Positions 1 through 64,000 of a stretch of 64,000 bases of DNA are shown here, piece after piece. A program made the position numbers and the translations under genes. Numbering within the stretch: the stretch's first letter is position 1; each line of letters begins with the position of its first letter. Under the pieces are notes generated by a model. The model worked only from the letters and a program-made list of their open reading frames with translations. It made no database searches and was not told the DNA's origin. This stretch comes from Bryobacterales bacterium (GTDB taxonomy: Bacteria > Acidobacteriota > Terriglobia > Bryobacterales > UBA6623), in contig JAJDZN010000057.1 of assembly GCA_022824585.1 (NCBI GenBank), positions 1 through 64,000 on the forward strand, in the 5' to 3' direction.

Positions 1-1134
1 CAGCACGACGCCGTCGCGGTTTCCGAGGATGTTCGTCGAGAACCAGCCCTCGACACCAAGCAAGCGAGTCTTGAGCCCGGGAGCGACGAGGGTCTTCATG
101 AAGGTCTGGCCGGTCTTGAAGTCCTTCCCGCAGATCGGGACCGAGCGCCGCTTCGCAAGCTCTTGAAGGGCCTCCGTGTCGACCGTCAGGTTGGGGGCTC
201 CGTTGGCAAACGGAACCCCGGAGCAAACCGCAGCATAGGCGTAGATCTGGGAGGGAGCGATCTCCGGGTCGTTGTTGAGCAACCCGGTTTCGAATGCCTC
301 CAAGGATGCGTGAACGTTTCCGGGCCGCTGGTGCGTTTCGGTCGATCCGCACCACACCATCACGACCCGATCCAGTCCGTTGGCGCGCTTGAAGTCCTCG
401 ATGTCCTGGATCAGTGCCTCCGCGAGCGCCATCTTGTTCGTGCCGGGCTTGACGTGCGAGCCCTCCAAGCGGGGCACGAAGCAATGCTCGAATACCCCTG
501 ACATGGGACGGACGGCGCGAAGGTCCGCCTCGACCTCCGCGAGCAGTGATGGCTCGATCACGCCGGCACCGCTGGCGGAGTCGAAGCAATCGATGTCACG
601 GATATCCCACCCCCCGAATGCCAGGTTTCCGATGTCCTGAAGCTCCAGCAGTTCCCGAATCAGCGGATTGCGCCTGTCAGTACGCCTGCTCAGGCGGATC
701 CGTCCCATCTGAGCCAGCGATCCGATCGGCTTGCCGAGGCCCTTGTTGATCAGGGCGACGCCACCGATCACGGTGGTGGCGACAGCCCCCAGTCCCGGCA
801 GCAGAACACCCAGCCGCCCTTCTGGAGGCACGATCGGCGGCGGGGCCTTGCGGGAAACGAAGCGCTCCTCGAACCCCTCCTTCCCTCCGGGGATCTTCCG
901 GCGGTTCCCCTCCAGCAAGCCGTCCTGACGGCTGTCCGCGACGAATCTCCCCTGCTCCACGCAACGGCGGAGTTCCTCCAGCGAAAGGCCGAGCGCATCC
1001 GAAATCTCAGCAGCATCGCGGAACTTCAGTTCCCGCTTCCGTTGGACTAGCCCCAAGTAAAGTTGCTGATAGCCTATTCGCGTCCGTTCTGCGAGCATCT
1101 TCAGATTGACGGAATATACCTCTTGATGGTTCAT
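1..1134 (-). CDS. Inositol-3-phosphate synthase with N-terminal HTH-like region (3' end beyond window)
   Basis: The frame is open for 378 codons from the ATG at 1134 down to base 1, so the C-terminus is missing. Residues about 100-378 look like myo-inositol-1-phosphate synthase, which converts glucose-6-phosphate to inositol-3-phosphate using NAD. The Rossmann start LLPGLGAVATT lies near residue 112. The family motif GKDFKTGQT and the segment WFSTNILGNRDG follow near the window edge. The first ~60 residues read instead like a Cro/CI-type helix-turn-helix: LAERTRIG, YQQLYLGL, then ISDALGLSLEEL. No stop or frame shift lies between the two parts. A GTG just before the Rossmann segment could be an alternative start that drops the HTH. 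The upstream DNA is unusually AT-rich and has no clear ribosome site. The enzyme call is firm; the DNA-binding role is inference. Confidence 0.82.
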   Translation of the reverse strand, partial: MNHQEVYSVNLKMLAERTRIGYQQLYLGLVQRKRELKFRDAAEISDALGLSLEELRRCVEQGRFVADSRQDGLLEGNRRKIPGGKEGFEERFVSRKAPPPIVPPEGRLGVLLPGLGAVATTVIGGVALINKGLGKPIGSLAQMGRIRLSRRTDRRNPLIRELLELQDIGNLAFGGWDIRDIDCFDSASGAGVIEPSLLAEVEADLRAVRPMSGVFEHCFVPRLEGSHVKPGTNKMALAEALIQDIEDFKRANGLDRVVMVWCGSTETHQRPGNVHASLEAFETGLLNNDPEIAPSQIYAYAAVCSGVPFANGAPNLTVDTEALQELAKRRSVPICGKDFKTGQTFMKTLVAPGLKTRLLGVEGWFSTNILGNRDGVVL

Positions 1135-1149
1135 ATGATAATTGTATGA
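1131..1149. promoter_or_regulatory. Imperfect dyad over the start codon of the HTH-synthase gene
   Basis: TCATA at 1131-1135 and TATGA at 1145-1149 form a 19-bp dyad in which 7 of 9 pairs match. It overlaps the ATG at 1134. A second inverted pair, GTCAAT (1153-1158) and ATTGAC (1195-1200), lies just upstream. These could be operators for the gene's own HTH-like region, but no binding evidence exists and AT-rich DNA yields such dyads by chance. Confidence 0.25.
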
Positions 1150-1556
1150 ATCGTCAATTTACTGTGTGATAATATTTTTGCAAGAATGCGTGACATTGAC
1201 ACTGGATTCTTGCCTTTCGGAAGACGGACAGAGATGCCAAACCGGTCTTGGTAGCGACGGCCGCCGCCGTCCGAACCGGACAAGCTCTCCGGGAAGGGCA
1301 TCCGCAGCCGAGTCCTGTTGCTGGCTCGCATGGTGAGCAGCCGAGCAAGCGGGAGCCGTTTTCTTGCGATGAGCTGGCGGGCCCAGGTGCACCCGCAGGG
1401 GATGGTGCTCGGCCCGTGAACGCTACGCAGTCCCCAACCGGGATTGCGCTCGGTGCGGTAGGCCGGGCCTCTAATCGCTTGGCGCTTCCACTGGTGTGAC
1501 GGGTCGCTTCGCCGCGCAGGTCGAGCGCCCGCACGCTCTGATAGAGTGGAAATTCG
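1150..1556. other. Intergenic region, no gene recognised
   Basis: This divergent gap lies between the inositol-phosphate synthase gene (minus) and chdC (plus). The left ~60 bases are AT-rich and probably hold the minus-strand promoter. The rest is GC-rich, and the open frames in it (the longest on the minus strand runs into chdC) lack any family motif or ribosome site. TAGAGT at 1542-1547 is a plausible -10 for chdC. Confidence 0.5.
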
Positions 1557-2456
1557 ATGGCTGGAAGACCTCCACATACCGGCGGCGGCCCCCCCAGTGC
1601 GGCAGCGAGACCCCCCGGAATCCCGCCTCATCCTCAGACGCTGGATGGCGCAGCGCTCTTGCACCAGATGTTTCGGTTTGACCGGGCGGCCTGGCGCATG
1701 CTGGACTGCGGCGAGCGTGACGAGATCGCGAGCGAGGCCTCCTCGGTCTTGCACGGCATGGAAGACAACGCCACCAACGGCTCGGCTGTGTTTTCGCTGC
1801 TGGGCCACAAAGGCGACCTGCTCCTAGTGCATTTCCGACCCGACCTCGAGCAGGTTCATCGGGCTGAACTCGATGTTGAGAACCTGCGCCTGGCGGAGTT
1901 TCTGGAGCCGACCACATCGTATGTCTCGATAGTCGAGCTCGGCCTGTACGACTCGTCCTACAAGCTCTACCAGGAACTGGCCGAGCAAGAGATTTCTCCG
2001 GACAGCGACGAATGGGCCCAGCGCGTGCGCACCCGCATGGATGAGCAGGCTGCTGCCATGGCGCCTCGCCTCGATCCGTCGGTGCCCGCGCACAAGTACC
2101 TGTGCTTCTATCCGATGGACAAGAAGCGCGGCGAGCAAATCAATTGGTACACCCGCCCGATTCGGGAACGCTTGCAGATGATGCGCGAGCACGGCATGAT
2201 CGGCCGGCGCTACGCCGGCAGGGTCAAGCAGATCATCTCGGGCTCGATCGGGTTCGACGACTGGGAGTGGGGCGTGGACTTGTTCGCCGACGATCCGCTG
2301 GTGTTCAAGGAGCTGATCTACGAGATGCGCTTTGACGAAGCCAGCGCCGTCTACGCGGATTTCGGCCCGTTCTATATCTCCATCCGCCTGCCGGTGGCGC
2401 AACTTGCCAATTGGCTGAACGCTGGCGACCCGCGATTCGGCACAATCGCGCCCTGA
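1557..2456 (+). CDS. chdC: Coproheme decarboxylase / HemQ (chlorite dismutase family)
   Basis: The protein (299 aa) decarboxylates coproheme III to haem b with peroxide, the last step of the coproporphyrin-dependent haem pathway. The family signature YPMDKKR sits near residue 182 and carries the Tyr expected to form the reactive radical. MREHGMIGRRYAG follows near residue 210 and carries the proximal His. The typical segment DDWEWGVDLFADD comes after it. The first ~30 residues are proline- and glycine-rich and are not part of the fold. The ATG at 1557 is kept because a -10-like TAGAGT lies ten bases before it and the conserved domain begins soon after. No other haem genes are adjacent, so regulation cannot be read from context. 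Confidence 0.92.
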   Translation: MAGRPPHTGGGPPSAAARPPGIPPHPQTLDGAALLHQMFRFDRAAWRMLDCGERDEIASEASSVLHGMEDNATNGSAVFSLLGHKGDLLLVHFRPDLEQVHRAELDVENLRLAEFLEPTTSYVSIVELGLYDSSYKLYQELAEQEISPDSDEWAQRVRTRMDEQAAAMAPRLDPSVPAHKYLCFYPMDKKRGEQINWYTRPIRERLQMMREHGMIGRRYAGRVKQIISGSIGFDDWEWGVDLFADDPLVFKELIYEMRFDEASAVYADFGPFYISIRLPVAQLANWLNAGDPRFGTIAP

Positions 2457-2557
2457 GGGCCGTTTCGTGCGCCTGGCGAAGGCGTGGCGCGGCCGAACTG
2501 CTATAGAATCGATCTAAGTTAGCGGGCACGTTCAGCGCGCCTCCACGCTGTCACCTC

Positions 2558-3331
2558 ATGCGGAGTTATCTCTACTCGATCGCGGCCGCTACAGTCCTGA
2601 TCGCAGCGGCACCTGCAGCGGAATTCGAACTAGCCTACATCGGCTCGGCCGACAGCTCATCGCTGCGCGGCCTGAAACTGGGCATCGACGAGTCCAACCT
2701 CCAAGGCGAGTTCCTCGATGTCAAGCTAACCTTGGCAGAACTTTCGGGCAAGGCGGTGCCAGACGCCGCTCTCGCCGTGTTCGCCGACAGGCCCGGCTCA
2801 ATCGCAGACATCGCCGCGGACGCAGGCGGCAGGGCCGTGTTTAACCTCAGCGACGACTCCGACGAACTGCGCTCGGCCTGCCTGGCCAACGCCCTGCACA
2901 TCATCCCCAGTGCCAAGATGAGGGCCGACGCCGTGGCGCAATGGCAAGCCGCCAATCCCGGCAGCAAGGTATCCGCCGCTGCCTGGCACAGCGCGGCGGT
3001 CAAGTTCGCCGCGCGCGACCTCAACCGGCGTTACCTGGATCGCTACGGCAGCCCGATGGACGAGCTTGCCTGGGCCGGCTGGTTCGCCGCGCGCGCCGTG
3101 GGCGACACGTTAATGCGCGAGCCGGACTCCGATGCCGCGGCTCTGCTGGAAGCCCTTAAACAAGCTGACGGCTTGGACGGTCAGAAGGGCGATCCTCACA
3201 GCTTCCGGGCCAGCGGCCAGCTGCGGCAGCCTTTGGTCTTTGTGGGCGCAACGGGTGAATTGCTGGGCGAGGCCCCCGTGCGCGGTGCACAGGGAGGCTT
3301 GGACAGCCTGGGAAGCTCGCCCTGCCAATAA
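2558..3331 (+). CDS. PQQ-catabolism-associated ABC-type substrate-binding protein (TIGR03863-like)
   Basis: This is a 257-residue exported protein with a signal peptide ending near residue 21. It resembles the periplasmic binding proteins that accompany PQQ-dependent alcohol dehydrogenase systems. The supporting segments are the central FNLSDDSDELR/HIIPSAKM region and the C-terminal GQKGDPHSFRASGQLRQP. Family members are usually longer (about 350 residues), so the first lobe is shortened. It is the first of three genes, with four bases separating it from the propeller gene. The ligand is unknown. TATAGAAT at 2502-2509 is a plausible -10. No ABC ATPase or permease is visible nearby, so its job here may be sensing or delivery rather than transport. 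I am fairly sure of the family and unsure of the substrate. Confidence 0.75.
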   Translation: MRSYLYSIAAATVLIAAAPAAEFELAYIGSADSSSLRGLKLGIDESNLQGEFLDVKLTLAELSGKAVPDAALAVFADRPGSIADIAADAGGRAVFNLSDDSDELRSACLANALHIIPSAKMRADAVAQWQAANPGSKVSAAAWHSAAVKFAARDLNRRYLDRYGSPMDELAWAGWFAARAVGDTLMREPDSDAAALLEALKQADGLDGQKGDPHSFRASGQLRQPLVFVGATGELLGEAPVRGAQGGLDSLGSSPCQ

Positions 3332-3335
3332 CACC

Positions 3336-4295
3336 ATGCTCCGAATCCTCACAGCCCTCGTACTCCTGCCGCTGGCGCAAGCGCTGGCGGAGCCCACGCA
3401 CAGGCTTTTCGTCACGAACGAAGCCGGCGACTCGGTGACCGTGATCGACACCCGCAGCGGTGCGGTCGAGGCGACGGTCCCGGTCGGCGGGCGTCCGCGC
3501 GGGATCGGTTTCAGCCCCGACCGCAAGCTAGTCTACGTTGCACTTGGCGACGACAACGCCATCGGCGTGATCAACTCCGCCAGCCTCGAGCTGGAGCGCA
3601 CGATCCCAGCCGGTTCGGATCCGGAAGCGTTCGCCGTCCATCCCGATGGAACGATCTACCTGTCGAACGAAGACGAGGGCCTGGCCACTGCCCTGAATCC
3701 GGTATCGGGCGAGATCCTCGCCGAGATCAAGGTCGGGATTGAGCCCGAGGGCGTGGGCGTCAGCCCGGACGGCAAGCAAGTGCTCGTGACGAGCGAATCC
3801 TCGAACATGGTGCATGTCATATCGGTGGCGGACAAGCGCCTGGTTGCCAACATCCTGGTAGGCGCTCGGCCCCGCGAGGTCGCGTTCAGCCCCGACGGCA
3901 AGTACTTCTGGGTCACCTCGGAGGTTGCCGGCCACGTCTCCAAGGTCGACCGCGCGACCAACCGTATCGCGGTCGCCAACAGGCAGCTGCGCCGCCAGAT
4001 CAGCCCGCGCGTCAAGCCGAAGGGCGTTCTGCTGAGCCCCGATGGCCAACGGCTGTACGTGTCCATGGGCCGGGGCAACGCCGTGGCGGCGCTGGACCCG
4101 GAGACTCTCGAAGTGCTCGACACCGCCGAGACCGGGGTCCGGACCTGGGGCATCGCGCTGTCGAGAGATGGCAAGCGACTCTACGCAGCCAATGGTCCGG
4201 ATGCCACGGTTTCGGTGGTCGATACAACCACGATGTCCGAGATCAAGACGATCCCGACCGGCGAGATGCCGTGGGGCGTTGCCCTGGATGACTAG
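3336..4295 (+). CDS. YVTN-type seven-bladed beta-propeller, PQQ-catabolism associated (TIGR03866-like)
   Basis: The 319-residue protein has a signal peptide (MLRILTALVLLPLAQALA) and then repeated blades built on FSPDGK/VYVA, VSVIDT and VPVGGRPRGI motifs, the classic YVTN/YncE propeller. Length and context match the propeller that pairs with the preceding binding protein in PQQ-linked catabolic loci. The ATG at 3336 is preferred over upstream in-frame starts because it begins the signal peptide and lies five bases after the previous stop. The reading frame overlaps the next gene by eight bases (ATGACTAG), so these genes are probably cotranscribed and translationally coupled. The propeller likely works in the periplasm as a binding or scaffold protein. 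No catalytic residues can be assigned. Confidence 0.85.
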   Translation: MLRILTALVLLPLAQALAEPTHRLFVTNEAGDSVTVIDTRSGAVEATVPVGGRPRGIGFSPDRKLVYVALGDDNAIGVINSASLELERTIPAGSDPEAFAVHPDGTIYLSNEDEGLATALNPVSGEILAEIKVGIEPEGVGVSPDGKQVLVTSESSNMVHVISVADKRLVANILVGARPREVAFSPDGKYFWVTSEVAGHVSKVDRATNRIAVANRQLRRQISPRVKPKGVLLSPDGQRLYVSMGRGNAVAALDPETLEVLDTAETGVRTWGIALSRDGKRLYAANGPDATVSVVDTTTMSEIKTIPTGEMPWGVALDD

Positions 4296-5238
4296 CTGCC
4301 GCCGGACACTGGCCGCGCTAGCCTTGGCCGCCTTCGCGCTGCCGGCGCAATCCTCCGGCCGCGAAGTCAGCGCGCTGGAGGCGATCGGCTGGAAGCTCTT
4401 TTTCGACCCGCTGCTGTCGAAGCCCCGCAATACTTCCTGCGCGAGCTGCCACATTCCTGAGAATGGTTTTGAATCCGGCGTCGCTCTCGGCGAAGGCGCC
4501 TATGGCGACACGCTGCCGCGCAACGCTCCGACCGTGGTCAACCTGGCCGACGCCGAGTTTTTCTTCTGGGACGGCCGGGCCGGATCTCTCGAAGAACAAG
4601 CCAAGGGTCCGATCGAGAACCCGATCGAGATGGACCTCGCTCTCGACGAAGCGGCCCGGCGCGTACGCGACGAAGCGGCCTATGCCAGGGCCTTCGGGCA
4701 GGCTGGGATCGACGACATCACGATCGAGGCGATCGCCCAGGCGATTGCCGCCTTCGAGCGCGGGCTCGCGACCGGTCCGACACTGTTCGACAAGTGGCTC
4801 GCGGGAGATCGCTCGGTCTTTAACGAAGCGCAGGAACGAGGGCGCATGATCTTCTTCACGCGGGGCCAGTGCGCCACCTGCCATTTCGGCCCGAACTTCA
4901 CGGACGGAGCGTTCCACAATATCGGCACGGGCACGGCGGACGACCCCGGCCGTTCCGAGATCAGCGACGACGACTACGATATCGGCGCGTTCAAGACCCC
5001 GGCGCTGCGCAACTGGAGGGGCCGCGAGCCGTTCATGCACGACGGCCGGTTCGAGACGCTGGACGACGTGCTCGCGTTCTACAACGAGCCCAAGACGGAC
5101 GCCTTGGGACAGACTGAACTCGACCCGCTGGACCTGAGCGAGCAGGATCACTCCGACATCAAGGCATTCTTCGAAACCCTCAACGGCGCATGGCCCGATC
5201 TGGCACCTTACGAAGCGGCTTGGCAAGCCCTGCAATAG
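4288..5238 (+). CDS. Di-haem cytochrome c peroxidase / MauG family protein
   Basis: This is a 316-residue exported protein with two haem c sites, CASCH (Cys51, Cys54, His55) and CATCH (Cys195, Cys198, His199). The surrounding motifs are typical of bacterial cytochrome c peroxidases: RNAPTVVNL, FFFWDGRAGSLEEQA, NPIEM and FKTPALRN followed by PFMHDGRF. It reduces peroxide with electrons from a small cytochrome, or oxidises a partner protein as MauG does. The start overlaps the end of the propeller gene, placing it in the same operon. With a binding protein, a propeller and no visible PQQ dehydrogenase, a role in oxidising or maturing a periplasmic partner is possible but is inference. Confidence 0.9.
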   Translation: MTSCRRTLAALALAAFALPAQSSGREVSALEAIGWKLFFDPLLSKPRNTSCASCHIPENGFESGVALGEGAYGDTLPRNAPTVVNLADAEFFFWDGRAGSLEEQAKGPIENPIEMDLALDEAARRVRDEAAYARAFGQAGIDDITIEAIAQAIAAFERGLATGPTLFDKWLAGDRSVFNEAQERGRMIFFTRGQCATCHFGPNFTDGAFHNIGTGTADDPGRSEISDDDYDIGAFKTPALRNWRGREPFMHDGRFETLDDVLAFYNEPKTDALGQTELDPLDLSEQDHSDIKAFFETLNGAWPDLAPYEAAWQALQ

Positions 5239-5268
5239 CCGCCGGGCCGCAGCGGGAGTCGTGAGGCC

Positions 5269-6477
5269 GTGACCCTGGACGAACGCAAGTGGCGGGAGTG
5301 GACCGCTTGGTCCGCCCTCGGCGCCACTGCCGCGAACTTCGCGTCGATCGCCGCATCCCATAGCATTCTGGGCGCCGGGCTGGGACTGTTGCTGCTGCGG
5401 CCGCGGGCAGTGCGGCTGCCGCCTGTCGCCTGGCCGCTGATTGCTCTGCTGGCGTGGACCCTGGTGTCCGCCGCTGCCTCGGCTGACCCGGCGGCGGCTC
5501 TGCCCCAGATCAAGAAGCTCTACGTGTTCGCGATCCTGCCCCTGGCGTACACCGCGCTGCGCACGGCGGACATGTGCAGAAGGGCGACGGAAGCTTGGTT
5601 TGTCGTGCTCGTAGCCGCCTGCGGGCTGGCCATTGCCGAATTCGGCGCATCGGCCGCCAGCGAGTTGGGGCGGGGCGGAGATTTCCACGGCCTGCTGATC
5701 GCCGACCGCATCCGAGGCTTCTACAGCCACTGGATGACGTTCAGCCAAGTCGCGACCCTGGGCGCTCTGACCCTGGCCTGCTACCTGCTGTACGGGCGCC
5801 GGCGCCCCGGATCCGGGATCTGGTTCGCCTGCGGCGTCGTGATGGCAGTCGCGCTCGTGCTCAGCTTCACGCGCAGCGCCTGGCTGGCCCTGCTGGTCGG
5901 CGGGCTGTATCTTTTGGCCAGCGCCAAGCCAAGGGCGCTCGCGCTCGTGCCGGTTGCCGCCGCCGCGCTGTACTTCTGGGGGCCGGTCGGCCTGCAGGAA
6001 CGCATCCGGTCCATCCGTCCCGAGGCCAATCAATCACGCATCGTGATGTGGCGCACCGGTCTGAACATGGTCGCGGCCCACCCCTTGCTGGGAGTCGGAC
6101 CCGAACGTGTAGGACCGCGGTTCGCAGAATTCCAACCGGAAGATGTCGAAGAGCTCCCGCCCGGATTCTACGGGCACCTGCACAACCTGTACATCCACTA
6201 CGCGGCCGAGCGCGGCGTTCCGGCCGCGCTCATGGTCCTGTGGCTGTTCGGGCAGATCCTGTTCGACATGCGGCGCGGCTTGAAACGGCTGCCGGAAGCA
6301 TACGACGACCGCCGCTTCCTGCTCCAGGCCGGCGCAGCCGGGACGCTGGTCATGGCCGTCCTGAGCTGTTTCGACGTCACCCTGGGAGACAGCGAGGTGC
6401 TCGCAGCGTTCCTGGCGCTGGCGGCCGTCGCCTACCGCGGCCTGGCCGAGACACCCTCCGGCTCGAGCGCAGACTGA
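5269..6477 (+). CDS. O-antigen ligase family membrane protein
   Basis: The 402-residue protein has about ten hydrophobic segments and a large loop holding FYGHLHNLYIHYAAERG around residue 300. This carries the His-Asn motif of the Wzy_C/WaaL family. Such proteins transfer or polymerise polyprenyl-linked glycans at the periplasmic face of the inner membrane. The start is a GTG at 5269, 30 bases after the peroxidase stop. There are no sugar transferases around it to say which glycan is used, so ligase cannot be told apart from polymerase. It may belong to the preceding operon by spacing only. Confidence 0.82.
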   Translation: MTLDERKWREWTAWSALGATAANFASIAASHSILGAGLGLLLLRPRAVRLPPVAWPLIALLAWTLVSAAASADPAAALPQIKKLYVFAILPLAYTALRTADMCRRATEAWFVVLVAACGLAIAEFGASAASELGRGGDFHGLLIADRIRGFYSHWMTFSQVATLGALTLACYLLYGRRRPGSGIWFACGVVMAVALVLSFTRSAWLALLVGGLYLLASAKPRALALVPVAAAALYFWGPVGLQERIRSIRPEANQSRIVMWRTGLNMVAAHPLLGVGPERVGPRFAEFQPEDVEELPPGFYGHLHNLYIHYAAERGVPAALMVLWLFGQILFDMRRGLKRLPEAYDDRRFLLQAGAAGTLVMAVLSCFDVTLGDSEVLAAFLALAAVAYRGLAETPSGSSAD

Positions 6478-6508
6478 CCCCTCCCCGGGATCGCTTCGCG
6501 CCTATGCC

Positions 6509-8005
6509 ATGATTGACCAAAGACCCATGCAATTCACGCTTACCGACACGGCCTTGGAACAGATTGAAGCGGATGCCGCGATTGGATTCGTCTACGACAG
6601 CGGCAACGACTGCACCGCCGCCACCGACTGGAACGAACTCACTGCAGGCTTGGCCCGCGAACTGGCGGAGAGCGGCGAATTCCGCGCGAAGCAGCAGTCC
6701 ACATCGCTCGTGCACCGCCCGGCGGGCATGCGCGCCGGACGCCTGCTGCTGGTCGGCTGCGGCACCCACGCCAAGGCCAGCACGGTGCGCTTGCGCGAAG
6801 CGGCCAGCGCGGGCTGGCGGCGCTTGCGCACGGCCGGAGTGCGCAGCCTGGCCACCGCGCTGCCAGACGGGATGGCCCGCGACGACGCCCTCATGGCCAT
6901 CGTCGAGGGCATCGTGGCAGCCGACTACGAACCGGATGCCCACAAGACCGAGGACAAGCAGGCTTCCGCGCTGGAACGCGTCGTCATCGCCTGCCCCGAT
7001 GACGCGCAAGCCGCGCTAGACCGCGCGACTGCCGTGGCTCAAGGCCAGCTTCGCGCGCGCGAGCTGGTCAACGAGCCCGGCAACTTGCTGCCGCCGCAGG
7101 AGCTGGCCGCCCGGACCATGGCACTGGCCGCCGAGGCGGGCTTGGAGTGCGAGGTGCTCGACAAGACCCAACTCGAGGAGCTCCGCATGGGCGCCCTGCT
7201 AGGCGTGGCCCGCGCCAGCGTCCAACCGCCGGTGATGATCGTGCTGCGATACAAGCCCGAGGCCGGGATTTCCGACCCTGGGGCACACCTTGGGCTGGTC
7301 GGCAAGGCGGTCACGTTCGACACGGGCGGAATCTCGCTCAAGCCCCCAGCCGACATGCACCTGATGAAGCATGACATGGCGGGCGGCGCGGCCATGATCG
7401 GCACGATGCTGGCCCTGGCCTCGATTCGACCCAGCCTGCCCGTCACCGCCGTGATCCCATCGGTTGAGAACATGCCCGGAGGGGCCGCCCAACGGCCCGG
7501 GGATGTCGTGACCTCCCGCAGCGGGAAGACGGTCGAAGTGCTCAACACGGATGCGGAGGGCCGCCTGATCCTGGCAGATGCGTTGACGTACGCCAAGGAG
7601 CAGGGCTGCACCCACCTCGTGGATGCCGCCACCCTGACGGGAGCCATTGTCGTGGCGCTGGGCACCGACCACACGGGTGTGTTCAGCAACAACGACTCGT
7701 GGCGCGAGCAAGTGCTCAGCGCGGCCGGCAAGGCCGGCGAGCGAATGTGGCCCATGCCGCTCGGCGAAGAATACACCAAGCTGCTGGAGAGCCCGATTGC
7801 CGACATGGCCAATATCGGGCCGCGCTGGGGAGGGGCCTGCACGGCGGCCGCCTTTCTCGAGAACTTCGCCGGGGACACGCCTTGGGCGCACCTCGACATC
7901 GCCGGCACGGCCTGGTACGAGAAGAAGCTGCCGCACGCGCCCGTCGGACCCAGCGGCGCCGGAGTCCCGACGCTGGTGCAGCTGGCCCTGGCCATGAGCC
8001 GGTGA
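6509..8005 (+). CDS. pepA: Leucyl aminopeptidase (M17, cytosol aminopeptidase)
   Basis: The 498-residue protein removes N-terminal residues from peptides in the cytoplasm using two metal ions. The C-terminal half carries the M17 set: GKAVTFDTGGISLKP (Lys and Asp ligands), KHDMAGGAAM (Asp), and the family signature NTDAEGRLILADAL with its Asp and Glu. The N-terminal macro-like domain covers about residues 1-170. A second ATG six codons on is an alternative start. The gene stands alone between a membrane protein and a convergent ATPase gene. The length is normal for the family. Confidence 0.95.
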   Translation: MIDQRPMQFTLTDTALEQIEADAAIGFVYDSGNDCTAATDWNELTAGLARELAESGEFRAKQQSTSLVHRPAGMRAGRLLLVGCGTHAKASTVRLREAASAGWRRLRTAGVRSLATALPDGMARDDALMAIVEGIVAADYEPDAHKTEDKQASALERVVIACPDDAQAALDRATAVAQGQLRARELVNEPGNLLPPQELAARTMALAAEAGLECEVLDKTQLEELRMGALLGVARASVQPPVMIVLRYKPEAGISDPGAHLGLVGKAVTFDTGGISLKPPADMHLMKHDMAGGAAMIGTMLALASIRPSLPVTAVIPSVENMPGGAAQRPGDVVTSRSGKTVEVLNTDAEGRLILADALTYAKEQGCTHLVDAATLTGAIVVALGTDHTGVFSNNDSWREQVLSAAGKAGERMWPMPLGEEYTKLLESPIADMANIGPRWGGACTAAAFLENFAGDTPWAHLDIAGTAWYEKKLPHAPVGPSGAGVPTLVQLALAMSR

Positions 8006-8027
8006 ATCCGCCGGCCGCGCAAACGAC

Positions 8028-8627
8028 TCAGTGGATGGTGGACGCGCCCTCCATGCCAAGCGGACCCGTCGTGACGTTGCGGTTGACGTGACGGTCCAGG
8101 TTGATGATGTAGGTCTCGGGGGAGTTCAGCAGGTGCGCCGAGTGTGTCGCCGCGACGATGCGAAAGTCCTTTGTGTCGACAAGTTCCTTGAGCATCTTCA
8201 GGATGCGCAGCTGGTTTGACTGCGACAGCGCCATTTCGGGCTCGTCCAGTAGCAGCAGCGAGCCGTTCGGCAATTGCGGGAACAGGTCTTTGAACAGCGA
8301 GAGCATGACCTGCCCGTGGCTGGCGGTAAGCAGGAACTCCTTCATGGCCGGCTGGTCGTCATACAGCGACGGCGTGTTGCGCGGGTTGTGCTGCTCGGCA
8401 TCGAACAGCAGGACCTTCGGGATTTCCGCGCCTCCCTTGTCCAAGCGGTAGGCGTAGTTATCCACTTCCTCCCCCTGCAAGGCGTAGTAGATCGCATGCA
8501 GGAGAGTGGACTTGCCCGAGCCGTTCTCGCCCTCCAGCATGATCAGAGGATGGGACAGGTCCACCACCATCGGCATGTGGAAGTTCAGGTTCATGAAGAC
8601 CGGGTGGCTGAGGATCTTGAGATACAT
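8028..8627 (-). CDS. AAA/ABC-type ATP-binding protein
   Basis: This 199-residue soluble ATPase has a Walker A motif GENGSGKST at residues 33-41, an SHGQ segment in the ABC-signature position, a Walker B LLLLDEPE near residue 125, and a switch His in AATHSAHLL. It is smaller than a full OLD or RecF protein and has neither a coiled coil nor a membrane part. It looks like one of the small stand-alone AAA_15/AAA_21 ATPases whose cellular role is mostly unknown. It converges on pepA. A -10-like TATGCT lies 11 bases before the start. I cannot assign a substrate or partner. Confidence 0.75.
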   Translation of the reverse strand: MYLKILSHPVFMNLNFHMPMVVDLSHPLIMLEGENGSGKSTLLHAIYYALQGEEVDNYAYRLDKGGAEIPKVLLFDAEQHNPRNTPSLYDDQPAMKEFLLTASHGQVMLSLFKDLFPQLPNGSLLLLDEPEMALSQSNQLRILKMLKELVDTKDFRIVAATHSAHLLNSPETYIINLDRHVNRNVTTGPLGMEGASTIH

Positions 8628-8813
8628 GCGCTCTCAACAGCATAGCTTGGGGCCCGGTTCGCCCAATCGGTCCGTTGGCGCGCGCGGGTGGAACCCGCGC
8701 CACGCGGAAGCAGCGAGAGAGGCGTCGCGCGTCCGGACCCGCTTGCGCGCGATCCCGCGAAGCCCCGGCCCAGAACGGGACCGGACAGCGGCTCGCTTAA
8801 GATTGGAACTGCA

Positions 8814-9653
8814 ATGCGGCCGACGCGACGTAGGCGCCCGCCGGTCACCCCCGAGCCCGAATTCGCGGGCTGCGAAATCGAGGTGCTCGGCTCGGGGACG
8901 AGCGTGGGAGTGCCCACGATCGGCTGCCACTGCAAGGTCTGCACCTCGGACGACCCCCGGGACCGGCGCCTCCGCCCCTCTGTCGCGGTTCGCTTCTACG
9001 ACGAAGACATCCGGCGGACCGTGGTCATCGACACATCGCCAGACTTCCGGCAGCAAGCGCTGCGCGCCAAGCTCGAGCGCGTCGACGCAGTGATCTACAC
9101 CCACGATCACGCAGATCACATCATGGGACTGGACGACATCCGGCCGTTCAACTACGGCAGGCCGGACCGCATTCCGGTGTACGCATCTCCCATTACGCTG
9201 CGATCCCTGCGCCGCGTGTTTCCCTACGGGTTCGCGGGCGAGGGCAGCCATCCCGGCGGCGTGCCGCGACTGGATGCCAGGCCGGTTAACGCCGACCCGA
9301 TCAACCTGTTCGGAATGGTCTTCCAGCCGGTGCAGGTGGACCACGGGCCCAAGAAGATCCTCGGCTATCGCTTTGGCCGCGCCGCCTACGTCACCGACCA
9401 GACCGGATTCCCGCCGGAATCTCTGGCGCAGCTCCAGGACCTCGACGTGCTTTTCCTCGGCGCCCTGCGCCACCTTCCGCATCCCATGCACTCGACAGTC
9501 GAGCAGGCGCTCGAGCTGGTGGAGATGCTGCGGCCCAATCGGGCGTTCTTCACGCATGTGTGCCACGAACTCTCGCACAAGGAGACCATCCGCCAGCTCC
9601 CCAGCGGCGTCTCGCTTGCCTATGACGGGCTCCGCATCGAGGTCGAGGGCTAG
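8814..9653 (+). CDS. Metallo-beta-lactamase-fold phosphodiesterase (PhnP-like)
   Basis: The 279-residue protein has the THDHADH metal motif near residue 100. An early segment, GSGTSVGVPTIGCHCKVC, is shared by PhnP-type cyclic phosphodiesterases, with Cys-rich and His positions. Later metal-site residues include VDHG and THVCHEL. These enzymes hydrolyse cyclic phosphate or related diesters in the cytoplasm. The ATG at 8814 is chosen over upstream in-frame starts because the conserved fold begins 25 residues in and TAAGAT lies ten bases upstream. The next gene, ribF, begins three bases after its stop, so the two are probably cotranscribed. No phosphonate genes are near, so the phosphonate role should not be assumed. 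Confidence 0.82.
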   Translation: MRPTRRRRPPVTPEPEFAGCEIEVLGSGTSVGVPTIGCHCKVCTSDDPRDRRLRPSVAVRFYDEDIRRTVVIDTSPDFRQQALRAKLERVDAVIYTHDHADHIMGLDDIRPFNYGRPDRIPVYASPITLRSLRRVFPYGFAGEGSHPGGVPRLDARPVNADPINLFGMVFQPVQVDHGPKKILGYRFGRAAYVTDQTGFPPESLAQLQDLDVLFLGALRHLPHPMHSTVEQALELVEMLRPNRAFFTHVCHELSHKETIRQLPSGVSLAYDGLRIEVEG

Positions 9654-9656
9654 CGC

Positions 9657-10625
9657 GTGGACAGCCGGTGGGAAGGTCTTGACGACTTGGGCGACAGCTT
9701 CGGCCCGTCATCGGTAACCATCGGGAATTTCGACGGAGTACATCGAGGGCACTGCAAGATCCTGCGCACGGTGGCGGAACTGGCCCGCAAGGACGGACTG
9801 ACGTCCGTGGCGCTCACATTCGACCCCCACCCGCTGGCAGTCGTGGCCCCCGCGAAGGCCCCGAAGAGCCTGACCAGCATTCTGCAAAAGGCCGCGCTGA
9901 TCCGGGAACAGGGCATCGACAAGGTGGTGGTAATGCGCTTCACCCCGGAAATCGCGGGTCTGTCGCCGCGAGGCTTCGTCGAGAGAGTTCTGGTCCGAAG
10001 CCTGCGGGCGGCGCGCGTAACGGTCGGCGCCAATTTTCGGTTCGGCCAAGGGCAGTCCGGCACCACGGACACGCTCCGGGCGCTCGGATCGGAATTCGGT
10101 TTCGCGGTGGGCAATGCCGGCATCGTGACGGTCGGCGGAGCGCCGGTCAGCAGCACCCGCGTGCGCGAAGTGGTCGGCGGCGGGGACATGCGCCGGGCCC
10201 GGCGCTTGCTGGGACGGGTGTTCTGCCTCAGCGGCCCGATCGTGAAGGGAGCCGGCATCGGGTCGAAGCAGACGGTGCCGACCCTGAACCTCGTTCCGGA
10301 CAGCGATGTCCTGCCTGCCGACGGCGTCTACGTGACGCTGACGCGCATCGCGGGCGAGGTTCGCTGGCGCGACTCAATTACCAACATCGGCATGCGACCC
10401 ACCTTTGCCGGGCAGAGTCGCACGATCGAGACCTACGTCTTGGACGATCTGGGAGCGGCCGCCCCGATCGCGCTAGAATTGGGGTTCGTCCGGAAGCTGC
10501 GGGACGAGCGCCCGTTCCCGTCCGCCGAGTCGCTGCGGGATCAGATTGGCATTGATATCGAGGCAGCCCGGCGCTTCTTTCGCAGGCTGCGGTCACTGTC
10601 AGACGGAGCTCGGACGTACTCCTGA
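9657..10625 (+). CDS. ribF: Bifunctional riboflavin kinase / FAD synthetase
   Basis: The 322-residue protein makes FMN from riboflavin and then FAD. The N-terminal nucleotidylyltransferase domain shows IGNFDGVHRGH near residue 21 and the SSTRVREVV loop near residue 165. The C-terminal flavokinase domain shows GIGSKQTVPTLNL and NIGMRPTFAG...IETYVLD. The flavokinase glycine-rich loop differs from the common GFPTAN form but keeps the Thr-x-Asn core. Translation starts at a GTG four bases after the upstream stop. Length is standard. Confidence 0.95.
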   Translation: MDSRWEGLDDLGDSFGPSSVTIGNFDGVHRGHCKILRTVAELARKDGLTSVALTFDPHPLAVVAPAKAPKSLTSILQKAALIREQGIDKVVVMRFTPEIAGLSPRGFVERVLVRSLRAARVTVGANFRFGQGQSGTTDTLRALGSEFGFAVGNAGIVTVGGAPVSSTRVREVVGGGDMRRARRLLGRVFCLSGPIVKGAGIGSKQTVPTLNLVPDSDVLPADGVYVTLTRIAGEVRWRDSITNIGMRPTFAGQSRTIETYVLDDLGAAAPIALELGFVRKLRDERPFPSAESLRDQIGIDIEAARRFFRRLRSLSDGARTYS

Positions 10626-10667
10626 ACAGACGCGGAGCGCACCCGCTCCCCAGAAACGAGAAGACCT

Positions 10668-11696
10668 ATGAGCATCAAACTCACCGCCGCCAAGCGCGCG
10701 CACCTGCAGGCTCTGGCCACCGAGCGAGGAATCATCGGCGCCGCCGCGATGGACCAGCGCGGATCGCTGAAGAAGGCGATCGCCAAAGGCAAGGGCATCG
10801 AGCCCGGCGACGTCACCGACGAGATGATGAGCGAGTTCAAGCTCAGCGTTTCCAGAGCTCTGACCCCGCATGCAAGCGCCATCTTGCTCGATCCCATCTG
10901 GGGCATGCCGGGCGCGAAGGCGCGAGCCTCGAACGCCGGGCTGCTGCTGTCGTACGAGGAGAGCGGCTACGACAACACCCAGCCGGGACGGCTGGCCACC
11001 CTGGTGAACGACCTGTCCGTGCGGCGCATCAGCAGGCTTGGCGCCAACGCGGTCAAGATCCTGCTGTACTACACGCCGTTCGAAGATAGCCGTGTCAATG
11101 ACGTCAAGCACGCGTTCATCGAGCGCATCGGCGACGAGTGCGCCGCGAACGACATCCCGTTCTTTCTCGAGTTCGTCGGGTATGATCCGGCGGGAGGCGA
11201 CGAGAAGGGTCTCGAGTTCGCCCGGCGCAAGCCGGAGGTGGTCCGAGAGAGCATGCGCGAATTCTCCAAGGACAAGTACGGCATTGACGTGCTCAAGGTC
11301 GAGATCCCGGTCAACATGAAGTTCGCACAGGGCGCGCGCGCCTGCGGCGGACCGAGCGCTTACTCGAAGTCCGAGGTGATGGAGCACTTCCGCGCCGCGG
11401 CCGAAGCAGCTGCGCGCCCGTTCATCTACCTCAGCGCGGGCGTGAGCAACGAGGTGTTCACCGAGTCGCTGGAATGGGCAGCCGAATCGGGCACGAAGTT
11501 CTCCGGCGTATTGTGCGGCAGGGCGACTTGGCAGGAGGCGATTCCGATCTACTGCCAGCAGGGAGTCGCCGCGCTGGACGACTGGCTGGGCACGCGAGGC
11601 GTCGAGAATATCGGCCACATCAACGACCGCTTGGAAGCGGCCGCTCCTTGGTATTCCTTCTACGGCGCGGAGAGCCCGGACGCTCTGGTCGCCTAG
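10668..11696 (+). CDS. lacD: Tagatose 1,6-diphosphate aldolase (LacD-like, class I)
   Basis: The 342-residue protein resembles LacD, a Schiff-base aldolase that cleaves tagatose-1,6-bisphosphate to glyceraldehyde-3-phosphate and dihydroxyacetone phosphate. The supporting segments are AAMDQRGSLKKAI at the N-terminus, ANAVKILLYY, and DVLKVEIPVN near residue 210, whose Lys is the expected Schiff-base residue. No galactose-6-phosphate isomerase or tagatose kinase is nearby, and homologues act on other ketose bisphosphates and sulfo-sugars, so the true substrate is open. Its last four bases overlap the end of the convergent GH29-like gene (CTAG). Confidence 0.85.
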   Translation: MSIKLTAAKRAHLQALATERGIIGAAAMDQRGSLKKAIAKGKGIEPGDVTDEMMSEFKLSVSRALTPHASAILLDPIWGMPGAKARASNAGLLLSYEESGYDNTQPGRLATLVNDLSVRRISRLGANAVKILLYYTPFEDSRVNDVKHAFIERIGDECAANDIPFFLEFVGYDPAGGDEKGLEFARRKPEVVRESMREFSKDKYGIDVLKVEIPVNMKFAQGARACGGPSAYSKSEVMEHFRAAAEAAARPFIYLSAGVSNEVFTESLEWAAESGTKFSGVLCGRATWQEAIPIYCQQGVAALDDWLGTRGVENIGHINDRLEAAAPWYSFYGAESPDALVA

Positions 11697-12802
11697 GCCG
11701 CCACGCCAACGCCAGGCGGAGCGGGGCGCCGCTTCGCGAATTCCAGCAAGGCCCCCTCCGCCGAGCGGCCAAGGGATCCGTCCGCTCGCAACGGCATGCG
11801 AATCTGCAGTCGCGCGCCCTGCTCGGCGGCCGCGCGCTGGCCGTCCAGCAAAGCGCGGACACCGGACGCGCTGTCACCAGCAAGCCGACACGTCAATTCG
11901 AGCGGCTTGTCCCGGTTGCGCACCCAAGCTTGCGCGGCTAGTCCGGCCTCAGGTCTTGGCAGCTCCAGCCCCTGCGCCGCGACAAAGTCCTCGTCTCCGT
12001 TCACCCCCGAGCCGAAAGCGATGAGCAGCCCGGGCTGGGCCTCCCTGATGATCGAGTACGTCTGACCGACCGGGAACAGATCCGGGCGGGCCAAGTAGCC
12101 CTGTTGCGGTTCCAAACGGATCCCCGCAAGCGGGATGTAGCGATAGGCGATTTCTTGCAGCTGGTTGTGAACGTGCCGAATGTACAGCAAGAAATCCTCG
12201 TCCTTCTCGAAGCGGTACTCCGCCGGCGTTGATTCGTAACCGGGACGCGCGCCCGTCCAAGCCGTCTGCGCGGTCTCGGCCGGATAGAAGTATGCATGCC
12301 TCCAGTCCGCCGCGTAGGAGAACGAGATGACGAGGCCAAGCCCCCGCTCGCTGCACGCCCGGCAGAGCTCATCCAAGAGGTCGCGTCCGCTGGCTTCCAA
12401 ACAATTGAAATCGGTCTGGACCGTCCGAAACAGGCAGAAGCCGTCAGCGCCGCGGGCGGTGAGCCCGATGTAGCCCATCCCGCACGCGACCGCCAAGTCC
12501 GCCAGACGCTCGGCGTCAAAGCCGCTGGGATCGAACGTGGATCGGAGCTGGGTGTACTGCGCGATAGGGATTCGCTCGTCGAACTGCGCCGATGGCCCCC
12601 GACCCAGCTGGCTGAACACGCCGTACTCAAGACTGAGGCCGAGGTCGCAGGATCGGAACCACTCCTCAGCGGCGCGCGCTGGGCTCCCCGCATAAAGCGC
12701 CTGCCATTCCTCCAAGTAGCGCGGTGCCGAGGACTCTGGGCGCGGCGGCCTGGAGCAGCCGACGAGCGCGCTCGCCGCAGCGATGAATGTACGTCGCCGC
12801 AT
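11693..12802 (-). CDS. Exported GH29 (alpha-L-fucosidase)-like protein, probably altered active site
   Basis: The 369-residue protein has a twin-arginine leader (MRRRTFIAAASALVGC) whose final Cys may be lipidated. The fold matches alpha-L-fucosidase-like proteins: EEWFRSCDLGLSLEYGVFS near residue 45, a TIM-barrel core, and AGIRLEPQQGYLARPDLFP near residue 228. From memory, related proteins read GIW-L-D-P at that strand. Here Trp is Arg and Asp is Glu at the position expected for the nucleophile, so activity may be lost or changed. It is divergent from a sialidase across 52 bp, and a -10-like TACAAT lies seven bases before its start. The family call is reasonable; the catalytic inference is weaker. 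Confidence 0.68.
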   Translation of the reverse strand: MRRRTFIAAASALVGCSRPPRPESSAPRYLEEWQALYAGSPARAAEEWFRSCDLGLSLEYGVFSQLGRGPSAQFDERIPIAQYTQLRSTFDPSGFDAERLADLAVACGMGYIGLTARGADGFCLFRTVQTDFNCLEASGRDLLDELCRACSERGLGLVISFSYAADWRHAYFYPAETAQTAWTGARPGYESTPAEYRFEKDEDFLLYIRHVHNQLQEIAYRYIPLAGIRLEPQQGYLARPDLFPVGQTYSIIREAQPGLLIAFGSGVNGDEDFVAAQGLELPRPEAGLAAQAWVRNRDKPLELTCRLAGDSASGVRALLDGQRAAAEQGARLQIRMPLRADGSLGRSAEGALLEFAKRRPAPPGVGVAA

Positions 12803-12809
12803 CCGTTGG

Positions 12810-12815
12810 ATTGTA
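12810..12815 (-). promoter_or_regulatory. Predicted -10 (TACAAT) for the GH29-like gene
   Basis: The hexamer lies seven bases before the ATG at 12802, so the transcript would have almost no leader. It shares a 52-bp gap with the oppositely directed sialidase promoter. Confidence 0.45.
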
Positions 12816-12842
12816 TCGCCGCAGCGCTTCGGAGCGGGCTGA

Positions 12843-12848
12843 TAGACT
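12843..12848 (+). promoter_or_regulatory. Predicted -10 (TAGACT) for the sialidase gene
   Basis: The hexamer ends six bases before the GTG start at 12855. Its -35 region would overlap that of the divergent gene, so the two promoters may compete or share a regulator. Confidence 0.45.
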
Positions 12849-12854
12849 TGCGGG

Positions 12855-14054
12855 GTGCGAAACGCCCTCCCTGTTCTTTCGGTCGCGTTCTTGCTGGCAG
12901 CCTGTACAGCCGGTCCCGAGCCAGAGGAGCCGACGCCGGTGGCCGCGTCAGTTCAGATCTTCGAGGCCGAGAAAGGCGGCTACGCCCATTACCGCGTGCC
13001 CGCCATCGTAGTCTCTCCCGCTGGAACAGTCATGGTCGTGACCGAAGCCCGCGCCAGCGAGCGAGGCGACTGGGGGCTGCAAGACATCCTGATGGTCCGC
13101 AGCAGGGATGGCGGGCGGACTTGGGACGAGCCTCGCAAGATCGTGGCTCTGGAGGGCGAACCGGAACAGAACGAAGCGGCTCTGGCACAGGGCCTAGCCG
13201 AACCGGGCGTCACCACGTACAACAACATCGTGCCGATCGTCGATGCGGAGGAGAACGTCGTCCACTTCCTGTTCTGCAACGCGTACAAGCGCGCCTACTA
13301 CATGCGCAGCGCGGACGATGGCGAGACATTCTCGGAGCCGGTGGACATCACGGACACTTTCGAGCGCTTCCGGGACGAGTACGACTGGAAGGTCATCGCG
13401 ACCGGGCCGGGCCACGGCATCCGCCACAGCAGCGGGCGGCTGATCGTGCCGGTGTGGCTCTCCGACGGCACGGCCGGGCATGCGCACCGGCCATCGATCG
13501 TCTCGACGATTTTCAGCGACGACGGCGGTGCCACCTGGGAGCGCGGCGACGTGGTCGTGCGGCACCCCGACCTCAAGAACCCTTCCGAGACATTGGCCGT
13601 CGAGCTCTCCGACGGCAGCGTCATGCTGAACATCCGCCACGAGTCCCCGAATCACCGGCGCGCCGTGACCGTGAGCCCGGGCGGCGCGGCGGGATGGTCC
13701 GAGCTGCGGTTTGACGAGGCTCTCTTCGAGCCAATCTGCATGGCAAGCCTGTTGCGCGTCGGCGACGCGCTGGTGTTTGCGAATCCAGACAGCAAAGAGC
13801 CGCGCGATCCGGAGAATCCCGACGGCAACTGGAAGCGGCACAACTTGACCGTGCGACTCAGCGAGGACGAGGGTGCCACTTGGCCGTACGAGCGGGTCAT
13901 CGAGCCGGGCGTGAGCGGTTACAGCGACCTGGCTGCCGGCCCCGATGGAACGATCTACCTGGTGTACGAAGACGGCACTCCGACTGATCGCGGAACGCAC
14001 GTGAAGTACTTGACCGTGGCGAGTTTCGACGCCGACTGGATCCGCGGACAGTGA
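12855..14054 (+). CDS. Sialidase (neuraminidase, GH33-like) lipoprotein
   Basis: The 399-residue protein has a lipoprotein signal (FLLAACTAG) and a six-bladed sialidase propeller. Four Asp-boxes are visible: SRDGGRTW, SADDGETF, SDDGGATW and SEDEGATW. The YRVPAI motif near residue 52 carries the first Arg of the carboxylate-binding triad. ATGPGHGIR, LNIRHES and the GYSDLA/LVYEDGT segments fit the remaining catalytic surface. It should release terminal sialic acids or act on a related sugar at the cell surface. The start is a GTG. It pairs with the divergent GH29-like gene. No sialic acid uptake or catabolism genes are in the window. Confidence 0.87.
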   Translation: MRNALPVLSVAFLLAACTAGPEPEEPTPVAASVQIFEAEKGGYAHYRVPAIVVSPAGTVMVVTEARASERGDWGLQDILMVRSRDGGRTWDEPRKIVALEGEPEQNEAALAQGLAEPGVTTYNNIVPIVDAEENVVHFLFCNAYKRAYYMRSADDGETFSEPVDITDTFERFRDEYDWKVIATGPGHGIRHSSGRLIVPVWLSDGTAGHAHRPSIVSTIFSDDGGATWERGDVVVRHPDLKNPSETLAVELSDGSVMLNIRHESPNHRRAVTVSPGGAAGWSELRFDEALFEPICMASLLRVGDALVFANPDSKEPRDPENPDGNWKRHNLTVRLSEDEGATWPYERVIEPGVSGYSDLAAGPDGTIYLVYEDGTPTDRGTHVKYLTVASFDADWIRGQ

Positions 14055-14402
14055 CTCGCAGCGATCCTCGCGCGGCAAAGCGGCATGACCTAGCCGCCCC
14101 AGCGGCGCGCTTCGACTAGTTCACGCGCAAGTACTAGATGCCGTTCCCGCTGGGCGTGGCCGCGATGCCCGCCTGACGCCGCCTTCAGCGGCAGCAAGGA
14201 GCGGGCCCCTGCGCTGGGAATCCCTGCCCTGGGCTCGTCGCTGGCAGTGTTTCTGACGCTGGCCGGCTTGCGGAGGAGAGCACCCCGCGTCCATAGCGGC
14301 GCCGGCTCCTAGGCACCACTGCAGGTCGATAGGGCACATCGCGCAATGCCGAGAGGGTACAGCAGGGACATATGGGAACGCATCGCAGCGAGCAGACATA
14401 CA
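14055..14402. other. Intergenic region, no gene recognised
   Basis: The stretch is GC-rich until about 14395 and then turns abruptly AT-rich before the DUF4143 gene. Short open frames on both strands have no motifs. I see no RNA gene or convincing terminator. Confidence 0.5.
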
Positions 14403-14430
14403 TTGCAAATTGAATATTTTGTGTTAAATT
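14403..14430 (+). promoter_or_regulatory. Predicted promoter of the DUF4143 ATPase gene
   Basis: TTGCAA (14403-14408) and TAAATT (14425-14430) are spaced by 16 bases. The ATG follows eight bases after the -10, giving a leaderless or nearly leaderless transcript. The AT-rich patch stands out against the GC-rich surroundings. Confidence 0.5.
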
Positions 14431-14437
14431 TACATAG

Positions 14438-15628
14438 ATGATTCGCCGCATTCTGCAATCGGAGCTGCTGTCGCTGTTGCGGTACAACCCAGCCGTCGTC
14501 CTCATGGGCTCTCGTCAAGTGGGTAAGACAACCTTGGCCTTGGAAATCGCGCGCGAGCGAAGCAGCGTCTACTTGGATCTCGAGCGGCCGAGCGACCTGG
14601 CGAAGATTGCCGACATCGAGTCATTCTGCGACCTGAACGAAGCCAATCTGTTGATCTTTGACGAAGTGCAGCTTGCCCCGAACCTGTTCGCTCCCCTTCG
14701 CGGAGTCATCGACGCTCGCATTCGCGCGGGAGATCGCTCGGCACAGTTCCTTTTCCTCGGGTCCGCGAGCATCGAACTGCTGCGCCAATCGAGCGAGACG
14801 CTCGCCGGTCGTGTCGCGTACTGCGAACTGAGGCCGTTCGACATAAGAGAGGTCGGGCATGGAGCCCTGCACGAGCTATGGCATCGCGGGGGCTTCCCGG
14901 AGAGTTTCGTTGCGGACAGCGACGCAAGGAGTCTTGACTGGAGGCTCGACTTCATCCGCACCTATCTGGAACGCCACATGCCGCAACTCGGTCCCCGCAT
15001 CCCCGCTGAGACGTTGCGGCGCTTCTGGACGATGCTCGCCCACAACCAAGGGCAGGCCTTCAACGCTTCGGCACTCGGACGAGGGCTGGGCCTGAGGAGC
15101 GTGACGATCAGCCGCTATCTCGACTTCATGGTTGATCTCTTGCTCGTCCGCCGACTTCAGCCGTGGACTAGCAATCTGGGCAAGCGTCTCGTGCGTGCTC
15201 CCAAGACCTACTTGCGCGACAGTGGGATCTGCCATGCATTGCTGGGGATCGGGTCACTCAACGACTTGCTGGGGCATCCCGTGGTCGGCGGCAGCTGGGA
15301 AGGGTTCGTCATCGAGACCATAATCGGCGCATTGCCAAGGCACGCTCGCTTCGGCTACTACCGCACATCCGGCGGGGCGGAGGTTGATCTCGTGGTGGAT
15401 TTCGGAGCGGGCAAGCTCGTGGCGATCGAAGTCAAACGCAGTCGAGCCCCCTCAGTCTCAAGGGGCTTCTTCAGCGCTTGCGAGGACCTCAAGCCCACGC
15501 TGCGACTTGTCGTGCATGCCGGTGGCGAGTGTTTTCCGCTATCGAGGGAAGTCGAGGCCGTTTCCTTGGAAGGGGCCCTCTCGCGAATCCAAGACTTCCA
15601 GCCGGCCGCTCGAAGCGCGAAGACGTGA
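14438..15628 (+). CDS. AAA_14 / DUF4143 ATP-binding protein
   Basis: The 396-residue protein has a Walker A segment MGSRQVGKTT near residue 30, Walker B LLIFDEVQ near residue 75, and FLFLGSASIELL as sensor region. These are followed by the DUF4143 part, with a winged-helix-like segment around residues 200-235 and a nuclease-like end, GGAEVDLVVDFGAGKLVAIEVKRS. The E-V-D...E-V-K arrangement resembles a PD-(D/E)XK fold. The family is widespread, patchily inherited and of uncertain function; links to toxin or defence systems have been suggested. The gene stands alone with an AT-rich promoter, which may hint at horizontal arrival. Confidence 0.85.
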   Translation: MIRRILQSELLSLLRYNPAVVLMGSRQVGKTTLALEIARERSSVYLDLERPSDLAKIADIESFCDLNEANLLIFDEVQLAPNLFAPLRGVIDARIRAGDRSAQFLFLGSASIELLRQSSETLAGRVAYCELRPFDIREVGHGALHELWHRGGFPESFVADSDARSLDWRLDFIRTYLERHMPQLGPRIPAETLRRFWTMLAHNQGQAFNASALGRGLGLRSVTISRYLDFMVDLLLVRRLQPWTSNLGKRLVRAPKTYLRDSGICHALLGIGSLNDLLGHPVVGGSWEGFVIETIIGALPRHARFGYYRTSGGAEVDLVVDFGAGKLVAIEVKRSRAPSVSRGFFSACEDLKPTLRLVVHAGGECFPLSREVEAVSLEGALSRIQDFQPAARSAKT

Positions 15629-15684
15629 GACGGCCGGATGCATCCGATCCCGGGGCGACAGATGGCAGCCCGGGGGCGGTGGTC

Positions 15685-17085
15685 TCACGCAGGCCGACCC
15701 GTCGATTCAGCGATCTTGGTCAGCTCCTTCACGATGCCTGCATTGCCGGAATCGTCGATCACGTTGCAAAACTCCCCCGGATCGTTCTCGAGATCGAAGA
15801 GCTCGCTGCGCTCCCAGCTGAGGTGGTTGAGCTTCCAGCGGTCGGTGCGGACCATGACGATCGGCGGCTTGCCCACGAAGCGGTCATCCGCCGTGAACAC
15901 CCGGCGGCAGAAGTAGTATTCCGAATAGGCGAACTCGCGCCCTGCGTGCCGCTCGCCGCGAACCGATGCCGCGAACGAGCGCCCGTCGATTCCCGCGGGG
16001 GCGTCCAAGCCGCACAATTCCGCCACGGTCGGCAGCAGGTCAACCTGTTCGACGATGTGCTCCCTCGCCGAACCGGCGCCCAATCGGTCGGGCGTGCGAA
16101 CGATCAGCGGCACTCGTACCGACTGCTCGTACATGTTGTGCTTGGTCCACATGCGGTGAGCGCCGGCCATCTCGCCGTGATCCGAGGTATAGATCACCAC
16201 CGTGTTCTTGTCCAGGCCAAGTTCGCGCAGCGTGTCAAAGACCCGGCCCACGTTGGCATCCATCTGCGAGACATTGCCGTAGTAGCCGCGGATCGCATCG
16301 CGCAACTCCTCGTCTGTCTGCTGGTACCAGCCCCGCTCCTTGGCCCGCACCAAGTGCCCGTGGAAGCCTGTCTCCAGCGCGTTCGGCGCCCGTTCGGGCA
16401 GCTCGATGTCAGTGTCCTCGTAGCGGTCCCAGTAGTTGCGGTGGGGCACGAGCGGCGTGTGCGGCATGAAGAACGAAGCCCACAGGCAGAAGGGCCGGTC
16501 CTTGTGCTCCCGCAGGAACCGCACCGCCTCCTCCGCATAGAAGGTGTCGCGGAAGAGCCGTTCGGGCATTGCCGACGGCCGACCGCTCGTCGCTCCCCCT
16601 TCGCCCTGGTCCGCGCGGAACGCCTGGGCTTCCTGCTTGGTCAGGCGTGCCTGATGCGAAGCAGCGTTGACCCTGTGCGCGAACCCGTGCTTGCGGCTCT
16701 CGTCGACAAAGTGCATCTTGCCGACAGCCGCCGTCGAGTATCCGTGGTCTCCGAAGAGGTGGGCCGCGGTGCGCGCGTCCGAAGAGAGCGCGTCCTGCAA
16801 AATCTTGGCGCCGTGCCGGCTGGCGTAGTTCCCGGTGATGATGGATCCGCGCGACGGCACGCAGACCGGAGACTGGCAATAGGCCCGCTCGAAGCGGACG
16901 CCGTCCGCCGCAATCTCATCGATATGCGGGGTCTGGGCCTGCTCGTGCCCGTAGCAGCCAGAGGCGGCTGCCTGATGCTGGTCCGAGCACAAGAACAGCA
17001 GGTTCGCGCGCCGCGTCTGGGGAAACGCGAAGAACGGCCCGGTCGAGGCCGCGGCTAGGGTGCGGATGACAGCTCGCCTCTTCAC
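15685..17085 (-). CDS. Exported sulfatase (formylglycine-dependent)
   Basis: The 466-residue protein has an N-terminal Arg-containing signal and the sulfatase fold. SPVCVPSRG holds Cys75, which must be converted to formylglycine. Metal ligands are seen in CSDQH (Asp35, Gln36) and YTSDHGEMAG. LFDLENDPGEFCN is the usual C-terminal motif. It removes sulfate esters from a polysaccharide or small substrate in the periplasm. The start is a GTG at 17085, and TATAGT (17094-17099) lies eight bases upstream, again implying a very short leader. Neither a formylglycine-generating enzyme nor a radical-SAM maturase is in the window. The next gene downstream is a propeller protein on the same strand. Confidence 0.9.
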   Translation of the reverse strand: MKRRAVIRTLAAASTGPFFAFPQTRRANLLFLCSDQHQAAASGCYGHEQAQTPHIDEIAADGVRFERAYCQSPVCVPSRGSIITGNYASRHGAKILQDALSSDARTAAHLFGDHGYSTAAVGKMHFVDESRKHGFAHRVNAASHQARLTKQEAQAFRADQGEGGATSGRPSAMPERLFRDTFYAEEAVRFLREHKDRPFCLWASFFMPHTPLVPHRNYWDRYEDTDIELPERAPNALETGFHGHLVRAKERGWYQQTDEELRDAIRGYYGNVSQMDANVGRVFDTLRELGLDKNTVVIYTSDHGEMAGAHRMWTKHNMYEQSVRVPLIVRTPDRLGAGSAREHIVEQVDLLPTVAELCGLDAPAGIDGRSFAASVRGERHAGREFAYSEYYFCRRVFTADDRFVGKPPIVMVRTDRWKLNHLSWERSELFDLENDPGEFCNVIDDSGNAGIVKELTKIAESTGRPA

Positions 17086-17093
17086 GGCAGCCC

Positions 17094-17099
17094 ACTATA
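17094..17099 (-). promoter_or_regulatory. Predicted -10 (TATAGT) of the sulfatase gene
   Basis: The hexamer is eight bases before the GTG start at 17085, one of the recurring close -10 elements in the window. Confidence 0.4.
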
Positions 17100-17123
17100 G
17101 CAGCGGGCCGGCGTACCGTCGCC

Positions 17124-18251
17124 CTAACCGGCTCGCTTGAAGCAATACACCTCGCCGCTGCGGGATCCGATCACCAGGCGTCCGTCGGCGATCGCCGGAG
17201 AGGCGACGATGCGACCTCCGATCGCGAACTTCCACAGCAGCTTCCCGTCCTGGTGGCCAAGCGCATACAGGTGGCCATCCATCGAGCCCACCCAGATGAC
17301 GTCGCCGGCGAGCAACGGCGAGGAGTCCACCCGCGAACGCGTCTCGAAATCCCAGCGCAACTCGCCGGTTTCCTCGTCGATCGCATGGACGCGCTTGTCC
17401 CGGCCGCCGATCACTACCAGGCCGTCGCGGACCACCGGCGACGCAAAGAACTCGTAATCGGTGTCGGGGTGGTCGTAGCGCCACGCGATCCGCCTTCCGC
17501 TCCAGTCAATTTTCAGCACCTGGTAGCCGAACGTGCCGACATAGGCCGATCCGCCCACAACCGCGGGAGAGGCCGCGACGTAGTCTTGCATGTCGACCCA
17601 TGCGTCCTCTTCGCCGGTCTGGATGTCGATGATGCGGAACTTGCCGTCGCAACCGGTGATAAACGTCTTGCCGTCCACCACTGCCGGGCTCGAATTGACC
17701 CGATCCTCGGTCTGGTACTTCCAGAGCAACTCGCCCGTCCGCGGCTCGAACGCATACAGGTGCGTGTCATAGGAGGCCACCAGCACGGCTTCGTCGCTGC
17801 AGTGCGGCGAGGACAGGATCTCGGCGAACGTCTGGTAGACCCAGACCGATTCCCCGGTCTCCACGCTAACCGCGTGGAAATAGCCTTCCTCGTCCCCGAA
17901 GAAGACCATGCCCCTGGCGACGCAGCCGGAGGCCGGCACGCCCAGATTCGCCTGGTAGACCCAGTTGGCTTTTCCGCTCTCTAGGTCCACCGAATGGAAG
18001 CGCCCGTCCATCTCGCCGAAGTAGACGGTGCCGTCAACGATGATGGCTGTGGAGTCGACGCCGCCCGGGGCATCGTAGACCCACGCCGCTTCAAGCGGCG
18101 GATCGTAGGCCGACTCCGCGATCGCGTTGCGCGCGCTATTGCCGAGGAACAGCGGCCAGTCGGACGCAAGCGAGAGCGGCGCTGCGAGAGCGGCAGCCGC
18201 AAGCCAAGCTGTCCAAGGCCTGCCGGGGGCGGACAGAAATCGCTTCAGCAC
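17124..18251 (-). CDS. Secreted PQQ/BamB-type beta-propeller protein
   Basis: The 375-residue protein has a signal peptide ending at SLASDWP and about seven blades with the repeated pattern G-x-V-Y-F-G...D-G...A-x-D-x-x-T-G-E-x-x-W-x-Y/F. This is the BamB/PQQ-like repeat. No catalytic or haem motifs are seen, so it is probably a periplasmic or outer-membrane binding protein. A GGAG ribosome site (in AAAGGAGTG) sits directly before the GTG start. It lies between a sulfatase and a cyclase-family hydrolase on the same strand, but gaps of 38 and 54 bases leave cotranscription uncertain. Whether it belongs to the BAM complex cannot be decided from sequence. Confidence 0.8.
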   Translation of the reverse strand: MLKRFLSAPGRPWTAWLAAAALAAPLSLASDWPLFLGNSARNAIAESAYDPPLEAAWVYDAPGGVDSTAIIVDGTVYFGEMDGRFHSVDLESGKANWVYQANLGVPASGCVARGMVFFGDEEGYFHAVSVETGESVWVYQTFAEILSSPHCSDEAVLVASYDTHLYAFEPRTGELLWKYQTEDRVNSSPAVVDGKTFITGCDGKFRIIDIQTGEEDAWVDMQDYVAASPAVVGGSAYVGTFGYQVLKIDWSGRRIAWRYDHPDTDYEFFASPVVRDGLVVIGGRDKRVHAIDEETGELRWDFETRSRVDSSPLLAGDVIWVGSMDGHLYALGHQDGKLLWKFAIGGRIVASPAIADGRLVIGSRSGEVYCFKRAG

Positions 18252-18305
18252 TCCTTTAGCTTACGCAAGGCTGGCTGTCCGGCCGCGCGATCGGCGGGGT
18301 GGCGC

Positions 18306-19271
18306 TCAGAAGGTCGCGATTGGATTGAAGGGACTTCCCGTGCCGCCTCCTACCGCCATCGGCGCGGCGGTCACGAGGAACTCCCAACGGTCCTGCCGAG
18401 CCGCCTCCGCGGCGACGGCCTCAAGATCGAGGTTGTCGAAGATCGGCATGCCCATGGCGATGATGACCAGCTGATGGATCGGCTGGTTGACGCCGTCGAC
18501 TAGCGACGGCGCTACGTCACTAGCGGCATCGCTGCCGAGAATCGCGGCGTCCCGGTCCTTGAGCCACTTCGCGCTCGAGGCGTGCAGGCCGGCCGATTTC
18601 TTCGAAACATCCCACGGCCCCTCGGCATCCCGCTTGGCCCAGCGGCCGGTCCGAATCAGCACGATGTCCCCGCTCTGCACCTTCGCTCCGGACTGTTTCT
18701 CCCACGCGTCCAGATCCGCCGGGTAGATCGGCGTGCCGGGCTCGAGCCAGTCCACGCCCTTCAGGCGCGGAATGTCCATCAGCACGGCCCGCGCGAAGAT
18801 GCCCTCCTTGAAGTTCGTCACGGCCAGCTTCGGGGCGCCCTCGGCTACGACCTCGGCCTGCGGGAAGCCGTTGTACATCTTGCCGTTAAAGGCCATGTGG
18901 CAGAGCGAGTCCATGTGCGTGTGCGCATAGCCGTGATAGCTGACCTGGTAATTGTCGGAAACGAACTGGCCCGGATTGTTCAGCCCGACGTTCAGCATCT
19001 CGTGCAAGAAGGGGCGCGGGTTGTCGACCGCGCTGTCTTTCTCGACGTCGCGCGCCAGCGACACCGATATTCCTTGTGTCACGAGCTTGGCGGCGGCCAA
19101 GCGAGTCTCGGGAGTGATCAGGTTAACGGCCCCGCGCTGGTCGTCGTCACCCCAGCGCCCCCAGTTAGAAAGCGATTCCATCCAGCCGTCCACGTCCGCC
19201 TTGGTCGCGGTCGGCTGGCCGTAGGCGCAGGCGAGCGAGAGCACAAGGGTCGTCAGTAGGATCTTCTTCAT
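18306..19271 (-). CDS. Exported cyclase-family (kynurenine formamidase-like) hydrolase
   Basis: The 321-residue protein has a signal peptide (cleavage near ACAYGQP) and the cyclase-family metal motif HGYAHTHMDSLCH near residue 115. His, Asp and His there should bind divalent metal. DIVLIRTGRW and ADVDGWMESLSNWGRWG are family-typical. These proteins hydrolyse amides, lactones or dehydrate small acids; the substrate here is unknown. TAAGCT lies nine bases before the ATG, consistent with a short leader. A second, lipidated member of the superfamily is at 56752. The metal-binding family is well supported; the reaction is not. Confidence 0.82.
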   Translation of the reverse strand: MKKILLTTLVLSLACAYGQPTATKADVDGWMESLSNWGRWGDDDQRGAVNLITPETRLAAAKLVTQGISVSLARDVEKDSAVDNPRPFLHEMLNVGLNNPGQFVSDNYQVSYHGYAHTHMDSLCHMAFNGKMYNGFPQAEVVAEGAPKLAVTNFKEGIFARAVLMDIPRLKGVDWLEPGTPIYPADLDAWEKQSGAKVQSGDIVLIRTGRWAKRDAEGPWDVSKKSAGLHASSAKWLKDRDAAILGSDAASDVAPSLVDGVNQPIHQLVIIAMGMPIFDNLDLEAVAAEAARQDRWEFLVTAAPMAVGGGTGSPFNPIATF

Positions 19272-19687
19272 AGCGCCAACAGCTTACCAGCAGGAGCCTC
19301 ATCGCAGGCGTTCGGTGCCCATGGTCGGGGCGCGCCCACCGCGGCTGCGCTCTCGGCGACTTCGACAACCGCGGCGATCCGGACTCGATCCTTGCGAACC
19401 AGCGCCCTTACCGCGTGATCGGCCTGTCTCGGCATGGTGGAGCGGCAGCCTGGAGCTACTGCCATTCGACAAGCAAGGCACGGACTCTGAGAACTTCAGC
19501 AACGCAGCCGGGAGCGTGTTCGCGCAAGAGGATGCAGCCCCCGGGACTGGCGACTAGGGACTGGCGCAACGAGGGAAACAGCTCAATACCGCTATCGAAC
19601 AACGGCACAGTCCCGCTACTGCTGCGCAACGGTGCCGCGCGGCGCAACGAGTGGGCCGGCCCCGCTGGTGTACTCTGGGACTCGGCA
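19272..19687. other. Intergenic region, no supported gene
   Basis: The divergent gap before the sulfite-oxidase-like gene has open frames in several phases. A short stretch reading GDFDNRGDPDSIL (plus strand, about 19355-19395) vaguely recalls FG-GAP/calcium-binding repeats but breaks immediately. I see no intact gene. TACTCT at 19671-19676 may be the -10 for the downstream gene. Confidence 0.4.
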
Positions 19688-20290
19688 ATGTTCGGCAGCA
19701 GTGAACGCAAGCGCTTGGAGCAAGAGCGCCGCGGCGAGGGCCGGCTACCCCCCGGCCAATCCCTGACACTCAAATGGCCAGTGCTGCACGCGGGCGCGGT
19801 CCCGAGATTCGATCCCGACACCTGGAACTTCACGGTGTTCGGGCTGGTCGACCGCGCGTTCGAACTGACGTGGCAGGAGTTTCAGGAACTGCCGCGCAAG
19901 CGCGTGCAGGCGGACTTTCATTGCGTGACAACCTGGAGCAAGTTCGACAACGTCTGGGAAGGCGTCGCCATGCGCACCATCGCCGAGCGCGCGATGCCGA
20001 AACCCGAGGCGCGTTTTGTCATCCAGCACTGCGAGGGCGGCTACACAACCAACACGCCCCTCGCGGACCTGTTGCGCGAGGACGTGCTGCTCGCCGACAC
20101 CCACAGCCCGGAACCGCTCACCCCGCAGCACGGCGCACCGCTGCGGATGATCGTCCCGCACCTGTACGCGTGGAAGAGCTCGAAGTGGATTCGCGGCCTA
20201 GAGTTCACGGCGGAGGACCGGGCCGGGTATTGGGAGCAGCGCGGCTACCACATGTATGGCGATCCCGCCCGCGAGCAGCGCTTTCGCTAG
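19688..20290 (+). CDS. Soluble sulfite oxidase-like molybdopterin oxidoreductase
   Basis: The 200-residue protein contains the oxidoreductase molybdopterin-binding fold. ADFHCVTTWSKFDNVWEGV near residue 75 carries the Cys that would bind molybdenum. CEGGYTTNTPL and LRMIVPHLYAWKSSKW follow. It lacks the Tat signal of YedY/MsrP and any haem or dimerisation domain, so it appears to be a small cytoplasmic relative of the YuiH type with unknown substrate. Upstream in-frame codons exist, but the ATG at 19688 is the last one before conserved sequence and has TACTCT 11 bases upstream. It is followed nine bases later by a small unknown gene, which may be its partner. Confidence 0.85.
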   Translation: MFGSSERKRLEQERRGEGRLPPGQSLTLKWPVLHAGAVPRFDPDTWNFTVFGLVDRAFELTWQEFQELPRKRVQADFHCVTTWSKFDNVWEGVAMRTIAERAMPKPEARFVIQHCEGGYTTNTPLADLLREDVLLADTHSPEPLTPQHGAPLRMIVPHLYAWKSSKWIRGLEFTAEDRAGYWEQRGYHMYGDPAREQRFR

Positions 20291-20299
20291 CGACGCGCG

Positions 20300-20719
20300 A
20301 TGCTAGCCAAGTTCATCGAACGACTGCGGAGCGGCCGTCGGCAACCCGCGCCGGAGCTCCTCGGCCGGCCGCCGATCCGGCGCGAAAAGGCGTACGCCGC
20401 CGATAGCGGCTATGTCTACCAGTACACCTACGAAGGGTACCTGGCCGCCAAGCGCGCGGACTCCGCCGGCAGCGAGTTCGTGTTTGAGTGCTCGTCCGAC
20501 AGGGCCGCGCGCTTTCGCCTCGCCGTGTTCGCTCCCGACGAGAGCTTCGCAGCCTGGCAGCGGAGCACGGGCCGCGACTTGAACGCTGTCGAGCGCTACG
20601 CGATCGTCAAGATGCAGCTCTTTGCGATCCTCGACGAGTCCGAGCATATCCAGCGCGACGGCGAGTGGGTGCTGACCGCAGCACAGGTCGAGCGCCACGT
20701 CGCCGAGCTCGATCTCTGA
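20300..20719 (+). CDS. Conserved hypothetical protein next to the molybdoenzyme gene
   Basis: The 139-residue soluble protein has no signal or transmembrane segment. It has a basic N-terminus (about 30 residues), then a mixed alpha/beta region: YVYQYTYEGYLAA, FVFECSSDRAARFRLAVF, and a helical end. I do not recognise a family. Its nine-base spacing from the sulfite-oxidase-like gene suggests cotranscription and possibly an assembly or regulatory role for that enzyme, which is inference only. Confidence 0.65.
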   Translation: MLAKFIERLRSGRRQPAPELLGRPPIRREKAYAADSGYVYQYTYEGYLAAKRADSAGSEFVFECSSDRAARFRLAVFAPDESFAAWQRSTGRDLNAVERYAIVKMQLFAILDESEHIQRDGEWVLTAAQVERHVAELDL

Positions 20720-20733
20720 CGGCGGGCCGAACG

Positions 20734-20739
20734 TACAAT
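20734..20739 (+). promoter_or_regulatory. Predicted -10 (TACAAT) of the DUF885 gene
   Basis: The hexamer ends six bases before the ATG at 20746. Confidence 0.45.
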
Positions 20740-20745
20740 GAGCGC

Positions 20746-22470
20746 ATGAAGACGCATGCCAGCTGGCTCGTCTCGGCCGTGGCCTTGACGCTGTCTTGCT
20801 CGGGGCCGCCGCCCCACGACGACCGGTTCGTGGCCCTGGCGGGGAGCTACATCGAGGAGTTTCTCGAGCGCTATCCCGAATACGCCACGGCCTTGGGCGA
20901 CCATCGCTACGACGGCAGGCTCAACGATTACACGGCTGCCGGCGTGGCCGCGGGCCTGGAATGGAACAAGCGCTATCTGGAGGAACTGGCAGCGATCGAT
21001 CCGGCCCGCCTGGGCGCCGCCAACGCCATCGACTACGAGATCCTGCGCAACCACGTCGAATTCAGCGTCTGGTCCTCCGAAGTCTTGCGGGAGCACGAAT
21101 GGAATCCGATGCGCTACGGCGTGGGCGATGCGCTGTACTCGCTGCTGGCACGGGAGTTCGCGCCGCTCGAAGAGCGCCTGCAGAGCCTGCGCCAGCGGCT
21201 CGAGGAAATCCCCGCTGTGCTGTCCGCCGCTCGCGAGAACCTGACCGACCCTCCGAAAATCCACACCGAGACGGCGATTCGCCAAAACGACGGCGCAATC
21301 TCCCTTGTGTCGAAGAGCCTCGACGAATTCCTCGCCATGGCCCCGGGCAAGGAAGAGGAACTCGCCCAGGCTAGGGAAGCGGCGATCCAAGCGCTGCAAG
21401 AGCACGGCCGCTGGATGCGGGAAGAACTGCTGCCTCGCTCGACCCGCTCGTTCCGCATCGGCGAGGAGAAATACCGCGCCAAGCTCGCCTACACGCTGCA
21501 TTCCGATCTGTCGATGGAGGAGATCCTCGAACGCGCGCTGCAGAGGCTGGCCGAGCTGCAGGAAGAACTCTACAGCACGGCCCTGCCGCTGTACCGAGAA
21601 CACCGTCCCGACGCCGCAGAGGACGCGCTTGCGGGCCGCCCCGCCGTGATTCGGGCGGTGCTCGACATGCTGGCAGATTCCCATTCCACGGACTCGTCCA
21701 TCGTTGAAGATGCCAAGCAGGACCTGGCGGAAGTCACCGAGTTCACCCGGGAAAGCAGGATTGTCTCGGTCCCGGACGAGCCACTGCAGATCATTGTGAT
21801 GCCGGAATTCCGCCGGGGCGTCTCCACCGCCTATTGCGATTCGCCCGGTCCTCTGGAAGAGAACGGCGAGACCTTTTACGCCATCTCGCCGACCCCGCAA
21901 GACTGGACGCCCGAGCGCAAGCTGTCGTTCTACCGCGAATACAACGATTTCATGCTGCAAGATCTGACCGTCCACGAGGCGATCCCGGGGCACTACTTGC
22001 AGCTCGCCCATTCCAACAGCTTGCAGGCACCGACCATGGTCCGCTCGATCTTCTCCTCGGGCACCTTCATCGAAGGCTGGGCGGTGTATGCGGAGCAGGT
22101 CATGGTCGAGCGCGGATTCGGTGGTGCGCGCTTTAAGATGCAGCAGCTCAAGATGCTGACCCGAGCCGTGATCAATGCCGTCCTCGACCAGAAGATCCAC
22201 GCGGGCTCGATGACCGAACAGGAAGCGATGGACATGATGATGGGCCAGGGCTTCCAAGAAGACGGAGAGGCCGCGGGCAAGTGGATCCGGGCACAACTCA
22301 CGTCCGCCCAACTCTCCACCTACTTCGTCGGCATCACCGAGCACAACGACATGCGGGCTGCCTGGATCGAGCGCAACGGCCCGATCCAGGACTGGCAGGC
22401 GTACCACGACAAGGTGCTCTCGTTCGGCTCGCCGCCGGTGCGGTTCGTGCGCGGGCTACTGGAGCTGTAG
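20746..22470 (+). CDS. DUF885 family metallopeptidase-like lipoprotein
   Basis: The 574-residue protein has a lipoprotein-type N-terminus (TLSCSGPP) and a mainly helical DUF885 fold. The zinc-peptidase-like motif HEAIPGHYLQ is near residue 415, and an EGWAVYAEQ segment near residue 445 carries the expected third ligand Glu. The family is common in Acidobacteriota and relatives and is thought to act on peptides or dipeptides in the periplasm. The ATG at 20746 is preferred because it starts the signal peptide and TACAAT lies six bases upstream. The TRAP-associated gene begins five bases after its stop, suggesting a shared transcript. Confidence 0.87.
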   Translation: MKTHASWLVSAVALTLSCSGPPPHDDRFVALAGSYIEEFLERYPEYATALGDHRYDGRLNDYTAAGVAAGLEWNKRYLEELAAIDPARLGAANAIDYEILRNHVEFSVWSSEVLREHEWNPMRYGVGDALYSLLAREFAPLEERLQSLRQRLEEIPAVLSAARENLTDPPKIHTETAIRQNDGAISLVSKSLDEFLAMAPGKEEELAQAREAAIQALQEHGRWMREELLPRSTRSFRIGEEKYRAKLAYTLHSDLSMEEILERALQRLAELQEELYSTALPLYREHRPDAAEDALAGRPAVIRAVLDMLADSHSTDSSIVEDAKQDLAEVTEFTRESRIVSVPDEPLQIIVMPEFRRGVSTAYCDSPGPLEENGETFYAISPTPQDWTPERKLSFYREYNDFMLQDLTVHEAIPGHYLQLAHSNSLQAPTMVRSIFSSGTFIEGWAVYAEQVMVERGFGGARFKMQQLKMLTRAVINAVLDQKIHAGSMTEQEAMDMMMGQGFQEDGEAAGKWIRAQLTSAQLSTYFVGITEHNDMRAAWIERNGPIQDWQAYHDKVLSFGSPPVRFVRGLLEL

Positions 22471-22474
22471 GCGC

Positions 22475-23437
22475 ATGGGCCGGAATCCGCCACCTACCCC
22501 AGATGGCGATGCGTCGAGGGCGCGGGCAAGGGCCGGGCGGGCGCGCGGCTGGAGCTTGACCCTGGCTGCCTGCCTTTGCCTGGCCTCGGCTTGCTCGGTG
22601 AAGAAGTTCGCCGTCCGCCAGGTCGGCGACGCGCTGGCGTCGGGGCCATCCACGTTCGAGACCGATCCGGATGTCGATCTGGTGGGCGACGCCCTGCCCT
22701 TCAGCCTCAAGTTCGTCGAGAGCCTGCTTGAGATCACCCCTCGCCACCGGGGCCTCCTTGTCACCGCCGCCAAGGGGTTCGCGCTGTACGCTCTGGCCTA
22801 TGTGGACACACCGGGCGAGATGCTGGCCGACGAGGACTACCTCGAGGGCAAGCGGCTGCGCGAGCGCGCCAAGAGGCTCTACCTGCGCTCCCTGGCGTTC
22901 AGCATGCGGGGGCTCGAGGCGGCATATCCGGGCATTTCCGAGGAGTTTCGCGCCAGCCCCAGCTCGGCCGCCGGGCGCGTGGCAAGGAAACACATCGACC
23001 TGCTGTACTGGGCCGGGGCGGCGCTCGGCCTGTCGATCTCGGCCGATCCGACCGACGCGGCCTTGGTCGTGCGCCTGCGCGAGGTCGACGCGATGCTGGA
23101 CCGGGCGCTGGAGCTGGACGAAACGTGGGATCGCGGAGCCTTCCACGAGTTCCGGCTGAGCTTGGAGTCGGCCAAGCCGGGGGGCGGCGCCGAGAGCGTC
23201 ATGGAAGCAAGCTACCGGCGGGCGCTGGAGTTGTCCGCCGGGGAGCGCGCCGGCCTGTTCGTGACCTATGCGGAGGTGCGGGCGATACCGAACCAAGACC
23301 GCGCGCTGTTCGACGAAATGCTGGACAAGGCGCTCGCTGTGGATCCGGACGCGCACGAGCGATACCGGCTGCTCAACTACCTCGCGCAGCGCCGAGCACT
23401 CTGGCTGCGTTCCAGGGTCGATGACCTGTTCTTCTAA
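22475..23437 (+). CDS. TRAP transporter TatT-like component, lipoprotein
   Basis: The 320-residue protein begins with a basic, weakly hydrophobic leader and a lipobox LASAC near residue 40. The rest is helical, with repeats like those of TatT (TRAP-T-associated protein T). VESLLEITPRHRGLLVTAAKGFALYALAYV and RAKRLYLRSLAFSMRGL fit the TPR-like helical pairs. TatT trimers are thought to hold DctP-type binding proteins and hydrophobic ligands in the periplasm. A DctP-like gene follows 102 bases downstream. The leader is unusually long, so the true start may be further in. Confidence 0.8.
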   Translation: MGRNPPPTPDGDASRARARAGRARGWSLTLAACLCLASACSVKKFAVRQVGDALASGPSTFETDPDVDLVGDALPFSLKFVESLLEITPRHRGLLVTAAKGFALYALAYVDTPGEMLADEDYLEGKRLRERAKRLYLRSLAFSMRGLEAAYPGISEEFRASPSSAAGRVARKHIDLLYWAGAALGLSISADPTDAALVVRLREVDAMLDRALELDETWDRGAFHEFRLSLESAKPGGGAESVMEASYRRALELSAGERAGLFVTYAEVRAIPNQDRALFDEMLDKALAVDPDAHERYRLLNYLAQRRALWLRSRVDDLFF

Positions 23438-23539
23438 TCCAAGGTCGGCCGTCAGGGCCGGCAAAGAGCCGCACCTATACTAAGAATGTCCTTGTCCCGG
23501 GCTTGCGGTTGAGGTGCCTGGGCCGGTTCAAACGGCGCG

Positions 23540-24586
23540 ATGAGAAGACTTGGCTTCTTGCTGGCAATAGCCGTCCTGACCAGCTTGGTGCCGACCGCGG
23601 GCCTGGAATCGTTGTTCGGCCAGAGACGTCGCGCCAGCAAGCTAAGGCTCGGGACGGTCGCCCCCAAGAACAGCGTCTTTCACGAGATGCTGCTCAAGAT
23701 GCGGCTGGAGTGGCGCGAGATCACCAACGGAGCGGTCGATCTGGCGATCTACCCCGGCGGCGTGGCCGGCGACGAGATCACGATGCTGCGCAAGATGCGC
23801 GCCGGGCAGATGCAAGCGGCCCTGCTGTCGGGAACCGGCATGGGATTCCTCGACGAGGGCGTCAGCGCGCTGCAGGTGCCCCTGATGTTCGAGTCCCTCG
23901 AGGAATTCGACTACGTGCTCGACAAGATGGCGCCGACCCTGGAGAAGCGCCTGCGCGACAAGGGCTTCACTGCCCTAGGCTGGGGCGACGCCGGCTGGGC
24001 GCGCTTCTTTGCAGTCAAGGAATTCCAGACGCCGACGGAACTGCGCGAGATGAAGCTCTACACTTCCAAGGGCGACGATGACATGATCCGGTTGTTCGGC
24101 GAGTTCGGCTTCCGCGCGGTCCCGCTGGACCTGACCGAGCTCCAGGCCAACCTCGAGACCGGATTGGTCGATGTCTTCGCGGTGCCGCCGCTGATCGCGG
24201 CCGGCTACCAGTGGTTTGGCTCTGCGCCGAACATGCTCGACATGCGCTTCGTCGCGATCCTGGGCTCGCTGCTGATCAACAACCACGTCTGGGACGCCAT
24301 CCCGGCCGACCAGCAGCAGCGGATGAGGGAAGTCGCGGCTGACTTGACCGCTGAGATCGAAAAGGCCGCGCGAGCGCAGGAAGCGTCTGCAATCCGCTCG
24401 ATGCAAGAGTACGGACTGCGCGTGATCCAGCTCGACCAGGCCACGCAAGCCGAATGGAAGCGCGAGATGGAGCTGGTGTATCCGCGCCTGCGCGATCGCT
24501 ACGCTCCAAGCGAGCTCCTCGATGCAGCGGTGCGCTGGAGAGACGAATACCGCGCCCAGAGATCCGACCCGCAAGCCTCACAGTGA
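23540..24586 (+). CDS. TRAP transporter DctP-type substrate-binding protein
   Basis: The 348-residue protein has a signal peptide and the DctP fold. LRLGTVAPKNSVFHEM opens the mature part, then LAIYPGGVAGDEITMLRKMRAGQMQAALLSG and the Arg-containing MKLYTSKGDDDMIRLFGEFGF region that usually binds a carboxylate. It should bind a small organic acid or related ligand for uptake. The membrane subunits DctQ and DctM are absent from the following genes, so uptake would depend on components encoded elsewhere. TATACT at 23476-23481 is a possible -10 with a 60-base leader. Confidence 0.87.
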   Translation: MRRLGFLLAIAVLTSLVPTAGLESLFGQRRRASKLRLGTVAPKNSVFHEMLLKMRLEWREITNGAVDLAIYPGGVAGDEITMLRKMRAGQMQAALLSGTGMGFLDEGVSALQVPLMFESLEEFDYVLDKMAPTLEKRLRDKGFTALGWGDAGWARFFAVKEFQTPTELREMKLYTSKGDDDMIRLFGEFGFRAVPLDLTELQANLETGLVDVFAVPPLIAAGYQWFGSAPNMLDMRFVAILGSLLINNHVWDAIPADQQQRMREVAADLTAEIEKAARAQEASAIRSMQEYGLRVIQLDQATQAEWKREMELVYPRLRDRYAPSELLDAAVRWRDEYRAQRSDPQASQ

Positions 24587-24596
24587 GGGAACGCCC

Positions 24597-25511
24597 ATGC
24601 CTGCCCTGACCCGCCGCGAACTGCTCGCTGCCTCCGCCGCGACCGCCGCGGCAGCCAGCAGCGCGGCCGAGAACAAGCCGACCCTTTGCCTGTTCACCAA
24701 GCACCTGCCCCATCTCGGCTACAAGGAACTTGCCGCCACGCTGCGCTCGCTGGGCTTTGCGGGAGCCGACCTGACGACACGCCCGCTGGGCCACGTGCTG
24801 CCAGAAAACGTAGAGCGCGACCTGCCGCGGGCATTCGAAGCGCTGGCTGCCGAAGGGATCGCGCTGCCGATGATCTCCACCGGGCTGCTGTCCAGCAGGG
24901 ACCCTGCGGCGCGTCCTACGCTGTACGCCGCCGCCAAGCTGGGCATCCCGTTCTTCAAGCTCGGCTACTACCGCTATCAATACGCAGACTTCGAGGGCCA
25001 CCTCGCCAGCGTCAAGAAGGACGTGGAAGGCCTTGCGGCGATCGCCGGCCATGCCGGCATCACCGGCGGCTTCCACAATCACTCGGGCACGTATGTCGGA
25101 AGCGCGCTGTGGGACCACTGGTGGCTGTTGCGCGATACGGACCCCGGGCAGATCGGCTTTTACTTTGATCCGTGCCACGCAACGATCGAGGGCGGCTCGG
25201 CGGGCTGGGAAATCGGCTTCCACCGGCTGCAGGATCGGCTCAAGATGGTCGCCTGCAAGGACTTCTACTGGGAAAAGAGCGACGGCAAGTGGCGCTCCCA
25301 CATGTGCCCGCTGGGCCAAGGGATGGTCGATTACCCGAAGTTCTTCAACCTGTTGGCGGCCAGCGGATTCAGCGGGCCGATTTCCCTGCACGTCGAGTAC
25401 AAGATCGAGGCCTCCACCAAGGCACAGCGCATCGAGAAGGAGATGCACGCCATAGAATCAGACTTCGCCTACCTGAAGTCCCTCTGCGATTCCGCCTTCC
25501 GAGCCGCCTGA
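24597..25511 (+). CDS. Tat-exported TIM-barrel sugar phosphate isomerase/epimerase family protein
   Basis: The 304-residue protein has a Tat-like leader (TRRELLAAS followed by an Ala-rich core) and the xylose-isomerase-like TIM barrel. TTRPLGHVLPENVERDLP, GGFHNHSGTYVG, FYFDPCHATIEGG and LHVEYKIE supply the Glu/His/Asp metal-site residues typical of the superfamily. These enzymes isomerise or epimerise ketoses or inositols; export suggests action on an oxidised or extracellular sugar. The ATG is ten bases after the DctP stop, with a weak GGGA upstream, so the genes are likely cotranscribed. Substrate unknown. Confidence 0.82.
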   Translation: MPALTRRELLAASAATAAAASSAAENKPTLCLFTKHLPHLGYKELAATLRSLGFAGADLTTRPLGHVLPENVERDLPRAFEALAAEGIALPMISTGLLSSRDPAARPTLYAAAKLGIPFFKLGYYRYQYADFEGHLASVKKDVEGLAAIAGHAGITGGFHNHSGTYVGSALWDHWWLLRDTDPGQIGFYFDPCHATIEGGSAGWEIGFHRLQDRLKMVACKDFYWEKSDGKWRSHMCPLGQGMVDYPKFFNLLAASGFSGPISLHVEYKIEASTKAQRIEKEMHAIESDFAYLKSLCDSAFRAA

Positions 25512-25650
25512 CTCCACGGCGACCGACACTGCTGCCAAGACTATCTGCGGCGTGCCAGCATGCGCCGGTCTCCGAGTGGACGACGCACTCGGACAGTTCG
25601 AGCCAGAACGCTCCGTCAACCCCAGCCTTGCAGCCGGCAGGATCCGCTAA

Positions 25651-25926
25651 GCCAAGTCAGAGCTAGACAGAGCGCTGATTGAATACCAGCGGATGGTCAA
25701 CCTGAGACCGGAACTCGCCGAGGTGTGGGTCGCGCTGGGGGCGCGGCTGCTTGAAGCGGGTCGAACTTCCGAGGCGGCTCGCGAGTTGGAACGGATGCTC
25801 GAGTTGAATCCAAAGGACGCCATCCCGCGCTACGATCTGGCGCGCCAGCAGGGCGAGGCGCGGGACATATCCGCTCAAGAGGCCCAGCTGGCCGAGTGCC
25901 GCCCCCTGCATGAGGAGCGCCGGCGG
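25651..25926 (+). pseudogene. TPR protein remnant
   Basis: After a stop at 25648-25650 the frame reads as two tetratricopeptide-like units, including ELDRALIEYQRMVNLRPE, LAEVWVALGARLLEAGR and ELERMLELNPKDAIPRYDLA. TPR character is lost after about residue 90, and the frame then runs into the next gene. There is no signal peptide or ribosome site, so this looks like the internal piece of a decayed TPR gene. A short expressed TPR protein from the ATG at 25693 cannot be excluded. The rest of the 25512-26014 gap shows nothing recognisable. Confidence 0.45.
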
Positions 25927-26014
25927 CTCGACCGGCGAACCCTGCCCAGCTCGCCGCAGCCGAATGCCCAAGCAAGGACAAAGCAACAGTTGCTTCACAA
26001 TAGAGGCATCAATC

Positions 26015-27604
26015 ATGAGACACGGTCGAATCCTGCTGATCGCTCTTCTGTCCGCGGCCGCGCCTGGCTGGGCCGGGGATTGGCTCACATTCGGGTACGA
26101 CGCTAGGCGCAGCGGCTGGGCGCGCTCCGAGGTAACGCTCAATCGCGACAACGTCGGCGACATGGTGTTGAAGTGGAAGACCACGGTCGAGAACGAGGAG
26201 AAGTCGCTAGCGGCGCTCACCGCGCCCATCGTGGTTACGGACGTGCGGGTCGGGGAGGGGCGGCGCGCCCGCAAGGATCTTGTCTACATCGGCGGCACCG
26301 GCGACGTCTTCTACGCGATCGACGCTCTCAGCGGCGAGATCGTCTGGAAGAAGATATTCCGGACGGACGTGGTGAACAAGGTTCCCGGCATGTGGCTCTG
26401 CCCGAAGGGGCTGAATGCCACGCCCACTGTCGACCGGTCCAAGAACACGATCTACGCGATCTCGACCGACGGCCGCCTGTATGCCTTGGACCTCGCCACA
26501 GGGAAGGAGAAGTACCGGTCCCAGCAGTGGGTGCCGGCGTTTGCCAAGGCGTGGAGCCTCAATCGCATCGGCGACGTGCTATACACGCCCATTTCGCAGA
26601 ATTGCGGCGATGCCGTGTCGGGCGTGACGTCGATCGACGTGTCGGACCCGGAAAATATCGTGATCCGCGTCTGGCGCTCCACGCCCGAGTACGGCGCGGG
26701 CGTGTGGGGCCGAGCGGGTGTCGCCATTGGCAAGGACGGCGGGATCTATGGCGGGACCGGGGACGCGCCGTACAACCCAAGCTTGCGCATTTTCGGCAAC
26801 ACCATGTTCCGCCTGGATCCCGATACGCTCAAGCTGGTGGACTACTACACGCCGACCAACTGGGAGTACGTCTGGAAGCGGGACTTCGACATCACCGCCT
26901 CGGCCGTGGTGCTTGACTACAAGGGGCGGGAACTGGTCGTCATCGGAGGCAAAGAGGGCGTGCTCTACCTAATGGACGCCGAGGACATGGGCGGCTTGAC
27001 TCACCACGACAACCTCTACACGACACCGCTGCTTTCCAACGACGACGAGTGGTTCGAAGCGAAGGGGCTGTGGGGCGGCTTCTCAAGCTATGTGGACTCC
27101 CGAGGCCGGGTCTGGGTCTACGCTCCCACGTGGGGCCCGGTCTCGGTGCAGGCACCCAAGTTCCCGCTCACGAACGGGCCCAATCCGAACGGCGCGGTGA
27201 TGGCATTCACCGTAGCCGACCATCCCGACAGTGGCGATCCGTATCTCAAGCCCGAGTGGGTCAGCGGCGACTCGGCCGTGCCCGAGCCGGTGGCAATTGC
27301 CAACGACGTCGTGTTCGTGCTGTCCAACGGCGAGAACGCGCGGCAATCGATCAACGCGGGCATTATGCCGTTCGGAGAATTCAATTCCGAGGAGCTATTG
27401 AAGGATTCCCAACGGATCGAGCACGACGATAGCGCCCGCTTGCAGGCCTTGGATGCCCAGACCGGCAAGGTCTTGTTCGACTCCGGCCCGGATGCGATCG
27501 ACACTTGGAGCCACTTCACCGGGATCGCCGTCGCAGACGGGCAAGTATACGCGGTGGACTACTCGTCCACGCTGTACTGCTTTGGCCTCAAGGCGGCGGA
27601 GTAG
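26015..27604 (+). CDS. Exported PQQ-type beta-propeller protein (BamB/quinoprotein-like)
   Basis: The 529-residue protein has a signal peptide (ends at GWAGDW) and eight-bladed quinoprotein-like repeats: VYIGGTGDVFYAIDALSGEIVWKK, TIYAISTDGRLYALDLATGKEK and VYAVDYSSTLYCFGLKA. It is shorter than PQQ dehydrogenases, and I see no Cys-Cys disulfide pair or haem motif of alcohol dehydrogenases, so it may be a non-catalytic propeller. The ATG at 26015 begins the signal peptide; longer in-frame starts are not supported. It converges on the RNase gene. Confidence 0.8.
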   Translation: MRHGRILLIALLSAAAPGWAGDWLTFGYDARRSGWARSEVTLNRDNVGDMVLKWKTTVENEEKSLAALTAPIVVTDVRVGEGRRARKDLVYIGGTGDVFYAIDALSGEIVWKKIFRTDVVNKVPGMWLCPKGLNATPTVDRSKNTIYAISTDGRLYALDLATGKEKYRSQQWVPAFAKAWSLNRIGDVLYTPISQNCGDAVSGVTSIDVSDPENIVIRVWRSTPEYGAGVWGRAGVAIGKDGGIYGGTGDAPYNPSLRIFGNTMFRLDPDTLKLVDYYTPTNWEYVWKRDFDITASAVVLDYKGRELVVIGGKEGVLYLMDAEDMGGLTHHDNLYTTPLLSNDDEWFEAKGLWGGFSSYVDSRGRVWVYAPTWGPVSVQAPKFPLTNGPNPNGAVMAFTVADHPDSGDPYLKPEWVSGDSAVPEPVAIANDVVFVLSNGENARQSINAGIMPFGEFNSEELLKDSQRIEHDDSARLQALDAQTGKVLFDSGPDAIDTWSHFTGIAVADGQVYAVDYSSTLYCFGLKAAE

Positions 27605-27630
27605 CCCGGCCGCCGCAACGCCAACGCGGG

Positions 27631-29964
27631 CTAGCGCAGGCTGAAGTTCTCCGGATGCATCGAGACGTCGCCGCGCACCGTCACGGTGGCCCCGACAACC
27701 GTTTGCAGGGTGTCCAAGTGGGTGCCCTTTTTCTTGAGCGACTTCGCAACCTCCGGATGGACCCGCAATGTCAGTCCCTTGTCCGGCGCGTCACCGTCGG
27801 AATCGCCGTTCTTCGCTTGCCGGCTGGCGGCCGAGAAGATCTCCGACAGCACAGTCTCCGACGACTTGACCGTCCCGGCCCCGGAACAGGCCGGACAAGG
27901 CATGCACAGGGAGCGCTCCAAGGACTGCCGCACCGACTTGCGCGTGATGACCACCAGTCCGAAATCGTTGAAGGGCAGCACGCGACTCGGCGAGCGCATT
28001 TTCCGCAATGCCTCTTGGATCATTTGGTGGACTTGCTGCCGGCTCTTGCGATCCTCCATGTCAATGAAGTCGACCACGATAATTCCCCCGAGGTCGCGCA
28101 GGCGCAGCTGCCGGACGATTTCTTCCGCGGCTTCCAGGTTCGTCTTCAGCACCGTGTCCTCCAGCCGATCGGACTGTCCGACGTAGCGCCCCGTGTTGAC
28201 GTCGATCGCCACCAAGGCTTCCGTCTGGTTGATCACTAGGTAGCCACCGGACTTGAGCCAGACTTTCGGCCGCAGGGCCTTTTTCAGATCCTTGGTGATG
28301 CCAAAGGCATCGTGGATGGGCTGCTTCTTGGTGTAGAGCTTGACGCGCTCCGCCAAGTTCGGCTGGAAGCGTTCCACGAACTTCACAATCCGCTTGTGGT
28401 CGTCCTTCGAGTCCACCCACACCGCCTTGAAGTCCTCGCTGAGGCGCTCTCGCAGCACCCGCTCGGCGATGTCCAGGTCGCTGTGGAGCTGAGCGGGCGC
28501 CTTGGCCTTGCCCGCCTTCTCGCAAATCTCGCCCCACAGGCCGTGCAACTGTTCCATGTCGGCCACGAGCTCGTCGTCGCCGACGCCGCTACAGGAGGTC
28601 CGCACGACAAAGCCGCCGTCCTTGCCCTCGGAGTGCTTGTCCACCAGCTTGCGCAGGCGGCGGCGCTCCGACTCCGACTGGATCTGCTTGGTCACGCCAT
28701 TGTGCGCGCCACCGGTCATGTAAACCGTGTAGTGGCCCGGCAGCGAAACGTGGCAGGTGATCCGGGCGCCCTTCGCCCCCACCGGCTCCTTGCTCACCTG
28801 GACGATCACTTCCTGCCCGGACTCGAGCAGGTCTGCGATGTTGGGCGGCGGCTGGGGCGGCTGGGACGGCTTGGATTCCCGCGCCCTGGGACGGTCCGCC
28901 CGCGCGCCCTGCTTGGCCTGGGAACGCTGCGGCCGCTTGGCGTCTGACTGGCGGCGCGCGGACCGCCGACGCTGCGGCTCGGCTGCCGAGGCAGCGGCCC
29001 TCTGCCCGCCCTCGCCCCTGCGCGCACCCGCGGCACGGCGGTCGCCAGCGGCCCTGGCAGGCCTCCGACGCCTAGACCGCGAGGGCCGACCATCTCCGCG
29101 GGACGCGGCAGGGGTCGCCTTGGGCGCATCGTCGGACCCTTTCTTCAGCCACTTCAGCGGGTTCCAGAACTGCGCCAAGATCGAGGGCGGATCCAACTTG
29201 GCGCTATTCTCCGGGGGTTCCAGCGCGCCATCGTCGGCCTGATCGCCGGAACCCTCGTCGACTGCATCGGCGACGGGCGCTGCCCCATCGTCAGCGGCGC
29301 TGGCCGGCGGCTCGCCCCCGGCCGCGGCGTCCGCGTCGGAAGCGGACTCGATCGCGGAGTCGGCAACAGCTCCCTCCGGCGCCTCGGTCCCGGATTCGCC
29401 GTGGTACTTCGCCAGCGATTCGCCGGGCAAGAGAGTCATGCCGCGCCGCGGACGGTCCCCAGAAGGATCCGCCTCCCCGGTCTCGGCCGCCGGGACTTCG
29501 GGGCTCGGCTCGCCGGCCGAGCCTGTCGGCTTGTCAGCCTGGGCCCGCCGGCTTCGACGGCGGCCACGGCGCGGGCGGGCGCCCGCGCCGTCCGAGGCCT
29601 GCTCGTCGGATGCTTGCGCCGCGGCCGACGAGGACAGATCGGGATCCGTGTCGCCCGCTTCGTCCACTGGCATTCCGGGTTCCGGCGGAGCGGGCGGGGT
29701 TGCGCCGTCGTCGGCCGTTTCGATCTCAGGCGCAGCCGACGGGGCAACGTCCGTTACGTACAGGAACGCGTCGCGCTCCAAACCGATGTCAACGAATGCC
29801 GATTGCATGCCCGGAAGCACCCGGGTCACCCGCCCCTTGTAGATGTTGCCGACTATCGCCTTGTTCCCTTGGCGCTCGACATGGATTTCGGCTAGGCGAT
29901 CATTCTCGCGGATCGCGACTGTCGTCTCAATCGGGTTCGATGAGATGACCAAATCTTGAGACAT
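27631..29964 (-). CDS. rng: Ribonuclease E/G with a large low-complexity insertion in the S1 domain
   Basis: The 777-residue protein is an endoribonuclease for mRNA decay and rRNA processing. The S1 domain starts normally (residues 1-76, with VGNIYKGRVTRVLPGMQSAFVDIGL), is interrupted by about 298 acidic then Arg-rich residues (77-374), and resumes at NIADLLESGQEVIVQVSKEP. The catalytic core shows VAIDVNTGRYVG and IIVVDFIDM, whose Asp residues bind magnesium, and CMPCPACSG, the zinc-link. The insertion holds two order-prone islands, TLLPGESLAKY (177-187) and ILAQFWNPLKWLKKG (262-276). The start at 29964 is set by GGAGG eight bases upstream (29973-29977). The gene is ~300 bases downstream of rodA on the same strand. 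Confidence 0.93.
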   Translation of the reverse strand: MSQDLVISSNPIETTVAIRENDRLAEIHVERQGNKAIVGNIYKGRVTRVLPGMQSAFVDIGLERDAFLYVTDVAPSAAPEIETADDGATPPAPPEPGMPVDEAGDTDPDLSSSAAAQASDEQASDGAGARPRRGRRRSRRAQADKPTGSAGEPSPEVPAAETGEADPSGDRPRRGMTLLPGESLAKYHGESGTEAPEGAVADSAIESASDADAAAGGEPPASAADDGAAPVADAVDEGSGDQADDGALEPPENSAKLDPPSILAQFWNPLKWLKKGSDDAPKATPAASRGDGRPSRSRRRRPARAAGDRRAAGARRGEGGQRAAASAAEPQRRRSARRQSDAKRPQRSQAKQGARADRPRARESKPSQPPQPPPNIADLLESGQEVIVQVSKEPVGAKGARITCHVSLPGHYTVYMTGGAHNGVTKQIQSESERRRLRKLVDKHSEGKDGGFVVRTSCSGVGDDELVADMEQLHGLWGEICEKAGKAKAPAQLHSDLDIAERVLRERLSEDFKAVWVDSKDDHKRIVKFVERFQPNLAERVKLYTKKQPIHDAFGITKDLKKALRPKVWLKSGGYLVINQTEALVAIDVNTGRYVGQSDRLEDTVLKTNLEAAEEIVRQLRLRDLGGIIVVDFIDMEDRKSRQQVHQMIQEALRKMRSPSRVLPFNDFGLVVITRKSVRQSLERSLCMPCPACSGAGTVKSSETVLSEIFSAASRQAKNGDSDGDAPDKGLTLRVHPEVAKSLKKKGTHLDTLQTVVGATVTVRGDVSMHPENFSLR

Positions 29965-30260
29965 GGAAATATCCTCCGGGAAGGTATGGCTTCGTGGCTG
30001 CAAGCCTTCGCGGTAACTGTCAGAACCCTCAAGCTCATACACCTACCTCTCTATCGGAACTCGGCCCGCGGGCCGCGCTGCGGCGGGCTGTGACCAGCCG
30101 AGGCCAGCCGCAACGTTCGCGACGAGCGGAGCGCCGCGCGCAAGCGGGGCTCTTACGCTCTGTCCGGCCAAGTCCGGCCAGCTCTGCGCTCGCAGGTTGA
30201 TTCCTTCCCTGTTACCCTTCTTCCGCTGCCGGCATCGCTGCCCGAGCCGGCGAGCGAGAT

Positions 30261-31370
30261 TCAATTCACGAATCGGCGGATCCGCACGCTGTTGACGATG
30301 CCAAGCATGATCGCAACCGTCACCAGGTTGGACCCTCCGTAACTCATCAAAGGCAACGGCAGGCCAGTGACAGGCAGCTTGTTGACCACCATCCCGCCAT
30401 TCACCATGATGTGGAAGAGCAGCACGCTCGCGACACCCATCGCAAGCAGCGTCCCCTCCGGATCTCGCGCCGATCTGGCCGTGTCAACGATCCGCAGCAG
30501 CAGCACGTAATACAGCCCCAGCACGATCGCAACACCCGCAAAGCCCCTCTCCTCGGCGAACGCGGCCAAGATAAAGTCGGTGTGGGGCGTCGGCAGGAAG
30601 CGCAATTGGGTTTGCGAACCCTGTACGAATCCCTGCCCCCACATGCCACCTGTGCCCACGGCGATCTTCGACTGCCGGATCTGGTAGCCGATGCCCAGCG
30701 GAGCATCGTCCGGACTCAGAAAGCCAACGATCCTGCCCCGCTGGTAGGGCTTCAGCGATGCCCACAGCAGAGGCACCAGCAGGACAAGCGCAAGCGCTCC
30801 CAGCAGCCAGTACTTCTTGGCGATTTTCGATAGGAACAGCACGGTGGCGGCAATCGGCAACATGCTCAACGATGTGCTGAGGTCTGGTTGCAGCACAACC
30901 AGCAGGAACACCGCGGAGAATGGCAGGGCGGCACGCAGGAAGTCCTGAAGGCGCAACATCTTGGTCGCAGACCCGGCGCAGTACTTCGCTACTACCAAGA
31001 GTAGCACCACCTTCATGAACTCGGACACCTGGACGCTCAAGCCGAAGGGCAAAGGCAGCCAGCGCCGAGATCCGTTCACCGGGTCGGTCAGCAGCAGGGT
31101 CGCCACCAGCAGCAGCACGCCAACCGCCCACATCACCGGCGAGAGCGACACCAAGTGGCGATAGTTGATGTGCGAGACGGCCGCGAAGACGACCACCCCG
31201 AGCAGCAGCCAGACGACGTGCTGCCAGAAGGCCGACTGAAACTTCGTGTTGAACGTCGCGCTATATACCTGGAACAGTCCCAGAATGCCGACCAACAGCG
31301 CGGCGCCGGCCATCAGCCAGTCAAAATCCCGGCGCCAGCGACCGCCGCCGAGCGTGGACGCGGCGTTCAT
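30261..31370 (-). CDS. rodA: Rod-shape SEDS glycosyltransferase RodA
   Basis: The 369-residue protein has about ten transmembrane segments and the SEDS family pattern, including VNGSRRWLPLPFGLSVQVSEFMK, VLLQPDLSTSL and PLPLMSYGGSNLV near the C-terminus. The Asp in QPDLSTSL is the likely catalytic position. It polymerises lipid II glycan strands for side-wall growth with the PBP2 encoded just upstream. Its ATG overlaps the mrdA stop (ATGA at 31367-31370), so the pair is translationally coupled. Confidence 0.95.
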   Translation of the reverse strand: MNAASTLGGGRWRRDFDWLMAGAALLVGILGLFQVYSATFNTKFQSAFWQHVVWLLLGVVVFAAVSHINYRHLVSLSPVMWAVGVLLLVATLLLTDPVNGSRRWLPLPFGLSVQVSEFMKVVLLLVVAKYCAGSATKMLRLQDFLRAALPFSAVFLLVVLQPDLSTSLSMLPIAATVLFLSKIAKKYWLLGALALVLLVPLLWASLKPYQRGRIVGFLSPDDAPLGIGYQIRQSKIAVGTGGMWGQGFVQGSQTQLRFLPTPHTDFILAAFAEERGFAGVAIVLGLYYVLLLRIVDTARSARDPEGTLLAMGVASVLLFHIMVNGGMVVNKLPVTGLPLPLMSYGGSNLVTVAIMLGIVNSVRIRRFVN

Positions 31371-33214
31371 GGCAGCCCCGCAAACGACTCAGCCAGTGTC
31401 TTGCTGCTGTCGGTCAAGGACGCGGGAGGCCGGTTGAGCAGCCAGACCTGCAGCAAGTCTCGCACGACCGCCGCCGCATAGTAGCTGTGCGCTCCATTCT
31501 CCAGCAGCGCCGCCACAACGATCTCAGGACTCGAGCACGGCGCGAATCCGACGAACCACGCGTCGTCCTCAAAGTCCGCCCGGCCCGATCTCAGCCGCAG
31601 TTCATTCGAAACCCGCTGCGCCGTGCCGGTCTTGCCGCACACGTCGACGCCGGAGAGGCGCGCCTGGCGGCCGGTGCCGTAGCCATTGACGACCTGCCAC
31701 ATGGCCTCGCGCAACGTCGCCAGATGCTCTCGGTCGATCGTCGCCACGCGTGGCCGCGGCGGCTCGTAGTCGGGATCGATCAGGCGCATCTGATCGTCGG
31801 GCACGATCCGGGGCTGATGCCATACACCACCCGCGGCCAGGCCGCCGATGGCGTGGGCGGCTTGGAGTGGCGTCACGGACATCGCGCCCTGACCGATGGA
31901 AACCATGACTGTTTCGCTCGGGTGCCATGGCTGCAGGGAACGGCGCACCTTCCAGCGCACGGACGGGACAAGCCCGGGCACCTCGTCCGGCAAGTCTACT
32001 TTGGTCCGCTCCCCGAAGCCGGCCAAGCGGGCGTAGCGCCCCAGCACATCGATCCCCAGCCTGTCACCTAGCTGGTAGAAATAGACGTCGCACGATTGCG
32101 CGATCGCCTCGACCAGAGCCACCGTGCCGTGGCCGCCACGCTTGTGGCACCGGAAGTAGTGGCCGCCGTAGTTCAAGCCCCCCGCGCAGTGAGCCGTAAA
32201 ATCCGGCCCGGCCACGCCAGCTTGCAGGCCCGCCAAGCCGATGACCGGCTTGATCACCGACCCGATCGCCCAAGTGCCCTGAGTGGCGCGGTTTAGCAGC
32301 GGGGTAGCCGGATCAGAGTTCAGCGCGCGCCAGTCGGCGTCCTGGAATCCGGCCACGAATTGATTCGGGTCGAAGCTGGGTCCGCTCGCCATGGCCAGGA
32401 TCTCGCCATTGCGGGGATCCAACGCGACCACTGCGCCCTTGCGCCCAACCAAGCCGAGCTCGGAAACGGCCTGCAGGTCTAGATCGATGGTCAGGCGGAG
32501 GTTGTTGCCCGGAACGGAATCCACCTCGCCCACCGTCTCGATGGACCGCCCGACGCTGTCGACCAGGAACTGCAGGCTGCCGTCCGTGCCGGTCAGCCAG
32601 CGGTTGTACTGCCGCTCGATGCCGCTCTTGCCAATCTCCGAGCCGAAGTCGAGAAGCAGGAACTCTCGCATCGCGAGTTCCTGTCGGCTGGCCTTGCCAA
32701 TGTATCCGGTGGCGTGCACGGCGACCTGCTGGGCCGGGTATCTGCGGCGCATGCCCTCGACGAGATCCACCTCGGGAAAGGTGTGCCGGCGGGCCTGCAG
32801 GAAGGCGAGGTCGCGCTGCGAGAGACCCTCCTTGAGCACGATGTGCTCGAACCGGCCGTAATCGGAGGCATCCTGCAGGGTCCGCCAGACCCGGTCGATG
32901 TCCAGATCAAGCCCGGACGCGATCCGCTCCAAGTTCTCCGCGGAAGTGTTGGCAGCATCAATCATCGCCGTCAGGGCGATCTCGCTGTCAGCTATGGAGC
33001 GGCCGTGGCGGTCCAGGACGTTGCCGCGGGCCGCTGCGATGGGGAGCGTCTTGATGCGGTTCTGGCGCGCCTGTTCCCGGTAGCGCTCGTGATCGACTAC
33101 TTGGATCTGCCAGAAAGAGGCCAGCAAGCCGACGATCACGGCGGTCGCGAACACCTGAAACAGGCGCAGGCGTCGCTGTGACGCCCGATATCTGGACGCA
33201 CCGAAGGCGGTCAT
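31367..33214 (-). CDS. mrdA: Penicillin-binding protein 2, elongation transpeptidase
   Basis: The 615-residue protein crosslinks side-wall peptidoglycan. It has one N-terminal transmembrane helix (residues 17-40), a dimerisation domain, and the transpeptidase domain with SVIK (Ser319, Lys322), SCD (374-376) and KTG (528-530). The ATG at 33214 is preferred to an upstream TTG because it overlaps the mreD stop as ATGA. It is the usual partner of RodA. Confidence 0.96.
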   Translation of the reverse strand: MTAFGASRYRASQRRLRLFQVFATAVIVGLLASFWQIQVVDHERYREQARQNRIKTLPIAAARGNVLDRHGRSIADSEIALTAMIDAANTSAENLERIASGLDLDIDRVWRTLQDASDYGRFEHIVLKEGLSQRDLAFLQARRHTFPEVDLVEGMRRRYPAQQVAVHATGYIGKASRQELAMREFLLLDFGSEIGKSGIERQYNRWLTGTDGSLQFLVDSVGRSIETVGEVDSVPGNNLRLTIDLDLQAVSELGLVGRKGAVVALDPRNGEILAMASGPSFDPNQFVAGFQDADWRALNSDPATPLLNRATQGTWAIGSVIKPVIGLAGLQAGVAGPDFTAHCAGGLNYGGHYFRCHKRGGHGTVALVEAIAQSCDVYFYQLGDRLGIDVLGRYARLAGFGERTKVDLPDEVPGLVPSVRWKVRRSLQPWHPSETVMVSIGQGAMSVTPLQAAHAIGGLAAGGVWHQPRIVPDDQMRLIDPDYEPPRPRVATIDREHLATLREAMWQVVNGYGTGRQARLSGVDVCGKTGTAQRVSNELRLRSGRADFEDDAWFVGFAPCSSPEIVVAALLENGAHSYYAAAVVRDLLQVWLLNRPPASLTDSSKTLAESFAGLP

Positions 33215-33738
33215 GGCTTCCAACCTGCCTTGCTCAGCATAGTGAATACAGACAGGCCAGCGCCAGCGTGGAGCGCCGTCAAGACGAGCCCGAGGGCCAG
33301 ATCTGTCTCCCCGCCCGCGCTAACCAGAAAGCTGCGGGTCACGCCGAAGACAAATTCGTGGGTCACGTACGCCGCGGCAAAGAACAGGCCGAGCTCCAGC
33401 GCGTGGTCGCGCCGCACGTATGGCCCCAGCCGCGCGACCAAGTAGCCGCAGATCGTATACACGATCCCGTGCAACCCCACCGGGCCGTGGGTCAGGCCGT
33501 CATGCAGGCAGCCGACCAGCATGCCCAGCAGCATGGCCGACACTGCGGAACGGCACCACAGCATCAGATTGAGGGTTGCGAGGAACGGCAGGTTAAGCAG
33601 GGCGAGAGCAGGCGAGAGCGTGGGCAGCAGCGTTTGCAGGCCCAATGCCGCGGTCGGCAGGCCCACGAACCATGGCCAGGGAACACTCGGCCGGCGCTTG
33701 GTTTCGAATTCCGGGACCGTTCTAGACCAAGCGCTCAC
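33211..33738 (-). CDS. mreD: Rod shape-determining protein MreD
   Basis: The 175-residue protein has about five hydrophobic helices and the typical small MreD layout, with GMLVGCLHDGLTHGPVGLHGIVYTICGY in the middle. It is a membrane member of the elongasome. The start is GTG, overlapping the mreC stop by GTGA. Sequence alone is weakly conserved in this family; order between mreC and mrdA makes the call secure. Confidence 0.92.
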   Translation of the reverse strand: MSAWSRTVPEFETKRRPSVPWPWFVGLPTAALGLQTLLPTLSPALALLNLPFLATLNLMLWCRSAVSAMLLGMLVGCLHDGLTHGPVGLHGIVYTICGYLVARLGPYVRRDHALELGLFFAAAYVTHEFVFGVTRSFLVSAGGETDLALGLVLTALHAGAGLSVFTMLSKAGWKP

Positions 33739-34808
33739 TCAGCCTCTCCCGGGGCGCCCGAGATCTCTCCGCGGGCGCCGCGCAGCGAGTCGGCGGCAGC
33801 GCTGAAGTTGGGCGGGCGCCCGCTCAGGAGGCCGATTGTCTTCCGCTGCGCCTGGAGTACGCTCTCGTAGGTCCGCTTGATGCGATCCGCCGGGCCGTCG
33901 AGAGATCCGCCAGCGCGCAGCTCGCCCTCAGCTTCGGTTTCGGGAGGCCCGGGCAGCCGAGCCAAGGTCCGTCTCACCGAATCCGGAAGTGCTTCATGCT
34001 CCGTCTGCAAGACGACCGCTACCTCCCGCACGCGATCCAAGTCCGCGTGAAAGCTGACCGCGATCGTGTGCATTTCAGGAGTCGTCTCGACGCTGGCTAC
34101 CTCGCCGACGGGCATGCCCGGCGGGAAGACGCCGTCCAAGCCCGAGGTGTAGACCTGTTCGCCCACCGCAACCCCCACGTAGGGGGGCACGTAGTCGAGG
34201 CGAGAGAGCACACCATTCGTCCCGCGAAGGACACCCGGGGCACCGCTCCTTCCGAGCACGACTCCGGCGCCAGCCTCGGCATCGCTGAGCAAGACCACCA
34301 TGCTGGCGGCCCCATAGGCAGCCGCGACCTTGCCTACGATACCGGCAGGCACGACCACCGCCATGCCGGGCTGGATGCCGTGCTCGCGGCCCCGGTCGAG
34401 GAAGACCTCTCGCGCGTTGCGGCTTGGCCCGCGAGCGATCACTTTGGCGGGGAGCGTGCGGGACGCGAGGCTTGCGCGGAACTCATCCAGCCCGGCGCGG
34501 GCGCTCACATGGACAACCTGCTGCTGCAAGTAATGGTTCTCAAGCCGCAGGCGCGAGACTTCTGCGTCAAGCTGCCGGTTCTCGGCGGCCGCACCGACGA
34601 GCCAGAAGTAGCCCGACCAGACGCTCGACAGACCGCTGAGCCCCCATTGGCCCGCGCGCTGAAGCGGCATGAACAGTGCGCTGCTCCAATACCTCAGGCG
34701 AGCGTCGATGGGACGATCCTGAATCTGCTGGCCGACCATCAACACTTGCAGGAAGACCAGCACCCCTAGCAGGATGCCGTTCCTTCGCCGGGCCAGCAAC
34801 TCTTGCAC
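33735..34808 (-). CDS. mreC: Rod shape-determining protein MreC
   Basis: The 357-residue protein has one N-terminal membrane helix (residues 12-30), a coiled-coil stretch around residues 70-95 (NRQLDAEVSRLRLENHYLQQ) and two beta-barrel subdomains with GIVGKVAAAYGAASMVVLLSD and SGLDGVFPPGMPVG. It links MreB to the transpeptidase outside. About 80 residues after the barrel are Pro/Glu-rich and probably unstructured. The GTG start at 34808 follows a GGAGGG ribosome site by a few bases. Confidence 0.95.
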   Translation of the reverse strand: MQELLARRRNGILLGVLVFLQVLMVGQQIQDRPIDARLRYWSSALFMPLQRAGQWGLSGLSSVWSGYFWLVGAAAENRQLDAEVSRLRLENHYLQQQVVHVSARAGLDEFRASLASRTLPAKVIARGPSRNAREVFLDRGREHGIQPGMAVVVPAGIVGKVAAAYGAASMVVLLSDAEAGAGVVLGRSGAPGVLRGTNGVLSRLDYVPPYVGVAVGEQVYTSGLDGVFPPGMPVGEVASVETTPEMHTIAVSFHADLDRVREVAVVLQTEHEALPDSVRRTLARLPGPPETEAEGELRAGGSLDGPADRIKRTYESVLQAQRKTIGLLSGRPPNFSAAADSLRGARGEISGAPGEAE

Positions 34809-34840
34809 GTGTGCCCTCCGTTCGCTCCGCCCGCGCCGCG

Positions 34841-35866
34841 CTACTGGATCGAGACCCGATTGAGCAAGTCAATGTCCTCCAAGACCATCCCCGTCCCAAC
34901 GACGACGCTGTGGAGGGGGTTCTCGGCCACCGAGACCGGCACGCCCACCTCGTCGCGGATGCGCTGGTCAAGGTTCCTGAGGTATGCGCCTCCGCCCGTG
35001 AGCACGATGCCACGGTCGCAAATATCGCTGCTGATCTCGGGCGGGGCGTGTTCCAATGCCTCCCGCACGCACAACATGATCTTCTCGACGCACTCCGCGA
35101 TGGCGCCGTGAATCTCGCTGTCCGTCACTTCCCGAGCCGACGGCACGCCCCGGGTGAGATTGCGCCCCTTGATCTCCATCGTGGCGGGCGTTTCGAGCGG
35201 CTTCGCCGCGCCCAGTTCGACCTTCACTCGCTCTGCGGTGCGCTCGCCGATCAGGAAGTTGTGCTTGCGCCGGAGATGGTGGATGATCGCATCGTCGAAC
35301 GCATTGCCAGCCACGCTCACCGACTTCGAGTACACGACACCGGACATCGAGATCACCGCAACGTCCGTGGTGCCTCCGCCGATGTCCACGACCATGCTGC
35401 CCGCAGGCTCCGAGACTGGCAGGCCGGCTCCAATAGCCGCCATCATCGCCTGCTCGACCAGGTGCACTTCGCTGGCGCGGGCTCGCATGGCAGAGTCGAC
35501 GACGGCACGGCGCTCGACGTGGGTGATGCTGCCGGGCACGCCGATCACGATGCGGGGGTGGACGAACAGGTTGCGGTTGTGCGCCTTGTTGATGAAGTAG
35601 GTGAGCATGCGCTCGGCGATCTTGAAGTCGGCAATCACCCCGTCGCGCATCGGGCGGACGGCCGTGATCGTGCCCGGCGTGCGGCCGAGCATCCGCTTGG
35701 CCTCGATGCCGACAGCCTCGACCTCGCCGGTGGAGTTGTTCACACCCACCATCGAAGGCTCATCCACCACGACGCCGGAATCGGCAATGTATATCAAGGT
35801 GTTGGCCGTGCCGAGGTCGATCGCGAGGTCGTGGGAGAAGAGCGACAGGAGTGAGCGCAACCTCAT
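34841..35866 (-). CDS. mreB: Actin-like rod shape protein MreB
   Basis: The 341-residue actin-like ATPase begins with DLAIDLGTANTLIY (phosphate 1), continues with VVDIGGGTTDVAVIS (phosphate 2) and ends with IVLTGGGAYLRNLDQRI (adenosine site). It positions the wall synthesis machinery along the inner membrane. GGAGG lies seven bases before the ATG. It is the first gene of the five-gene shape operon, 32 bases ahead of mreC, and a predicted promoter sits about 150 bases upstream. Confidence 0.97.
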   Translation of the reverse strand: MRLRSLLSLFSHDLAIDLGTANTLIYIADSGVVVDEPSMVGVNNSTGEVEAVGIEAKRMLGRTPGTITAVRPMRDGVIADFKIAERMLTYFINKAHNRNLFVHPRIVIGVPGSITHVERRAVVDSAMRARASEVHLVEQAMMAAIGAGLPVSEPAGSMVVDIGGGTTDVAVISMSGVVYSKSVSVAGNAFDDAIIHHLRRKHNFLIGERTAERVKVELGAAKPLETPATMEIKGRNLTRGVPSAREVTDSEIHGAIAECVEKIMLCVREALEHAPPEISSDICDRGIVLTGGGAYLRNLDQRIRDEVGVPVSVAENPLHSVVVGTGMVLEDIDLLNRVSIQ

Positions 35867-36019
35867 ACAATCGCCTCCGAGAAAGCCGACCCGCGAGGGG
35901 CGCCAGCGCAGCTTGGGCGCGGACAGAGTGCCGCACTGTGACCGCGGCGCTCACTGCCCGGAGGCATTGCACCAGCCTCCTTGCATACGCCAGACATTTG
36001 TAAGCCCCGGTCTGCAAAC

Positions 36020-36048
36020 AGAATAGCACTTCTTTGCGTTACTGGCAG
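36020..36048 (-). promoter_or_regulatory. Predicted promoter of the mre-mrd operon
   Basis: On the minus strand, CTGCCA (36048-36043) and TATTCT (36025-36020) are 17 bases apart. The leader before mreB would be about 145 bases, longer than most in this window, which leaves room for regulation. Confidence 0.5.
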
Positions 36049-36331
36049 GAAAAAGACCGCTCTGGCCTACCCGGGTGGCGAAAAGCTGAGAGCTCGCGCG
36101 GCGGGCCTCCGCTCCCGAGCCGAGCGACATCCCGAAGATCGGTGCCCGCGAATCCGATAGGCTGCCCGGTTGGCGAGGCCCGAAGCGAGGATCGACCTAA
36201 CCCTTCCTAGTCGTGCGGCGTCAGGGAATCTCGAGGATAGCCACGGCGGGCATCCACGGCGAGAGGGCCAGGCGAGGGGCCGAAGCCGGGCGCGACCGCC
36301 GGATGCTGGCCCGGCAGGCGCAGCGGGACGC
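36049..36331. other. Intergenic region, no gene recognised
   Basis: This is the middle of the 553-base divergent gap between mreB and the Gfo/Idh/MocA gene. Open frames here lack motifs and ribosome sites. No RNA gene or repeat seen. Confidence 0.5.
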
Positions 36332-36361
36332 TTGAATTCGGTCTCGCCGGACGCCTACACT
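36332..36361 (+). promoter_or_regulatory. Predicted promoter of the Gfo/Idh/MocA gene
   Basis: TTGAAT (36332-36337) and TACACT (36356-36361) are separated by 18 bases. The leader would be about 50 bases and contains GGAGG at 36404-36408. Confidence 0.5.
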
Positions 36362-36419
36362 CGTTTACTGGCCGATGGGATGCCATCGCGCCCAAGCTTC
36401 AGCGGAGGTCTTGACAGTT

Positions 36420-37571
36420 ATGAAGAAGTTGCAGGTGGCGGTGATCGGGACCGGATTCGTGGGCCGCGTCCACGTCGAGAACATCCGGCGGCAGGCCGAG
36501 GCCGAAGTCGTCGCGATAGCGGACCAGACCGCCGACCTGGCAGCCCAGTTCGGGCAAGTGCTGGGAATCGCCCGCACGTCGGGCGACTACCGCGAGCTGC
36601 TGGACGATCCGGCTATCGACGCGGTGCATATCTGCACGCCGAACCACACGCATTTCGCGATCGCGCGCGATGCGATCACTGCCGGCAAGCACGTGATCTG
36701 CGAGAAGCCCCTGGCGATGACGGCCGCGGAAGGGCAGGGCTTGGTCGAACTGGCACGCTCGCGGGACATCGTGCACGCCACGAGCTATAACCTGCGTTTT
36801 TATCCGAACGTGGCGCAAATGCGGCGCATGGTGGCCACCGGGCAGGTGGGTGACGTGTTGGCGGTGCAGGGCACCTACTCACAGGACTGGCTGTTCTTCG
36901 ACACGGACTACAACTGGCGGCTCGAGCCGGAAGTGGGCGGCAATTCGCGCGCCATGGCCGACATCGGCTCCCACTGGTGCGATCTGCTGGAACACGTCAC
37001 CGGCAAGCAGATCCAAGCGGTGTGCGCAGAGCTGGCCACGTTTCATCCGGTACGCAAGAAGCCCAAGAAGCCGATCGAAACCTACGCGGGCAAGATGCTG
37101 GAACCGGAGGACTACGAGGACCGCCCGATCACGACCGAGGATTTCGGCGCGATTCTGCTGCGCTTCGGCGACCGGGCGAGGGGAGCGCTGACGATCAACC
37201 AGGTCGCCGCTGGCCGCAAGAACCGGCTGCTGGTGGACATCTACGGCACCAGGTGCGGCCTTTCGTGGGATGGGGAGCGGCCGAACGAGCTGTGGATCGG
37301 GCGGCGCGACGGAAACAACGAGCTGCTTGTCAAGGACCCGTCATTGCTGGAAGAGCAGGCGCGCTCCTTCGCCGATCTGCCGGGCGGCCACGCGGAGGGC
37401 TACGCCGATACCTTCAAGCAGTTCTTCCGCCGCTTCTATGCGGCCTGCCGCGACAAGTCGAAGGCCCGGGAGGTGCCGGGCTTCGATGCCGGACTGCGGC
37501 AGTTGCGGCTGGTCGAGGCTGTGCTGCGCAGCCACGGCGAAGGCGGGTGGGTAGAGGTCGACGCCGCGTAG
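36420..37571 (+). CDS. Gfo/Idh/MocA family sugar oxidoreductase
   Basis: The 383-residue protein begins with the NAD(P) fold (QVAVIGTGFVGRVHVENI) and contains the family motif CEKPLAMTAAEGQ with its Lys near residue 98, followed by SYNLRFYPNVAQMRR and a C-terminal alpha/beta domain with DIGSHWCDLLEHVTG. It oxidises or reduces a sugar or inositol in the cytoplasm; no signal is present. GGAGG 11 bases before the ATG at 36420 fixes the start, and longer in-frame options lack it. The isomerase 52 bases downstream suggests a two-step sugar conversion. Confidence 0.9.
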   Translation: MKKLQVAVIGTGFVGRVHVENIRRQAEAEVVAIADQTADLAAQFGQVLGIARTSGDYRELLDDPAIDAVHICTPNHTHFAIARDAITAGKHVICEKPLAMTAAEGQGLVELARSRDIVHATSYNLRFYPNVAQMRRMVATGQVGDVLAVQGTYSQDWLFFDTDYNWRLEPEVGGNSRAMADIGSHWCDLLEHVTGKQIQAVCAELATFHPVRKKPKKPIETYAGKMLEPEDYEDRPITTEDFGAILLRFGDRARGALTINQVAAGRKNRLLVDIYGTRCGLSWDGERPNELWIGRRDGNNELLVKDPSLLEEQARSFADLPGGHAEGYADTFKQFFRRFYAACRDKSKAREVPGFDAGLRQLRLVEAVLRSHGEGGWVEVDAA

Positions 37572-37622
37572 CGGCCCGAGTAGAGGCCCGCGCGCTGCTG
37601 TAGACTACCGGAGGCGGCTGAT

Positions 37623-38465
37623 ATGGAACCACTGCAGGTCGGCTTGATGTTCTGGACCGGCGGCGTGCTCGGAGTCGACGCTGCCCCCGACGAGATCGTC
37701 GAGTCCGTAGCCGCGTTCGGCGTGAGCTGCGGACAGTTGGGCGTGCATGGCGCGGCGGACCTGGCTCCCGGCGCAGCCGAGCGTTGGCGGGCCGCGCTGG
37801 ACGGTTCCGAGCTTGAGATCGTCACAGCTTTCCAGAGCTTCGAGGGCGAGAGCTACGCGAGCATCCCGATTTGCGCGCAGACCGTGGGCTACGTGCCCGC
37901 TGCGACGCGCCGCGAGCGCGAGCAGCGGAGCTACGCGGTGTCGGATTTCGCTCGCTCGCTCGGCATTCCCGGCGTGGCGGCACACATCGGCTGCCTGCCC
38001 GAAGATCCGAGCGATGCCGAGTACCGGGCCGTCCTCGAACTTGTGCGCCGCGTCTGCGACCACTGCGCCCGCAACGGCCAGACCTTCGCACTGGAAACCG
38101 GACAGGAGCCGGCGGCGGCGCTGCTGGAGTTCCTGCACGCGGTGGACCGACCGAACCTGGGGGTCAATTTTGATCCCGCGAATATGATTCTGTACGGGTC
38201 CGGCGAGCCGATGGAGGCCCTGCGCACGCTCCGAGAGCACGTCTTGACGGTGCATTGCAAGGACGGCACGTGGCCGGAGACGCCGGGCGAGTGGGGGCGG
38301 GAGACGCCGCTTGGAGATGGAGACGTGGGCATGGAGCGCTACGTCCGCACTCTGCGCGAGATCGGCTACGCCGGCCCCTTGGTCATCGAGCGCGAGATCG
38401 TCGGCGAAGAGCAGCGCGCCGACATCGGCAGGGCCATTGCCCTTCTGAACCGCATCCGGGCCTGA
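37623..38465 (+). CDS. TIM-barrel sugar phosphate isomerase/epimerase
   Basis: The 280-residue cytoplasmic protein has the xylose-isomerase-like barrel. FALETGQEPAAALLEFL, NLGVNFDPANMILYG, VLTVHCKDGTWPETPGEWG and LVIEREIVGEEQ carry the usual Glu-Asp-His-Glu metal site. GGAGG (37610-37614) eight bases before the ATG supports the start, and TAGACT at 37601 is a possible -10, so it may also have its own promoter. It probably works with the oxidoreductase upstream on a ketose or inositol derivative; the substrate is not visible. Confidence 0.87.
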   Translation: MEPLQVGLMFWTGGVLGVDAAPDEIVESVAAFGVSCGQLGVHGAADLAPGAAERWRAALDGSELEIVTAFQSFEGESYASIPICAQTVGYVPAATRREREQRSYAVSDFARSLGIPGVAAHIGCLPEDPSDAEYRAVLELVRRVCDHCARNGQTFALETGQEPAAALLEFLHAVDRPNLGVNFDPANMILYGSGEPMEALRTLREHVLTVHCKDGTWPETPGEWGRETPLGDGDVGMERYVRTLREIGYAGPLVIEREIVGEEQRADIGRAIALLNRIRA

Positions 38466-38532
38466 ATTCCCGTCCAGTACCTGCACGCCGCAGCCTCGGC
38501 AGCGGTTCACGCTGCTAAACTTCGATTCAGGC

Positions 38533-39768
38533 GTGTACAGAGGACTTGGATTCGGCCTGGCTCTGTGCGTGGCGGCGCTGCTCGGAGCCGATGCCCTGCG
38601 CGAAGCGGCGCAGGCGCTGGAGAGCAACGATTTTGCCGGCGCTATCCCGCACCTAGAAGCCGCGCTCGAGGACGACCCCGCCAACGTCAACGCCCGCTTC
38701 AACCTCGCCTACGCCCGCCAGGCAACGGGCGACGCGGCGAGCGCGATCCAACACTACCAGGTCATTGCCGAGCAACAGCCGGACCTGATGCCGGCGCGGC
38801 AGAATCTGGCCACTCTGCTCATGCAGGCCGGCAGGTTCGCAGACGCCGCTCAGCACTACGAAGCCATCGCACAGGCGCAGCCAGAGAACCGGCAGGGCCT
38901 GCAGTTGGCCGCCTCGGCCCACAGCCAAGCCGGGCAGGCCGAGCAGGCCCGCGCCGCCTTCCAGCGCCTCTTGGACATTGACGGCACGTCGCTTGAGGCG
39001 ACCTTGGGCCTGGCGAGTTCGCTGGCAGAACTCGGCCGGCTGCACGAAGCCGTACCGCACTATTTGCGCGCCGTCCAGATGGACCCGAGTGCCGAAGATG
39101 CCCTGCTGGAGATCGCTAAGCGGTTGGAAGAATCAGGCTTCAAGCAGGACGCGCTCGAACTGTACAGGCGGTACGCGCGGAATCGGCCCGACAACGCCGC
39201 CGTGCAAGAGGAGATCGGAGTTCTGCTGCTCGCGAGCGGCAACCTGCGAGCCGCCACGCAGGCCCTAGAGCGAGCTGTGCGACTCGAGCCGCGATCCCGT
39301 CGGCACGCCGCTCTGGGCGAAGCCTATCGCCAGGCAGGCAAGGTGGAAGCCGCCCGGGAACAACTCAGTCTGGCGGCCAAGTCTGCACCGGGCGATGCGA
39401 AGGCCCGCTTGCGCTACGCGAACGCACTCTTACAACAGCAGGAGTACGAACTCGCCTCGCGCGAGTACCTGGCCTCGCTCGAGGTCGATCCGGGCGCTTC
39501 GGACGCGTGGAACGGGCTGGCCTTCGCCATGTACCGGCTTAGTAACTTCCCGGCGGCTCTGCGCGCCTTGAAGGAAGCGGAGAAGCTCGGCCCGCCGCTG
39601 GCAGCAAGCGTGTATCTGCGGGCGCTTTGCCAGGACAGCTTGCAGCTCTACGAGGAGGCGCAGGACTCGTATCGCGCCTTCTTGGCTCTGAGTACGGACA
39701 TGCAGGTAGAGACCTGGAAAGCGACCCAGCGCCTCAAGACGATCGCCAAGGTGTTGGAGAAGCGGTGA
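38533..39768 (+). CDS. Exported TPR protein
   Basis: The 411-residue protein starts at a GTG, has a short signal (LALCVAALLGADA), and is built of about ten tetratricopeptide repeats, for example ALEDDPANVNARFNLAYA and AVQMDPSAEDALLEIA. Such proteins are periplasmic scaffolds. TAAACT lies 11 bases before the start. Its last bases overlap the next gene (GTGA at 39765-39768), so the TPR protein and the small exported protein are coupled and may form a complex. Confidence 0.85.
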   Translation: MYRGLGFGLALCVAALLGADALREAAQALESNDFAGAIPHLEAALEDDPANVNARFNLAYARQATGDAASAIQHYQVIAEQQPDLMPARQNLATLLMQAGRFADAAQHYEAIAQAQPENRQGLQLAASAHSQAGQAEQARAAFQRLLDIDGTSLEATLGLASSLAELGRLHEAVPHYLRAVQMDPSAEDALLEIAKRLEESGFKQDALELYRRYARNRPDNAAVQEEIGVLLLASGNLRAATQALERAVRLEPRSRRHAALGEAYRQAGKVEAAREQLSLAAKSAPGDAKARLRYANALLQQQEYELASREYLASLEVDPGASDAWNGLAFAMYRLSNFPAALRALKEAEKLGPPLAASVYLRALCQDSLQLYEEAQDSYRAFLALSTDMQVETWKATQRLKTIAKVLEKR

Positions 39769-40214
39769 GGTTCGGCGTCCGCCTTGCGCTGCTGGCGTGC
39801 ATGGCAGTGCTGTGCTGCTTCGGGGCACCGCGCGGCAGCCTGGCGGAGGTCGAGGCTATCGCGGATCGGGAGACCCGCTCGCGCCGGGCGCTGGCTTTCG
39901 CATGGGATCAGTTGGACATAGTCAGCAAGGCCTACCAAGACGACAATCTCGCAGCCGGCCGCCAAGGGCTAGAGAATATCGGAGAAGCGGTGGACTTGGC
40001 CGTGAGCTCGCTCGAGGCGACCGGCAAGTACGCCCGCAGGCACCCGCGACACTTCAAGCACGCCGAAATCCGGACGCGCAAGCTGCTAGCGCAGCTGCAG
40101 CAGCTGCAGCGCAAGCTGTACCTAGGAGACCAAGCTGACTTCGACGGGCTCATCGAGCGGATCGAAGCGGCAAACGCTCGGCTGCTGCGCGGCCTGATGG
40201 GGCCGAAGGAGTAG
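39765..40214 (+). CDS. Small exported helical protein of unknown function
   Basis: The 149-residue protein has a signal peptide (LALLACMAVLCCFGAPRGSLA) and then a mainly helical body with heptad-like segments (IRTRKLLAQLQQLQRKLYLGD). No family recognised. The GTG start overlaps the TPR gene's stop, which favours coupled translation. In layout it resembles the next protein, which is also exported and helical. The pair may be partners of the TPR scaffold; this is inference. Confidence 0.7.
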   Translation: MRFGVRLALLACMAVLCCFGAPRGSLAEVEAIADRETRSRRALAFAWDQLDIVSKAYQDDNLAAGRQGLENIGEAVDLAVSSLEATGKYARRHPRHFKHAEIRTRKLLAQLQQLQRKLYLGDQADFDGLIERIEAANARLLRGLMGPKE

Positions 40215-40328
40215 GCGCCACCAAGTCCGGGCTGCGCTCAGCCGGGCAGCTGGCACAGCCCACCTGCCGGCTTCCCGACATCGGGGGTTGGCATCGGCAG
40301 GCCAAACCATTAGAGTTAGGGGAGCGCG

Positions 40329-40988
40329 ATGCCGACCCGACTCATCCTTGCGATCCTCTGCGCTCTCGTCCCGGCCTTCGGGCAGGAACTGCCCCGCAAC
40401 CGAGAGTTCTTGACCGACTACGAGATCGAAGTCCTGCGCGACAGTCAGGAGCTGGACAAGCGCATGAGCGCGTACACAAACTTCGCGGCTCTGCGCCTCG
40501 AGCTGATCGAACAGGCCCTTGCAGAGGAAGAGGCCGGGCGCGGCGCCAAGATCCATCGCTCCCTGACGGAGTACTCGTCGATCATTCAAGCCGTCGACGA
40601 CGTCATCGACGACGCCCTGCTGCGGAACAAGAAGCTCGACGGAGCACTGGAGGTCCTGTTCAAGGCCGAGCAGGTGTTCGCTGCGCGCTTGGCCGCGATC
40701 GCGGGGACCGACGCCGACGACGCGTGGCGCTACGAATTCGTGCTGGAGGACGCTATCGGCATCACCGACGACAGCTTGGACCTGCTCGCCGAAGACCTAG
40801 GCGCAAGGAAGCGCACGGTGGTCCTGCAAGAGGAGTCCGAGAAGCGGCGCCAGAAGGAGCGCATGGCACCGGAACGGCGCAAGGAAGTCGAGCAGGCCAG
40901 CGAGCAAGAAGCCGCCGAACAGGCTGAGAGAAAGCGCAAGCGCCCGTCCCTGCTGCGGCCAGGCGAGAAGCTGGGCGGGAACAGGTGA
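40329..40988 (+). CDS. Exported helical protein with basic, charged tail, unknown function
   Basis: The 219-residue protein has a signal peptide (ILAILCALVPAFGQ) and a helical body of about 140 residues. The C-terminal 55 residues are a highly charged, probable coiled coil (RRQKERMAPERRKEVEQ and EAAEQAERKRKR). I do not recognise a family. The gene follows the small exported protein by 114 bases on the same strand and converges on the subtilase. A possible ribosome site (GGGGAG) lies just before the ATG. Confidence 0.7.
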   Translation: MPTRLILAILCALVPAFGQELPRNREFLTDYEIEVLRDSQELDKRMSAYTNFAALRLELIEQALAEEEAGRGAKIHRSLTEYSSIIQAVDDVIDDALLRNKKLDGALEVLFKAEQVFAARLAAIAGTDADDAWRYEFVLEDAIGITDDSLDLLAEDLGARKRTVVLQEESEKRRQKERMAPERRKEVEQASEQEAAEQAERKRKRPSLLRPGEKLGGNR

Positions 40989-41001
40989 TCGGGCTGGGCG
41001 G

Positions 41002-44000
41002 TCACTGCACCGCCAGGGACACGGTGTTGCTGCGCGCGCCGTGCATCGACACGGCCAAGTCCGCGCTGCCGCTGGGCAGGCCGGCCGGCACGACGAATTC
41101 AATCTGGGACATGCCTGCCACGCCTGGAAGGGAGCCCGAGTAGGTCACCGATGCTCGAACTCCTCCGACCGTAACTTCCGGAGCGTGCACGGTCTCGGAC
41201 CGGTCGGCCGCGGCGGTGCCAGACTGCAACTGCTGCCCGTAGGGACCGGCACCGGTCAGGTAGATGGCCACCTGATCCCCCCCGGCCACGGGAGCGTCTG
41301 GGGTCACCGGCCGGCCGTCAAGGTGAAATGCAGCCGACGGGCTCCCGCCCTCGGTGGCATAGACATAGACCCCGGGCGCCACGTCCGCCAGATTGACCAC
41401 GAAGGGATCGGCGGCCAGCTCCAGATCGTCGCGCGTGCGGACACGGACCTTGGCGTAGGCGAAATTGAGGCCCGCCAGCTCCCAAGGGACTTGGATACCC
41501 AAGCGATCCTCGCCGGTAAGGAACACGCGGGCGGGCACGCTCACGCCCAGTTCTGGGTAGTCGAAGCTGACGCTCACCGATTTGAGGGCAACCGGGAGAG
41601 GGGAGTACAGCGCCTCGCCCGGGAATTCGGCAAGCGCGCTTCCGAAGATCGTGGCCAGCGAGCCGGGTGCCACCGGCTGGCCCGCCGCGTGGCTGGCGTC
41701 GTTGACAATCTCGTCGATGCGCGGGCGCAACAGGTCCGCAGTGAACTCGAACCGAACCCTCTCGCCCCCCACGTAGGCCTCCACCACCTGCGGTGTCGCG
41801 GAAGGACCGAACTCGACTTCGGCAACCGCCAAGCCGTACGTGTCGGTCACGGGTTGCGCAGAGAGAATCCGAGCGTCGCCCTCCACGACTGCGAACTCGA
41901 CCGGTTGACCGGCTACGGGAGCGCCGTTGCGATCCACGAACTTGCCGACCAGGTGCTCTGTCCTGCTCTCGCCGGCGAATCCCCTCCGCTCAGCCGGAGC
42001 AACCGCGTAGGCACCTTGCGGCACGCTGTCGCCCACCACATACAGGAAGGGCACGCGAAGCGCGTCGGGACGGCCGTGGCGCGTGATCAGCAGGTGTCCC
42101 TCGTACGATCCGGGCACCGGCATGAGGCCTTCCAGCGACGCCCTCACCGCGGCGTACTGGTCCGGCAGGAGGCGAAACTCGATATCGCTGAACCCGTCGA
42201 GATTGACCGCGGCCCGCGCATCGCGGTCTCTGGCCACGACCGCGACTCGGTATGTCTGGGCCTGGCGCGAGCGGTTGGTAATGAAGATCTCTTGCCAAAC
42301 CGGCAGTGACGTGGCGCTAAACTCCCCGAAGCCGATCGTCGGAGGCTCCACCGTTGCGATCGGGTCGAGAGCCGCTTCAAGGTCCACCAAGCCGGAGCCG
42401 ACGGAGCCCACGCGCGCTGTCGCGCCGTCCTCGATCACAGACCTAGCCGCGGTGTTGATGAGGGCGGACGCCACTTCGCGCGCTGTCCAAGTCGGATTTC
42501 CCTGCCAGACCAAGGCAGCCCCGCCAGCGATCACCGGCGCGGCCAAGCTGGTTCCCTGCACTTGGCGGTACCCGCTGGGATTGAAGCCGTTCGGCCTGGC
42601 ATCGAGCCAAGTGTCCGCGGTGTAGACGCTGACTCCCGGTGCCGCCACGTCAGGCTTCAGATTCAGGCCCGGAGTGGGTCCGCGAGAGCTGAAGCCGGCT
42701 ACTTGTGTCGGATCTTCCAAGCGCGCAGTGGGTGCGGGATCGAGCGTCAATTGCGCCGCCGTCCCCGCCGGCAGCCCGCCCAAGCGCTGCACAAGCGCGG
42801 CGCCGTCCGAAGCCGAGACGAAGTAGGCGGGAACGTCCGTGTCCTGCAATGCCCCCATCTCGATCAGCGCATCGGACGGTCCATTGTCGAGGACGACCAC
42901 GCCGACCGCGCCAGCGCTTGCGGCGTGCTCGACCTTGTCGACGAACCAGCAGTCTCCACCGCGCTCTGCGACGACGATGCTTCCGCTGAGAGCGCCGGCA
43001 GGAAACGCCTGGCAGGCGTCTGGGTTCTCGAACCTCTCCGCGAGCGCCGCCGGGGCCGTCAGCGACTCAGCCAATACGGGGCCCGTGCCCGTCAATGCGG
43101 CGTAGGAAAAGCCTCCGAACTGCACGCTCTGTTCCAGCCGCCTCGAATTGCCAGTGGCAGCGACGGCAATCACATCGGGCGCGACGGCGGGCGAGGAAAT
43201 CGTGTTGCGCGACGCTCCGTCTCGGCCCCCGATCTGGCCCGAGTTCCCGGCGGCGGCGACAACGACGCGCCCGAAGTCAAACACGGCGCTCTGGGCAGCG
43301 ACGGCCAAGGGATCGCAGTTATTTCCGAGCAGGTCGCCGCAGTCCGAACCGTGAGAGTTCCAAGGATGGGTCGCGATCTGGCCGATGCTCAGATTGATAA
43401 CGTCCATGCCGTCCACGACGGCGTCGTCGATCGCCGCAATCAGCGCTTGGGAACTCGCCGAGGACTTGATCCCGGGCGTGCCGGTCACCTTGTATACGCC
43501 GAGATAGGCCCTCGGAGCGATCCCTTCGAGAGGCCCGGCCGGAGACTCGACGCGCCTGCCCGCGGCCACCATCGCGACAGCCGTGCCGTGTCCGCTGAAG
43601 TCTACCGGCGAATTGTCATCCGGCGTCGAGGTCGCGGGATCCCCCGAGTTCTGCAACTGCATGTAGCTGCGGATTGCCACGATCTTGCGGTTGGCGAGCA
43701 CCAAGTCTTCCGGCCTGCCCTTGGGATAGCCGGTCAGCTCCGGCAGGGAGTCGTCTTGAAATGCCGGATGGAGGAAATCGAGGCCGGAATCGATGATTGC
43801 GATCTTGACGCCCTCGCCGGAGGCGGCGAGGCCCGACGGCCGCAGCCTTACAGCTTTCAAGCCGGTTACATCGGCCACGCTATCGAGCTTGACTTCGAAG
43901 TCGCGACTCGGGATCACGCTCTTCACGCCGGCAATGGACTCAAATGCCTCGGCTTGCTCCGCCGTGGCGAGGACAAAAACCGCATTGAGCACGTTCTGGA

Positions 44001-44292
44001 CGCTGCCGAGGATCGTGGCACCGCCCGCCTCCAGCGTCGCTGCGACCGGTTCTTGCGTGGCTGCCACGGCCCGGGCCATAACCGCGAAACTGGCCGCCGA
44101 AACCCGGCCCGGCCCGCGCCGGTCCGCTTTCGTGCGTGCCATGGACAAGCGCTTCCCGGTCGCGGGCGCGTCCAAGACCACGGTGTAGCGAGCGACGCGG
44201 CCGTCCTCCGCCGCCACCGAATTCCAACCGGCAAGCAGGCAGACTGTCAGTGCAAAAGCCGTCCGAAGCGTGGAGCCTGCTTGCCGCATCAT
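41002..44292 (-). CDS. Secreted subtilisin-like serine protease with PA domain and TIGR03437 C-terminus
   Basis: The 1096-residue protein has a signal peptide, an I9-like propeptide (about 35-130) and an S8 protease domain with Asp168 (AIIDSGLD), His235 (FSGHGTAVA) and Ser582 (GTSLAAP). A PA domain is inserted around residues 420-515. Beta-rich domains follow, and the last ~230 residues (NDASHAAGQPVAPGSLATIFGSALA onward) match the Solibacter-type C-terminal domain found on many exported proteins of that lineage. The start at the double ATG (44292) has GGGAG upstream; a longer in-frame start is unlikely. It digests proteins outside the cell. It is divergent from the heparinase-like gene. Confidence 0.93.
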   Translation of the reverse strand: MMRQAGSTLRTAFALTVCLLAGWNSVAAEDGRVARYTVVLDAPATGKRLSMARTKADRRGPGRVSAASFAVMARAVAATQEPVAATLEAGGATILGSVQNVLNAVFVLATAEQAEAFESIAGVKSVIPSRDFEVKLDSVADVTGLKAVRLRPSGLAASGEGVKIAIIDSGLDFLHPAFQDDSLPELTGYPKGRPEDLVLANRKIVAIRSYMQLQNSGDPATSTPDDNSPVDFSGHGTAVAMVAAGRRVESPAGPLEGIAPRAYLGVYKVTGTPGIKSSASSQALIAAIDDAVVDGMDVINLSIGQIATHPWNSHGSDCGDLLGNNCDPLAVAAQSAVFDFGRVVVAAAGNSGQIGGRDGASRNTISSPAVAPDVIAVAATGNSRRLEQSVQFGGFSYAALTGTGPVLAESLTAPAALAERFENPDACQAFPAGALSGSIVVAERGGDCWFVDKVEHAASAGAVGVVVLDNGPSDALIEMGALQDTDVPAYFVSASDGAALVQRLGGLPAGTAAQLTLDPAPTARLEDPTQVAGFSSRGPTPGLNLKPDVAAPGVSVYTADTWLDARPNGFNPSGYRQVQGTSLAAPVIAGGAALVWQGNPTWTAREVASALINTAARSVIEDGATARVGSVGSGLVDLEAALDPIATVEPPTIGFGEFSATSLPVWQEIFITNRSRQAQTYRVAVVARDRDARAAVNLDGFSDIEFRLLPDQYAAVRASLEGLMPVPGSYEGHLLITRHGRPDALRVPFLYVVGDSVPQGAYAVAPAERRGFAGESRTEHLVGKFVDRNGAPVAGQPVEFAVVEGDARILSAQPVTDTYGLAVAEVEFGPSATPQVVEAYVGGERVRFEFTADLLRPRIDEIVNDASHAAGQPVAPGSLATIFGSALAEFPGEALYSPLPVALKSVSVSFDYPELGVSVPARVFLTGEDRLGIQVPWELAGLNFAYAKVRVRTRDDLELAADPFVVNLADVAPGVYVYATEGGSPSAAFHLDGRPVTPDAPVAGGDQVAIYLTGAGPYGQQLQSGTAAADRSETVHAPEVTVGGVRASVTYSGSLPGVAGMSQIEFVVPAGLPSGSADLAVSMHGARSNTVSLAVQ

Positions 44293-44373
44293 GACTCTCC
44301 CAAGCTGCACTCGTAGGACGAGTCTCCGCGCCAAGCCGTTTCTGAACTGGGTCTCGTCCAATGGCCGCATCCG

Positions 44374-44379
44374 TACAAT
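44374..44379 (+). promoter_or_regulatory. Predicted -10 (TACAAT) of the heparinase-like gene
   Basis: The hexamer ends nine bases before the ATG at 44389. Confidence 0.45.
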
Positions 44380-44388
44380 GAGGACGCG

Positions 44389-45849
44389 ATGCGCGCGTTA
44401 CGTGCCGCAACGCTCGGGTGTGTGCTGCTGTGCCTCGGCGACACGGCGTTCGGGCAGGCTGAATTCCGGGTGTACGAGGATCACCCGCGGCTGTTCCTAG
44501 AGCCGAACCGCCTGCAGCGGTTGCGCAATGATGTCGGCCGCCAGTCGCTGCGCTGGCGATCGCTAAGCGATCTCGTCGCAACAGAGACCGCATTTGCAGA
44601 GCGGCCCCTAGTCGACGCGCTCCGGTTCCAAGTCGAGGGCGCCGAGACAGCGGGGCGGTCCGCTGTCGCATGGAGCAAGCGGTTGGCCGAGAATGGCATC
44701 GGCAATGCCGGCGACTTGCGCCAAGCCGCGCTCGTCTACGACTGGTGCTACGACCTGTTCGACGCATCCGAGCGGGCCGAGCTGCGTGACGCCATGGCAG
44801 CGGCCGTCTCAACGTTGCTGCCCCGGGCGGCCCTCGGCGTCGGACTGATACGAGCCGCGATCCTGGCGTCGATCGCGTCGGCCGGCGACTGGGATGAATC
44901 CGAAGCCGCTCTTGCGACCCTCCTCGGCGCGCACTGGAAGGCCGAAGTGGTGCCGAGCCTGAGGGACGGCTCGATCGCTGACGACGGCCAAGACTTGATC
45001 GCCGCGCTCGAGACTGGGCTGGTGGTGCGACACAATCTGGACTCGGATCCGCTGCAGCCCGGAATCGATGCGTTGCGGTCGCTGGCGCGCTGCCGGCTGC
45101 TGAGCTATTACCCGCTGGACATCGAGACTGACAGCGGCAGATTGCGCTGGCCGTCGCGCTTCGGCGCAAACGAGCAACTGGCGCAGGTGCAGGCGCCCCT
45201 CGACCGGATCGCGGAGATGCTGCTGGTCGCCTATGAATCCAACCTGCCGGAGTTCCAGTTCTTGCAGGGCTGGATCCGCGATGAGCGCTACCTGCAGACA
45301 TCGCAACTGGTCGCGCCCTATGAATTCCTCTGGGTGAATCCCTACCTGCCGGGGCTGACCGCCCAATCGTCTCCTCTTCTCGCCCTCGATCCAATCCGCG
45401 GCCGGATTTTCGGCCGTTCGGGCTGGGATCCGGCCGCGACCTGGCTGCGGTACACCGACAGACGGTTGGAAGTGCTTGCAAACGGTGAGATCTCGACGAC
45501 GTCCAGCTTCGGCGGACTGGCCCCGATCTATTTCCCGAAAGCGGTCGTGGTGCCGATCGCACCACCTGCCAAGATCTCGCTGTCCTGGGAGCCGTCGCGC
45601 GAGCAGGCGCCGGAAAACGCCTACATCTACCTGATCGGACTCCAAGCAGGAGAGACCTACGGCCTCAAGATTGGCGGGCGCGAGGCCCGTCTGGTCCAGG
45701 CAAGCAAGGGGGGCATCATCGTCTTGCAGAGCGATCCAAACGCGGACAAACGCAACCGCATCGATCTGAGGCGAAGGGTGCGGCTCGAGCTCCGCCCCAC
45801 GCTGAAGCCTACCGATCCGCGACGCGCACCACCGACGTTGCGGCAATGA
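44389..45849 (+). CDS. Exported heparinase II/III-like protein
   Basis: The 486-residue protein has a signal peptide (ends near TAFGQAEF). Its N-terminal motif YEDHPRLFLEPNRLQRLRNDV is typical of the alpha-toroid of heparinase/alginate-lyase-like proteins. The C-terminal part (FGRSGWDPAATWLRYTDRR) resembles the start of the beta-sandwich. It is shorter than full heparinase II/III enzymes (commonly 600 or more residues), so part of the sandwich may be missing. I cannot place the Tyr/His catalytic pair. Sugar-polymer binding or cleavage in the periplasm is the best guess. It converges with nth with a seven-base gap. Confidence 0.6.
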   Translation: MRALRAATLGCVLLCLGDTAFGQAEFRVYEDHPRLFLEPNRLQRLRNDVGRQSLRWRSLSDLVATETAFAERPLVDALRFQVEGAETAGRSAVAWSKRLAENGIGNAGDLRQAALVYDWCYDLFDASERAELRDAMAAAVSTLLPRAALGVGLIRAAILASIASAGDWDESEAALATLLGAHWKAEVVPSLRDGSIADDGQDLIAALETGLVVRHNLDSDPLQPGIDALRSLARCRLLSYYPLDIETDSGRLRWPSRFGANEQLAQVQAPLDRIAEMLLVAYESNLPEFQFLQGWIRDERYLQTSQLVAPYEFLWVNPYLPGLTAQSSPLLALDPIRGRIFGRSGWDPAATWLRYTDRRLEVLANGEISTTSSFGGLAPIYFPKAVVVPIAPPAKISLSWEPSREQAPENAYIYLIGLQAGETYGLKIGGREARLVQASKGGIIVLQSDPNADKRNRIDLRRRVRLELRPTLKPTDPRRAPPTLRQ

Positions 45850-45856
45850 GCCAAGC

Positions 45857-46531
45857 CTAGACCTCGGCGGACGGGCAAAGCCTTGCCAGCGTGCAGGCTT
45901 GGCAGCGGGGCTGGCGCGCCTTGCACACCGCACGGCCGTGATGGATGATCTGGTGCGAGTACATGACCCACCTTGACCTAGGCAACAGGTCCATCAGTAC
46001 TCTCTCGATCTTCTTCGGATCCTTTCCCGCGCTCAGGCCCAAGCGTTCCGAGATGCGCTGGACATGCGTGTCAACGACCACCCCCGTGGCCTTGCCGAAC
46101 CAGGTGCCGGTCACGACATTGGCTGTCTTGCGGGCAACGCCGGGCAGGGTCAGCAACTGCTCCATGCGCGACGGCACCTCGCCGCCGTACTCGCTGACAA
46201 TGCGCTCTGCCGCGCCTTTGAGGGACTTGGACTTGTTGCGAAAGAAACCGGTGGTGCGGACCAGATCCTCGATGCTCTCCAGTGGCGCGAGCGCCATGTC
46301 CTGGACAGTGGGGTAGGCCGCGAACAAGTCCGGGGTGACCTTGTTGACTCTCGCGTCGGTGCACTGCGCCGAGAGAATCGTGGCGACCAGAAGTTCCCAA
46401 GCGCTCCTGTGGCGGAGGGCGCATTCGGCGGCAGGGTATTCGCGATCCAAGCGCCGAAGAATCTTGCGGGATCGCCGCTTGCGCTCCTCAGGGGTCTCCT
46501 CGGCTGTGCTCGCGTCACGCATCTCCGCCAT
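45857..46531 (-). CDS. nth: Endonuclease III (DNA glycosylase/AP lyase)
   Basis: The 224-residue protein excises oxidised pyrimidines. It has SAQCTDARVNKVTP, the helix-hairpin-helix LPGVARKTANVV with the catalytic Lys, the VDTHV Asp, and a C-terminal iron-sulfur site CKARQPRCQACTLARLC spaced 6-2-5. The ATG at 46531 gives a normal length. The frame stays open upstream to 46627, but those extra 32 residues look unlike the family. The start could also be the ATG at 46522. It lies downstream of glpD on the same strand. Confidence 0.95.
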   Translation of the reverse strand: MAEMRDASTAEETPEERKRRSRKILRRLDREYPAAECALRHRSAWELLVATILSAQCTDARVNKVTPDLFAAYPTVQDMALAPLESIEDLVRTTGFFRNKSKSLKGAAERIVSEYGGEVPSRMEQLLTLPGVARKTANVVTGTWFGKATGVVVDTHVQRISERLGLSAGKDPKKIERVLMDLLPRSRWVMYSHQIIHHGRAVCKARQPRCQACTLARLCPSAEV

Positions 46532-46645
46532 CGTAACCGACCGGCACGCTTGGGCAAGGGCCTCTGCCGCGCGGTCCGTTCCCGGCGCCATCGCCGCGAC
46601 CGCCCGGCTGGGCGCCGCACCTCCCACCCGGCCCGGGGAGCCGGG

Positions 46646-48184
46646 CTATTCCCTCAAGAGGGTTTGGGCAAGCTCGGTATCGTACTCGTCCAGAGCCCTG
46701 TCGCGCTCTGCCCGATCCCATCCAAGCCTTCCGGCGGCCACGTCAGCGGCTGCCTCGGCCCATGAGCGCTCGTAGTGCTGGTCGAAGGCCGCGCCGGTGC
46801 GCCGCAACATCACGTCTGCCAACGTCATGGCGCCCTCTTGCTCTATTGCATGGAGCACCTGGCCGCGCTTGGTCGAACAGCCGTCGGCCAGAGGGCGCAT
46901 CATGCTTGGATCCGCTGCGATGGCATCCAGCACGTCGCGCCAACGCGGGCCGTAGAGTGCCGCAAACTCCGGCGGTGCTCCGGTCAGCGCACTGGGCCGG
47001 GACCGTTCGACCGCAGCCGTGCTGATGCCCGAAATACGAGCGACGCGGCGCAGCACGGCCTTGGCGAACGACGGTGCCGTGGTCAGCTTGCCCCCGGCCA
47101 TCGTGAGCAGGCCCGATACGCCGTCTGTCTTCTCGTGCTCTACGATCGCGTGGTCGCGCGACGCCCGGTTGAGGTCAGCCTGAGGGACTTTCAGGATTGG
47201 GCGCGAACCGGAATAGGCATACAAGACGTCCTGGCGAGCAAGGCCCAAGGCCGGAAACAGCGCATTGGCCTCCCGGAGCAAGTAGCGAATCTCGGATTCC
47301 TCCGGCAGCGCGAGGGAGGGATCTCCGCGGAACAAGGTCTCCGTAGTGCCGATCAATCGCAAGCCCCGCCACGGAATGATGAAGAACGGGCGCCGGTCAG
47401 CCCGGGCCTCGCGATAGACCGCATGCCGGGGAGCGCCGGGCAGCTCGCGCACCACGATGTGTGCGCCGTTCACCAATGACAGCAGCGGCTCGGAGGCGTT
47501 CTTCGTGGCAAGCTTCAGCAGTTGGTCCGCCCATGCGCCAGTGGCGTTTACGACTACGCGGCCGCGAAGCTCCCCCGATCCCCCCAGCCCTTCGAACCGG
47601 ACGCCATCGACCCGGGAATCGCGCAACAGCAGGCCGGTGACGCGCGCATGATTGCGGATGTCAGCGCCAGCTGCCTGTGCCTGCAGGGCCATCTCGAGCG
47701 CAAGCCTCTCCGGAAAAACGGCTTGGCAGTCGAAATACTCGAAGCCGCCGACCAGCCCATCGGGGTCGAGGCCGGGAAGCAGTGCCAGCAGCTCGCGGGC
47801 ACTGATCCGTCTGGGCGCCGGCAGGCTGCCGCCTGCGGAAAGCAGGCCATACAGGGCCAACCCGCAGGCGATGTACCACCGTGCGCGAGAATCGCTGCGA
47901 TACACGGGCAGGAGAAACGGCTGGGGCTGGACAATGCCGGGAAACTCGCGCAACAGCGTCGCGCGATCCCTCAATGACTCGCGCACGAGCGGGAATCGAA
48001 AGCTCTCCAAGTAGCGGAGCCCGCCGTGGATCAGGCGGGTCGAGCGGCTGGTGACGCCGGCCCCGAAGTCGCGCGCTTCCAGCAAGGCCACGCGCAAGCC
48101 CGCCTGAGCCGCCTCGCGGGCCAAGGCGCAACCGTTGATTCCGCCACCGACTACGACCAAGTCATAATGGCTGCTGGTGCCCAA
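46646..48184 (-). CDS. glpD: FAD-dependent glycerol-3-phosphate dehydrogenase
   Basis: The 512-residue protein oxidises glycerol-3-phosphate to dihydroxyacetone phosphate at the inner membrane and passes electrons to quinone. The FAD motif VVVGGGINGCALAREAAQAG opens the protein, followed by TSRSTRLIHGGLRYLE, VVNATGAWADQLL and TMAGGKLTTAPSFA; the C-terminal domain is complete. The start appears to be TTG at 48184, with TAGATT five bases upstream. No glycerol kinase or facilitator is near. It is divergent from pyrD. Confidence 0.93.
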   Translation of the reverse strand: MGTSSHYDLVVVGGGINGCALAREAAQAGLRVALLEARDFGAGVTSRSTRLIHGGLRYLESFRFPLVRESLRDRATLLREFPGIVQPQPFLLPVYRSDSRARWYIACGLALYGLLSAGGSLPAPRRISARELLALLPGLDPDGLVGGFEYFDCQAVFPERLALEMALQAQAAGADIRNHARVTGLLLRDSRVDGVRFEGLGGSGELRGRVVVNATGAWADQLLKLATKNASEPLLSLVNGAHIVVRELPGAPRHAVYREARADRRPFFIIPWRGLRLIGTTETLFRGDPSLALPEESEIRYLLREANALFPALGLARQDVLYAYSGSRPILKVPQADLNRASRDHAIVEHEKTDGVSGLLTMAGGKLTTAPSFAKAVLRRVARISGISTAAVERSRPSALTGAPPEFAALYGPRWRDVLDAIAADPSMMRPLADGCSTKRGQVLHAIEQEGAMTLADVMLRRTGAAFDQHYERSWAEAAADVAAGRLGWDRAERDRALDEYDTELAQTLLRE

Positions 48185-48266
48185 TGATCAATCTACCAGC
48201 ATTCGGCGCGGCACCCGCAGAGCCGGCTTGGACAGTGAGAGCGTCGACAACGGAGTGAGCTGACTC

Positions 48267-49196
48267 GTGGCTGATCTGCGCACCACGCTCTGCGGTGTCG
48301 AACTGAAGAACCCGGTCATCGCCGCGAGCGGTACGTTCGGCTACGGCGGCGAATTCGCCAGCCAAGCGGCGCTCGACCGCATCGGCGCGATCGTGGTCAA
48401 GGGCTTGTCCCGGGAACCGATCCGGGGCAACGCCTCGCCTCGCGTGACCGAGACCGCGGCGGGCATGCTCAACGCGATCGGCCTGCAAAACGTCGGCGTG
48501 AAGGCGTTCGTTGCCGAGAAGCTCCCGCTCCTCGGGCAGTTCGGTGTGCCGGTCTTCGCCAACGTCTTCGGCTATGGCCTCGCCGACTACGTCGAAGTCC
48601 TGAGCGTCCTTGAGGACGCCGAGGGCGTGGCGGCCTATGAACTGAACGTCTCCTGCCCCAATACCAAGCGGGGGGGGCTGGAATTCGGCGCGCACGCCGA
48701 CGAGTTGTCGAGAGCTGTCGAGGCGGCGCGCGCCGTTGCCAAGCGGCGCCCCCTGTTGGTGAAGCTCTCGCCGAACGTTACCGACATCAGCGAGATGGCG
48801 AGGGCAGCCGTCGAAGGCGGCGCCGACGGCTTGAGTCTGATCAACACCCTGAGGGGCTTGGCAGTCGACGCGCACAGCCGCACTCCGGTGCTCAGCACCG
48901 GTTCGGGAGGCTTGTCCGGGCCGGCCATCAAGCCCGTCGCCCTGCACATGGTGCATCAGGTTTCGCAGTCAGTGGATGTGCCGATCATCGGTATCGGCGG
49001 GATCGCCACGGCCGAAGATATCGTCGAATTCCTCTTGTGCGGCGCTACGGCGGTACAAGTGGGAACCGCGAGTTTCTGGGATCCGGCGCGGGTGGCGGAC
49101 CTGCCCGCGGAGCTTGATTCCTACCTCGATGCGGACGGCACCGCCAAGGCGGCCGAACTCACGGGCGGGCTGCGGCCGCCAGCGGGAGCGGCCTAA
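48267..49196 (+). CDS. pyrD: Dihydroorotate dehydrogenase, class 1B catalytic subunit
   Basis: The 309-residue protein oxidises dihydroorotate to orotate in pyrimidine synthesis. Class 1B features are the catalytic Cys in ELNVSCPNTKRGG, the Lys in PLLVKLSPNVTDI, and GIGGIATAEDIVEFLLCGA at the phosphate site. Class 1B enzymes use NAD through a PyrK partner, and no pyrK is in the window. Start is GTG. The last four bases overlap the end of convergent add. Confidence 0.95.
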   Translation: MADLRTTLCGVELKNPVIAASGTFGYGGEFASQAALDRIGAIVVKGLSREPIRGNASPRVTETAAGMLNAIGLQNVGVKAFVAEKLPLLGQFGVPVFANVFGYGLADYVEVLSVLEDAEGVAAYELNVSCPNTKRGGLEFGAHADELSRAVEAARAVAKRRPLLVKLSPNVTDISEMARAAVEGGADGLSLINTLRGLAVDAHSRTPVLSTGSGGLSGPAIKPVALHMVHQVSQSVDVPIIGIGGIATAEDIVEFLLCGATAVQVGTASFWDPARVADLPAELDSYLDADGTAKAAELTGGLRPPAGAA

Positions 49197-50245
49197 GCGG
49201 CTGCCTCGGCGTCGAAGGCGAACGCGAAAGCACCGCTCGCCAGCCCGTCAATCTCGCCCGTAGTGAACCCGAGGCTTCGGAGCCCGGCCAGCTCCTCGGC
49301 CAGCGAGATGTCGAAAAACGTCGGATCGTCGGTGTTGATCGACATCGGCACGCCAGCCTCGTACAGCTCCCGCACCGGATGTGCTTCCATCGAGGGGTAT
49401 ACACCCGTCCGGACGTTGCTCGTCGGGCAAATCTCGAGCGGTATCTTGCGTTCGGCAAGGTGACTGACCAGCCTGGGATCTTCAATCGCGCGGACGCCGT
49501 GCCCGATCCGCTCGACTCGGAGCGTGTCTAGAGCATGCCAGACGCTCTCCGGACCCAGTGCCTCGCCGGCGTGGACCGTCGCCCTGAGCCCGCCCTCGCG
49601 GGCAAGCGCGTAAACGCGCCCGAACTGTCTGGCCGGATACAGGTGCTCGGCGCCGCCGAGCGTCAGCCCGACCACGGTGGGCGGCAGCAGCGGCAGCAAC
49701 CTCTCAAGCAGCTTCTCCGCCGCGTCCGGTCCGTAGTTCCGCACCAGATCCACGATCCAGCGCACCTTGGGACGGGCTGGCGGATCCTCTCCCAGTGCGT
49801 CCAGGATTCCCTCCAGGGGCAATCCCTGCTGCAGATACTCCGGGATCGAGACGGTGACTTCGGCGTAGGTGATGTTCTGGGCGCAGAGATGCTCCCGCAC
49901 GCCAACGACTAAGCCGCGGAAATCGTCGATCTCGCGCACGAAGAAGACCGTGAAGAAGTAGGCCGCCAAGAATTGCTCGAGGCTGTCAAACCGGAACAGC
50001 CCGTCCAGTTCCTCGGCTGGATCGCTCGCGGCCAGAATGCGCGCAATGGCAGGCTGGCGTCGGAGCATTGCGAGCTGGCTTGGCGGCGCCGACGCAAGGG
50101 CCCGGGCAGGAGGGCACTTGCGAACCCTATCCCTCAGGTAATCGCGAGGGATGGCACCCCGCAGGTGCAGGTGCAGTTCCGCCTTGGGGCGCGCCTCGAG
50201 TTCCGCCAACCAGCCAGCCCACTGGCGTGCGCCGGATTCAGACAT
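49193..50245 (-). CDS. add: Adenosine deaminase
   Basis: The 350-residue metalloenzyme deaminates adenosine to inosine. Motifs in order: AELHLHLRGAI (zinc ligands), VHAGEAL (catalytic Glu), ERIGHGVRAI and MSINTDDPTFF with the zinc Asp. Length and order are normal, though members of this superfamily may prefer other 6-aminopurine substrates. It converges on pyrD; nucleotide salvage and synthesis genes are thus back to back. Confidence 0.9.
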   Translation of the reverse strand: MSESGARQWAGWLAELEARPKAELHLHLRGAIPRDYLRDRVRKCPPARALASAPPSQLAMLRRQPAIARILAASDPAEELDGLFRFDSLEQFLAAYFFTVFFVREIDDFRGLVVGVREHLCAQNITYAEVTVSIPEYLQQGLPLEGILDALGEDPPARPKVRWIVDLVRNYGPDAAEKLLERLLPLLPPTVVGLTLGGAEHLYPARQFGRVYALAREGGLRATVHAGEALGPESVWHALDTLRVERIGHGVRAIEDPRLVSHLAERKIPLEICPTSNVRTGVYPSMEAHPVRELYEAGVPMSINTDDPTFFDISLAEELAGLRSLGFTTGEIDGLASGAFAFAFDAEAAA

Positions 50246-50300
50246 GGAAGATCAGGCCGCGACGACAGGCGCGGAAGGCGGACACCTCCCGCGGCGCGCC

Positions 50301-51806
50301 TCAGCCGCGCTCTCCGTATTGGTCCCTCAGGCGCGCGAGTTCCGACTGCAGCTCCTGGACCAAACCGGCGTGGCCGGGCTCGGCGGAAAGGTTGCGCAGC
50401 TCGTCAGGATCCTCCTGCAGGTCGAAGAGTTCCCAATAGTCGCCCTCCCCGTAGTATTCGATCAACTTGTAGCGGTCGGTGCGGACTCCGCGATGCGGGC
50501 CCACTCGGTGCGGAGTCCAGTACTGGAAGCTCGGGTCCGTCATTTGCTCGCGGGCCATTTCGCGAAACGCCCACGAGTTCTCGTAGTAGCTGTACAAGAT
50601 CGAGTCCCGCCAGTCGTCTGGCGGGCTGCCCTCCAGCAGGGGCCGCAAGCTGCGGCCCTGCATCTGGCCGGGCACGCCGACGCCGGCGAAATCGAGCAGC
50701 GTCGGCGCGATGTCGATGTTGACGGCCGGGCGGGCTTCCACCTGGGCGGCCGCCACCAGGCGCGGGTAGCGCACGAGCAGCGGGACGCGCAGCGCCGGCT
50801 CGTACATGAAGCGCTTGTCGTACCAGCCGTGCTCGCCGATGAAATAGCCGTTGTCTGTCGTGTAAAGCACGAGAGTGTCCTCGGCCAAGCCAGACGTGTC
50901 CAAGTAGTCGAGAACGCGGCCGAGTCCTTCGTCAACGCCGTAGACAGCCCGATGGTGGTCCTTGGCAAAGCGCTGGTAGATCCATTCGCGCTTCTGGCCC
51001 GGACTCAAGCCGGGCGGCAGGTCAGCGTAGTCGCCCTCTAGGCTGATCTCGAAACGCATGTCGCGCGCCTCGGCCGCCACTCGTCGAGTGGCGTAGTCGT
51101 CGTCATAGGTCGACGGCTTGGGCCAGTCGATGTCGGCGAACATATCCGCATGCCGGGGAGCTGGCGTGAACGGTCGATGCGGGGCCTTGTGCTGGTACAG
51201 CAGGCAGAACGGCCCCGCGCCGCCGCGGCGCAGAAAGTCGAGGGCGAAGTCGGTCGTGATGTCAGTGGCATAGCCGGACTCTTTGCTCGGCTGCCCGTTC
51301 ACGACGAAGTCGGGATCGAAGTAGACGCCCTGTCCGGGCAGCACCTTCCATTCGTCGAAGCCGCGGGGCTGCTGGCGCAGGTGCCACTTGCCGACCAGGC
51401 CGGTGCGATAGCCGGCCTGCTGGAGCAATTGCGGAAACGTCGGCAGGCTCGGGTCCAGCTCTTCCACGGCATCGGCTTTCTCGGAATTGCCGCGGATTCC
51501 GTGGACATGCGAATAGCAGCCCGTCAAGACGGTGGCCCGGCCCGGCGCGCACAGGGAGTTCGTGCAGTAGGCATTCGCGAAGCGCGCCCCTTCGCTGGCC
51601 AGGCGGTCCATGCTGGGCGTCTGCAGCAGCGGATGGCCCGCGCAGCTCATCTGCGAGTGCTGCTGGTCGTCGGTCATCACCAGCAAGATGTTGGGGCGCG
51701 GCGCGGTCGAGCCCCCGCACCGCGTTAGAAACGCGGCCGCACCGCCCGCAAACGACTGCAACGCCCGCCTGCGGGTGAGAGCTGATCTAGAGATTAGGTC
51801 TTGCAT
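50301..51806 (-). CDS. Exported sulfatase (formylglycine-dependent), second copy
   Basis: The 501-residue protein has a Tat-like leader (LTRRRALQSFAGGAAAFL) and the sulfatase fold. The active-site motif is SLCAPGRATVLTG with Cys86 (CxPxR) and metal ligands in MTDDQQH (Asp46, Asp47) and YTTDNGYFIGEHG. LFDLQEDPDELRNL closes the protein. It differs clearly from the copy at 15685 and probably has another sulfated substrate. The ATG at 51806 starts 13 bases inside the upstream enoyl-CoA hydratase gene, so the two are coupled. Confidence 0.92.
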   Translation of the reverse strand: MQDLISRSALTRRRALQSFAGGAAAFLTRCGGSTAPRPNILLVMTDDQQHSQMSCAGHPLLQTPSMDRLASEGARFANAYCTNSLCAPGRATVLTGCYSHVHGIRGNSEKADAVEELDPSLPTFPQLLQQAGYRTGLVGKWHLRQQPRGFDEWKVLPGQGVYFDPDFVVNGQPSKESGYATDITTDFALDFLRRGGAGPFCLLYQHKAPHRPFTPAPRHADMFADIDWPKPSTYDDDYATRRVAAEARDMRFEISLEGDYADLPPGLSPGQKREWIYQRFAKDHHRAVYGVDEGLGRVLDYLDTSGLAEDTLVLYTTDNGYFIGEHGWYDKRFMYEPALRVPLLVRYPRLVAAAQVEARPAVNIDIAPTLLDFAGVGVPGQMQGRSLRPLLEGSPPDDWRDSILYSYYENSWAFREMAREQMTDPSFQYWTPHRVGPHRGVRTDRYKLIEYYGEGDYWELFDLQEDPDELRNLSAEPGHAGLVQELQSELARLRDQYGERG

Positions 51807-52612
51807 GTCTCCGTTCCTCCGCCCTTGGCGGCCAGCCAAGGCGCGCGCCCCTTGTCCAAGAAGGCGCGCACCCCGGCACGCCCCTCGTCCGTGGACCTCC
51901 GCTCCGCCAGGACCTGCGCGGTCCGGTCGCGGATATCGTCGTCCAGCGGATTGTCTGCAATCTCGCGGACAAGCTCCTTGCAGGTAGCCAATGCGCCCGG
52001 AGCGCCCCTGAGCATGCGCTCAGTCATCTTCTGGGTCGCTGCATCCAAGGCCGTCGCCGGAACCACCTCGTCAACGAGTCCCCACGCTTGCGCGCGGCGC
52101 GCATCGACCCGCTCGGCAGTCAGCATCAGGCGCCGCGCCACCTTGGTGCCAAGCACTTCGACCAGATACGGGCCCACCATCGCCGGCACGAGTCCGAGCT
52201 GCACCTCGCTCAGGCGGAAGAAGGCATCCTCTGAAGCGACCGCGACATCGCAGCAAGCGACCAAGCCGACGCCACCGCCCACCGCTGCGCCCTGAACGCG
52301 GGCTACGGTCGGCTTGGCCATCGCGTGCAGCAGCCGAAGCATCTCGACGAAGCGGCGGGTGTCGGCCAGGTTCTGGGCCGGGTCTGCGGCACCCATGCGG
52401 CGCATGGCACGCAAATCGGCGCCGGCGCTGAAGCAGCTTCCGGCACCGGCCAGCTGGACCACCCGCACGCCGGAATCCGCCGCCAGCGACCGCAGCTTGT
52501 CCGAAAGCTCCTCGACCGTGTCATTGTCGAGCGCATTGCGGACTTCCGGGCGGTCAAGCACCAGGGTGGCCACGCACGCGCTCCGCTCAACGCGCACCCG
52601 AGGGGTCGGCAT
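51794..52612 (-). CDS. Enoyl-CoA hydratase/isomerase family protein
   Basis: The 272-residue crotonase-fold protein has the CoA-oxyanion segments FSAGADLRAMRRMG and VQGAAVGGGVGLVACCDVAVAS. The SEVQLGLVPAMVGPY segment resembles methylglutaconyl-CoA hydratases of leucine breakdown, with Glu in the usual place. The ATG at 52612 is preferred to the TTG two codons before it; TATCAT lies eight bases upstream. No other leucine degradation genes are near, so the exact acyl-CoA is unknown. Confidence 0.87.
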   Translation of the reverse strand: MPTPRVRVERSACVATLVLDRPEVRNALDNDTVEELSDKLRSLAADSGVRVVQLAGAGSCFSAGADLRAMRRMGAADPAQNLADTRRFVEMLRLLHAMAKPTVARVQGAAVGGGVGLVACCDVAVASEDAFFRLSEVQLGLVPAMVGPYLVEVLGTKVARRLMLTAERVDARRAQAWGLVDEVVPATALDAATQKMTERMLRGAPGALATCKELVREIADNPLDDDIRDRTAQVLAERRSTDEGRAGVRAFLDKGRAPWLAAKGGGTETCKT

Positions 52613-52642
52613 CGCCAAGAATGATAGCGGAATCCCGTCGGC

Positions 52643-53134
52643 TCAGCGACGAACCGGAACCGTGACGGGCAGTGTCTTGGGCGGCAGGCAGGCTTTGTCG
52701 TTACACGCCTGGAAGCGGAGCGAGCCTCGCAGCTCGCCCATATCCGCGGGCACGGACTCCACATGGAAGGTTGTCACGATCTCGACGCGCGACGAGTACA
52801 CCGATAGCGGCTTGTCCGAGAAGTCGTACTTAACCTCCTCGGCGGGCGGGTAGGAGACAGACTCGACGCGCAGCGGAAGAACGTCGGGCCAGGACAGGTG
52901 GGTCGGGATTAGGTATGGATCGTTCGGCCTGTCGGAATTGATGTGGTAACCGCGGCGGATGCGAACCGTGACCGGGACTCGCAGCGGTCCGGGTCCGGTG
53001 ATCCGAATGCCCGGGCCGGGCTCGATCGTGGCGGCCGAGAACCCCAGCTGCTGGGCCGACAGCTGAGCGCCAAGCAGCGCGAAGAGCGCGGCAACAGCCT
53101 TGAGCGGGGTCGCGCTAGAGCGATGCCGTGGCAT
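52643..53134 (-). CDS. Stand-alone DsbD N-terminal (alpha) domain, exported
   Basis: The 163-residue protein has a signal peptide and an immunoglobulin-like domain. It ends with RFQACNDKACLPPKTLPVTVP, whose two Cys match the redox pair of the DsbD N-terminal domain. Full DsbD also has an eight-helix membrane part and a thioredoxin part; both are absent here. It overlaps the end of the TlpA-like gene by 20 bases, so the two are probably produced together and may exchange electrons in the periplasm. A CcdA/DsbD membrane part elsewhere would be required. Confidence 0.85.
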   Translation of the reverse strand: MPRHRSSATPLKAVAALFALLGAQLSAQQLGFSAATIEPGPGIRITGPGPLRVPVTVRIRRGYHINSDRPNDPYLIPTHLSWPDVLPLRVESVSYPPAEEVKYDFSDKPLSVYSSRVEIVTTFHVESVPADMGELRGSLRFQACNDKACLPPKTLPVTVPVRR

Positions 53135-53666
53135 TCATGTCCAGCAGAACCTCGATCTCTTCCTCGTACGTCGCCTTGGCCACCAAGCCTTGGTGGGTGA
53201 AAACGATCTTGCCCGCCTGGTTCACGATCAGTGTGGTGGGCAGCACCATGATGCCGCCAAAGGTGTCCGAGACAGCGTCATCGCCCAGCAAGACCGGAAA
53301 GTTGAATTCCATCTTCTCGGCGAACTCGCGCACCGGGTCCCAGCCATCCTCGTCGAGAGAGACCGCCAAGACGGTAAAGCCGCGATCCTTGTACTGGCGC
53401 TGGAAGTCGACGAACCACGGCATCTCGATCTTGCAGGGGCCGCACCAAGTGGCCCAGAAGTTGATCAGGACGACCTTGCCTTCGATATCGGCGTTGGTGT
53501 GCGTCTTGCCGTCCAAGTCCCGCAGGCTGAACTCGGGGATTGATGGGTTGGCGGAGTCTGCCGCGGCCGCGGCAGGATTGCCGTCCTCGTCTGGCATGGG
53601 GCCGATGCCGCACGCAAGGGCGAAGACCATCGCGACGATGGCCAGAAACAGCGCGGTTCGTTGCAT
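53115..53666 (-). CDS. TlpA-like thioredoxin-fold lipoprotein
   Basis: The 183-residue protein has a lipobox (VFALAC), a Pro/Ala-rich spacer, and a thioredoxin fold with NFWATWCGPCKIEMPWF (Cys75, Cys78) and the cis-Pro in IMVLPTTLIVN. It resembles ResA/TlpA disulfide reductases used in cytochrome c maturation, fitting the multi-haem proteins in this window. It overlaps the DsbD-alpha gene. Start is ATG, with a weak TCTACT ~10 bases before it. Confidence 0.92.
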   Translation of the reverse strand: MQRTALFLAIVAMVFALACGIGPMPDEDGNPAAAAADSANPSIPEFSLRDLDGKTHTNADIEGKVVLINFWATWCGPCKIEMPWFVDFQRQYKDRGFTVLAVSLDEDGWDPVREFAEKMEFNFPVLLGDDAVSDTFGGIMVLPTTLIVNQAGKIVFTHQGLVAKATYEEEIEVLLDMNATASL

Positions 53667-53751
53667 TGCGAGTAGAGCGCCCCGACGCCCTACGCAGATT
53701 ATACAGGTTGAGTGCCGGGCTTAGAATGTGTCTGCCGGAGAACTGCTAGTT

Positions 53752-56697
53752 ATGACATTCCTCAGGCTGGTGCCGCTGACCCTGCTACTCGCTACCGCGC
53801 TACAGGCAGAACGTGTGCAGTACTGCATCCTGTTCGGGGTTGGCGACGAAGAGCCGACACGCTGGGACGGTTCGCTGGAAGCCTCGGGCGCTCGGATTCT
53901 GGGCCTGTCCGGCTGGCGGCTCGGCCGAGGGGACTCGGTGTCCGGATCCAGCTGGCGACTCGCGACTCGCCGCATTGCCCTGACGCGCTCAATGAACGAT
54001 CTCGACCTCTATCCCGCACTGGAAGCAGGCATCTACGCGCTGGTAGAGACGATCGGAGCTGACCCGGTGTTCCGAATTCGCACCTCGCAGGGTACCGCAA
54101 TATTCCATGCTTCGGAGGTCGGGTTCGGAAATCCTGCGCTTCTGCTGGACGGCCGGGTATCTGTCGAGCGAATACCCGTCACGACGATCCTTACCGACTC
54201 GGTCGAAGAGCAGGACCTGCCCGCCATCGCAAGGTTCGGCGACACCGTGTACATGGCATATGTCGAGTTCACGCACGGCGCTCGCGAACTGAGGTGGCGC
54301 CGTCAACTGCGGTCCGAGCCCGATTCGTTCGACCCCTTGTCGCGACCGGCGGGAGGCGACCGCATCTGGCTGCGCGAATACTCGGTGCCCAGCGGGCAAT
54401 GGGGAGAGCCTCAAGCGGTCGGAGCCGGCGGCCAGGATATCTACTCCGCGGCGGTTGCCGCGGACGGCCAGGGGCGCGTGTGGGTCATACGCTCCAAGCA
54501 GGTGGACGGAAACTTCGACATCTATGCCAGCTATCGTCACGAGGGCCGCTGGTCGGACGAGCTGCGGGTCACCAGCCATCCAGGCCCGGACATCAGTCCG
54601 GCCGCCGCGACAGCCGCGGACGGCGCCGTGTGGATCACCTGGCAGGGGTACCGAGACAGCCTTGACGTGCTCGTCGCGCGCCAAGACGGGGACGGGTTCT
54701 CCGCCGAACAAGCGGTTTCGAGTTCCGCGGAGAGCGATTGGGCCCCGCAGATCGCGGCGGCGCGGAGCAAGGGCGTGGCTATCTCTTGGGACACCTACGA
54801 CAGCGGCAACTACGACGTCTACGTGCGGCGGCTGTCGTACGGGCAAGGAATCGAGATGGAAGCCGCGTTAGCTGTTGCCGCCAGCCCGCGTTTCGAGGCT
54901 CGCTCTAGCGTCGCGTTCGACAGCCAAGACAGGCTCTGGGTCGCCTACGAGGACTCGTTCCCGGGCTGGGGCAAGGACTTTGGAGCGTACGAGACCACCG
55001 GCGCGGGACTCTACCAGGACACGAAAGTGCAGGTAACGGTGGTGCAGGGCAAGCGCCTGTACCGGCCGGCCGCACCGGGAGCGGCGGTGTTCGAGGCTCT
55101 GCCCCCGTCCAGCCCGAACAACCGCAGGCGCCGCGGTCGAGAGATACTGCACCGCCCGCAACCGGACCCCAGCCTGGCGGCAACCCGGCCAGCGCACGCT
55201 ACGCCGTACCCGCGGAGCAAGATCGCTCGCGAAGGGTATCCGCGACTGGCGGCCGACGACTCCGGGAACGTCTTCCTGGCATTTCGGACCTCAGGCGGCG
55301 ATATCTGGGGCCCGCTAGGGACGACCTGGTTCGGGCATATGGCGCGATTCGACGGCAGGGCTTGGGTGGGTCCGACGTATCTCGGACGCTCGGACGGGCT
55401 GCTCGACCAGCGGCCGGCCTTGGCGGCGATCGGTCCGGGAAAATTGCTGGTTGTCGGCACCTCGGACCATCGCTTCAGCGAGGCCGGCCTGCGGAACGCG
55501 AACCGCAATGACTTCGACTATGACTTGGTCGCTCACACGTACGAGAGCGAGCCCGGAACCGAAGAGCACGCCTTGGAGGCCGTGGAAGAGCAAAGCCCGC
55601 AAGCTCGAACCGACGAGATCGAAGCCGAGCTGATGCAAGTCGCCCGGATGCGCGACTACCGGGCGCGGATCGGGGGCGAGTCGCTCCGCCTGATGCGGGG
55701 CGAGTTCCATCGCCACACCGAGATCAGCGGCGACGGAGCTCGCGACGGCGGCTTGATCGACGCCTGGCGCTACTTCATCGACGCGTCCTACATGGACTGG
55801 GCGGGTTGCTGCGACCATGACAACGGCTATCGCGAATACCCGTGGTGGCGCACCCAGAAACTCTCCGACGCCTTCCACCTGACCGGCAAGTTCGTCACGC
55901 TGTTCAGCTACGAGCGCAGCGTGCGATACCCCGAGGGGCACCGCAACCTCCTGTTCGCGCAGCGGGGCGTGCGTCCCTTGCCGAGGCTGCCCAAGATGGC
56001 GGAAGACTCGCCCGCCGAACCTGCGCCCGACACCCAGATGCTGTACCGGTACCTGCGACGCTATAAGGGACTCGCCGCGGTTCACACGTCCGGCACGGGC
56101 ATGGGCACGGACTGGCGGGACAACGATCCGGAGCTCGAGCCGTGGGTCGAGATCTATCAGGGCGATCGGCAGAACTACGAGATCCCGGACGGGCCGCGCA
56201 CGAACACCGCTGACGACTCCATCGGCGGATGGCGCGCGCTCGGATTCGTCTCCCAGGCGCTGGCGAAGGGCTATCGGCTGGGCTTCCAGGCCTCCAGCGA
56301 CCACCTCTCCACGCATATGTCATACGCAAACGTCTGGGTGACAGAAGCGACCCGCGAAGCGATGCTCGAAGGAATTGGGAAGCGCAGGGTCTACGGGGCA
56401 ACGGACAACATCCTCGCGGACGTGCGCAGCCGCGGGCATTTCATGGGCGAGGAGTTCGAGACCAGCGAGGCGCCGAGAATCGAAATCTCCCTCCACGGCA
56501 CTGCCGACTTCGAGCGGGTCGCGATCATCAAGGACGGCCGGTATGTCCATTCGGCGAATCCGGGGTCGCGGGAGGTCAAGCTGGCCTGGACCGACACCAC
56601 CGCGCGCAGCGACGAGACCTCGTACTACTACGTGCGCGGCGAGCAGGTCGATGGGGAGATCGTCTGGGTAAGCCCGATGTGGATCACGCGCCGCTAG
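53752..56697 (+). CDS. Exported beta-propeller plus PHP-domain (CehA/McbA-like) hydrolase
   Basis: The 981-residue protein has a signal peptide, a beta-propeller with sialidase-like blades up to residue ~600 (LDVLVARQDGDGFSAEQAV, YDVYVRRLSYGQG), a short charged linker, and a C-terminal PHP-type domain. That domain begins MRGEFHRHTEISGDG (near residue 651) and continues DWAGCCDHDNGYREYPWW and FSYERSVRYPEGHRNLLF. His and Asp residues there should bind metals for phosphoester or related hydrolysis. The start at 53752 is supported by GGAG (53737-53740), rather than the GTG at 53728. The substrate is unknown. I am confident of the domains and not of the reaction. Confidence 0.82.
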   Translation: MTFLRLVPLTLLLATALQAERVQYCILFGVGDEEPTRWDGSLEASGARILGLSGWRLGRGDSVSGSSWRLATRRIALTRSMNDLDLYPALEAGIYALVETIGADPVFRIRTSQGTAIFHASEVGFGNPALLLDGRVSVERIPVTTILTDSVEEQDLPAIARFGDTVYMAYVEFTHGARELRWRRQLRSEPDSFDPLSRPAGGDRIWLREYSVPSGQWGEPQAVGAGGQDIYSAAVAADGQGRVWVIRSKQVDGNFDIYASYRHEGRWSDELRVTSHPGPDISPAAATAADGAVWITWQGYRDSLDVLVARQDGDGFSAEQAVSSSAESDWAPQIAAARSKGVAISWDTYDSGNYDVYVRRLSYGQGIEMEAALAVAASPRFEARSSVAFDSQDRLWVAYEDSFPGWGKDFGAYETTGAGLYQDTKVQVTVVQGKRLYRPAAPGAAVFEALPPSSPNNRRRRGREILHRPQPDPSLAATRPAHATPYPRSKIAREGYPRLAADDSGNVFLAFRTSGGDIWGPLGTTWFGHMARFDGRAWVGPTYLGRSDGLLDQRPALAAIGPGKLLVVGTSDHRFSEAGLRNANRNDFDYDLVAHTYESEPGTEEHALEAVEEQSPQARTDEIEAELMQVARMRDYRARIGGESLRLMRGEFHRHTEISGDGARDGGLIDAWRYFIDASYMDWAGCCDHDNGYREYPWWRTQKLSDAFHLTGKFVTLFSYERSVRYPEGHRNLLFAQRGVRPLPRLPKMAEDSPAEPAPDTQMLYRYLRRYKGLAAVHTSGTGMGTDWRDNDPELEPWVEIYQGDRQNYEIPDGPRTNTADDSIGGWRALGFVSQALAKGYRLGFQASSDHLSTHMSYANVWVTEATREAMLEGIGKRRVYGATDNILADVRSRGHFMGEEFETSEAPRIEISLHGTADFERVAIIKDGRYVHSANPGSREVKLAWTDTTARSDETSYYYVRGEQVDGEIVWVSPMWITRR

Positions 56698-56739
56698 ACC
56701 GAGCGCCGAGCGAGCCGCCCGCCGGCCCGCGCCAGGCTG

Positions 56740-56745
56740 TACACT
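56740..56745 (+). promoter_or_regulatory. Predicted -10 (TACACT) of the lipoprotein cyclase gene
   Basis: The hexamer ends six bases before the GTG at 56752. Confidence 0.4.
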
Positions 56746-56751
56746 CGACCT

Positions 56752-57555
56752 GTGAAGCATTGGGCGCTGTGTCTCGTGGCAGCCGTGGCGGTCGCTCTAT
56801 CCGCCTGCGGCAGCGAATCCTCCCGGCCCGCCAGTCCGTTCGCAGGCTACAGGCTCGTCGACCTGACTCATGCGTTTGACCAAGACACCGTGTTCTGGCC
56901 CACCGGCCAGCCGTTTCGTCACAGCCAGACCGCCGGGGGGCAGCAGCCGGACGGCTATTTCTACAGTGCCTACGACATCGCCATGAGCGAGCACTGCGGC
57001 ACGCATCTGGACGCCCCGATTCACTTTGCCGAAGGGGGCAAGCCAGTCGGCGACATTTCCCTCGACGAGCTCGCCGGGCCAGTCGCGGTCGTCGATATCG
57101 AGCAACAATGCCTTGCCGATCGAGACTACGCCGCATCAGCTGCTGACTTGGTAGCCTTTGAAGTCGAGCACGGCTCGGTAAAGGAAGGCTCGATCGTGCT
57201 CTTCCGGACCGGATGGAGCAAGCGCTGGCCCGACACCCTGGGCTACCTCGGCGACGACACGCCGGGCAAAGCGGACGCCCTGCGATTCCCCGGGATCGCA
57301 ACCGATGCCGCGCAGTGGCTGGCAGACAGGGGAGTTTCCGCCGTTGGTATCGACACTGCAAGCATCGATCCCGGCTCGTCAAAAACGTTTCCCGCCCACC
57401 AGGTCCTGGCCGCTCACTCTGTGTCGATTCTCGAGAATATCGCCCGGCTTGAAGAACTGCCGGAAACCGGAGCGTTCCTGCTGGCGTTCCCCATGAAGAT
57501 CGGGCGCGGATCCGGCGCACCGTGCCGGATCGCTGCGCTCGTGCCGCAATCCTAA
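56752..57555 (+). CDS. Cyclase-family (kynurenine formamidase-like) lipoprotein
   Basis: The 267-residue protein has a lipobox (VALSACGSES), the metal motif SEHCGTHLDAPIHF near residue 80, and IVLFRTGW, typical of kynurenine formamidase and related cyclases. Attachment outside the cytoplasm argues against kynurenine formamidase itself; it probably hydrolyses a small amide or lactone at the envelope. GTG start with TACACT six bases upstream. It is a divergent relative of the exported enzyme at 18306. Confidence 0.85.
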   Translation: MKHWALCLVAAVAVALSACGSESSRPASPFAGYRLVDLTHAFDQDTVFWPTGQPFRHSQTAGGQQPDGYFYSAYDIAMSEHCGTHLDAPIHFAEGGKPVGDISLDELAGPVAVVDIEQQCLADRDYAASAADLVAFEVEHGSVKEGSIVLFRTGWSKRWPDTLGYLGDDTPGKADALRFPGIATDAAQWLADRGVSAVGIDTASIDPGSSKTFPAHQVLAAHSVSILENIARLEELPETGAFLLAFPMKIGRGSGAPCRIAALVPQS

Positions 57556-57638
57556 CGCGGCCCGGCCTCGCGCCGTCTCGCTCCCGCGAGTTTCCGCCAA
57601 CAGCGTGCGCCGTCCACAGCGCGCTCGCTTTACGATTA

Positions 57639-57668
57639 TTGACAGTTCGCGGGAGGATTGACTAGACT
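57639..57668 (+). promoter_or_regulatory. Predicted promoter of the four-Cache gene
   Basis: TTGACA (57639-57644) and TAGACT (57663-57668) are spaced by 18 bases. The ATG follows nine bases after the -10, implying a near-leaderless transcript. Confidence 0.55.
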
Positions 57669-57677
57669 GTCGTTACT

Positions 57678-59552
57678 ATGCGTCGCTTAGCTCAGTATCT
57701 GATCGTTCTGTCGTCGCTAGCGATATCGTCTGCTACCGCTCACTTTACGCCACGGTGTCACGACGCGAGGATCAGCGCCAGTGAGGTCACCACAGAGCGT
57801 GACGTCAAGCTTTTCGTGGAGTGCGCGGCAGAGTTTCTCGCTGAAGTCGGCCCGGCCGAGGCACGCCGCGCGTTCAACGAGGATGTCCGCTGGAAGCACG
57901 GCGCGACCTACGTGTTCGTTGTCGAGGTCGGCACGTCTGGTGTAACGTCTAGGCGGTTTGTCTTCCCGCCGATCCCTTCCGCGGAAGGCAAGCCGCGAGG
58001 GGCGCCTCTGGTTGATTTCGGAACGGACCTGTACGCCGAAATCTATCGCGCGATGGACGTGGTCGACGAAGGGTGGTTCTACTACTCGACCCCTAATCCC
58101 CAGACCGGAAACAAGGAGTTCAAGCTGTCGTACGTGATTGAAATCGACTGGAACGGAACGCGTGCCGTCATAGGGGCCGGTCTCTACGCCCGCGACTTGC
58201 CCGGCACCTGCCATGCCTCGGACGTCAGCGCCTCGATCGTCAGCGCCAGCATGAATGACCTGCGCCTGCAGGAGTTCGTGCGCTGCGCCGCGATGATGGT
58301 GGAGAGCCGAGGCTATTTTGCGAAACAGGAGCTGGAAACCAACCCGAGGTGGTCCAGCGGGGGAACTAACGTCTTCGTGCTCGACATGATGGGCAACCAA
58401 GTCATGTCCAGCAACCGCCTGAGGATCAACGGCATTGCCCCCCACGAATGGGGGCTGGAGTCCGGGGCGGTCCAGTTTGGCGAGCGCGACTTGACTGGCG
58501 TCGGGGAGGTGTTCGGAGAAGCGTTTGTCTACTACCGGTCGTACCACCCCGAGACATGGGCCTATCAGCCGAAAGTCGGCTTCATGAAGCGTGTGGTAGC
58601 GCAGGGAGTGTCCCTGCTCGTCGGCGCGGGCTATTTTCCCGACACCCAACAGGCTGAACAGGGCGCAACTTGTTCGGACGACTACGCGACTGCCCCGGCG
58701 GTGCGCAGCCGGGACGACATTGAAGCGTTCGTGCGCTGCGCAGTGGAGTACGTGGCCCAGCATGGAGAGGAGGAAGCGCACAGGGCATTCACCCAAGACG
58801 AGCGCTGGAGGCACGGTCCGACGTATCTGTTCGCGTTTGACAAGGCAGACTCAGGCTTTGACTCGACCCCTTTCGTGTTCCCGCCGGATACTACGCGGGA
58901 GGGCTCGACCTTTGGAGCGATCATTGATGGGTTCGGGAACGACTTCTTTTTTGAGATTGACCGAGTATTGTCTCTTGTGGATTCCGGATGGATCCACTAC
59001 GCCTTCACCAACCCGGCGACTGGGCTACATGAGCCGAAGGCTTCCTACATGGTCAATATCAATTGGAATGGCACCCCGGCCTTTATCGGAGCGGGCGTCT
59101 ACGAGCGCAGTCTTCCCGGCACCTGCGATCCGACCGAGGTCAGCGCGGCCCTGCTTGAGTCGGATCAGACCGAAGCCAGACTCCGCGAGTTCGTCAACTG
59201 CGCGGCCTATCAGGTCCAGTCATCCGGCTACTTCGCAGGCCCCGTGCTGACTACCGATCCTCGCTGGAAGCACGGTTCGATCTATGTGTTCGCCTTCGAC
59301 GCGAATACTGGTGAGATCGTCTTCAGTGGCAACCCAGCGAGCTCTGCGGTGTCCCGGCGCATTCCAGAACTGCTGTTCGGAGGTCGGGACATGCTCGCGG
59401 CCACGGCCAAGTTTGGCTCTACCACCTGGTATTACAACTTCAATAACCCCGCTTCTGGGACGGTCGAGCCGAAACTCGGATTTACCAGGCTAGTTATGGC
59501 ACAGGGGGTGCCCGTGATCATCGGTTCCGGGATCAACGCGGTTTCGGACTGA
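57678..59552 (+). CDS. Exported protein with four tandem Cache-like sensor domains
   Basis: The 624-residue protein has a signal peptide (residues 1-21) and four repeats of ~145 residues (about 24-172, 176-322, 330-478 and 481-622). Repeats 1, 3 and 4 end in Cache_2-like GAGLY/GAGVY/GSG segments after K-x-S-Y or K-x-G-F. Each repeat has two Cys (27/49, 178/203, 332/354, 483/508) that probably form a disulfide. Repeats 1 and 3 resemble each other (FVFPP, DWNGT/NWNGT, LPGTC), as do 2 and 4 (GYFA, KVGF/KLGF, VAQGV/MAQGV), so a two-domain unit was duplicated. There is no transmembrane or signalling domain. It may be a soluble ligand carrier or sensor. Family by pattern only; ligand unknown. Confidence 0.75.
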   Translation: MRRLAQYLIVLSSLAISSATAHFTPRCHDARISASEVTTERDVKLFVECAAEFLAEVGPAEARRAFNEDVRWKHGATYVFVVEVGTSGVTSRRFVFPPIPSAEGKPRGAPLVDFGTDLYAEIYRAMDVVDEGWFYYSTPNPQTGNKEFKLSYVIEIDWNGTRAVIGAGLYARDLPGTCHASDVSASIVSASMNDLRLQEFVRCAAMMVESRGYFAKQELETNPRWSSGGTNVFVLDMMGNQVMSSNRLRINGIAPHEWGLESGAVQFGERDLTGVGEVFGEAFVYYRSYHPETWAYQPKVGFMKRVVAQGVSLLVGAGYFPDTQQAEQGATCSDDYATAPAVRSRDDIEAFVRCAVEYVAQHGEEEAHRAFTQDERWRHGPTYLFAFDKADSGFDSTPFVFPPDTTREGSTFGAIIDGFGNDFFFEIDRVLSLVDSGWIHYAFTNPATGLHEPKASYMVNINWNGTPAFIGAGVYERSLPGTCDPTEVSAALLESDQTEARLREFVNCAAYQVQSSGYFAGPVLTTDPRWKHGSIYVFAFDANTGEIVFSGNPASSAVSRRIPELLFGGRDMLAATAKFGSTTWYYNFNNPASGTVEPKLGFTRLVMAQGVPVIIGSGINAVSD

Positions 59553-59754
59553 CGCGCATCCCGATCAAGACTGCCGACCCTCTGCCTGGCCTCGCGACGC
59601 TCTCGGGTCTGGGTCCGGCGGATCGCGGTTTGCGGGCACAGCTGGCGCCACCGCGAGTGTCGCCCGGTCCGGCCTCGGCCGTTCGACGTGCGGAGAAGGG
59701 GCGCGGATGCCGGGGCGCTGTCGGAGGCCGGCCGAACCGTCGAGAACTTCTCGC

Positions 59755-60078
59755 CTACTGCATCGGAGAGCGGGATGTGGGGACGACCCTGGTGATGACG
59801 GACTGCTCGCGGTCTAGGAACTCCGGTATGCGCGGCCCGATCTGGGTGGTCCAGAATTCGCTCTCGTAGACAGCCTTGTAGAGCCGTTCGCGTTCCGCCT
59901 CGGTCTCGAAGCGGCGTATCCAGAAATAGACAGAATCGTCCGACTCCCCCCTGAAGTTTCCAGCGATCACCATTCCCTTGGAAATCTGGAAGGGGATGAT
60001 CTCTTCGTCCATCATCCGGACCCATTCGTCCATCTTGCCCTGGCGTACCTTGTATTGCCTCAGTTCGAAAAAGGCCAC
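59755..60078 (-). CDS. NIPSNAP family protein
   Basis: The 107-residue protein has the ferredoxin-like NIPSNAP pattern: FFELRQYKVRQGKMDEWVRM at the start, FWIRRFETEAERERLYKAVYESEFW in the middle. The GTG at 60078 is chosen because GAGGAG (complement of 60090-60095) lies 11 bases upstream and the fold begins at once; a longer frame from 60114 adds 12 unlike residues. The function of the family is not settled; many are fused or linked to oxidoreductases. It is the last gene of the minus-strand group at the right end. Confidence 0.85.
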   Translation of the reverse strand: MAFFELRQYKVRQGKMDEWVRMMDEEIIPFQISKGMVIAGNFRGESDDSVYFWIRRFETEAERERLYKAVYESEFWTTQIGPRIPEFLDREQSVITRVVPTSRSPMQ

Positions 60079-60239
60079 TTGTTGACTTGCTCCTCGTCGC
60101 GGACAGGTCAGCACGGGCCTGTCGCGAAGCCCGCCGGTCCATTCATACCATAGCCGCTTTCCAAAGCAAGTCCGGGTTGTGAGCCAGCGCGGCCCGAGAC
60201 GTTGGCCGGGCCCTTGCTCAGGCGGGCCGGGAACAGCGT

Positions 60240-61595
60240 TCAGACAAGCAGCTGGGGAATGAGCCCGCTGCTGTCGGCGAAGCGATCAAGCCCAAGCCCC
60301 ATGGCCTTGGCCTGCGACAGCCACAGATTGGCCAGCGGAGTGCCCTCCGCGCAGTGCAGGTGCTGGCCGAGCTTGAACTTGCCGGAGCCCGCGCCGGCGA
60401 TGATGATCGGCAGATCGTTGTACTGATGCGTGGCGCCGTCGCCCAAGCCCGATCCATAAGTGAAGACCGTGTTGTCGAGCAACGTCGAGCCGTCAGCCTC
60501 TTGGATGCTGTCGAGCCTCTCGAGGAGATAGGCGAACTGTGCCACGTGGAAGCGGTCTATGCTCTCCAGCTCGTCCCCGTATTCCTGCTGCTGGTGGGAG
60601 ATCAGGTGATGGCTGATGGGCTTGTCGAAGAGCCCCTCGAACATAAACGGGGTGTTCCAGCGCTCGGGGCCCACCATCAGCGAGGCGACACGCGTCAACC
60701 CCGTCTGGAACGCAACCACGATCAGGTCGCACATGAGGCGGATGTACGCTCCCCGCGGCAAGTAGGCCTCGGGCGGCTCGGGAATCGATACCTCCAGCAA
60801 CTCGCCCTTGAGGCGCTCGAACCGGTCCATCTGATTCTCGATCGTGCGAATCGACTCGAAGTACTCCGCGAACTTTTCACGGTCGGCATGGCCGAGTTCC
60901 CGCTGCAGCGACCGGGCGTCCTCCAGCACCAGATCGGTTATGTTGCGGACCTGGTCCACCTCTTGCGTGCCGAACAGCCTGCGGTAGGCCTTGCGCGGGT
61001 CACGGATCGACGGCGCGACATGTCCCGTCCCATACCAAGAGATGTTGTCGAAATAGATCGATTCTTGGTTGTCCTGATGGCTGTTGCAACTGAACTCCAG
61101 CGTGCTGAAGGGAGTCGTCTGCCCGATCTGATCTGCCACGACGTGATCGAGCGTGCGCTCCAACGGCCAGGCAGACGAGGTCACCGTGAACGGCGCGGCG
61201 CTGCTCAGGAAGCACGAGGCGCACTGCGCGTGAACGTCGGTGCCGATCTGGAACTGGCGGTCCAGCCCCGTGACCAGAGCGACCTTGTGTTGGACGGTCG
61301 CCAGTGGCTCGAGCGTCGGCGTGAGCTTGATCGGGTGGGAGCCGACCTGTGTCGTGGTCTCGATGATGGCGCTGAAGTCGCCGTTGAATGCCGGCAGGCC
61401 TGCATGGCCCTCGCCCGGGAAGAAGGCGCGGCGCACGACTCCAATCGGCACGTAGAAGAATCCCAAGCGTTGGGGCGGCTGGGACTGCTGCTTTGACCGC
61501 CGCGTCGCTGCCGGCGCAATGCTCTCCAGCCAGGGCAGCCCGAGCACGGCGCCGCCTGCGCCGCGCAGAAATGACCGTCTCGACGTGATGCGCAT
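60240..61595 (-). CDS. Tat-exported DUF1552 protein
   Basis: The 451-residue protein has a Tat signal (ITSRRSFLRGAGGAVLGLP) and the DUF1552 body: RLGFFYVPIGVVRRAFFP, GLDRQFQIGTDVHAQCASCFL, YGSGLGDGATHQYNDLPIIIAGAGSG. The C-terminal region recalls sulfatase-like or DUF1501 folds. The family nearly always sits beside DUF1592 cytochromes in Planctomycetota, Verrucomicrobiota and Acidobacteriota, and its function is unknown. It starts 13 bases after the DUF1592 stop, so they form an operon. Confidence 0.93.
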   Translation of the reverse strand: MRITSRRSFLRGAGGAVLGLPWLESIAPAATRRSKQQSQPPQRLGFFYVPIGVVRRAFFPGEGHAGLPAFNGDFSAIIETTTQVGSHPIKLTPTLEPLATVQHKVALVTGLDRQFQIGTDVHAQCASCFLSSAAPFTVTSSAWPLERTLDHVVADQIGQTTPFSTLEFSCNSHQDNQESIYFDNISWYGTGHVAPSIRDPRKAYRRLFGTQEVDQVRNITDLVLEDARSLQRELGHADREKFAEYFESIRTIENQMDRFERLKGELLEVSIPEPPEAYLPRGAYIRLMCDLIVVAFQTGLTRVASLMVGPERWNTPFMFEGLFDKPISHHLISHQQQEYGDELESIDRFHVAQFAYLLERLDSIQEADGSTLLDNTVFTYGSGLGDGATHQYNDLPIIIAGAGSGKFKLGQHLHCAEGTPLANLWLSQAKAMGLGLDRFADSSGLIPQLLV

Positions 61596-61608
61596 GAGGC
61601 CGCTCGGC

Positions 61609-63693
61609 CTAGAGGGCCGCCCTCTCTAGCTTAGCCGGGCTGTGCTTGCGCTGGAACGGCTCGCTGAGCACGATCTGCATGATCATGTGCTGGAGCCGGA
61701 ATCCCGCCGGCGCCGTTTCCCGCACGATCCGGTCAAGTGCCGGCTGGTCCGACGCATCCACTGCCCGGCCGAGGGCGAAAGCCAGCAGGTGCGCGGCGAA
61801 AGCGCGCGCGAAGCGGTCCTTCTCGGCCAAGATCGCGTCCTTGAATTCCACGATGTTGTCGAACTGGTGGCGTCCGAAGAGCAGGCCGGCCGAGTCCACC
61901 TCGCGGCCGTTGTCATACGTGTCCCGCCATACTCCGGTCGGTCCGTAGTTCTCCAAGGCGAAGCCCAGCGGATCGAGCTTGGCATGGCAGGCCGCGCAGT
62001 CCGGGTTGGACCGGTGTTGCTCGAAGATCTCTCGCAGGGTCAGGTTCGCCGCCCGGCCGCCTGCCGCCTCGTCGGGGAGGGGCGGCACGCCGGCCGGCGT
62101 GGGGTCGGGCGGGTCGTTGAAGATGACACCCGCGAGCCAGGCTCCGCGCGTGATGGGCTGCGTTCGCAGCGGGTTCGACGTCATTGTCATGACCGCCGCG
62201 GTGGTGATCACGCCGCCCTGGCGGCGGTCGGTGATGGGGACCCGGCGAAACGGGACCGCTGTCGGCGGCACCTTCGCCGGACGGGTGCCGTCGCGGTACC
62301 ACGAGTCCAGCAGCTCGCTGCGGTAGCTATAGTCCGAGTCGACCAATTCCAGGATCGAGCGGTTCTCGACCAGGATGGTCTCGAACAGCAGCAGGGGCTC
62401 CAGCATCATGTGCATGCTGGCCCGGAACTTTGCGAAGTAGAAGTCCGGGTGCCGTTCGCGGTCGGGCACCGAGGCCACGATGCGTTCGAGCTGGAGCCAT
62501 TGCGTGGGAAAACTGTCGCAGAATCGCTTCAGGCGGGGGTCCTTCAGCATGCGCTCCACCTGCGCCCGCAGCACGGCGGGGTCGCCCAGGGTGCCCTGGG
62601 CGGCCAGGTCGAGCAGGGCTTGGTCCGGAATGCTGCCCCAGAGGAAAAACGACAGGCGCGACGCGAGCTCGAAATCGTCAAGTTGCCGGGCTGCCTCGCC
62701 GGAGCCGGCCCGCTCGTAAAGGTAGAGGAAGCGCGGCGACGCCAAAGCGGCCGAGACAGCCGCCTTCATGCTGTCGGCGTAGGACTGTCCGGATTCCATC
62801 CGCGCGGCGACATGGCGGGCATAGCGCTCGAGGAGGGCGTCGTCAGCCGGCCGTCGAAACGCCCGCGTGAGGAAGTCGCGCAAGGTCGCTCTGGCCACAG
62901 TGCCGGTGGTTTCCGATTCCGGCGGCGGCGCGAACAGCCGCTCCCATGCGCCGCTGGTCAACCTGTTGAAGTCCGCGCTGTCGAGAATGGACCTGCCGAG
63001 ATTGAGGAACGACGCCATCAGCAGCGGGGACAGAGTGAGATGGTCGCCGCGGTTGTCGAAGCCGTGCTCCGCCCGCAGGTCTTGGGGAAACGGGGCAACG
63101 CCGGCCAGCCGCTTGTCGATCAGCTGCGACTTGCCGAGCGGACGGCTGCCGACCTTGAGCTCGTCGGGCATGCGGCCCGACTCCGGACGGAAGTGGCCAT
63201 AGGATCGCAGCATGCGCTCGGGCAGCGCGAAGACGTCGATTCGCAGATCGAGCAGGTCTTGGACCGCGTTGTTGTACTGGAACCGGTTCATGCGCCGCAT
63301 CGGCGTGTGAGGAAGCGCGGCCCGCGGGTCCAGCGTTCCGTGCAGCAGCTTGCGCAACTCTGCCACGAGTCGCTGGCGCTGCTCCGCCGCCAGGCGGGGC
63401 TCGCTCTCCGGGGGCATGATCCCCGAGTCGAGGGCTTCGACCAAGTTCCGCAGCAGCTCGGGATCGTTGGTGAGGTCTGAGGCGCTGTGAAGTCTCGACA
63501 GGTCGACGTTCCCGAACAGATTGCCGCCTTCGCCGTGGCACTTGACGCAACTCTGGCGAAATACCGGCTGGAGAACGCTCTGCAGGACGTCACCCTTGGC
63601 CGCCACGAGAGATGGCACCGCGAAAATCGCTGCTGCAACGAGACAGATCCAGCGAGCACCCCAGGCAAATTGCCGAAACACGACCTGCATCAT
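61609..63693 (-). CDS. DUF1592-family multidomain c-type cytochrome
   Basis: The 694-residue protein has a signal peptide and an N-terminal CVKCH haem site (Cys49, Cys52, His53). The DUF1587/1592/1588/1585 chain typical of Planctomycete-type cytochromes follows: RRMNRFQYNNAVQDLLDL, FLTRAFRRPADD, DFELASRLSFFLWGSIPD and CAACHAKLDPLGFALENYG (second CxxCH). It should carry electrons from an unknown periplasmic oxidation. Start at the double ATG (63693); a longer frame to 63786 lacks a signal at the start. It is followed by the DUF1552 gene. Confidence 0.93.
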   Translation of the reverse strand: MMQVVFRQFAWGARWICLVAAAIFAVPSLVAAKGDVLQSVLQPVFRQSCVKCHGEGGNLFGNVDLSRLHSASDLTNDPELLRNLVEALDSGIMPPESEPRLAAEQRQRLVAELRKLLHGTLDPRAALPHTPMRRMNRFQYNNAVQDLLDLRIDVFALPERMLRSYGHFRPESGRMPDELKVGSRPLGKSQLIDKRLAGVAPFPQDLRAEHGFDNRGDHLTLSPLLMASFLNLGRSILDSADFNRLTSGAWERLFAPPPESETTGTVARATLRDFLTRAFRRPADDALLERYARHVAARMESGQSYADSMKAAVSAALASPRFLYLYERAGSGEAARQLDDFELASRLSFFLWGSIPDQALLDLAAQGTLGDPAVLRAQVERMLKDPRLKRFCDSFPTQWLQLERIVASVPDRERHPDFYFAKFRASMHMMLEPLLLFETILVENRSILELVDSDYSYRSELLDSWYRDGTRPAKVPPTAVPFRRVPITDRRQGGVITTAAVMTMTSNPLRTQPITRGAWLAGVIFNDPPDPTPAGVPPLPDEAAGGRAANLTLREIFEQHRSNPDCAACHAKLDPLGFALENYGPTGVWRDTYDNGREVDSAGLLFGRHQFDNIVEFKDAILAEKDRFARAFAAHLLAFALGRAVDASDQPALDRIVRETAPAGFRLQHMIMQIVLSEPFQRKHSPAKLERAAL

Positions 63694-64000
63694 GACAGCG
63701 CCTTCGAGGGCCCGCCGAATCGAGCCAGCCAGGCTCGCGGGCCAAGCCCCGCCGGAGGGGCTTCGGAAGATGCTCCCTCCGCTCAAGTTAGTGCGATTGT
63801 ACCGAAGCGTGCCGCCAATCGGGGCACGAAGTTCCCACCTGCGCGCGGCGGCCTTGGTGTCACCGGCGAGATGAAGCGGTGGCGTGCAGCCTAGTCGGAC
63901 GCCGTGCGCGTGGCGCTCCCTGATGCCTTGAGCCGATGCCCGCTCTTGATCAGAAACCCGCGGAGGTCTTGACGTCGGCTGTTGGCTGAGCGGCGCGTAG
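63694..64000. other. Intergenic region to window end, no gene recognised
   Basis: This upstream region of the DUF1592 gene contains TACAAT on the minus strand (complement of ATTGTA, 63796-63801) as a possible -10 with a ~100-base leader. Short open frames lack motifs. Confidence 0.45.

Follow-up and report, generated by a model that had tools for sequence, protein, structure and literature searches.

Cache domains are described almost wholly as parts of receptors. A survey published in 2016 identified them exclusively together with output domains and held that an extracellular Cache domain signals only through a C-terminal membrane helix (PMC4822843). The models of that survey drew only on sequences already bearing an output domain (PMC4822843), and receptor-free Cache proteins could thus have been missed by design. 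The receptors most pertinent here are chemoreceptors with sCache_2 domains that recognize acetate, propionate or pyruvate, namely Adeh_3718 (4K08), PscD (5G4Y) and VP0183 (2QHK/4EXO). In PscD, the carboxylate is held by Tyr90, His103, Tyr143 and Lys156 (PMC5062169).

Cache domains free of such receptors have nonetheless been on record since 2004, when a stand-alone Cache gene was reported (PMC549065). Exported single-Cache proteins are annotated in Proteobacteria (Azospirillum WP_014188966.1, Indioceanicola WP_119681585.1), and proteins of 160-195 aa with a leader and a Cache domain, likewise devoid of a membrane or output part, are present in other Acidobacteriota. Our literature searches on stand-alone or soluble Cache proteins yielded nothing beyond the 2004 remark and annotations in databases. 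The single exported Cache protein on the Azospirillum lipoferum plasmid AZO_p2 (L162:1408-1872, plus strand) lies between genes for a cytochrome c-550 PedF/PQQ alcohol dehydrogenase and those for an ABC substrate-binding protein and permease, and is a candidate carboxylate-linked accessory protein.

Extracellular Cache domains that bind small molecules without an intracellular output domain are also found in animals, in the calcium-channel alpha2/delta subunits and CACHD1, which are membrane-tethered channel subunits with a VWA domain. A gabapentin site has been noted on alpha2/delta (PMC549065). In Dret_0059 of Desulfohalobium retbaense (5ERE, annotated as an ‘extracellular ligand binding receptor’), a dCache domain lies within an extracellular binding protein, occupying residues 322-562 in its C-terminal part (PMC8694187, table). 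Finally, proteins with SBP_bac_5 and SBP_bac_3 domains offer a functional rather than a structural comparison, being exported, soluble and ligand-binding.

The protein considered here is encoded in a draft metagenome-assembled genome of a member of the Bryobacterales (6.2 Mb in 341 contigs, contamination 6.4%), on contig C49, of which the first 64,000 nucleotides constitute the window, that is, the whole stretch that we analyzed. Its features, all on the plus strand of the window, are as follows:

57678..59552 (+): exported four-Cache protein, 624 aa, stop included (open reading frame; Pfam dCache_2/sCache_2; AF2 model)
57678..57743 (+): predicted signal peptide, about residues 1-22 (MRRLAQYLIVLSSLAISSATAH), without a lipobox (inferred from a hydropathy scan)
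57750..58202 (+): Cache domain 1, type A, residues 25-175, Cys27/Cys49 (profile match 3e-53; pocket mapping)
58203..58652 (+): Cache domain 2, type B, residues 176-325, Cys178/Cys203 (profile match 2e-44; pocket mapping)
58665..59117 (+): Cache domain 3, type A, residues 330-480, Cys332/Cys354 (profile match 6e-54; pocket mapping)
59118..59546 (+): Cache domain 4, type B, residues 481-623, Cys483/Cys508, ending at the C-terminus of the protein (profile match 5e-47; pocket mapping)

An earlier, sequence-only reading had proposed a secreted protein with a signal peptide and four Cache-like repeats, each with its own cysteine pair, that ends with the fourth repeat and lacks any membrane or output part; the open reading frame, the hydropathy scan, the cysteine positions and the Pfam matches all agree with this. 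Residues 4-22 form the sole leader-like hydrophobic stretch of the 624-aa protein and are predicted, from hydropathy alone, to be a type I signal peptide without a lipobox. The leader stays hydrophobic among the orthologues while its sequence drifts fast. Beyond it the scan found no membrane helix in the protein: the highest later 19-aa window scores 1.48 and falls at residues 605-623, on a buried strand of the sheet in the AF2 model. Hence, the pair of membrane helices that flanks the Cache domain of receptors is absent, the leader being the only hydrophobic part, and the Pfam search returned Cache domains only, with neither an output signaling domain nor a solute-binding (SBP) profile on this chain. 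A leader followed by Cache domains and nothing else is also the layout of the stand-alone exported Cache proteins.

Taken over the whole protein, the Pfam models dCache_2 (8.2e-14, 51.9 bits, cut-off 26.5) and sCache_2 (8.6e-14, 52.2 bits, cut-off 25) both match above their curated cut-offs, with the best stretch at residues 373-477 in Cache domain 3. An AF2 model (m1ac5cce9faa5), built from eight relatives, has a mean pLDDT of 75.9 and a pTM of 0.71; confidence is low in the leader, a few loops and the linkers, those between domains falling below 50. All four modeled repeats run helix-helix-strands-helix-three long strands, and on this model the Cache/PAS fold, with its N-terminal helix and central sheet, extends throughout the protein. 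A Foldseek comparison of the model with the PDB gave long multi-domain matches mostly to PAS/Cache structures, including calcium-channel alpha2/delta and CACHD1 at ranks 3-11; this likeness is structural, and we claim no close sequence kinship with either. The closest solved single domains to the model are carboxylate-binding sCache_2 domains, namely 4K08 (TM 0.70, 3.1 A over 145 columns), 4EXO (TM 0.69) and 2QHK (TM 0.68), with TM normalized by target length. Further, a profile of 18 family domains matched only 4K08 (2.9e-9), 5G4Y, 2QHK and 4EXO in the PDB. Neither outcome that would have refuted the sequence-only reading, a lack of Cache matches or a non-Cache fold, was thus observed.

The four repeats, of about 145-151 aa, each open with a cysteine pair spaced by 21-24 residues; this spacing does not suit c-type heme attachment, the motif of which is CxxCH. 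In global alignments assessed against shuffled sequences, domains 1 and 3 share 46% identity (Z=33) and domains 2 and 4 share 35% (Z=24), while the four A-B pairings reach only 26-34% (Z=10-14). The A-A and B-B scores lie so far above the A-B scores that the A-B-A-B order is real and far beyond chance, and the proposed duplication of a two-domain unit is borne out both by these alignments and by the separate A and B clades of the domain tree described below. The two like pairs are not equally alike as had been implied: the grouping stands, but the A domains are much closer to each other than are the B domains.

The sCache_2 chemoreceptor domains share with this protein not only the profile and the fold but also, in most of its domains, the equivalents of Tyr90, Tyr143 and Lys156. 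With the PscD pocket positions mapped through 4K08, domains 1, 3 and 4 keep these three of the four pocket residues, and domain 2, which has Asn at the Tyr90 equivalent here and in three orthologues, keeps Tyr143 and Lys156 (two of four); the loss of one pocket tyrosine from the first B domain is a detail on which the sequence-only reading had differed. The His103 equivalent is replaced in all four domains. Across the family, Tyr90 is kept in 82 of 83 A and 76 of 81 B domains, Tyr143 in 78/83 and 76/81, and Lys156 in 81/83 and 79/81; ranked by conservation, the three residues stand 12th, 32nd and 19th of 151 columns in A and 22nd, 23rd and 16th of 140 in B. The His103 position holds Phe or Tyr in 80 of the 83 A domains and Ser or Thr in every one of the 81 B domains, and a replacement so class-specific and so conserved suggests a shift in specificity more than degeneration. 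The cysteine pair is as characteristic: 82 of the 83 A domains and at least 80 of the 81 B domains carry it, and the outgroup sCache domains lack it. The additional N-terminal domains of five- and six-Cache proteins, which have no cysteine pair, retain His103 in 13 of 14 cases. In the AF2 model, the first cysteine lies in the linker before the first helix and the second inside that helix, a placement that leads us to propose a disulfide staple. The protein therefore differs from the chemoreceptor domains in its extra cysteine pair, in having Phe/Tyr or Ser/Thr in place of His103, in its four tandem copies, and in having neither flanking membrane helices nor an output domain. The stand-alone single-Cache proteins differ from it in having one domain, no cysteine pair and a mostly typical pocket with His103. 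Dret_0059 likewise has no Cys-type A-B unit.

Roughly a dozen more loci of this family lie elsewhere in the host genome, several cut by contig ends, and every sCache_2/dCache_2 match that we found in it belongs to this soluble family. The paralogues include five- and six-Cache proteins (L009 and the truncated L013 and L015), a four-Cache protein (L010), a two-Cache protein (L014), a tandem pair (L012), a fusion to a solute-binding protein (L011) and a broken copy (L019). Every one of the 11 genomes of the genus has the Cys-type family, in expanded form. Order-wide, only 16 of 257 genomes gave matches, two of them only distant, and in a phylum sample of 297 genomes close relatives outside the taxonomic family were limited to two f21 genomes, f21 being another family; a tblastn search of plasmids with the protein gave no match. 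The bins of the relatives (RHO3, SB066x) suggest an origin in what we take to be sponge metagenomes. The soluble layout is general: among 117 distinct ORFs from the family and the outgroup, none has a 19-aa hydropathy above 1.8 after the first domain, a leader-like stretch is present in 95 of the 107 complete ones, and no kinase, MCP or cyclase part was seen on any family member.

A tree of 212 domains recovered the Cys-type set (96), with A (97) and B (100) clades. The nearest paralogue domains of Cache domain 1 are first A domains. For the most part, domains taken from two-domain A-B proteins branch off outside the four-domain set, in which first and second copies tend to separate, and the simplest history that the sequences suggest is that the A-B unit came first and was then duplicated in the lineage of the genus, with later exchange. 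Two proteins of another Bryobacterales family (L094 in G187 and L095 in G430) likewise comprise a leader and four sCache_2 domains at a similar length; however, they lack the cysteine pairs, match sCache_2 far more strongly (234.8 and 230.2 bits) and fall in another clade. A multi-Cache layout without cysteine pairs elsewhere in the tree indicates that this layout arose at least twice. On the side of recent change, genome G535 has two arrays of five tandem two-Cache genes each (L091:4772-10912, minus strand; L147:2798-7814, plus strand), in which the ends of neighboring reading frames overlap; their B domains are nearly identical, which points to duplication or gene conversion in the recent past.

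Orthologues at 83% identity (L023-L025) keep the whole architecture, the locus and the upstream gene order, and against them the Cache gene shows a dN/dS of 0.17-0.19, close to the 0.07-0.17 of neighboring genes; domain 2 is the most constrained of the Cache domains (0.09-0.11). The gene is thus under purifying selection (dN/dS about 0.18). Over 57678-59549, synonymous divergence from the same three loci is about 0.5, against about 0.3 for the neighboring genes; the excess may reflect gene conversion from paralogues or a different codon constraint.

The neighborhood itself gives no functional link: the neighbors encode a cyclase, a DUF3604 protein, a NIPSNAP protein and an HXXSHH/DUF1552 protein, and the downstream side varies between orthologues. 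At 60240-63786 on the minus strand, the HXXSHH (DUF1552) gene adjoins a DUF1592/1588/1585/1595/1587 cytochrome-type gene, and a sulfatase lies at 50301-51839, an array that we presume to be the one familiar from Planctomycetes. Four kb upstream of the Cache gene, at 52643-53666 on the minus strand, are genes for a DsbD N-terminal-type protein and a TlpA/redoxin-type thioredoxin; a role in handling periplasmic disulfides would suit a protein with four cysteine pairs, though their position may be a coincidence.

The domain architectures of sister proteins are more informative. On contig C333 of the same genome, A-B-A-B is followed by a complete SBP_bac_5 domain (L011:7431-11033, plus strand; 9.8e-54), the only SBP_bac_5 of the genome, and this four-Cache fusion recurs in most members of the genus. 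A single A-B unit is joined to SBP_bac_5 in G536 (L093) and, in the different family f21, in G024 (L100). Other A-B units are joined to an SBP_bac_3-like part, in genera g169 (L091:4772-6802, minus strand; E 5.5e-5), g1 (L148:3630-5663, plus strand; E 5.5e-7, the best and above the cut-off) and g170 (L152:3176-5140, minus strand; E 3.7e-5). This part is broken by long insertions, such that 132 profile positions extend over about 280 residues, and it is kept in all three genera. Yet other partners are DUF192 (COG1430; 6.4e-25), following A-B in the single-contig genome G550 (L089:3985-5364, minus strand), and FN3, preceding a divergent A-B-like pair (L153). In G024, exported Cache proteins (L158:1954-4545 and 4602-5879, plus strand; L159:301-2202, plus strand) are followed by a repeated C-terminal module, ‘LDFAHFANGG...IYFYD...GVLRFD’, without a Pfam match in L158:1954-4545.

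On this basis we regard the window protein as an exported, soluble, multi-site small-molecule-binding protein of the scavenger or solute-binding kind, with a probability of roughly 0.57. This is the reading best supported by the sister proteins, as they join the A-B unit to periplasmic solute-binding proteins, and it accords with the multi-ligand binding or scavenging role earlier put forward; unlike SBP_bac_5 and SBP_bac_3 proteins, the window protein has no SBP fold of its own. The single exported Cache protein of Azospirillum, with an ABC substrate-binding protein and permease next to it, is a precedent. The leader would direct it to the periplasm, where each cysteine pair would form one disulfide per domain, pinning the linker to the long N-terminal helix and so providing the stabilization that receptors gain from membrane anchoring. 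The pockets, with Tyr/Tyr/Lys and with His103 changed to Phe/Tyr in A or Ser/Thr in B, would bind small polar, probably carboxylate-bearing molecules, those of A and B probably being tuned to different ligands. Up to four pockets of two kinds might then buffer, concentrate or hand on solutes in the manner of a solute-binding protein, with no signal relayed across the membrane by the protein itself. The candidate recipient would be a transporter, an outer-membrane receptor, or none. Counting against such binding are the match to only three of the four pocket residues and the loss of His103 nearly everywhere in the Cys type, joined in domain 2 by that of Tyr90. A simple uptake role is further weakened by the transport genes: none of the 11 genomes of the genus has OppC_N, sought as the Opp/Dpp partner, and in most of them SBP_bac_5 is confined to the Cache fusions. 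The usual oligopeptide uptake role is hence probably unavailable in the genus, and the fused SBP_bac_5 must serve another partner or none. No transporter gene lies beside the window gene and no ABC permease beside the L011 fusion gene, and the permeases of the host look, by eye, like MalFG, Pot, polar-amino-acid and ProU types.

The sequence-only reading had also entertained a detached sensor of another receptor, which would bind its ligand in the periplasm and then dock, in LuxP-like fashion, on a separate histidine kinase, anti-sigma factor or TonB-type receptor. Cache domains act as sensors nearly everywhere else (PMC4822843), and a stand-alone Cache gene is on record as sharing an operon with the gene of a ligand-gated channel (PMC549065). 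An outer-membrane-barrel gene does lie shortly downstream at two orthologous loci (L024, L025), but it is missing from the corresponding place in the window, where no receptor gene adjoins the Cache gene. A search for MCPsignal found no MCP signaling domain in the host genome, and a chemoreceptor is therefore not supported as the partner. The receptor option is weakened further by the sCache_2/dCache_2 matches of that genome, all of which belong to the soluble family. At least 10 scattered family members with different fusions are ill-suited to one dedicated receptor, and the fusions to solute-binding proteins suit capture better; docking on a receptor of some other kind strikes us as unlikely.

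Slightly less probable still is a structural or adhesive repeat, in which the Cache fold would serve as a surface scaffold or protein-protein interaction module with degenerate pockets. The tandem repeats with added cysteine pairs, the FN3 fusions and a lineage-specific expansion in apparently sponge-associated bacteria would fit such a role, as would the missing Tyr90 of domain 2 and the lost His103. However, the lysine and both tyrosines are among the better-conserved columns, His103 is swapped in a conserved manner particular to each class, and a fused solute-binding protein is atypical of adhesins. That the gene is a pseudogene or a receptor cut by misassembly, as a draft assembly of this contamination and some broken paralogues (L019; in G550 at 574 kb) might suggest, is ruled out by the orthologues and by selection, since the full-length architecture and its stop recur in a near-identical genome and in the three orthologues at 83% identity, which share the gene order upstream, the dN/dS is low, and the family is also found in the single-contig G550.

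The multi-site binding reading bears on how the Cache superfamily is viewed. The claim that a soluble Cache protein would be new for the family holds only in part: stand-alone Cache proteins were known, both as the gene of 2004 and as single-domain exported proteins, whereas the tandem Cys-type family with its fusions to solute-binding proteins departs from the 2016 survey and was not found in the literature that we searched. This A-B family is clearly a conserved and expanded counter-example to the picture of Cache domains as coupled only to outputs, and its fusions to solute-binding proteins provide a built-in clue to its function. More tentatively, the Cys-type A-B unit may be a new bacterial solute-binding module, a former receptor sensor now used in the periplasm to carry ligands, either free or fused to an SBP, in which a disulfide replaces the membrane anchor, and which operates without a standard Opp transporter and has expanded in acidobacteria apparently associated with sponges. 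If the pockets do bind ligands, the commonest extracellular sensor domain of prokaryotes would also be a carrier or scavenger, opening the question of which sponge metabolites such bacteria collect.
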